Source of the DNA: a virus
Reading direction: 5' to 3' (one strand)
IMG/VR virus record: IMGVR_UViG_3300029319_000432
Coordinates: 1 to 23,321 of that record
DNA length: 23,321 nt
The notes beneath the pieces are model-generated. The model worked only from the letters and a program-made list of their open reading frames with translations. It made no database searches and was not told the origin of the DNA. The stretch's first letter is position 1. Every line of letters begins with the position of its first letter. This document shows, piece by piece, positions 1 to 23,321 of this stretch. The position numbers and the translations under genes were made by a program.

Positions 1-38
1 GCCTTAATTGCTTTCTCTTGGTGGGGTCTTAGTTGCAT
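1..38 (-). CDS. Start of a probable superfamily II helicase (partial)
   Basis: An ATG at 38-36 opens a frame that runs off the window edge and encodes MQLRPHQEKAIK. The 'LRPHQ..AI' pattern is the usual N-terminal Q-motif-like opening of superfamily II DNA helicases such as the UvsW/DEXD group. The gene lies just past a strong terminator that ends the structural block, so it probably begins a separate DNA-metabolism unit. No strong Shine-Dalgarno sequence is visible upstream. Only 12 residues can be read, so the family call is an inference from a short motif and UvsW cannot be told from other helicases. Confidence 0.5.
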   Translation of the reverse strand, partial: MQLRPHQEKAIK

Positions 39-65
39 CAAATAAATCTTAGATACACCTAGTAT

Positions 66-93
66 AACAAAAAAAGACCCCATGTGGGGTCTT
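66..93 (-). terminator. Rho-independent terminator ending the structural operon
   Basis: Read on the minus strand, AAGACCCC (93-86), loop ACAT, GGGGTCTT (81-74) form a perfect 8-bp GC-rich stem, followed directly by a T-run (75-69). This is a textbook intrinsic terminator about 85 bases after the stop of the 736-aa fibre gene and before the helicase start. Confidence 0.9.
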
Positions 94-99
94 GTGTGA

Positions 100-113
100 C
101 AGTTTGCTAACTG
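100..113 (-). other. Small hairpin in the 3' UTR
   Basis: CAGTT/AACTG gives a 5-bp stem with a 4-base loop just upstream (in the transcript) of the terminator. It has no T-run. It may protect the 3' end or be incidental. Confidence 0.4.
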
Positions 114-146
114 GTTCTTAATTTATCTTATAGTATCTCCGACAAC

Positions 147-161
147 CATACCAAAGGTATG
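147..161 (-). other. Small hairpin after the fibre stop codon
   Basis: CATACC-AAA-GGTATG is a perfect 6-bp stem with a 3-base loop, 16 bases past the stop codon of the 736-aa fibre gene. It lacks a downstream T-run, so it is not a terminator by itself. With the hairpin at 100-113 and the terminator it makes three successive stems in the 3' UTR. Confidence 0.45.
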
Positions 162-176
162 TATAAGTTTTAGAAT

Positions 177-2387
177 TTAGAAACAATCATTCCATGATGA
201 ACCATTCCAGACTTGAAGTTTATTTGTATTAGTATTATAGATGATAGCACCTGATGGCACAGCACCTCCTGTCCTAGAAGTCAATGAGTTTCTCTGAGCA
301 TTTGTTACTTTAGGTGGTAACATATAAGATAATGCAGCCCTTGAAGCATTGTCCGCAAAAATATCAACACAATTCGAGAAGTCAACAGCACATAATCCTG
401 TAGTAACTCCAACCACTAAACCATGAGCAAATCTCGCATCCCCATTTACATCTAGTTCAATATTAGGTGTGAGAATTGAAGTCATTATTCCAACCTTACC
501 ACCAGTATTAATAAAGAATCTTTCTGCTACATTACTATTGACAGTAAATTTATTACCACTTGCTGTTAATCCAATTCCAATACTGGTGCTTTCTAAATCT
601 TGTATTGTAGAAATTCCAACTGACTTGATATTACCAGTAACATTACCAGTTAAATTACTAATTGTTGCATCTTGAACTGTGAGAACACCATCAATAAATA
701 CAGCATTTGTAAATGTAGCAACACCAGTAATCTTTGAAGTACCTGCGACTGATAATTTATGTTGTGGTTGTGTGATACCAATACCTAAACTGCCTGTGCT
801 TGATAATGCCATCAACGGATTTGAATTACCTCTATGCCATACGAAACTACTAATTCCAGTAATAAAGTAGTTAAAGTTTCCATCGCCATGATTAATAATA
901 TCTAGTGCTTCCGAACCACTAAATGATGATGCACCACCACCGTATCGGATTTGTAGGTTATTATCTGCTACTGCTGGATTCTTTCCAATAACAATCGAAG
1001 ATGCTCCTGAAGAATCATGTATTTGTATATTCGCATTTGCTGTTGCAGTTCCAACTCCCAAACTAGTAGCAGTTGCAACACCAATACTCGAAACTGACGA
1101 AGTGACGATACCAACTAAATTTCCTGTGACGCTTCCTGTGACGCTTCCTGTTACTCCACCTACAAGAGAACCTGTAAATGTTGTAGCTGTTACAGCAGTT
1201 CCAGTTAAATTACCAGTGACATTACCTGTAACATTTCCTGTAAGAGGCCCTGCAAAACTCGTAGCAGTCATTGTTCCCCTGACTGTTGAGTTATGTTCTG
1301 TGTCTAGTACATTTGAGTTTGTCTGAACAGAATTACCCATCTTTGCATGATTAGAGCATTGATAATGTAAGACTATTGGTGTAGTATCAGTAACAACTAT
1401 CTCTGTGTATGCACCTGCCGAACCTTGAGTTCCAGCAACAGTCACACCTGTAGTATATGCAGTCGTTTTATCTACATCATAATAAAATCTAAGTGGATGT
1501 AGTGCATTAGTGCCATCTGACTGATCGAAACGATAGGTACGGCCTGGTGTGAGAGTTATAAATGGTGCTTCTACTCCATCAATCTTATATCCATTTGAAC
1601 TACCTGAACCATTGTATCTGTGTGCTGAAGTTTTGGATGCTACTGTCACAATAAATGTTGTTGTAGTTCCATGTATTGATCGGATAGTGCTATGACCTTT
1701 TAATGTTGCTGTCGTGAAATCAGTTACATTTAAGGTTGCGATAGTACCGATACCTGCTGAATTTATATTTCTGACTGTTATATCTGGTGTACCTGTCAAC
1801 CCCTGTGCGTTGGTTGCGACTGTTGCTGAAGCTGCTTGTGTTGCGTTTGATGCTGTTCCAGTTAAGTCTCCAGTTACATTTCCAGCTAAATTTCCTGAGA
1901 AAGTTGTTGCTGTGATTACACCTGACGCTACAACACCACCTGTTGTATTAAAACCGACTCCAATTCCATTACTTGGATTACCACCAATCTGAAGGCCATT
2001 CTCAGGATTTGTTGTTCCAATTCCAACATTGCCTTCAACATAAATTGGCGATGCACCTGCACCAACTACATTTACATTTTGCCATTGAGATGTTGGAAGA
2101 TTTGATAAAGTTGAACCATCCCCCTTGTAAGAAGATGCAGTTATGACACCACTCGTAGAATCAAATGTAATTGTCGATCCAATACTTACCTGAGTGAATG
2201 TAGATACACCACTTATTTCTAAATTATTTGCTGTAATTATCCCTATGACTTTTGCATTACCTCTTACATCAAGGCTCTCATCTGGGGATGTAGTTCCAAC
2301 CCCGACTCGATCTCCCTTTACTACGAGAGCTTCATCGTCTACTTGAACTCCATCTCTGAAATTAAAAGTCTTTCTTATATTAGACAT
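177..2387 (-). CDS. Tail fibre protein with embedded cupredoxin-like domain
   Basis: This 736-aa protein has the look of a trimeric phage fibre. It has repeated 'VGIGTTxPE' and 'VSGVSTF/ITGVATF' modules, long runs of short beta-repeats (GNVTGNVTGNLTG and VTGSVTGSVTGN, about residues 385-425), and a C-terminal 'GAIIYNT.TNKLQVWNGSSW' segment typical of fibre tips. Residues about 255-358 are different: a globular beta-rich insert with His297, Cys344, His347 and Met350 in the arrangement of type-1 copper (cupredoxin) ligands. It ends the structural block and is followed by a terminator. A late-promoter-like AATAAATA lies about 20 bases upstream of its ATG. It is probably a distal or accessory fibre. 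Which T4 fibre it replaces cannot be said. Confidence 0.8.
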   Translation of the reverse strand: MSNIRKTFNFRDGVQVDDEALVVKGDRVGVGTTSPDESLDVRGNAKVIGIITANNLEISGVSTFTQVSIGSTITFDSTSGVITASSYKGDGSTLSNLPTSQWQNVNVVGAGASPIYVEGNVGIGTTNPENGLQIGGNPSNGIGVGFNTTGGVVASGVITATTFSGNLAGNVTGDLTGTASNATQAASATVATNAQGLTGTPDITVRNINSAGIGTIATLNVTDFTTATLKGHSTIRSIHGTTTTFIVTVASKTSAHRYNGSGSSNGYKIDGVEAPFITLTPGRTYRFDQSDGTNALHPLRFYYDVDKTTAYTTGVTVAGTQGSAGAYTEIVVTDTTPIVLHYQCSNHAKMGNSVQTNSNVLDTEHNSTVRGTMTATSFAGPLTGNVTGNVTGNLTGTAVTATTFTGSLVGGVTGSVTGSVTGNLVGIVTSSVSSIGVATATSLGVGTATANANIQIHDSSGASSIVIGKNPAVADNNLQIRYGGGASSFSGSEALDIINHGDGNFNYFITGISSFVWHRGNSNPLMALSSTGSLGIGITQPQHKLSVAGTSKITGVATFTNAVFIDGVLTVQDATISNLTGNVTGNIKSVGISTIQDLESTSIGIGLTASGNKFTVNSNVAERFFINTGGKVGIMTSILTPNIELDVNGDARFAHGLVVGVTTGLCAVDFSNCVDIFADNASRAALSYMLPPKVTNAQRNSLTSRTGGAVPSGAIIYNTNTNKLQVWNGSSWNDCF
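1123..1146 (-). repeat. 12-bp tandem repeat inside the fibre gene
   Basis: On the plus strand CCTGTGACGCTT occurs twice in tandem (1123-1134, 1135-1146), followed by a diverged third start (CCTGTTAC). It encodes VTGS units of the fibre repeat. Related GNVTG units continue at about 1200-1245. Such repeats can expand or contract by slippage. Confidence 0.8.
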
Positions 2388-2406
2388 TTATCACGATATT
2401 TTTAGT

Positions 2407-2414
2407 TATTTATT
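2407..2414 (-). promoter_or_regulatory. T4-type late promoter candidate for the 736-aa fibre
   Basis: The minus strand reads AATAAATA (2414-2407), close to the T4 late -10 box TATAAATA, about 20 bases upstream of the fibre ATG. Its central TAA is the stop codon of the upstream oxygenase gene. Confidence 0.5.
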
Positions 2415-3039
2415 CACTTTCTTTATTACCAAAAAAACTCGTAATGGCATATCTCCCAAATCCATCATAGTAATCTGAATCTTTAATACTTACCTTAGTC
2501 ACTCCATGCTCAACCCATGCTGGCATTATAATTATAGAGTTGTTATCGCAACTAAACGAGTAATTATATTTAGGGAAGAATAATTCACCTCCTTCAAATC
2601 TTTTTGGTTCACGATAGAAGTAGGAAAAAGCAAGAAAATCAAAAAAATTATCTGTATGAGGCTCATAGAAATCACCATCATGATAGTATCTTACTTTTGT
2701 ATGGTCGTAATTAGATTGCATAGAGTGTAAACAACAATCATGCAATTTTGAGAATGGTTCTAATACCTGTGGTTCAAATACCTTACGATTAACTGTAAGA
2801 ATATTTGATAACTTTCTAAATTTTTTAGGATAAACAACATCAAGATAAATCGCTTTAGCATTTGTTTTATCAACAACTCCAAGATATTCTTTTACATCTA
2901 ATAACTTATCAGGTTTTGTGTAAAAATCTAGTTCCTCCCATATAAGTTTAAGTTCCTCATCATTATAAAAATTGTGAAGAATTAAATGGGGAAATGGTGT
3001 CTCGTATGCGTCTGCCTGTATTTGTTCTGTCATTTCCAA
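2410..3039 (-). CDS. 2-oxoglutarate/Fe(II)-dependent oxygenase
   Basis: This 209-aa protein has the prolyl-4-hydroxylase-like double-stranded beta-helix signature: the HxD iron motif at His128-x-Asp130 ('EPHTD'), 'EGGELFFP' at 149-156, the distal iron ligand His178 ('WVEHGV'), and Arg196 ('GRYAITSFF') positioned to bind the 2-oxoglutarate carboxylate. The enzyme should couple oxidative decarboxylation of 2-oxoglutarate to hydroxylation of a protein or small-molecule substrate. The substrate is unknown. It differs clearly from the other two oxygenases here, which use HxE and Lys. Its start overlaps the preceding 60-aa ORF by 10 bases, which implies coupled translation. Its stop codon lies within a late-promoter motif. 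Confidence 0.88.
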   Translation of the reverse strand: MEMTEQIQADAYETPFPHLILHNFYNDEELKLIWEELDFYTKPDKLLDVKEYLGVVDKTNAKAIYLDVVYPKKFRKLSNILTVNRKVFEPQVLEPFSKLHDCCLHSMQSNYDHTKVRYYHDGDFYEPHTDNFFDFLAFSYFYREPKRFEGGELFFPKYNYSFSCDNNSIIIMPAWVEHGVTKVSIKDSDYYDGFGRYAITSFFGNKESE

Positions 3040-3212
3040 TCAGGTGTTTCAGGATAATTTTCTTGAATATATTTGTTTACTTTGTGGAAACTCTCTTCCA
3101 TCCAATCTTCATATACAACAACACCATGTGGTATATGTTTCATGTCTTTGTACATTCTTTTTGTGTGTAAGATTCCTCTTAACAGTATGAGTTCATTACG
3201 ATTAATTTTCAT
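3030..3212 (-). CDS. Small hypothetical protein (60 aa)
   Basis: I do not recognise this protein. It is a mixed-charge, probably helical 60-residue protein with a Trp/Pro-containing C-terminus (ENYPETPDWK). No membrane segment or cysteine motif is visible. Its ATG directly abuts the TAA of the upstream 159-aa gene, and its 3' end overlaps the oxygenase gene by 10 bases. This tight packing supports it being a real gene and possibly working with that oxygenase. Confidence 0.6.
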   Translation of the reverse strand: MKINRNELILLRGILHTKRMYKDMKHIPHGVVVYEDWMEESFHKVNKYIQENYPETPDWK

Positions 3213-3692
3213 TTAAACAAAATTTTTCTTAGTAAACATTCCAAGTAATCCGTCATTTAATTCAACTTTATATTCTTTTGGTTGAAGTAGTGCATAGTCC
3301 ATTCTTTGCATTTCAATTCCATTTACAACTGGACTTCCATTAAAACATATGAGATAACTTTTTGAATCTCCAAAAAATGATTCTTTAATTAACTTGCCAT
3401 CCCAATCCTGACCAACTTTGAGTGGATTAAATCCATATAAATGAAATGGTTTTTCTGAAATATAAAGTCTATAACCTCCCATAAATGCTTTCTCGTCAAT
3501 GAAATTATTACCATCTGCATCCATTTCAATGTAATCTGTCTCAAAGGGTCTACACAACTTCCCCTTACCCTTTATTGCAATGTGATAGAGAGTGGTATTC
3601 TCTGCACCCTCTATACCAGCCTCTGCTCTATCTCCAATGACACCACAAATAGAGAACTCCTCACATTGTTTAAAAAATCTTTTGTAGGTCAT
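3213..3692 (-). CDS. Hypothetical protein, possibly cupin-like (159 aa)
   Basis: The function is not recognised. The protein is rich in alternating hydrophobic residues, as expected for a beta-sandwich or barrel. The last third ('SYLICFNGSPVVNG' through 'DYALLQPKEYKVEL') resembles the end of a cupin or HutD-like barrel, but no HxH metal motif is visible, so this is only a fold guess. The N-terminus has two cysteines (Cys10, Cys16). The ATG overlaps the stop of the upstream 115-aa gene by 4 bases, and its own stop abuts the next ATG, so it belongs to a coupled cassette between two 2OG oxygenases. Confidence 0.6.
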   Translation of the reverse strand: MTYKRFFKQCEEFSICGVIGDRAEAGIEGAENTTLYHIAIKGKGKLCRPFETDYIEMDADGNNFIDEKAFMGGYRLYISEKPFHLYGFNPLKVGQDWDGKLIKESFFGDSKSYLICFNGSPVVNGIEMQRMDYALLQPKEYKVELNDGLLGMFTKKNFV

Positions 3693-4036
3693 AATTCAAT
3701 CCTCCTCATCTTTAATGGGAATCTTTTTCTTCTAATATATTTACCCTCAACAACCTTATCAATTAAATCTCGTACATCAAATTTATCATCTATTTTTGTT
3801 GGTATATTTTCTGTAATTGTATCTAATTTATCTTCTTGCTCCTCAACTAATCTTAAACCATACTGTCTTATTAAACTGTCCGAAAAAGTAAAGTAATCAT
3901 AGGTGTCAAGATTTTTTAAATCAATCGCATATGATCTATACTCATCTATTGGTTTTCTAGATTTTTCATAACAAAATTTAACTGATATGGACTGTGCTTC
4001 CTCATCATATCTAACAATTTTAAAAATTATTTTCAC
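3689..4036 (-). CDS. Hypothetical protein (115 aa)
   Basis: The function is not recognised. The N-terminal half looks like a small beta-rich domain (MKIIFKIVRYDEE...ISVKFCYEK). The C-terminal half is charged and helical and ends in a basic stretch (KYIRRKRFPLKMRR). The start overlaps the end of the upstream 2OG oxygenase by 17 bases and the end overlaps the next gene by 4 bases. Its place among fibre genes makes a fibre-assembly role possible, but no chaperone motif is visible. Confidence 0.6.
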   Translation of the reverse strand: MKIIFKIVRYDEEAQSISVKFCYEKSRKPIDEYRSYAIDLKNLDTYDYFTFSDSLIRQYGLRLVEEQEDKLDTITENIPTKIDDKFDVRDLIDKVVEGKYIRRKRFPLKMRRIEL

Positions 4037-4598
4037 CTTGAATCACCCCCCATGATGTTGCAATATATTTAGTGCCACCAAGTGGTGGATTACCTCTGTG
4101 TGTATGTGTAAATGAGGCTGGAAATATCAGAACATCCCCTGCCACTGCTTCCTCTCTTCTCTGTTGATATAAAAATTCTGTCTCACCTCCATCAAAATCA
4201 TCATTCAAATAAACTTGAACAACAAACTGTCTGCGTGATACTTCTAATGCACCATTCTCATAATGCCACGCATGAAATCCTCCACCAGCCGGTATCTCTT
4301 TTAATTTAATATCATGCAGTAAAAATTTTCGTAAACCTAGCACTCCAAATGCCTGTAGATATTCATCCACACAAGGTTTAAGTTTAGGAAAAATATCCTC
4401 TGCAAGTCTGCTTGATGAAGAGAAATCATACTCATGTGTGATATTTACTGTCTTATGATCTTCCCTTGCTAATTTATTTTTATCATAGTAGAGTAGGTGA
4501 TTTTTTTCAAAAAAATGTATTCCCTCTATTATTCTCGTACAATCCTCTTTTGAGAAAGCACCACTATATCTTCTTATTAAATCAGTCTCAAATGCCAT
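4020..4598 (-). CDS. 2-oxoglutarate/Fe(II)-dependent oxygenase (HxE type)
   Basis: This 192-aa prolyl-hydroxylase-like enzyme has candidate iron ligands His112-x-Glu114 ('HAWHYE') and His165 or His167 ('FTHTHRGNPP'), 'GGETEFLYQ' at 137-145, and Lys177 ('KYIATSW'), probably binding 2-oxoglutarate. It is a clear paralogue of the oxygenase at 12307-12894, with ligands at identical residue numbers and the shared strings GGETEFLYQ and HRGNPP. It lies directly after the glycine-rich adhesin candidate (22-base gap) and overlaps the next small gene. The substrate is unknown; modification of a fibre protein or of a host protein or metabolite is possible. Confidence 0.87.
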   Translation of the reverse strand: MAFETDLIRRYSGAFSKEDCTRIIEGIHFFEKNHLLYYDKNKLAREDHKTVNITHEYDFSSSSRLAEDIFPKLKPCVDEYLQAFGVLGLRKFLLHDIKLKEIPAGGGFHAWHYENGALEVSRRQFVVQVYLNDDFDGGETEFLYQQRREEAVAGDVLIFPASFTHTHRGNPPLGGTKYIATSWGVIQGENNF

Positions 4599-4620
4599 AT
4601 AATAAAATCTAGTACTTTAA

Positions 4621-5676
4621 TTATAGCACAGTCGTTGCGTTTTGCACACCATTAATACTTCCGTTGTTTGTTACATTGACAGTGAATCCTGTATTTCTTC
4701 TTATCGCTGCACCAGCAGACCCTCCAGCCGCACCCTGATAAGTTGATCCCTCACCACCAGTTCCTGTAACTCCTGTCCCTGCTGCTTGTGTTGCTTCACC
4801 ACCTGCACCACCTGCACCAGAGATCGCCTCTCCATCATTATTTCGACCACTACCACCTGCTCCTCCTTCACTTATAGTACCTGCGTTTCCTGGCTGTCCA
4901 TTAAGATTTGCGTTGATACCTCCACCACCACCATCACCGGCTGGAATACCTGCACCACCTCCTCCTCCACCACCAGAGGAAGTTCTTGTTGCTTCTTTAT
5001 CGGTGTCGTATGCACCACCGCCACCACCACCGCCACCAAATCCTGCTGTGATGACACCACCTGATGCTACATTAACTGTGGTAGGACTATATTGAATACC
5101 TAATCCTGATGTACCAGACCCCCCTGCAACAGCAGCACCAGGCCCATCAGAGCCTCTACCACCATCGCCACCAGCACCACCGATTCTACCTGAACCACCT
5201 ACATCAACCTGTAGTGTTGTTGATGAATCCCATGATCCAGTTCTTAATGCACAATGTTCAACTCTTGTTTTTTCTGATCCGATCTGTTGATTGACATGAA
5301 TATGTACTTTTGTTCCTGATGAATTGCTTGGTCTTGTTCTATAATTACCTATAACATTTACATCCCCAGATGAGTTAGAATTATATCTGTCTTTCGCTAC
5401 TAATCTACTACCACCTTTACCAGAACCATAAAAATTTACCACCTGTTGCAATCTAGTGCTACGAAAATCAGATATTTTGATCTGTCCTGATGTCGGAACT
5501 GAACCACCAGTTTGTGCATCAATTGAATTGAACTGCAATGTACCAAAAGATACGGGAAAGTTACCCTGCCCGTTGGTAGTGCGATAGTCTCCTAACTTTG
5601 TTGATGATCCATTAGTAAAACCAAACTCATTGGCTATATCTCCGAGTGATATTTGTCCTGATGATGGTAGTGCCAT
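4621..5676 (-). CDS. Glycine-rich tail-fibre tip / adhesin candidate
   Basis: This 351-aa protein starts with a small domain carrying two related motifs (PSSGQISLGDIA at 4-15 and PTSGQIKISDF at 61-71), a common opening in marine phage fibre-associated proteins. After a beta-rich middle, residues about 155-330 are dominated by glycine runs (up to GGGGGGGG) in repeated GGxGG(A/D)GG units. This composition resembles the polyglycine-II adhesin of the T-even gp38 type, in which packed glycine helices display variable receptor-binding loops. The gene begins with a TAATG overlap on the stop of the giant fibre gene, the same order as gp37-gp38 in T2-like phages. The adhesin role is inferred. It could instead be an independent fibre. 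Confidence 0.75.
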   Translation of the reverse strand: MALPSSGQISLGDIANEFGFTNGSSTKLGDYRTTNGQGNFPVSFGTLQFNSIDAQTGGSVPTSGQIKISDFRSTRLQQVVNFYGSGKGGSRLVAKDRYNSNSSGDVNVIGNYRTRPSNSSGTKVHIHVNQQIGSEKTRVEHCALRTGSWDSSTTLQVDVGGSGRIGGAGGDGGRGSDGPGAAVAGGSGTSGLGIQYSPTTVNVASGGVITAGFGGGGGGGGAYDTDKEATRTSSGGGGGGGAGIPAGDGGGGGINANLNGQPGNAGTISEGGAGGSGRNNDGEAISGAGGAGGEATQAAGTGVTGTGGEGSTYQGAAGGSAGAAIRRNTGFTVNVTNNGSINGVQNATTVL

Positions 5677-8600
5677 TACTTTTTAAGTTCGTTAATTTCT
5701 GATTTAAGTTCTTTAATCGCTTCAATTAAAACTGGTATCAGTCTATCGTAGCGAACACCAATCGTTCCATCTCCTCTTGTCTTGGTGAGGCCAGGTAATT
5801 TTAATTTCTCGACCTCTTGTGCGATAATTCCAGTATCACCACCTTCAAGTCCCCAGACTCCAGCATTTGATTTCCAATCGAATGTGTTACCTGTAAGAGA
5901 ACTGACCATATCTAGAGCATTATCAATCGGTGATACATTTTCTTTCATTGTCAAGTCAGAAGAACTAAATGCGATAACATCACCTGTGAAGGTTCCTGAC
6001 CCTGCTACAGATAGATTATCATTGACCTGAGTTGTACCAGATGCAGAATCCAATATAAGATTTCCAGTTATTGTATCAATCTCATTATTATCAGATCCAA
6101 ATGCGATCCTTACATTACCAAAAATACCACTCGCTGCAATGATATCACCAGTGAATGTTACAGTAGAACCATTCACATCCCCAGTAATATTGAGATCACC
6201 CGTAACATTTAAGTTATCATCTACTGTTACCGTACCGCCAGAGGAGTCAATTGTAAGATTACCCGATAAGGTATCTATCTCATTACCATCAATTCTTACA
6301 TTATCAATCTCTGCTCTCACATTAACATCTAGAATGTCATCAACTGTAACTGTTCCACTCGCTGAGTCAAGTGTAAGACCACCAGTTGAAGTATCAATCT
6401 CATTATCATTTGTGACACCAATTCGTATGTTACCATTTGTAGCACCATTTGAACTAAAGTCTCCACTTACAACAACATTATCTTGAATTGTTGTTGTGCC
6501 ACCTGCTGAATCAATAATGATGTTGCTGTTACCAGTGGTTCCAAGCATATTTGCTGTGGTGATTCCAACTTTAAATGCACCTATTTCAGCACCACCGTCA
6601 ATATCCATCAAACCTGTAAATGTTGATAGACCTGTGACTTTTAAGTTGTTTACTGTTGTGATACCTAACACATTTAAGTTTTCACCAACATTTAAGTTTT
6701 TCTCAATACCAATACCACCATCTGTAATTAGTGATCCTGTGTCACGACTATGTGAATTGGTTTTATTTGTTATCTCAAATGTACCATTAAGTTTGATAAG
6801 TTGATTGACTGTTAATGCTGCATTGACCTTAACGACCTCGTTAAATGTTACAGGCCCATCAAACTGTGTAAGAATGGTTCTTGACTTACCACCCTCAACA
6901 ACTAATCTTTCCTTGACGATTACTTCATCAAATATAACTGATAGTCTTGATGGATCTTCACCTGTGACTGTTGGGATAGGAGCATCGAATGTTCTCTCCT
7001 GACCAGTTGCAGAACTAACTCTCTTGTTACCAATGAAGAAGTCACCTCTGTTGTTCATACCTGTGTAAACAACAGTACCACATGATCTCTCTTGTGACTG
7101 TGTTAGGAACTCTTCCCTTTCAGTTAGTGTTCTGACCTGAACCTGTGGTAGTGCAGTTGAGTAGTTACCTGGCCCGAATCCAAGATATTCAAATGTATGA
7201 CCAGATGCACGAATAATAGATGGTCGTCTAAATTCGATTGGTATTGGTTTGATTTTCTTAACCAACTCACCTGAAGAATGACTCTCCTGAATCGTACCTA
7301 ATGCTCCACGAATAACTGTTAGTTCATTGCTACCTGAACCACTAATGGATGCAGACTTAACTCTCATTATTTCATCACCAACTTGTAGGTATGAACCTAA
7401 ATCAAATCTACTTGTTGTTCCAATACCTGCATTTGGTAAAGATATCTCTAAAGATGATCCTGTAGTAACATCTGCACCTAAATTAAATGTTTCGTTATCG
7501 TAGAATGTAAGACCCCTTGAACCAATGTTCTCATTTTCCTTGTCAGATGTAGGAGTTGCGGGAGCCATTCCATTTGGAAGAACTGTTGTTGGGGATGCTA
7601 ACTGAACAGTCGTAGTTGCTGAGAAAGTGTTTACACCAACTACTGTCTTAACAAAGAAGTTACCTAAATTATTGTTATTATTATCTAATACTCTAAACTG
7701 ACTACCAGCAACAAATCCATGACTCTTAGTAAATGTAAATGTTGATATACCAGTAGTAGCATCTACCGTTGATACACCCGATATGGTGGATTTAGGCCCT
7801 TGATTAATTGCAAATTGTCCAGTAATAATATCAGGATCACCAGTCGTAACAGCGATTGACACAGAAGTTGTTGATCTGACTGATGAAATCGCTACTATAT
7901 TATCTGTAACTGTTCCAACACCAGTGATTTGAAGTGAATCTCCTACATTTGTGCTTATACCTGTAACACCTATTACTACTTTAGCACCTGACCCACCTGT
8001 GAATGAGTTATCTATATCTAGAGTTTCTGTTCCCGTGAATCCAGAACCACCCTCAATAATCTCGACAGCTGAAACTGCGTTACTTGATACGACAACTTTC
8101 GCTGTTGCACCATCCCAAGTAGTGGTTCCTTCGTTTAATAGTTTGACATTATGATAAGTGCCATTTGTCAAACCTGATCCACCAACAATTGAAGCAACTT
8201 TTACAATACTGCCAAATCCATGTGGTCTATCAAATGTGATAGTTGTATGACCAACACCCATAGCACCACCAGTGCTGACCCCAGATATAATTTTTGCATA
8301 TCCAAAGTCTTTAACAATTTTATCAGTAGTCTCTCTAGTGATACTCTTTCTTTGATCATTTGTTGATACATCACCGATAGGAGCTCTCTTTGCAAAAGAT
8401 GCAGCAGATGGTGGGTTTGAATGATTATTATCTCGATCTAATTGTGGATACAAGTCAACAACATTTTGTCCGTACTTAACACCTGTGAACTCTGTAGGTA
8501 TTTCATTGTCAGCATGAAGAACAAATAAATGGTAGATACCATCCTGTACATTCTTAATGTAAGAACTTATAGTCTCATTTCGATAGATGTAGAAATTACT

Positions 8601-11462
8601 TTGTAAATTATTTCTTTCAAATCTAGGTAATGTTGTTGTCCTGTTTGATATATTATTTGTAAAGTTACCTATTGTATGAGTTACACCTGCTGTATCTGTT
8701 GTTGGATAAGTAAATGTTTTATCATCAACTACAGAGCTTACCAAGAATGAACCATTGTAACCTTTGTTGAATACACCTGTAGATGTTCCACTATTGTCAG
8801 TGACATTCTTCACAAAAATTCTTTCACCTGCTTTTAAATGATGAGGTACATCAGCGATAACTGTGACTGCTGTACCTGATACAGAACAAGTGCTGATAAA
8901 TCTAGGGTTACGATCAAAGTCGTAATCGCTCTCTGTGATTGAAGTTCTGGTAAAGTCTCCAACATTTCTTACATTAGTTGATGAAGATTCTTGTAAAATA
9001 AATCCTTCTTCTGGATTCTTTCCATTTTCAAGTTCTTTTGGTACAACTACTCTAAGTTTGTATACTTTTTCATCTAGTGATCTTTCATCAGCAATTCTCT
9101 TAATGAATGATACGGGTGTGTTGTTACCAAGATTACCTACACCCAATGTATTCATTGTAGTGTAAATTTGGTTATCAGTCGCAGCATGAATATACCAGTT
9201 TGAATTTACTGGGTCGAATTGTATGGGTGAACCAATTTCACCAGAATCCTTATCAGATACACGACTTTCAATATTTAATTTTGTTCCTCCATAGATGACT
9301 AGAGAAGTTCCCAGTGTAGCGTTTGTTTTTGATGATGCAATTTTAATCTGTGTCGCAGAGTGTCTAATTGCAAAATAAACTGTATTTTCCTCTAAATTTT
9401 CTGGTAAATCACCATCGTCACTAATTACCCTAATCTTTTCACCTGTTAATAACTCATGAGCTCCTAGTGTTAATATGTTTGATGTAGGCCCTGATTGAAC
9501 TGTATATTTCTTGATACTTGATGTGGTTCCTAGTGCAGATGTTATACCAGATGATGATATTTCATTATCTACCATGAAGATGGATGCTGAACTTACACCA
9601 TATCCAGTTACATTTACACCATCATTAACACTTGTAAAGTCAACAAATACATCATCATTTGTTTTTGCACCAACACGATAACCTTGAATTACAACTGGTG
9701 GAACATTATCTTTTGTGTTAAATCCAAATAGGTAAAGATGACTTGTGATACCAACAGATGTAGTTAAACCAACATCTAATCTCTGCCAATCAATATTTGT
9801 TTCTGTAGAAGTTATTGCTTTCGGTGCAATAATTTGAGTGATATATGCGTTGTCGTCTTTGGTAAATGCTTCTTTCTTGAATCCGTCAGAGGCAATCGCA
9901 AACTGTCCAAAGTTTGAGTTAGAGTTTGTAACTGAAGCATCAGCACCAGTTTCTGCATTGAAGTGTTTATTGAAACCAATCGCAAATACTGATACAATCT
10001 GCATGACTGCATCATTTGTTAGTTTGATATGAGTTGTTTCAAATTCCTGACGATAAACTGCATCAGAGTCTAAATGATAGACTGTGGATGAGTCTTGTGA
10101 TGATGAACCAGAGGCAAGAGCAGCACCAGTAACCTTAGTGATACCTATTCCTTCATATAATCTCGAAGATTGATTATACTTAACAAATGCTCTGTCATCT
10201 TTTTGTAGTGAAATTGCAGTAAACTGTGCTACAACCATTGATTTGAAACCAGTAGCCTTATCACCATCTGCAAGCATACCATTCATTCCAAAGACAGAAC
10301 GAAGAGATATGTTGAAAATATAAGGTGATGCACCTGAAACAGTATCGGTTTCAATAGTTACTGTTGCGGATGAAGCACTTGGAGTTGCTGGTAAATTATC
10401 TCGTACAAATGGTAATAAGTATGTAAATACTGTGCTACTTGTAACATTTTGTACTTTTGTTGATATATTGTAGTCAAATGTATCGACACCTTTTATTTTA
10501 ATGGGTGTGTTTGTTGTCAGTCCATGAGCAGTCGCAGTGGTTACTGTAACAATAGTTCCGGGTGTAGATCCATCACCTGAAATAATACTTGAAATATTAA
10601 TAGGGTCAGATGCAAATGCTCCAACTATTTCAAATTCTGGTCTTTGTGGTGCGAATCCTAATGAGTTTGCAGGGAATCTATCAATCGCATCTATCGGTCT
10701 AGATGTAGTGTTAAATGCGTTTGATAATTTACTATAATATATGTCTAAGTCAGTTAAATTAAATCTCGTATCAATGTTTACACCGTCAGCATACTCAAAA
10801 CAAGTTAGTTTGTGGTGAGAAAATGTTGGTGTTGACTGATTATTAGCAGAAAAATCAGATGGGTCTGTAAATACAAGTCCACTTTCATCTCCGTCAAATA
10901 TTGAGAACTGCCAGAAATAACATGTACCAGTTAATCTGAATATTGCAGATTTTGCTGCTGTACTATCTGTTGGGTTAGGAACATACTTAGGTCTTACTTT
11001 TGTCTTTCTTAAATCTAATCCAACGAGCGATGTACCACGAGGAACAATGACACCACCATTGATACTATTAAACTTGTAGAGAATATTATCTTCTTGAGTT
11101 AAATCAAAATTAGATGTTAAATTAAGTGATAAAGTTTCTGATGCTGTGCTTTCTGCACCTGATGGTGATACAGCAGTTGCAGTGTTACTAACTTCTTTTA
11201 CAGCAAATCCGGGCCTATTATCAATAATATGCTCACCGGGAAAAAGTAATATTGTTGTTTTCTCGATTAAATCGTTATTGTTTCCTCTTAAATATGAAAA
11301 TCTAGCAGACTCAAGTAAAGCCCTTTGGATTGTCTTAAACGGTTGTGCTAAAGAGTTTCCTTGATTTGTTATACTGTCGGTTGCATCCAAGTCACTTGGA
11401 TTTACATAGAGAATCTTACCCTCAGTGTTCTTTATAAAATTCTCTAACTTATTAAGTGGCAT
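5676..11462 (-). CDS. Giant tail fibre protein with C-terminal S74 intramolecular chaperone
   Basis: This 1928-aa protein is the largest in the window. The N-terminus ('ILYVNPSD...AQPFKTIQRAL...TILLFPGEH') resembles a pectate-lyase-like beta-helix cap. The middle carries recurring beta modules with an 'HG(F/L)xxGxx(I/V)' signature (His313, His669, His875, His1081, His1248). Near the C-terminus are about four repeats of 'NEID(T)..GNL.LDS.SGT..V.DNL' (roughly residues 1645-1825). The last 94 residues match Peptidase_S74: Ser1835 with Lys1840 (SDLTMK) forms the expected dyad, followed by 'GIIAQEVEKL' and a coiled-coil end. This domain folds the trimer and then cleaves itself off. The gene begins about 28 bases after a late-promoter motif. 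It is probably a main or proximal tail fibre; similar large structural proteins in cyanophages have been labelled VrlC-like. Confidence 0.88.
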   Translation of the reverse strand: MPLNKLENFIKNTEGKILYVNPSDLDATDSITNQGNSLAQPFKTIQRALLESARFSYLRGNNNDLIEKTTILLFPGEHIIDNRPGFAVKEVSNTATAVSPSGAESTASETLSLNLTSNFDLTQEDNILYKFNSINGGVIVPRGTSLVGLDLRKTKVRPKYVPNPTDSTAAKSAIFRLTGTCYFWQFSIFDGDESGLVFTDPSDFSANNQSTPTFSHHKLTCFEYADGVNIDTRFNLTDLDIYYSKLSNAFNTTSRPIDAIDRFPANSLGFAPQRPEFEIVGAFASDPINISSIISGDGSTPGTIVTVTTATAHGLTTNTPIKIKGVDTFDYNISTKVQNVTSSTVFTYLLPFVRDNLPATPSASSATVTIETDTVSGASPYIFNISLRSVFGMNGMLADGDKATGFKSMVVAQFTAISLQKDDRAFVKYNQSSRLYEGIGITKVTGAALASGSSSQDSSTVYHLDSDAVYRQEFETTHIKLTNDAVMQIVSVFAIGFNKHFNAETGADASVTNSNSNFGQFAIASDGFKKEAFTKDDNAYITQIIAPKAITSTETNIDWQRLDVGLTTSVGITSHLYLFGFNTKDNVPPVVIQGYRVGAKTNDDVFVDFTSVNDGVNVTGYGVSSASIFMVDNEISSSGITSALGTTSSIKKYTVQSGPTSNILTLGAHELLTGEKIRVISDDGDLPENLEENTVYFAIRHSATQIKIASSKTNATLGTSLVIYGGTKLNIESRVSDKDSGEIGSPIQFDPVNSNWYIHAATDNQIYTTMNTLGVGNLGNNTPVSFIKRIADERSLDEKVYKLRVVVPKELENGKNPEEGFILQESSSTNVRNVGDFTRTSITESDYDFDRNPRFISTCSVSGTAVTVIADVPHHLKAGERIFVKNVTDNSGTSTGVFNKGYNGSFLVSSVVDDKTFTYPTTDTAGVTHTIGNFTNNISNRTTTLPRFERNNLQSNFYIYRNETISSYIKNVQDGIYHLFVLHADNEIPTEFTGVKYGQNVVDLYPQLDRDNNHSNPPSAASFAKRAPIGDVSTNDQRKSITRETTDKIVKDFGYAKIISGVSTGGAMGVGHTTITFDRPHGFGSIVKVASIVGGSGLTNGTYHNVKLLNEGTTTWDGATAKVVVSSNAVSAVEIIEGGSGFTGTETLDIDNSFTGGSGAKVVIGVTGISTNVGDSLQITGVGTVTDNIVAISSVRSTTSVSIAVTTGDPDIITGQFAINQGPKSTISGVSTVDATTGISTFTFTKSHGFVAGSQFRVLDNNNNNLGNFFVKTVVGVNTFSATTTVQLASPTTVLPNGMAPATPTSDKENENIGSRGLTFYDNETFNLGADVTTGSSLEISLPNAGIGTTSRFDLGSYLQVGDEIMRVKSASISGSGSNELTVIRGALGTIQESHSSGELVKKIKPIPIEFRRPSIIRASGHTFEYLGFGPGNYSTALPQVQVRTLTEREEFLTQSQERSCGTVVYTGMNNRGDFFIGNKRVSSATGQERTFDAPIPTVTGEDPSRLSVIFDEVIVKERLVVEGGKSRTILTQFDGPVTFNEVVKVNAALTVNQLIKLNGTFEITNKTNSHSRDTGSLITDGGIGIEKNLNVGENLNVLGITTVNNLKVTGLSTFTGLMDIDGGAEIGAFKVGITTANMLGTTGNSNIIIDSAGGTTTIQDNVVVSGDFSSNGATNGNIRIGVTNDNEIDTSTGGLTLDSASGTVTVDDILDVNVRAEIDNVRIDGNEIDTLSGNLTIDSSGGTVTVDDNLNVTGDLNITGDVNGSTVTFTGDIIAASGIFGNVRIAFGSDNNEIDTITGNLILDSASGTTQVNDNLSVAGSGTFTGDVIAFSSSDLTMKENVSPIDNALDMVSSLTGNTFDWKSNAGVWGLEGGDTGIIAQEVEKLKLPGLTKTRGDGTIGVRYDRLIPVLIEAIKELKSEINELKK
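5985..6530 (-). repeat. Tandem protein-coding repeats in the giant fibre
   Basis: About four diverged copies of a 35-60-codon unit encode '(D)NEIDT-x-GNLxLDSxSGTxxVxDNLxVxGD'. The first copy is less complete (IIIDSAGGTTTIQDNVVV). They sit just ahead of the S74 domain and probably form a repeated beta-structure in the fibre shaft. Confidence 0.75.
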
Positions 11463-11489
11463 CGCTCATCTACAAAGTATGTCTTCTAT

Positions 11490-11738
11490 CTATTTATCCT
11501 GTTTCTCCTTCTGGATTTCTGCACGAATTTCTGCTTTTCTTGCCATTGCTTTTGCTTTTGCTGCTTTTGCTGCTGCTAAGTTTGCACTTGCAACATCTCC
11601 AGAATGAACACGACTCTCAGGTTTCTTTACTTCAGGTGTATTAGAACTCGTTTTAAATTTGGATACAGCATCCTTTTGTCTAGCACGAAGTGCTGCGACC
11701 TTATCTACATTCTCTGTAAATTCTTGAAACCTTTTCAT
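11490..11738 (-). CDS. Small Ala/Lys-rich protein, candidate internal head protein
   Basis: This 82-aa basic, helical protein is rich in Ala, Lys and Glu (repeats of AAAKAAKAKA near residues 55-64). Its first residues, MKRFQEFTEN, resemble the capsid-targeting leader of T4 internal proteins (MKTYQEFIAE), which is removed by the gp21 prohead protease after an (I/L/F)xE motif. Here 'FTE' at 7-9 would fit. By that analogy it may be packaged in the head with the DNA. It sits among fibre genes, so it could instead be a small tail factor. An AATAAATA late-promoter motif lies about 12 bases upstream of the ATG, and the gene's own TAG stop is part of the promoter motif for the giant fibre. Confidence 0.65.
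   Translation of the reverse strand: MKRFQEFTENVDKVAALRARQKDAVSKFKTSSNTPEVKKPESRVHSGDVASANLAAAKAAKAKAMARKAEIRAEIQKEKQDK
11491..11498 (-). promoter_or_regulatory. T4-type late promoter candidate for the giant fibre
   Basis: The minus strand reads GATAAATA (11498-11491), 28 bases before the giant-fibre ATG. It matches TATAAATA at seven of eight positions and overlaps the TAG stop of the 82-aa gene. Confidence 0.55.
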
Positions 11739-11749
11739 ATCTTTTTGAC

Positions 11750-11757
11750 TATTTATT
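11750..11757 (-). promoter_or_regulatory. T4-type late promoter candidate for the 82-aa gene
   Basis: AATAAATA on the minus strand lies about 12 bases ahead of the ATG at 11738 and includes the TAA stop of the 79-aa gene. Confidence 0.5.
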
Positions 11758-11992
11758 CAGTTTCTTTCTCTTTTTTTCTTTTTCTTGTTTTTCTAGATCT
11801 TTTTGGTTTAGTTATGATCTCAGAATATACGATCATATCTTCATCTAAAAATTCTTGACATACATTTAGTACATCCATAAATTCTTCCATACACTCACAT
11901 TGCACCAGTTGTATATATCCCTCGTCACTTACGATTTTAAAAGACCTTGAGCAGATGTCTACTATCGTCTTTACTACTGATGCATCGTTCAT
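11753..11992 (-). CDS. Hypothetical protein with four cysteines and a basic tail (79 aa)
   Basis: The function is not recognised. The acidic, hydrophobic N-terminal part (residues 1-60) contains Cys14, Cys32, Cys34 and Cys45. The C-terminus is strongly basic (KPKRSRKTRKRKKEK, 62-76) and could bind nucleic acid. The start is supported by a GAGG Shine-Dalgarno sequence about 8 bases upstream. Unlike its neighbours it follows a 62-base gap holding a sigma70-like promoter, so it may be expressed outside the late programme. No known family could be assigned. Confidence 0.65.
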   Translation of the reverse strand: MNDASVVKTIVDICSRSFKIVSDEGYIQLVQCECMEEFMDVLNVCQEFLDEDMIVYSEIITKPKRSRKTRKRKKEKETE

Positions 11993-12010
11993 GAAAGACC
12001 TCGATTTTTT

Positions 12011-12042
12011 ATTATACTAGCATATATAGGGTTTTTTGTCAA
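12011..12042 (-). promoter_or_regulatory. Sigma70-like promoter ahead of the 79-aa gene
   Basis: The minus strand has a perfect TTGACA (12042-12037) and a perfect TATAAT (12016-12011) with a 20-base spacer. Alternatively TAGTAT (12019-12014) gives a 17-base spacer. It fills most of the only sizeable gap among these genes and precedes a good ribosome-binding site for the gene at 11992. The long spacer lowers confidence for the TATAAT reading. Confidence 0.55.
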
Positions 12043-12054
12043 CTCATGTACTTT

Positions 12055-12285
12055 TTATGAGGGTTTCGTAGGCCATGTAGGATTCTCAGGATTGGATTCT
12101 GTTGCTGGAAGATCCCTAAGATTTTGACGATAAGTTTTCCACTCAGTTTTTTTTGAGTCTGATAATGGTGAATCAGTAAACTGAGTCCAATCACTTTCTC
12201 TTAATAAAACATTTCTCATATGTCTAAGAGCACCGATAAAATCAGTTCCAAAATTTTCTTTTACTTGTGAGTATTCAGTTTCCAC
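12055..12285 (-). CDS. Tail fibre assembly chaperone (Phage_tail_APC-like)
   Basis: This 76-aa protein carries the signature of the phage tail assembly chaperone family: 'LRHMRNVLLRESDWTQFTDSPLS' (residues 20-42), then 'WKTYRQNLRDLPA' (49-61) and a Pro/Trp C-terminus 'NPTWPTKP'. Family members help fold or assemble tail fibres and usually sit next to a fibre gene, as here between the collar-domain fibre and the giant fibre. The start appears to be GTG at 12285; no in-frame ATG gives the full motif. A late-promoter motif ends 15 bases upstream. Confidence 0.8.
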   Translation of the reverse strand: METEYSQVKENFGTDFIGALRHMRNVLLRESDWTQFTDSPLSDSKKTEWKTYRQNLRDLPATESNPENPTWPTKPS

Positions 12286-12300
12286 AATATTGTTTCTAGA

Positions 12301-12308
12301 TATTTATT
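12301..12308 (-). promoter_or_regulatory. T4-type late promoter candidate for the fibre chaperone
   Basis: AATAAATA on the minus strand lies about 15 bases ahead of the GTG start. It overlaps the stop of the upstream oxygenase gene (TAATAAATA). Confidence 0.45.
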
Positions 12309-12894
12309 ATATAAGGGTCGTTGGTTCACCCATATTATTGCTTGCTAGCCAACCAGTTGCGATATATTTTGCCTCATATGGAGGATTACCACGATGAAGA
12401 TGCGTAAAAGAGCCTGGGAAGATTAGTACTCTACCCCTCTTTGATTTTATTTTTTGTTTTTGATATAAAAATTCTGTTTCACCTCCCTCTTTAACATCAT
12501 TAAAATATACAGACCAAACTAAAGTTCTATTCGCACAGGCAATATTATTTGATTCAGAGTGCCAATCATGATATCCCTCCGTTGGTTTTGTTTTCTGTAA
12601 TAAACAGGTAGTGCTATGATAATTAAAATTTTTTAAAAATGGATACCACTCGATATATTCTTCTAAACACATTCTAACTGCACACATTATATGTGCAGAT
12701 ACCATTGGATTAAAGGCAGCGATGTCTAATTGAGTATCTTTAACACTTGTATTACTTCGTGGAATTATTTGAGTTGACTCATCAAGTGTTTTGATAATAA
12801 AATTACTGAAATCATCTTTTACTACATTATCCCACACTCCAATAAAGTCTTTATTTAAAAAGACTTCTGGGGTATTAAAATTTTTATCATACAT
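12307..12894 (-). CDS. 2-oxoglutarate/Fe(II)-dependent oxygenase (HxE type)
   Basis: This 195-aa enzyme is paralogous to the one at 4020-4598. The candidate ligands fall at the same residue numbers: His112-x-Glu114 ('HDWHSE') and His165 or His167 ('FTHLHRGNPP'), with Lys176 ('KYIATGW') for 2-oxoglutarate. It also shares 'GGETEFLYQ'. The N-terminal 60 residues differ, which suggests different partners or substrates. It lies between the collar-domain fibre and the fibre chaperone, so it is embedded in the adhesion module. The reaction should be 2-oxoglutarate-dependent hydroxylation; the substrate is unknown. Confidence 0.86.
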   Translation of the reverse strand: MYDKNFNTPEVFLNKDFIGVWDNVVKDDFSNFIIKTLDESTQIIPRSNTSVKDTQLDIAAFNPMVSAHIMCAVRMCLEEYIEWYPFLKNFNYHSTTCLLQKTKPTEGYHDWHSESNNIACANRTLVWSVYFNDVKEGGETEFLYQKQKIKSKRGRVLIFPGSFTHLHRGNPPYEAKYIATGWLASNNMGEPTTLI

Positions 12895-12910
12895 GAAAAG
12901 TTTTTCTTTT

Positions 12911-12921
12911 ATTATATTATA
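12911..12921 (-). promoter_or_regulatory. Weak promoter-like TATAATATAAT element
   Basis: Two overlapping TATAAT boxes lie in the 27-base gap before the oxygenase ATG (12894). No good -35 is seen (TTTGCT at 17 bases). It could be a degenerate late promoter or only A+T-rich spacer. Confidence 0.25.
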
Positions 12922-14499
12922 TCATGTTTTCATAATATAGCAAAGAGCATAATATGGTGGTCTATTTTCAACAGAGGATCCACTTCCAGTTGACCCAGTA
13001 TTACCACTGATACTGAAACCATGTTGATGCCCAGAATGATCACTGGTTTTACCTACATTTGCCACAGATCCCGAAGAATTTATATTATAACCTTCATATA
13101 AGTTTGCTGGGCCTGTACCACTACCCGGATAATTATTTGCACTCAAATTAGAACCATTACGAATCTGACCATGATTTCCTGATCTAAATGAATGATGATA
13201 GTGACTACCTGCACTATTTGTTGTTCCACTTGCACTTAATGAATGATTATGAGAAGGTAACTGCGATTGAGATATGGTAACGCTACTTGAACCACCACTC
13301 GCACCAACTCCATATGCTGCACCAGCACCAACCACAAATCTGTCCGTCAGATTAGGTGTTGAGTTATTACCATCACATAATACAAAACCTGATGGAATGT
13401 TATTTGCTGCACCTGACCACAAGATAATCATTCCACTTACAAATGCAGATGGCACATTGACTGAGAACTGTCCTGTGCTTGAATTATATGATAAATCTCC
13501 ACTCGCACTAACAGATGCTCTTGCCCTAGCAGTTGTAAAGTATTGATTTGAAGAACCTTCACTTAAATCATCAGTGTCATGATTAGAAATATTTGAAATC
13601 TTACCTGTAATAACTTCTGTTGATGTGTTGTAAGTCAAATTGGAATTTGAAAGCACATCTTTTTGTGTTCCACTTCCAGTTGCAAGAAGAAGTCTAGGAG
13701 TTCCGCTTGATACATCGGTGATTGCTATCTGTGCTGATGATCCGGCAGGTAGGTTTGAACTTGCATCCCATTTCAGATCAGTTCCATCTGATGTTAATAC
13801 CTGTCCAGCAGAGCCAAAATTACCATCCCCATCTCTCAACTGACCTTCCACTTCTAAAATCGCAGCAGTGGATATACCTGTGACCTTAGTATTAGTAAAT
13901 GTAGATGTGCCAGAATAATTAATACCTGACATCGTGTTTGTTGATGGATTATATGTAAATGCTGCGTCTACACGATTTGGTTGATTACCACTATTCGCTC
14001 CGAAGAATGACACAAATTGGTTTGCATTTGTACCATTTAAATTTACACCAACATTAACTGCATTTAACACACTTGTAGAGTTTGCATTTATCCAGTTTGT
14101 ACCTGAACCAGTTGATGCTAAAAGTTGTCCTGAGCTTCCTGTATCACCACTTGTATCCACCAAAGCACCAGTCAAATACAAATCACTTCCAATCGTAGCA
14201 ATTCCGGAAATGTTAACTTGATTTACCTCAAATCCCGTTGAGTGTAAATTTTGTGTATGAAATTGTAGACCTTGAGTGTGTCCTAAAGTTAATGCTGTGC
14301 CAACTCTAATCGTATCTGTAGCACCATCAATCGTGGTAGAACTGGTTCCAAAGGTAGCGATACCAGTAACTCTTAAATTTCTGGTTGTAATATCATCATT
14401 AGAAAAATCGTAATCAAGTTTTTCAAGTATAAAAACACTATCAAATACTGAATTACCATCTTGATAATTTGCTTGTTGACTAATATCTGGTGATGCCAT
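12922..14499 (-). CDS. Short tail fibre with phage collar domain (gp12-like)
   Basis: This 525-aa fibre begins with a baseplate-type N-terminus and 'VTGIATF/VSGIATIG' shaft modules. A typical fibre segment 'GSAGQVLTSDGTDLKWD' lies at mid-length. From about residue 353 it has a phage tail collar domain ('SGMIILWSGAANNIPSGFVLCDG', then 'TPNLTDRFVVGAG'). The C-terminal head is rich in histidine (LPSHNHS, HYHHS, GHQHGF), reminiscent of the metal-binding HxH sites of T4 gp12. It ends 'ENRPPYYALCYIMKT', the usual close of collar proteins. It is probably a receptor-binding short fibre attached to the baseplate. It is coupled by a TAATG overlap to the spike-tip-like gene upstream. Confidence 0.87.
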   Translation of the reverse strand: MASPDISQQANYQDGNSVFDSVFILEKLDYDFSNDDITTRNLRVTGIATFGTSSTTIDGATDTIRVGTALTLGHTQGLQFHTQNLHSTGFEVNQVNISGIATIGSDLYLTGALVDTSGDTGSSGQLLASTGSGTNWINANSTSVLNAVNVGVNLNGTNANQFVSFFGANSGNQPNRVDAAFTYNPSTNTMSGINYSGTSTFTNTKVTGISTAAILEVEGQLRDGDGNFGSAGQVLTSDGTDLKWDASSNLPAGSSAQIAITDVSSGTPRLLLATGSGTQKDVLSNSNLTYNTSTEVITGKISNISNHDTDDLSEGSSNQYFTTARARASVSASGDLSYNSSTGQFSVNVPSAFVSGMIILWSGAANNIPSGFVLCDGNNSTPNLTDRFVVGAGAAYGVGASGGSSSVTISQSQLPSHNHSLSASGTTNSAGSHYHHSFRSGNHGQIRNGSNLSANNYPGSGTGPANLYEGYNINSSGSVANVGKTSDHSGHQHGFSISGNTGSTGSGSSVENRPPYYALCYIMKT

Positions 14500-15029
14500 T
14501 ATCCCGGAAGTAAACTTTTATACCACTTGTTATAAGCAGCACTGAATGGTGATGTCAAACCATTTTTATACATGATTTTATTTCTCAAAGAGCATCTACC
14601 ACCTGCATTTAGTTTTATATTTTGTGCGTTAACTGTCACTTGATCGGTTTTACCTGCCGAATCATATCCTATTTTTATTTTAGGAGCATGTAAAACTAAT
14701 TCATCCTCTGCTTGAATGACTATCTTATCACCACTTATTGTAAAATTTCCATTTTCTGTAGTGATATTACCGTGACCATTTTTAACTCTGATATTAAATG
14801 CTTGTTCATTAGTTTCGCTTTTTACACCTGATTCAATCTGTAATCTTTTTTCAGCATAGATTCTCGAATCACCAGATCCCTCATGCAAACTTTGATTATA
14901 TTTTACCTTATCACTTGTCTGAGATGCCAAGACATATGCAGCAGGGCCGTTAGAATCTATACGATCAGTATTTGTTTCTAAGTATAACTTTTCACCAAAT
15001 ATCTCTAGTTGTCTTGCTTCACTTGACAT
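14499..15029 (-). CDS. Beta-helical baseplate spike-tip protein, gp5 C-terminal-like
   Basis: This 176-aa protein is made largely of short alternating beta strands (for example 'GNITTENGNFTISGDKIVI' and 'ELVLHAPKIKIGYD', residues 87-125), the pattern of the triple-stranded beta-helix forming the needle of T4 gp5 and similar spikes. The N-terminal 'EIFGEKLYLETNTDRI' has the same periodicity. It follows the OB-fold gene by one gene and precedes the collar fibre, consistent with a place at the baseplate centre. It may be the detached C-terminal part of gp5. An alternative is an unrelated fibre-base protein. It has an excellent Shine-Dalgarno sequence. Confidence 0.65.
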   Translation of the reverse strand: MSSEARQLEIFGEKLYLETNTDRIDSNGPAAYVLASQTSDKVKYNQSLHEGSGDSRIYAEKRLQIESGVKSETNEQAFNIRVKNGHGNITTENGNFTISGDKIVIQAEDELVLHAPKIKIGYDSAGKTDQVTVNAQNIKLNAGGRCSLRNKIMYKNGLTSPFSAAYNKWYKSLLPG

Positions 15030-17140
15030 TAGTATCCTCCGTAACCCCCACCTGATCCCTCAGACCCGCCACCACTAGGAGGACTAGGAGGAGCAGGAGT
15101 GTCACTCTGTCCAGTCGTTTGTTGACTTGGTGTATCAATCGTTCCAGTTTGAGTAGTAGTATTTGTTGTAGTTTGACTTGTTGTAGTGGTGTCGGGAACA
15201 TTTGTCTCTGTGGTTATTGGAACGGGTGCTGCTGAAGTTTCTTCGATCTCTCTAACTACATCTGGAGTGCTTACTTGCTGCTGAACTGTTTCGGATGAAA
15301 ATGCTCCGACACATTGAACAACCTTGAATACACCAGTTTGAGTTGGATCAGTTCTTCTTTCATCCCTCTCTGTAGTTAATATAGGTCTAATTATAGCTCC
15401 ATATCCAGTATCTGATGTAACTGATAAGTCTGGTAATCTATTATAGGGTATTTGTTCTACAATTTCAATAGCAGCGATACGACCATTTTGAATGATTGGT
15501 CTTATATCATCTGATATTTCAGCATCCTCATATCCTATTCCGGGATCTTCGATGATTACATCTCTTATGAATGCTTCCTTTTCCTCAGAACCATCAGTAG
15601 GGAAATTTTCACCCGGACTGAGAATTACAATTGAAGTCACTTGACCATAAGTTGGTGATTTCATATCTCTATCAACTATTGCTTTACCATAAGCTCCACG
15701 ACCTTGATTACATTTGTCATTAAAATCTATTAATGGGCCTTCTGCATAACCTTCACCCGGATTTGTAATATCCACACCAATGATACTCGCTGTTCTTGAC
15801 AAAGTGCCGAACATATCCTCTTTATCAAATTTTGATATGAAGTTTCCAAGTATTACTTTACCAGTCGCACCCTGACCACTACCACCAAAAATATCTATAT
15901 TCGCAGGGCCACAACTAAAGTTATTTCCAGTGTAACAATTACCACCACCGATACCATGATCTGCTGCCTCTCCAACTGTAGACCCAAATATTTTCCATTG
16001 CCCATACTCTTCTTCAAACTTTGATAGACCTGTAGGAAGTCCACTGTCCAAAAATCCTTTTGCCTTGTCTATCAATCCCGATGCTGTAGATGCTGCACCA
16101 AATGCTTGATCTAAAAGACCTTGACTTTCACCTTGTGATTTATCTTTTTTGCTACCATTATCAATTACAAACTTTGAAGAGGAGGTTTGTTTCTTAGGGG
16201 GTTGGCACTTGAATATGTTGCCAACTTTTTTCATAAAATCAATACCACCAAGAATTGTATCCTTTACATCAAATTTGGCACCTATGGGCCCAAGAATACC
16301 AAGAATTGGATTTAAAAGTGGTTTAGTAATTGCTTGCATAGAGTCAGCAATCTTGTTAGTTAGTCCCCCGATAAACTGTTGAATCGCACAAGTAGGAGCA
16401 TTCAACATATTTTTAGTCATACCGGTCAACATATCCTTTATTACTCCACCCATCGCACCAGTCACTTTAGATGTTAAGCATTCCATACCACTAAACATCT
16501 TATCTGTTACACCAGCTAAATTACCTGCCAGTCCTGTAACTATACCTAATGCACCCGGAATTTTACTTGCAAATATCTTACTGGCAAGTTTCGCCATACC
16601 ACCGTCAATAAAAGAAACTAAATTATCTTGCAAAGCATTGGATATTCTTCCTACAAATGTTTGTGATATGGAACCTATCGATTTAGTAAGTTTACCTAAT
16701 TCATTGGGTAAATCTGTAGTAAAATTATCAACCTTAGACACCATGCTAAAATAATTTTGCATCTTTGCTTCCACTTTCTCAAAAAACCTATCACTCACAC
16801 CATCAGGTAAAATAATTACATCACCAGTTGTTATTGAAAGTGGTTCAAGTGGGAATATTTTTGCCATTTCTTTGTATGACTTATTCCTATCGAGTAGTGA
16901 AGAGAATGCACTTTTGTCGAGAGACTCTAATTCAACTTCAGTAAATGGAGCAACATCAGCAAACTCTGTTGGAAAATTAGTTTTAAGCAAATTAATATTA
17001 TCCTCAAAACCAACAGGATTATCCTTGATTAATTGAGTAAATGTCGTAATCTGTTCAGGAGATAAGAAACTAGGTATCGGTGACTTATCTTTAAAAATCT
17101 GAACTGTTTCACTTTCTTCTGGTAAGAATTTGTCTGCCAT
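15029..17140 (-). CDS. Large baseplate/hub structural protein (703 aa)
   Basis: Its exact counterpart in T4 is not recognised. Residues about 1-150 are mixed helical. About 165-310 is a long Gly/Ala-rich amphipathic stretch with helices and cysteines. Residues about 455-590 contain repeats of a 'PGxGY' beta motif (TNPGEGYAEGPLIDF, SPGENFP, DPGIGYEDA). The last 85 residues are Thr/Gln/Ser-rich and end in Pro/Gly-rich SGGGYGGY, an extended linker. The gene lies between the OB-fold spike base and the beta-helical spike tip, so a hub or spike connector is the best guess. The terminal GGYGGY codons carry the ribosome-binding site of the next gene. A late-promoter motif precedes it. Confidence 0.7.
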   Translation of the reverse strand: MADKFLPEESETVQIFKDKSPIPSFLSPEQITTFTQLIKDNPVGFEDNINLLKTNFPTEFADVAPFTEVELESLDKSAFSSLLDRNKSYKEMAKIFPLEPLSITTGDVIILPDGVSDRFFEKVEAKMQNYFSMVSKVDNFTTDLPNELGKLTKSIGSISQTFVGRISNALQDNLVSFIDGGMAKLASKIFASKIPGALGIVTGLAGNLAGVTDKMFSGMECLTSKVTGAMGGVIKDMLTGMTKNMLNAPTCAIQQFIGGLTNKIADSMQAITKPLLNPILGILGPIGAKFDVKDTILGGIDFMKKVGNIFKCQPPKKQTSSSKFVIDNGSKKDKSQGESQGLLDQAFGAASTASGLIDKAKGFLDSGLPTGLSKFEEEYGQWKIFGSTVGEAADHGIGGGNCYTGNNFSCGPANIDIFGGSGQGATGKVILGNFISKFDKEDMFGTLSRTASIIGVDITNPGEGYAEGPLIDFNDKCNQGRGAYGKAIVDRDMKSPTYGQVTSIVILSPGENFPTDGSEEKEAFIRDVIIEDPGIGYEDAEISDDIRPIIQNGRIAAIEIVEQIPYNRLPDLSVTSDTGYGAIIRPILTTERDERRTDPTQTGVFKVVQCVGAFSSETVQQQVSTPDVVREIEETSAAPVPITTETNVPDTTTTSQTTTNTTTQTGTIDTPSQQTTGQSDTPAPPSPPSGGGSEGSGGGYGGY
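15035..15040 (-). promoter_or_regulatory. Ribosome-binding site inside the end of the 703-aa gene
   Basis: GGAGGA on the minus strand lies 5 bases before the ATG at 15029. It is the strongest Shine-Dalgarno sequence noticed here and encodes the last Gly-Gly of the upstream protein; stop and start overlap as TAATG. Confidence 0.75.
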
Positions 17141-17159
17141 AATTCTACTATTCTATACT

Positions 17160-17167
17160 TATTTATT
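17160..17167 (-). promoter_or_regulatory. T4-type late promoter candidate for the 703-aa gene
   Basis: AATAAATA on the minus strand (17167-17160) lies 19 bases before the ATG at 17140 and overlaps the TAA stop of the gp5-like gene. Confidence 0.5.
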
Positions 17168-17981
17168 AGTCAAATGTCAATAGATTTGACAATTCGTCTC
17201 TTACTTCATCTGATATTTCAAAACTTTCTGCTACATTTTTTAGTTGAGGGGTCAATCTTTCAGCAACATCTTTTAATTCATCAAATGGTGCTTCTTCGAT
17301 AATAGTGTCTTTCAAACTCGATACAGTTTCCTTAAGTTTACCAGATGCTATTTTACTTTCATTCACAATTTCTTTTATTGCTTCTTGATCTAACCCTTCA
17401 AAATCAAAATTTTTCAAACCTTTTGGTTCTTTATTGGTATTTACTTCTTGATTATTTGGATCAAGACCTGCCTTCTCTAATTTTTGACTGTTGACCTCTT
17501 TACCTTCACCACTTCCAGTTTTACCATCAGTGCCTAAACCCTGTGTTGGCATATTATCTTGTTGGTTAAATTCATTTTTTCCAGTACCCCCAGGCTTTAA
17601 CTCATCTGTATGTCCAGACCCAACACCAAATTTACCACCACAATCTTTCTTTGCAGGTGTTCTTCCCATGATACCAGTAATCACAGGAAAATTTTGATCT
17701 GGTGATAAAAAGAATCCAAAAACAATATCATTCTGAGTAATCTTGACTGATTTCATTCTGTTTGCTGCACCACTTCCATCAGTCACACCTAACATCACAA
17801 CTGCTGTATGACAATCTTTATCCTCCACATTATCATTCTCAGAATATGTGCCCATGATGCGTACTTTGAACCTATGACCCCATCCCATACCATTTAGTTG
17901 AGCCTTCTGTGCCTTTTGGGATACGACTTTACCTATCCAAGGTTCAAGTTTTGAATTAAAAAAACTAGGTAATTCAAACAT
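17166..17981 (-). CDS. gp5-like OB-fold baseplate hub protein without lysozyme domain
   Basis: Residues about 14-110 ('WIGKVVSQKAQ...HRFKVRIMGTYS...NDIVFGFFLSPDQNFPVITGIMG') match the OB-fold that opens T4 gp5 and related spike proteins, where it joins the gp27 cup to the spike. T4 gp5 (575 aa) then has a lysozyme domain and a beta-helix. Here the fold is followed by a Gly/Asn-rich linker (about 115-170) and a charged helical tail. No glycosidase motif is visible. It starts with a TGATG overlap on the gp27-like gene, the expected structural partner. Confidence 0.75.
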   Translation of the reverse strand: MFELPSFFNSKLEPWIGKVVSQKAQKAQLNGMGWGHRFKVRIMGTYSENDNVEDKDCHTAVVMLGVTDGSGAANRMKSVKITQNDIVFGFFLSPDQNFPVITGIMGRTPAKKDCGGKFGVGSGHTDELKPGGTGKNEFNQQDNMPTQGLGTDGKTGSGEGKEVNSQKLEKAGLDPNNQEVNTNKEPKGLKNFDFEGLDQEAIKEIVNESKIASGKLKETVSSLKDTIIEEAPFDELKDVAERLTPQLKNVAESFEISDEVRDELSNLLTFD

Positions 17982-19243
17982 CAGTCTTTGCTCCTTTTGA
18001 TTCCATATGTATCCCTTACAAGAGTTAAAGATGTGATGGATCTACGATCCGTAAAGTGATGACATAGATTTAAAATGAGGTAATTACCACTTTGCTGTTC
18101 ATCTTTTGCACCTTCTTCTTTGTCTGAACTTGTAGATTCAATCTCCATCTTCACGACATTACCTGCCTCTAGTTTAAGGTTGCATGGAATTTGTACATGT
18201 ACAACTTGTGAGTGTAAGAGATTATATCTCATCACTGATGATGCTTGCCACTCTCTAGGGTCATTATTAATCTCAGTGCTTGGATTTGAATCGAGACTTC
18301 CAACATCTAGAATATGGTGAAATGTTTTTGTAAAACTTTTGACATCATCTGCAAATGGTGGGGCTCCTCCCAAAGTTTTTTTAACTCCTTCTTTACTGAT
18401 ATCATATGTAACCTCCTGATAGCAAAAGGTTCTTGGATCAAAGAATATGTTGCGACTTCGATATACACCACCCTTCAACGATTTAATTACATCCTGATCT
18501 TTTTCAAATCTGGGTGGCATCATAATTTTATTATCATTATTATCTTCTGTCATATCATTTTTAAATCCACCAAAATATACGAGTGTAAATTCTGGTTTCT
18601 GAGATACTAATTCATTTATAGATTTAAATTTAAACCCACTCTTAGTTTGATAGAAGAAAAATCCAGCATCTCCCTTCACAGGCACTGATCTTTTACATAA
18701 ATCTAATACTAAATCAAGACCTCCTCTACCTTTTCCTAAAAAATTATATCCATTTTTTGTTGGTTCAATATCTAATTTATCGTTACTTATTTTAAGTTTT
18801 TCTTTAAGAATTTTTTTGACAGTATCACTTATTTTTCCTTTGTACTTATCAAATATTGGATCATCATTGTTTTGTTTAAGTTGAGGACTAACTACAGAAA
18901 GTAAAACTGCTTGTCTATTGGACTCACGAGTCATCACAGGAGCCTTTGATACCTTAAAGGCATCTTTCTTTAAAAATTTTAATTCACCAGTTTCGTTAGT
19001 AATATTAAAGAATAAATCTTCTAATCCTGTGATTGGCAGTGCTTCTTTTACACTTGTAAGTTTGTTCTTATCATCTTCTAAATTACCACCTGCATCCATA
19101 TACATCACATTTGCAGTTACACTTGGTGAATACAAACTCTCATAATAATCAACAGATACCACACCTCCCTTCAGTTCAACAGGTTGTTTACCTTTTTTCT
19201 GAAGTTCAATTCTATTATACTTTGACGGACTGACTGCTGGCAT
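17981..19243 (-). CDS. Baseplate central hub protein, gp27-like
   Basis: This 420-aa protein is close in length to T4 gp27 (391 aa). Its opening, including 'VVSVDYYESLYSPSVTANVM' (residues 28-47), is typical of tail-hub proteins of the gp27/gpD family, which form a trimeric cup with two tube-like domains. The C-terminus ends with 'YLILNLCHHFTDRRSITSLTLVRDTYG', the conserved last strands of these hubs ('H.f....y.t.l.lvRd'). Its position between the tape-measure candidates and the gp5-like OB protein fits a hub that bridges tail tube and spike. It is coupled at both ends by one-base stop/start overlaps. Confidence 0.75.
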   Translation of the reverse strand: MPAVSPSKYNRIELQKKGKQPVELKGGVVSVDYYESLYSPSVTANVMYMDAGGNLEDDKNKLTSVKEALPITGLEDLFFNITNETGELKFLKKDAFKVSKAPVMTRESNRQAVLLSVVSPQLKQNNDDPIFDKYKGKISDTVKKILKEKLKISNDKLDIEPTKNGYNFLGKGRGGLDLVLDLCKRSVPVKGDAGFFFYQTKSGFKFKSINELVSQKPEFTLVYFGGFKNDMTEDNNDNKIMMPPRFEKDQDVIKSLKGGVYRSRNIFFDPRTFCYQEVTYDISKEGVKKTLGGAPPFADDVKSFTKTFHHILDVGSLDSNPSTEINNDPREWQASSVMRYNLLHSQVVHVQIPCNLKLEAGNVVKMEIESTSSDKEEGAKDEQQSGNYLILNLCHHFTDRRSITSLTLVRDTYGIKRSKD

Positions 19244-20235
19244 TATACTGGTACTGCTACATTAGTTTGAACGATCTGTCTTTGAACAACGATAGTTTTA
19301 CTACCATTAGTGCTACTACCATTATTTAACATAGAAACAGTGTCGTCAGTTTTTGCCTTTAATTTTGATGCATCGATTTTTTGAACCTTTCCATCTGAAT
19401 CTTTCACGAGGATTGTAAATTTAGAACTTGTGTCAATTCCTAATTTTTTTTGATAAAATTCTATTTTTTTCTCAACACCTTCTAATTTTGCGGTATCACC
19501 TGATTCTATATACTCAGCTCTTCTGATTAAGGCATCATCTAGTTTTTCTTGATAGAATCCCTGTTCTTCAAGTTCTCTTGCTGTTTTAGTTTCATTCCCA
19601 GTTATTGTATTGTCTCCACCCTCAGTGGTTGTCTCAGTTGTTACAGTAGTCGTTGTGCTATTTTCTGTTCCACTTGTACCAGATCCACCACTACTAGTTG
19701 AGGCACCAGACTTTTCAGCAGCCTTTTCAAAATCACCTGTAAGTTTTCCAACTTGATTTGTAATATCATTAAGGGGTTTGAGTTGTTTTTTTAAATTCTC
19801 AGCATCATCTACTAATTTTTTATTTTTTTCACTTTTATCATCAAATTTTATACCAGTCACAAATGAAATGAATGGTTTAAAGAAGTTAAAAACTCTACCA
19901 AAAAATCCTGAGATTGACTCGAATACCTTTTTAATTGTACCCATCATTTTTGGAAGTGCATTAAGGAGAATACCAGTTAATACGATGGTTCCAAATTTCA
20001 TAATGTTATCAAAAACATTTGCGACCTTTTTCACTGGTGATTTAAGAACACTTATCTTTTTTGGTTTTTTTGTTTGTTCAATATTTTTCTCTTCTTCTTG
20101 TACTAATTTCTTTTGTTCAATATCTTCAAGTAATTTCTCTTTTCTTATTTTTAATATTTGAGTTCTCTTAGTTCCAATTAGTAAAGAACTTCTAATGTTA
20201 GATACATTTATTTTAAGTTGTTCAGCCTGTTGCAT
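19243..20235 (-). CDS. Tape-measure-like virion protein (330 aa)
   Basis: No specific family is recognised. The N-terminal 60 residues are charged and coiled-coil-like. Residues 75-130 form a hydrophobic amphipathic region (FGTIVLTGILLNALPKMMGTI, then an FF-rich stretch). Residues about 180-210 are a Ser/Gly/Thr-rich linker, and the rest is helical, ending in TIVVQRQIVQTNVAVPV. This layout resembles the 511-aa gene upstream and is typical of tape-measure or ejected tail-lumen proteins. Coupling on both sides (TAATG) and its place before the gp27-like hub suggest it acts in the tail tube or hub. T4 has no clear equivalent. Confidence 0.6.
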   Translation of the reverse strand: MQQAEQLKINVSNIRSSLLIGTKRTQILKIRKEKLLEDIEQKKLVQEEEKNIEQTKKPKKISVLKSPVKKVANVFDNIMKFGTIVLTGILLNALPKMMGTIKKVFESISGFFGRVFNFFKPFISFVTGIKFDDKSEKNKKLVDDAENLKKQLKPLNDITNQVGKLTGDFEKAAEKSGASTSSGGSGTSGTENSTTTTVTTETTTEGGDNTITGNETKTARELEEQGFYQEKLDDALIRRAEYIESGDTAKLEGVEKKIEFYQKKLGIDTSSKFTILVKDSDGKVQKIDASKLKAKTDDTVSMLNNGSSTNGSKTIVVQRQIVQTNVAVPV

Positions 20236-21770
20236 TATTCAATACCTAAGAGTTGAGGTGTAAACATCATATAATCATTCAAAGGATTTATTGAACTTAC
20301 TGGTTCTGCTTCGTTTGCAACCACACCATTCTTGATGGGTACATCAGGCATTGGAGTAGTGATAGGTGGTAAATCCTCAGTAATTATGTTAACTTGATTT
20401 GCACCATCTGCTAACATAGCAAGAGTTTCATTACTATTTGTTATCTGACCATCAGTATTTGGTGTAAACAATTCAGGGCCTTGTTCTCCAACGAGATAAG
20501 ATCTACCTCTTGCACCCCTACCACCTCTTTGTAGTCCAACAATATCTGGAATTTTTGCTTCAAAGTCTGCCCTGACCTGTGCTTCTAAATCTTTTTTCTT
20601 CTGATTATCTTCTTTTGTAAAATACTTATCGCCTTTATCCCTACCAGCCGTTCTCACACCAGACATTGTTACAGTTGCCTTCTGTTTATCCATCTCTGCT
20701 CTCATATCGTCACGAAGTTGATTTAACTGTTCCCTTTTTTTCAACACATCATCTAATATTTTTTGCTCCTCTGCATTTAACTCTCTTCTAGAACCCTTTC
20801 CTTGTGCTATTTGTTTTGAATTTCCAGTAAATACCCTGTAATTTTTACCAACCTTTCTGATATTATTATCCTTTAATATTTGATCTAATTTATCATGAGC
20901 ATCTTGGAAGTTTGATCCACCAGTAACTTTATTTTGAACAAACTCCATGAGTTTACCACCGGCAATGGCAATACCTATCGGTGCACCAATTAATGCTATC
21001 GCACCTAATATTACTGGGTTTGCCATAACAAATGCTAAACCACTAAATGCAATTTTTATTGCTCCTATCACACCTGTAAGTGAACTAATTAAAGGTAGTG
21101 CAGCAAGAATACCCATGCCAGCTAGTATAAACTTAGCATTCTTTTGTATAAATCCAAAGAATTTTGCTATCTTTTCAGAGTTCTCAGGATTTCTAATAAA
21201 TTCAAAAGCAGCATTTCCAAGTATACCGACTCCAAGTATACCTGCTAAATCCAATAGTTTTTGAAATGCACCGGTCACAGGTTGCAATGCCTTCATTGAC
21301 ATTTTCTTTAAACCACCTGCAACTTTTTTACCAGAACTTTCTACACTTTTTTCTTCTTCTGCTACTTTACCCTTATTTTGTTCCTCTCTGAGTGCGTCTA
21401 TCTGTGCTTTTTCTTTTTCTTGTTGTATTGAAAGGTCTGTTGATATGATTCTTGCAATATCTGCCAGAATCATATTTGACTGCATTAAAATTTTTTCAGT
21501 TCCTTTAGCATTTTTGTTCATCAACTTAGCAGCATTCAATTTTTTTTGAGACTTTTGAAATTCTCTTAAGTTGATATCTGCCTGTACCTCTGCAAGTGTC
21601 TGTAATTTTTTAGGTCTTCCTCTTCTCTTTTTTGGTGCCACATCACCACCATCATCCACACCCATGTCCATGACTTTGGTGACTTGCATTTTTGGTGTTT
21701 GTCTCTTTTTCTTAGATGCCTTTGCTGCTGAAGCAGCAATTTTAGCAACAGAGAGAATGGGTAATGGCAT
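20235..21770 (-). CDS. Tail tape measure protein candidate (gp29-position)
   Basis: This 511-aa protein follows the gp26/gp51 chaperone pair, the position of the tape measure after tail chaperones in many phages. It has a basic N-terminus with an AT-hook-like KKRRGRPKK (47-55), long charged helices (about 60-150), a hydrophobic Gly/Ala-rich core (about 170-280), a second charged helical part, and 'GRSYLVGEQGPELFTP' (about 421-436), the GE-x-GPEL motif common near the end of tape measure proteins. T4 gp29 is 590 aa, so the length is reasonable. It would set tail length and leave with the DNA. Sequence similarity to gp29 itself is not evident by eye. Confidence 0.7.
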   Translation of the reverse strand: MPLPILSVAKIAASAAKASKKKRQTPKMQVTKVMDMGVDDGGDVAPKKRRGRPKKLQTLAEVQADINLREFQKSQKKLNAAKLMNKNAKGTEKILMQSNMILADIARIISTDLSIQQEKEKAQIDALREEQNKGKVAEEEKSVESSGKKVAGGLKKMSMKALQPVTGAFQKLLDLAGILGVGILGNAAFEFIRNPENSEKIAKFFGFIQKNAKFILAGMGILAALPLISSLTGVIGAIKIAFSGLAFVMANPVILGAIALIGAPIGIAIAGGKLMEFVQNKVTGGSNFQDAHDKLDQILKDNNIRKVGKNYRVFTGNSKQIAQGKGSRRELNAEEQKILDDVLKKREQLNQLRDDMRAEMDKQKATVTMSGVRTAGRDKGDKYFTKEDNQKKKDLEAQVRADFEAKIPDIVGLQRGGRGARGRSYLVGEQGPELFTPNTDGQITNSNETLAMLADGANQVNIITEDLPPITTPMPDVPIKNGVVANEAEPVSSINPLNDYMMFTPQLLGIE

Positions 21771-21946
21771 TATGAGTTACTTTGTTGTCTTTTTAAATTT
21801 TCTTCTTCAATATATTGTTTGAGTAAAGCGACATATACATCTCTTTCCCAAGGCATCATGTTTTCAATCTCAGTTAATGAGTATTTATGATGCTGAATCA
21901 TGGCAAAATTAATTTTATAGTATGACTCCAGATTCGTGTGGGCCAT
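21770..21946 (-). CDS. 51: gp51-like baseplate hub assembly / tail chaperone extension (58 aa)
   Basis: This short ORF reads MAHTNLESYYKINFAMIQHH and continues KYSLTEIENMMPWERDVYVA up to a TAA that overlaps the tape-measure ATG. The 'HHKYSLTEIENMMPWERD' core is the kind of sequence annotated gp51 (hub assembly catalyst) in marine T4-like phages and is also like the C-terminal part of tail assembly chaperones. It lies in the -1 frame relative to gp26 and starts 2 bases after gp26's stop. No proper Shine-Dalgarno sequence precedes its ATG, whereas a -1 frameshift signal does. It may be made mainly as a gp26-gp51 fusion. Confidence 0.75.
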   Translation of the reverse strand: MAHTNLESYYKINFAMIQHHKYSLTEIENMMPWERDVYVALLKQYIEEENLKRQQSNS

Positions 21947-21961
21947 ACCTAGCTGAAAAAA
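21919..21961 (-). promoter_or_regulatory. Programmed -1 frameshift signal joining gp26 to gp51
   Basis: The minus strand near the end of gp26 reads GCT TTT TTC AGC TAG, containing the canonical heptamer T TTT TTC in phase (21961-21955). Five bases later, GGTATG (21949-21944) pairs with CATACT (21924-21919) to form a possible stimulatory hairpin. Slipping by -1 gives ...Phe-Phe-Gln-Leu-Gly-Met-Ala-His and continues in the gp51 frame without a stop, predicting a fusion of about 298 aa. Confidence 0.65.
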
Positions 21962-22665
21962 GCAGCTAAACCCTCCAATACAATATCTGATTCAACTCCA
22001 GTTTTTGGATTTGTAACCTTAACTTTATGGGATAATTTAGGCATTGAATCAAAAAACTTTTCAACCTCTTTAAATTGTTTGGTATTTAATTGATCAATAA
22101 ATCCATCCAACTCCTCTTGAGTGCATTCATCAGCATCCCAACTCTCCTCCTCATCATATACCATATCAATACAACCTGATAACATACTAAGAGATTGATT
22201 TACATTTGTTGATTCAACATCAAAATTATTTTCTATAAATTGTTTCATTGAAGGATACTTCAATTTCATAGAATACTTATCGTCAAGTTTAATAATACTA
22301 TTATGACCTTTAGTTTTTTTGACTTTGATAGAGTCAATGTTCACAGCCATTTCAACAGCAGTAACACCATCATCAGGGCAAGTCACATTTACTTCAACTG
22401 TTTCTCCTACAGACTTAGATCGAACATTTAGAAATAAGTATTCAATATCAAATGTAGGTAAAGTAGTAACATCTACATTTTTAGTTAAAATACATGATGT
22501 TAGTATATCAACAATCGCATCACTTACTTGCTTTGAGTCATTTGATTCTAGAGCAAGAATTAATATTTTTTCTTCACGAACAAGAAATGGGCGATACTTA
22601 ACTTTTTTATTATTCGATGGCAACACCAATTCATAAGTTGGAGTACTAATCTTTGGTAAAGGCAT
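21949..22665 (-). CDS. 26: Baseplate hub subunit / tail chaperone gp26
   Basis: This 238-aa protein carries the recognisable gp26 family pattern: 'KYRPFLVREEKILILALES' (23-41) and 'FDIEYLFLNVRSKSVGE' (72-88), followed by a small beta domain with 'CPDDG' (97-101) and a helical acidic C-terminus. T4 gp26 is needed for hub assembly and is similar in length (208 aa). It sits just ahead of gp51 and the tape-measure candidate, the gene order of two-part tail chaperones. Its last codons contain the slippery site. A CTAAATA late-promoter-like motif lies about 21 bases upstream of the ATG. Confidence 0.85.
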   Translation of the reverse strand: MPLPKISTPTYELVLPSNNKKVKYRPFLVREEKILILALESNDSKQVSDAIVDILTSCILTKNVDVTTLPTFDIEYLFLNVRSKSVGETVEVNVTCPDDGVTAVEMAVNIDSIKVKKTKGHNSIIKLDDKYSMKLKYPSMKQFIENNFDVESTNVNQSLSMLSGCIDMVYDEEESWDADECTQEELDGFIDQLNTKQFKEVEKFFDSMPKLSHKVKVTNPKTGVESDIVLEGLAAFFS

Positions 22666-22685
22666 AATTATTCAATTCAGTGTTT

Positions 22686-22692
22686 TATTTAG
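22686..22692 (-). promoter_or_regulatory. Late promoter candidate ahead of gp26
   Basis: CTAAATA on the minus strand, preceded by TATAAT (22699-22694), lies in the 34-base gap before the gp26 ATG. CTAAATA/ATAAATA boxes are typical of late genes in T4-like cyanophages. Confidence 0.45.
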
Positions 22693-22699
22693 TATTATA

Positions 22700-23320
22700 T
22701 CACGAATCTATTTGATTCGCAACTATATAGCGATCATAATTGAAACTAACAGTTACTTTCAATAAGTCTGCTGCTCCATATGTCACTGGCATGGGTGATA
22801 TTGCTTTTGGAAAAGTATTAATGAATTGATATCTCAATTTCCTTTTCATATTCTTTTCAAACTTCGTGATAAACATAGTATCACACTTATAAGAATCAGG
22901 ATATCTCATTCTTCGATAGAATGGTTTTTGAAAATCAGCAACTTCTCTTTCTGCACCACTAGAAATATAGTCCATCCAACCCTCAAAGATATTCAATAGT
23001 GTATAATCTTCATCCACATAAAATGTAAAGTCAATATCTGTATATAACCTTGTATGAGCAAACTCTTGCGGTACACCCATAAAATTATCCTTTACTTCTG
23101 CTGTCGCATATGCGGTTGCAGGTAGTGATGCATCATTACAAAGAATTCCAGCCTCTCGACTGATAAAGTCTTGTGCATTATCAATTCTTTTATCATATCT
23201 AAGATAATTTATGACAGCACCATTGATGCCAGCAAAATGTACTTGATATTGATTATTCAGCGATAAACTACCAAATTTGACTTTGGCATCGGTCATCGTG
23301 ATTTTTTGTACAAAACTCAC
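22700..23320 (-). CDS. Tail tube family protein (gp19/gp54-like), 5' end uncertain
   Basis: The visible 206 residues match the gp19 tail-tube fold by pattern: an opening strand pair with 'NQYQVHFAG', 'CNDASLPATAYATAEV' (about 60-75), 'TDIDFTFYVDEDYTLLNIFEGW' (93-114), 'MFITKFEKN' and a final beta-strand set with 'LKVTVSFNYDRY'. T4 has three proteins with this fold: gp19 (tube), gp54 (tube initiator) and gp48 (tube cap). Next to gp26, a gp54-like initiator is more likely than the major tube protein, but this is uncertain. The first codon in the window is GTG at 23320 and an ATG follows at residue 9. The frame is open to the window edge, so the gene may extend further. Confidence 0.65.
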   Translation of the reverse strand: MSFVQKITMTDAKVKFGSLSLNNQYQVHFAGINGAVINYLRYDKRIDNAQDFISREAGILCNDASLPATAYATAEVKDNFMGVPQEFAHTRLYTDIDFTFYVDEDYTLLNIFEGWMDYISSGAEREVADFQKPFYRRMRYPDSYKCDTMFITKFEKNMKRKLRYQFINTFPKAISPMPVTYGAADLLKVTVSFNYDRYIVANQIDS

Positions 23321-23321
23321 G

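Follow-up and report, generated by a model that had tools for sequence, protein, structure and literature searches.

The tail fibre gene and its surroundings

The window, by which we mean the whole stretch of DNA analysed here, covers 23,321 of the 26,093 bases in the record of a marine bacterial virus. Its main genes are all encoded by the minus strand and are part of a tail and baseplate module of the T4-like kind, whose products include the tail tube (PF23849), the baseplate hub, hub/lysozyme-like proteins, one fibre of 1928 aa and further fibres. One of these fibres, of 736 aa, carries a cupredoxin-like domain within its shaft, and its features are as follows.

177..2387, minus strand: tail fibre gene, 736 aa (phrog_30742 tail fiber protein, E 2e-80; phrog_3269 tail protein, E 1.2e-43)
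1683..2387, minus strand: N-terminal region of the fibre, residues 1-235, which co-occurs with the domain in every complete close homologue
1314..1664, minus strand: cupredoxin-like domain, residues about 242-358 (modelled as 242-366), assigned by AlphaFold2, by Foldseek against the PDB and by the family profile against plastocyanin
1497..1499, minus strand: His297, predicted ligand 1, aligned with plastocyanin His37, in the loop before model strand E58-61
1356..1358, minus strand: Cys344, predicted ligand 2, aligned with plastocyanin Cys84, at the end of model strand E98-103
1347..1349, minus strand: His347, predicted ligand 3, aligned with plastocyanin His87
1338..1340, minus strand: Met350, predicted axial ligand 4, in the C-x2-H-x2-M loop
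180..1286, minus strand: shaft repeats and C-terminal region, residues 368-736, of varying length among homologues

The domain is flanked by shaft repeats of the GVTGxVTG type, which do not match the domain profile. When the fibre and the domain were searched against Pfam and NCBIfam, no significant family was found, and a weak match to RrgB stayed under its cut-off. The sequence-only reading had placed an insert at residues about 255-358 of the fibre; a separate domain is indeed present there, but its real start lies further upstream, near residue 242. In close relatives of the fibre, the domain occupies the same place in every complete protein, and more distant relatives of the N-terminal region are without it.

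Several neighbouring genes of the module have features of their own. The 1928-aa fibre (5676-11462, minus strand) ends in a Peptidase_S74 intramolecular chaperone, and a 351-aa fibre (4621-5676, minus strand; phrog_11439) has a glycine-rich C-terminal half with long GGGG runs. Three 2OG-Fe(II) oxygenase genes (PF13640, phrog_61), located at 2410-3039, 4020-4598 and 12307-12894 on the minus strand, are interleaved with the fibre genes, and fibre residues are possibly the substrate that these enzymes modify. The genes at 4020-4598 and 12307-12894 also match phrog_2297 and phrog_274, which are named 'DNA endonuclease' families in PHROG; since these families match 2OG-Fe(II) oxygenases, the labels may be wrong.

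Predicted fold and relationship to plastocyanin

AlphaFold2, given 33 aligned members of the family taken from the window and from IMG/VR loci, produced a confident model of the domain (pLDDT 93.9, pTM 0.87) with eight strands. When the model was compared with the PDB by Foldseek, ranks 1-9 were rusticyanins and one copper nitrite reductase (best E 8.6e-4), and the rest of the first 50 included multicopper oxidases, AcoP, plastocyanin and amicyanin, with a few adhesin and titin Ig folds among the weaker matches. Both the count of about eight strands and the top PDB neighbours are those of the cupredoxin superfamily, and the fold that had been proposed from the letters alone is therefore supported by structure prediction. 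The TM-scores to solved cupredoxins were 0.4-0.5, which indicates a match at the superfamily level with no close relative.

The four predicted ligands were all located at the residues first proposed (His297, Cys344, His347 and Met350) and in the cupredoxin order. In plastocyanin, one His stands ahead of a strand, the Cys ends a strand, and the second His and the Met lie in the following loop. The model agrees with this layout, as His297 precedes a strand, Cys344 closes a strand and His347 and Met350 lie in the next loop, and we counted this agreement in favour of a cupredoxin. The H...C...H...M order round the last inter-strand loop, as in a type-1 site, was thus found both in the sequence and in the placement of the strands.

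Sequence comparisons pointed in the same direction, mainly through distant members of the family. The profile of the close family had three matches in the PDB, every one a copper protein (best E 0.0084), and the fibre of P-HM2, a distant member, matched plastocyanin 1b3i first among PDB sequences (E 0.0021), followed by nitrite reductases and amicyanins. When the whole family was aligned by hhalign with five cyanobacterial and phage plastocyanins, the probability was 94.1 (P 1.3e-7) with all four ligands in register, whereas the close family by itself reached 6.5%, which is not significant. The close family was connected to a plastocyanin-like subfamily at 99.5%, and that subfamily to plastocyanin at 95.8%. 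For Pfam PF00127 (Copper-bind), the window domain gave no match at the gathering cut-off, the fibre copies of P-SSM2 and P-HM2 scored 19.8 and 19.3 bits, below the cut-off of 21.2, and a Bacteroidetes surface-type member of the family exceeded it with 31.8 bits. A phmmer search of the PDB with the single domain returned chance matches to Phe-tRNA synthetase only. Because the close family alone is not significant and the domain has no Pfam match, the link to plastocyanin rests on the distant members.

Retention and loss of the four predicted ligands

In a first sample, all four residues were invariant in 61 of 61 distinct copies. The search was also run over all fetched loci with the four ligand columns masked in the profile to avoid circularity, and H-C-H-M was found in 301 of the 312 distinct copies that span all four columns. 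Conservation of the ligands, which the sequence-only reading had proposed to check, is thus supported in homologues. Among the 11 exceptions, one ligand was lost in two copies, exactly two in none, and three or four in the remaining nine. Column shuffling predicted 0.03 copies with at least three losses, against the nine observed, although the joint loss stems from about five lineages and the shuffling overstates its significance. Copy counts are inflated by related sequences, and the loci were gathered by peptide patterns, some containing the ligand motif and most not, which leaves a residual bias. After clustering at 80% identity, losses of 0, 1, 2, 3 and 4 ligands numbered 141, 1, 0, 3 and 5, and at 50% identity the set comprised 22 intact members and 5 that lacked three or four ligands. 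All 11 copies read from named isolates kept the four residues; they come from gp9-like proteins, a gp7-like wedge protein and one protein each of a podovirus and an actinophage. The distance from His to Cys ranges from 41 to 70 residues across the family. In the baseplate wedge protein of S-SKS1 (locus L416, around 1301-1610), the ligand loop is longer, C-x4-H-x2-M.

Since three or four ligands went missing jointly in nine of the 11 exceptions, the four residues behave as one site that is kept or given up whole, and this joint behaviour argues for real metal binding, most likely of copper. The main alternative is that the cupredoxin fold has been reused as an Ig-like binding or spacer module, in which the four residues would be relics or structural. 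Phage tails employ many metal-free Ig-like domains, and copies without ligands do persist in virion proteins (loci L130 and L132, and gp7 of P-HM2). For example, P-HM2 gp7 contains a tandem pair of domains (about 896-1136 of the frame), of which the second is intact and the first carries His to Lys, Cys to Asp and Met to Thr changes; the loss in the first copy is common to orthologues, and the same tandem pattern occurs in locus L217. The model of the ligand-less gp7 copy, which was built from IMG/VR loci, has low confidence (pLDDT 52.7), so that retention of the fold without ligands is judged from sequence only. Against scaffold reuse, all four residues are kept in the great majority of copies even though distant cluster representatives are only about 25% identical to one another, and the losses come as a set. 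We consider this explanation improbable, and homology to cupredoxins with a selected, predicted metal site is highly probable.

A true metal site may also hold zinc or another ion, or a purely structural Cu(I), rather than a type-1 blue copper centre. His2Cys sites are able to bind Zn(II), blue copper proteins made recombinantly often carry zinc when isolated, and virions are assembled in the cytoplasm, where free copper is scarce. However, an axial Met at a constant spacing is typical of copper sites, the C-x2-H-x2-M spacing is constant in 300 of the 301 intact copies, and the neighbours of the domain by both sequence and structure are copper proteins. Zinc or a structural ion thus appears slightly less probable even than scaffold reuse. 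We therefore regard the domain as probably a beta-sandwich of the plastocyanin/azurin (cupredoxin) type within the fibre shaft, in which the four ligands form one predicted mononuclear metal site, most likely for copper. With respect to the metal alone, copper is favoured at nearly the same strength.

Distribution, possible role and comparison with known systems

The domain was earlier described as an insert in a fibre, and a search for it in other marine phage fibres was proposed. It is present in the fibre, but the description was too narrow, because the domain recurs over several tail parts in at least 352 phage records and in some bacterial surface proteins. Using the window domain as a tblastn query, 35 phage records were matched; using the fibre copy of P-SSM2, at least 352 were matched, chiefly of Synechococcus and Prochlorococcus phages. 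The majority of the matches to the P-SSM2 copy are gp9-like 'baseplate wedge tail fiber connector' proteins with the domain at their C-terminus, and further carriers are gp7-like baseplate proteins and a protein of podovirus P-GSP1. Phages of Pelagibacter and Methylophilales and one freshwater Actinomycetia phage carry the domain too, and Foldseek against predicted viral structures (BFVD) gave 66 matches at E < 1e-3. The domain is thus a recurring virion component of marine phages, with a known fold in a new place. Its near-constant ligand set in hundreds of ocean phages suggests that a metal ion may be present on the tails of many of these particles. Within the open-access literature, which was the scope of the search, we found no paper describing a domain of the cupredoxin or plastocyanin type on the tail of a phage, and we provisionally consider the phage-tail domain undescribed.

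Some of the copies lie outside tailed phages. The BFVD matches include pithovirus- or marseillevirus-like 'beta-sandwich proteins' (A0A481Z6J5, A0A481YWX9, A0A481YY19 and A0A481Z7Q7). In a Bacteroidetes single-cell genome, copies are found in large surface-type proteins (loci L095, on a 1.06-Mb contig, and L345), and those on the 1.06-Mb contig look cellular. These bacterial copies, one of which scores above the Pfam plastocyanin cut-off, suggest that phages and bacterial adhesins may have exchanged the domain. A match on a 189-kb contig filed as Prochlorococcus (locus L100) was also considered as cellular, but this status was rejected; the contig has, besides a petE of phage type, large proteins that resemble fibres, and it probably represents a cyanophage within a single-cell genome.

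The domain sits in the fibre shaft, in the fibre-baseplate connector and in the baseplate, which are places of structure and adhesion, not of enzymatic activity. An adhesive or structural role is our working suggestion for the domain itself, although we hold it with less than even confidence. We propose that the fibre would fold in the reducing cytoplasm with its Cys free, and that copper may enter the site either during lysis or from the surrounding sea water. The bound metal would then hold both sheets and the ligand loop together as a stable, bulky knob, and such a knob, on the shaft or at the joint of fibre and baseplate, could take part in attachment or in the packing of fibre and baseplate. 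Electron transfer would not be necessary for this role.

A redox or sensory function would fit with the fact that most cupredoxins carry electrons; the copper centre would then pass electrons to or from the host surface, or set off attachment according to the metal or redox state. Among the scanned genes of the window, however, none was recognised as a redox partner, and the domain is not tied to photosynthesis, as it is carried by phages of Pelagibacter, Methylophilales and Actinomycetia, and no plastocyanin gene was found in pelagiphage Mosig. With hosts that are partly non-photosynthetic and with Mosig lacking the gene, the domain is unlikely to be linked to electron flow in photosynthesis, and we consider a redox or sensory role very improbable. 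Just as remote is a non-cupredoxin beta-sandwich of the Ig or prealbumin type in which an H..CxxHxxM pattern arose by chance; this reading is suggested by TM-scores of at most about 0.5, the adhesin and titin folds among the weaker Foldseek matches and weak Pfam matches to SpaA_3 and Ig, and is opposed by the cupredoxins at PDB ranks 1-9, the in-register match to the plastocyanin profile and the one family member that passes PF00127.

The predicted copper site has several implications. An apparent copper site is conserved across fibre and baseplate parts of cyanophages, pelagiphages and methylophages whose annotations say no more than 'tail fiber', 'baseplate wedge' or 'hypothetical'. Should the site hold metal, phage particles would depend on a trace metal in a way that has gone unrecognised, host attachment would gain a new testable handle, and the idea of metals on phage tails would widen from iron to copper. 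If copper is needed for virions, phage infection would depend on trace copper in sea water. The broadest statement, that the virions of many marine tailed phages are copper (or metal) proteins, with a plastocyanin-related type-1 domain on the fibre, the gp9-like connector or the baseplate and with copper needed for stability or host attachment, is possible but in our view doubtful.

Compared with known systems, the phage domain has several familiar and several distinct features. First, it resembles plastocyanin and azurin (PF00127) in its beta-sandwich, with one His close to where a strand begins, the Cys where a strand finishes and the second His and the Met in the loop after it, and its C-x2-H-x2-M loop has the length, and the ligand spacing, of the amicyanin subgroup. 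In contrast to plastocyanin and azurin, which are stand-alone secreted electron carriers, it is embedded in a virion protein, it shares about 19% identity with them, its His-to-Cys distance is the variable one given above, and the window domain falls below the Pfam cut-off. Second, domains of rusticyanin, copper nitrite reductase and multicopper oxidases are its best neighbours by Foldseek and by PDB profile, but with TM-scores of just 0.4-0.5, and neither type-2 nor trinuclear copper sites are apparent in the phage domain. Third, the cyanophage plastocyanin petE (P-SSM2, Bellamy) is present in some domain-bearing phages; it differs in being a separate gene, with open frames of 116-131 aa, and a known photosynthesis gene. 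A recent origin of the fibre domain from phage petE was rejected, as the sequences are too divergent. The annotated families that carry the domain, namely the phrog_30742 tail fibre, the phrog_677 gp9-like connector and the phrog_708/32294 baseplate wedge, are silent on a copper fold. The histidines of the window fibre (232, 239, 256, 297, 341, 347, 365, 457, 500, 518, 543 and 655) include none two apart, and the fibre is thus without His-x-His. Finally, HxH iron sites in phage fibres (T4 gp37, Alteromonas phage R22Y; 'Ferrojan/Trojan Horse') have been proposed to serve in attachment (PMC11705849), and they share with the window fibre the presence of metal-binding residues on a fibre, predicted in our case. 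Those iron sites are octahedral and built from His-x-His, whereas the window fibre presents a folded domain with a predicted His2CysMet site.

Follow-up and report, generated by a model that had tools for sequence, protein, structure and literature searches.

Whether gp26 and gp51 of marine T4-like phages are two separate genes, or the two parts of a single tail chaperone gene read in two frames, is the question raised by a locus in a viral stretch of 23,321 nucleotides (IMG/VR record IMGVR_UViG_3300029319_000432, positions 1 to 23,321), referred to here as the window. Vladimirov, Gautam and Davidson (2022, Virology 566:9-15) are said to have found frameshifting kept in several T4-like groups, with T4 itself reportedly using genes 26 and 51. 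Passages in citing papers credit Vladimirov et al. 2022 with poly-T -1 signals in the TAC-N genes of T4-like phages (PMC12846349) and with the finding that some T4-like phages carry a separate short and a fused long chaperone gene (PRFect, PMC10274946); going by these citing papers, the T4-like tail chaperones described there are the same genes as those treated here. The kind of system is already known and its core idea is in print. What is gained is detail and annotation and no new mechanism: added here are a Shine-Dalgarno-like (SD-like) element, the missing start codons of gp51, and the locus of the window itself.

The gp26-gp51 junction and the proposed slip

The features of the locus, all on the minus strand, are the following; spacer and stop codon were read directly from the sequence.

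22700..23320, minus: upstream ORF of the tail tube family (PF23849 Phage_TTP_2, E 2.9e-20; phrog_45 tail tube, E 2.2e-36), its 5' end near the window edge
22665-21949, minus: gp26 ORF, 238 aa (PF12322, E 2.2e-72; phrog_150, E 1.6e-78)
21972..21975, minus: internal SD-like GAGG, inside GGAGGG (21976-21971), 10 nt before the heptamer
21961-21955, minus: candidate slippery heptamer U UUU UUC, in phase with gp26
21954-21950, minus: spacer AGCTA, 5 nt
21949..21951, minus: gp26 TAG stop, bypassed by the proposed -1 slip
21919..21949, minus: stem-loop with arms GGTATGGC (21949-21942) and GTCATACT (21926-21919)
21770..21955, minus: -1 extension of QLG, 58 codons and TAA, the putative gp51-like C terminus of the long chaperone
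21946-21770, minus: gp51-like ORF, 58 codons (phrog_634 'baseplate hub assembly catalyst', E 2.5e-28)
20235..21770, minus: downstream ORF, 511 aa, probable tape measure protein, with no informative family match

The gp26 ORF scores 243.7 bits against PF12322 (cut-off 24.5) and its 3' end reads ...GAG GGT TTA GCT GCT TTT TTC AGC TAG. Across the junction the -1 frame reads AAFF-QLG-MAHTNL and enters the gp51 ORF, so that the predicted -1 product comprises 237 + 61 = 298 aa. The gp51 ORF also matches positions 239-278 of phrog_150, past gp26, which fits a family with fused members such as T4 gp51. In the window a tail-tube-family ORF, gp26, gp51 and the putative tape measure ORF follow one another; in HTVC008M tail tube, gp26 and gp51 are followed by one extra ORF and a putative tape measure gene.

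An earlier note on this DNA had described an in-phase U UUU UUC in the last gp26 codons with a 5-base spacer, a slip that passes the gp26 TAG into a 58-codon gp51 ORF, a 6-bp hairpin, and a gp51 that ends on the ATG of the tape measure gene. Direct reading bears out the heptamer, the spacer and the open frame. The hairpin is likewise present 5 nt after the heptamer, but its length had been understated, as GGTATGGC and GTCATACT form 8 contiguous bp including G-U. The gp51 TAA does overlap the ATG of the next ORF (TAATG); that this 511-aa ORF encodes the tape measure protein is probable from its position and sequence character, and the family models named none.

In our preferred reading, which we give a probability of about 0.93, gp26 and gp51 are one tail chaperone gene, and a -1 slip on U UUU UUC yields its long form. 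Most ribosomes would stop at the gp26 TAG and release a short chaperone of 238 aa, while some would slip back one base on the heptamer and complete the 298-aa form with its gp51 tail. The GAGG 10 nt upstream would pair with 16S rRNA and, like the stem-loop 5 nt downstream, would probably raise the slip rate, both as in dnaX. Lambda G/GT offers a model for the division of labour: the N-terminal part would hold on to the tape measure protein, and the tail part would draw in tube or hub subunits. The analysis itself shows the cis-elements and the frame, their conservation, the constraint on codons, one stem pair that covaries, the family membership and the similarity in fold. The slipping itself, its rate, the function of the SD-like element and the chaperone role are what we infer from this arrangement.

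Conservation of the heptamer and codon constraint

Taken alone, the heptamer of the window is weak evidence, because this AT-rich DNA has many in-phase heptamers: 22 chosen ORFs contain 58 of the form X XXY YYZ in 7620 codon positions, although TTTTTTC itself is found a single time on the minus strand of the window, versus 14 times on its plus strand. We therefore rely on a sample of 158 loci, made up of 80 and 71 loci from two IMG/VR scans, one from a third scan, five named phages and the window. From 596 and 600 relatives, respectively, the two large scans each retained the best 80, and the sample consequently leans to close relatives. With gp26 of Rhizobium phage RL2RES as query against viral contigs one relative was found, and with that of Vibrio phage D486 none.

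An in-phase T TTT TTN at the gp26 end, together with an open -1 frame, is present in 157 of the 158 loci, including the window. The last base is C in 155 of these (TTTTTTC) and G in two (TTTTTTG), and the heptamer lies one codon before the stop in 156 and directly before it in one. All 157 -1 extensions are open; 154 end at 57-68 codons and three run off the contig. The sole exception is L143, in which gp26 and gp51 form one continuous in-frame ORF (2501-3391) that has no heptamer and is either a natural fusion or an assembly error. A search of the L143 record for a second gp26-type gene returned one match in 236,016 bases (the record may be incomplete), and with one PF12322 gene in its record L143 does not point to two genes arranged as in T4.

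Named phages extend this picture. A gp26 relative is present in 708 named phage records, of which few were read and 12 were picked for spread (HTVC008M among them). In all 12 gp51 lies in the -1 frame; the slip sites are TTTTTTC in seven, TTTTTTT in two (phiM19 and HTVC008M), and G/C TT TTT only in three. The earlier note had proposed a comparison of the junction across relatives, and had held that homologues without a slippery site, or with gp51 in another frame behind its own ribosome binding site, would refute the proposed slip. Among frameshift-type relatives no such outcome was seen: the T-run and the -1 frame recur in 157 of 158 loci, and the frame in 12 of 12 named phages, three of which lack a canonical heptamer. 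These three, Vibrio phages labelled Ackermannviridae (L176, L177 and L179), have gp51 in the -1 frame and only GTTTTT or CTTTTT at the gp26 end, close to the GTTTTT motif reported in a passage on phage Adele (PMC12846349).

Dereplication of the 157 heptamer loci at <90% nucleotide identity left 124 (L143 was left out); about 500 nt were compared ungapped, so that indels inflate the distances. The heptamer is retained in 124 of 124 loci, a set of heptamer loci only, versus 12.3 expected from amino acids and codon usage. The codon before TTT ends in T in all 124 by the selection rule, yet does so via five different codons (Ser, Ala, Asn, Asp). Ranked by synonymous constraint among 236 gp26 columns, codon 237 (TTC) is first, 231 (GAG) fourth, 235 (NNT) fifth, 238 sixth and 236 (TTT) sixteenth. 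Since the relatives are not independent, p-values overstate the case. It is conservation, rather than the site itself, that makes a convincing argument for the slip site, as far as can be judged from sequence.

Could such constraint have another cause, such as RNA processing or conservation of the two Phe at the protein level, with the fusion not made or not needed? Codons 3, 13 and 12 near the 5' end of gp26 also rank second, third and seventh (biased to TTA at 3, GAG at 12 and TTG at 13, positions 22659-22627 of the window, across 124 relatives). The constrained 3' codons, on the other hand, coincide with the slip site, and in 7 of 11 T-even-type gp26 ends, where no shift is required, the two Phe are retained but encoded as TTC TTT; a cause of this kind appears barely credible. 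The T6 run might alternatively cause slippage of RNA polymerase rather than of the ribosome, and its conservation, as well as its lengthening to T7 in phiM19 and HTVC008M, would be in keeping with this. Polymerase slippage would not need the C ending, which is kept in 122 of 124 dereplicated loci, and six T residues are a short run for it; the SD-like element upstream and the stem downstream are of the kind that stimulates ribosomes. We regard the polymerase as a very improbable source of the fusion, and continue with the ribosomal slip.

Elements flanking the slip site and the start of gp51

The slippery sequence of E. coli dnaX is A AAA AAG, and its shift shortens the product rather than extending it. 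The likeness to the window lies in the layout of upstream SD, slippery sequence and downstream stem-loop (passages in PMC5009743 and PMC5600365). For -1 shifting, with dnaX named, the reported SD spacing is 9-14 nt (PMC5009743), a range into which the GAGG of the window falls, as it ends 10 nt before the heptamer; with the stem 5 nt downstream the window has the complete tripartite layout.

The earlier note had missed this conserved SD-like GAGG. Glu codon 231 of gp26 is GAG in 107 of 121 loci versus 814 of 2857 Glu codons (28%) elsewhere (p 3e-43), and in 46 of 55 within the set of 57 loci of <75% identity (p 7e-17). Of 24 E-G pairs at other places, 5 have GAG. In a scan from -150 to +40, mean anti-SD pairing peaks at -17 to -15 from the heptamer (-7.3 to -7.5 kcal/mol), and between the heptamer and the gp51 ATG it is weak (+3.0 to -1.5 kcal/mol). 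Among the 12 further named phages, three (Ah1, VH7D and HTVC008M) have GAGG at 9-10 nt, so that the element is not universal. A comparable GAG preference (86 of 105) is seen at Glu codon 12, which lies far from the slip site, and the bias alone is therefore no proof of an SD element. A literature search, with most subscription journals outside its reach, found no report of an SD element at the frameshift site of a tail chaperone gene; a candidate element of this sort is an addition made here, as a case of codon constraint.

For the hairpin, the minimum free energy fold of the window adds 3 bp past a bulge and reaches -12.9 kcal/mol, which is only moderately unusual (z -1.96; 11 of 200 shuffles are as stable). 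In the 68 loci of the window's GTATG clade a 10-pair stem is 99.1% paired, versus 22-44% for partners slid by 1-3 positions, and one of its pairs covaries: T-A in 45 loci, A-T in 13, G-C in 5, C-A in 3 (the window among them) and A-A in 2. A second change, from C-G to T-A, was found in one locus. Most stem pairs hardly vary, and the covariation in the clade consequently rests on one pair. Outside the clade (54 loci) the stem of the window is 53% paired versus 27-50% for slid controls, and some of these loci fold other hairpins, e.g. CTCTAG...CTAGAG. A single consensus stem for all clades was rejected, as RNAalifold found no common structure among the 122 loci in register (two of the 124 were dropped as too short). 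The region folds more stably than synonymously shuffled versions of the -1 frame, with a mean z of -2.36 and p <0.05 in 69% of 121 loci versus 31% that do not fall below this value.

The start of gp51 bears on the question of one gene or two. In 122 of 157 loci one of extension codons three to five is an ATG, while the other 35 have no ATG in the first 18 codons. In 25 of the 124 dereplicated loci none of ATG, GTG and TTG is found in the first 8 extension codons, with frame and protein conserved (TTG is the ninth codon in six of them). Deeper in the extension, each of the 35 loci without an early ATG does have one, from which a shortened separate gp51 is possible. It is conceivable that gp51 is made as a separate protein by translational coupling, with ribosomes restarting at a nearby ATG after the gp26 stop: the ATG stands close by in the 122 loci, an SD-like element before a gene end could serve restarting according to a passage in PMC5009743, and GenBank annotates gp51 as separate, e.g. 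in P-SSM4. This reading is difficult to reconcile with the 25 loci that lack a start codon and nevertheless keep frame and protein, and with a distance of about 25 nt from GAGG to ATG in the window; moreover, it leaves the fixed TTC and the preceding T-ending codon unexplained, and T4 gp51 and L143 each hold both parts in one ORF. Coupling therefore seems to us an improbable account, and we retain frameshifting as the probable entry into gp51.

The annotation of gp51 differs among records. It is given from an internal ATG in Syn9 (L172, 1771-1914) and in HTVC008M (L182, 16366-16503), and the records of ACG-2014d (L081) and Sf-CH1b (L082) carry no gp51 annotation. If the real entry is a frameshift, as is probable, gp51 is misannotated or absent there, which suggests that it is mis-started or missing in several of the public records checked, namely these four.

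Relation to T4 and to known tail assembly chaperones

The arrangement in T4 is different, as gp26 and gp51 are two genes on opposite strands. T4 gp51 (249 aa) has PF12322 over residues 1-201 followed by a phrog_634 tail, whereas T4 gp26 consists of PF12322 alone; with its PF12322 domain and gp51-type tail, the predicted long form of the window belongs to the same gp26/gp51 family. The heptamer is absent from the last 10 codons in 11 of 11 complete T-even-type gp26 ends (out of 12 loci). The family of T4, Straboviridae, is also the one under which VH7D and Ah1 are listed, so that both arrangements occur within it. A tree of 40 rows (7 T-even-type gp26, 7 T-even-type gp51 and 26 labelled frameshift-type, including the shift-less L143; gp51 fragments were left out of the alignment) places T-even-type gp26 and gp51 in two separate clades apart from the 26 frameshift-type rows (support 87/78, unrooted).

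A fold model was made of the natural fusion L143 (pLDDT 88, pTM 0.82). Its best structural match after re-alignment of 1000 PDB chains is the tail assembly chaperone of HK97, 2OB9 (Z 7.4 over 84 residues, rmsd 3.7), followed by 3FGX (Z 7.1), and the next entry reaches 4.8. The match to 2OB9 spans model residues 1-86, and structural matches cover at most the N-terminal 96 residues; a Z below 8 can reflect a common arrangement, and the result is to be read as fold similarity only. A Foldseek search against the PDB gave no significant match (2OB9 at rank 31, E 3.8), and in a viral structure library most of the top matches that carry a name are baseplate hub or gp26 proteins. As modelled, the short form appears to share the TAC fold in the sense of fold similarity. 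3FGX is counted as a tail assembly chaperone in a passage of PMC9603447.

The earlier note's comparison with lambda G/GT, in which gp26 would be the short and gp26-gp51 the long member of a chaperone pair, gains support at the level of sequence and fold, the top structural matches being tail assembly chaperones. In lambda, according to passages in PMC5009743, a -1 shift near the end of the short chaperone gene gives a minor long form (gpG/gpGT), in which the binding partner of the G part is the tape measure protein and that of the T part the major tail protein; the same source, of 2016, calls G-T shifting widely conserved 'except T4'. The TAC locus of phage Adele and Vandenendeviridae likewise has a conserved -1 frame and a poly-T motif at the TAC-N end, but the motif is GTTTTT and the phage families are others (passage in PMC12846349). 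Both T4 gp26 and gp51 are listed as hub assembly chaperones in a passage of PMC3004832.

It is somewhat more probable than an even chance, in our view, that a full dnaX-type signal governs the marine T4-like chaperone, that gp51 is not an independent gene and its annotated starts are artefacts, and that duplication has split this same system into T4 genes 26 and 51. If true, the hub assembly genes of T4 would be the short and long forms of a chaperone, the ratio of which was once set by frameshifting.

The lambda slippery sequence is G GGA AAG and differs from that of the window.

Elsewhere in the window, two adjacent minus-strand ORFs (15029-17140 and 17166-17981) match successive parts of phrog_1922 (932 positions), a hub subunit and tail lysozyme, and the pair is either a gp5-like gene divided in two or the result of a broken frame. 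Three further minus-strand ORFs (2410-3039, 4020-4598 and 12307-12894), judged by eye from their motifs, resemble 2OG-Fe(II) oxygenases. Several 2OG-Fe(II) oxygenases are likewise annotated in HTVC008M.
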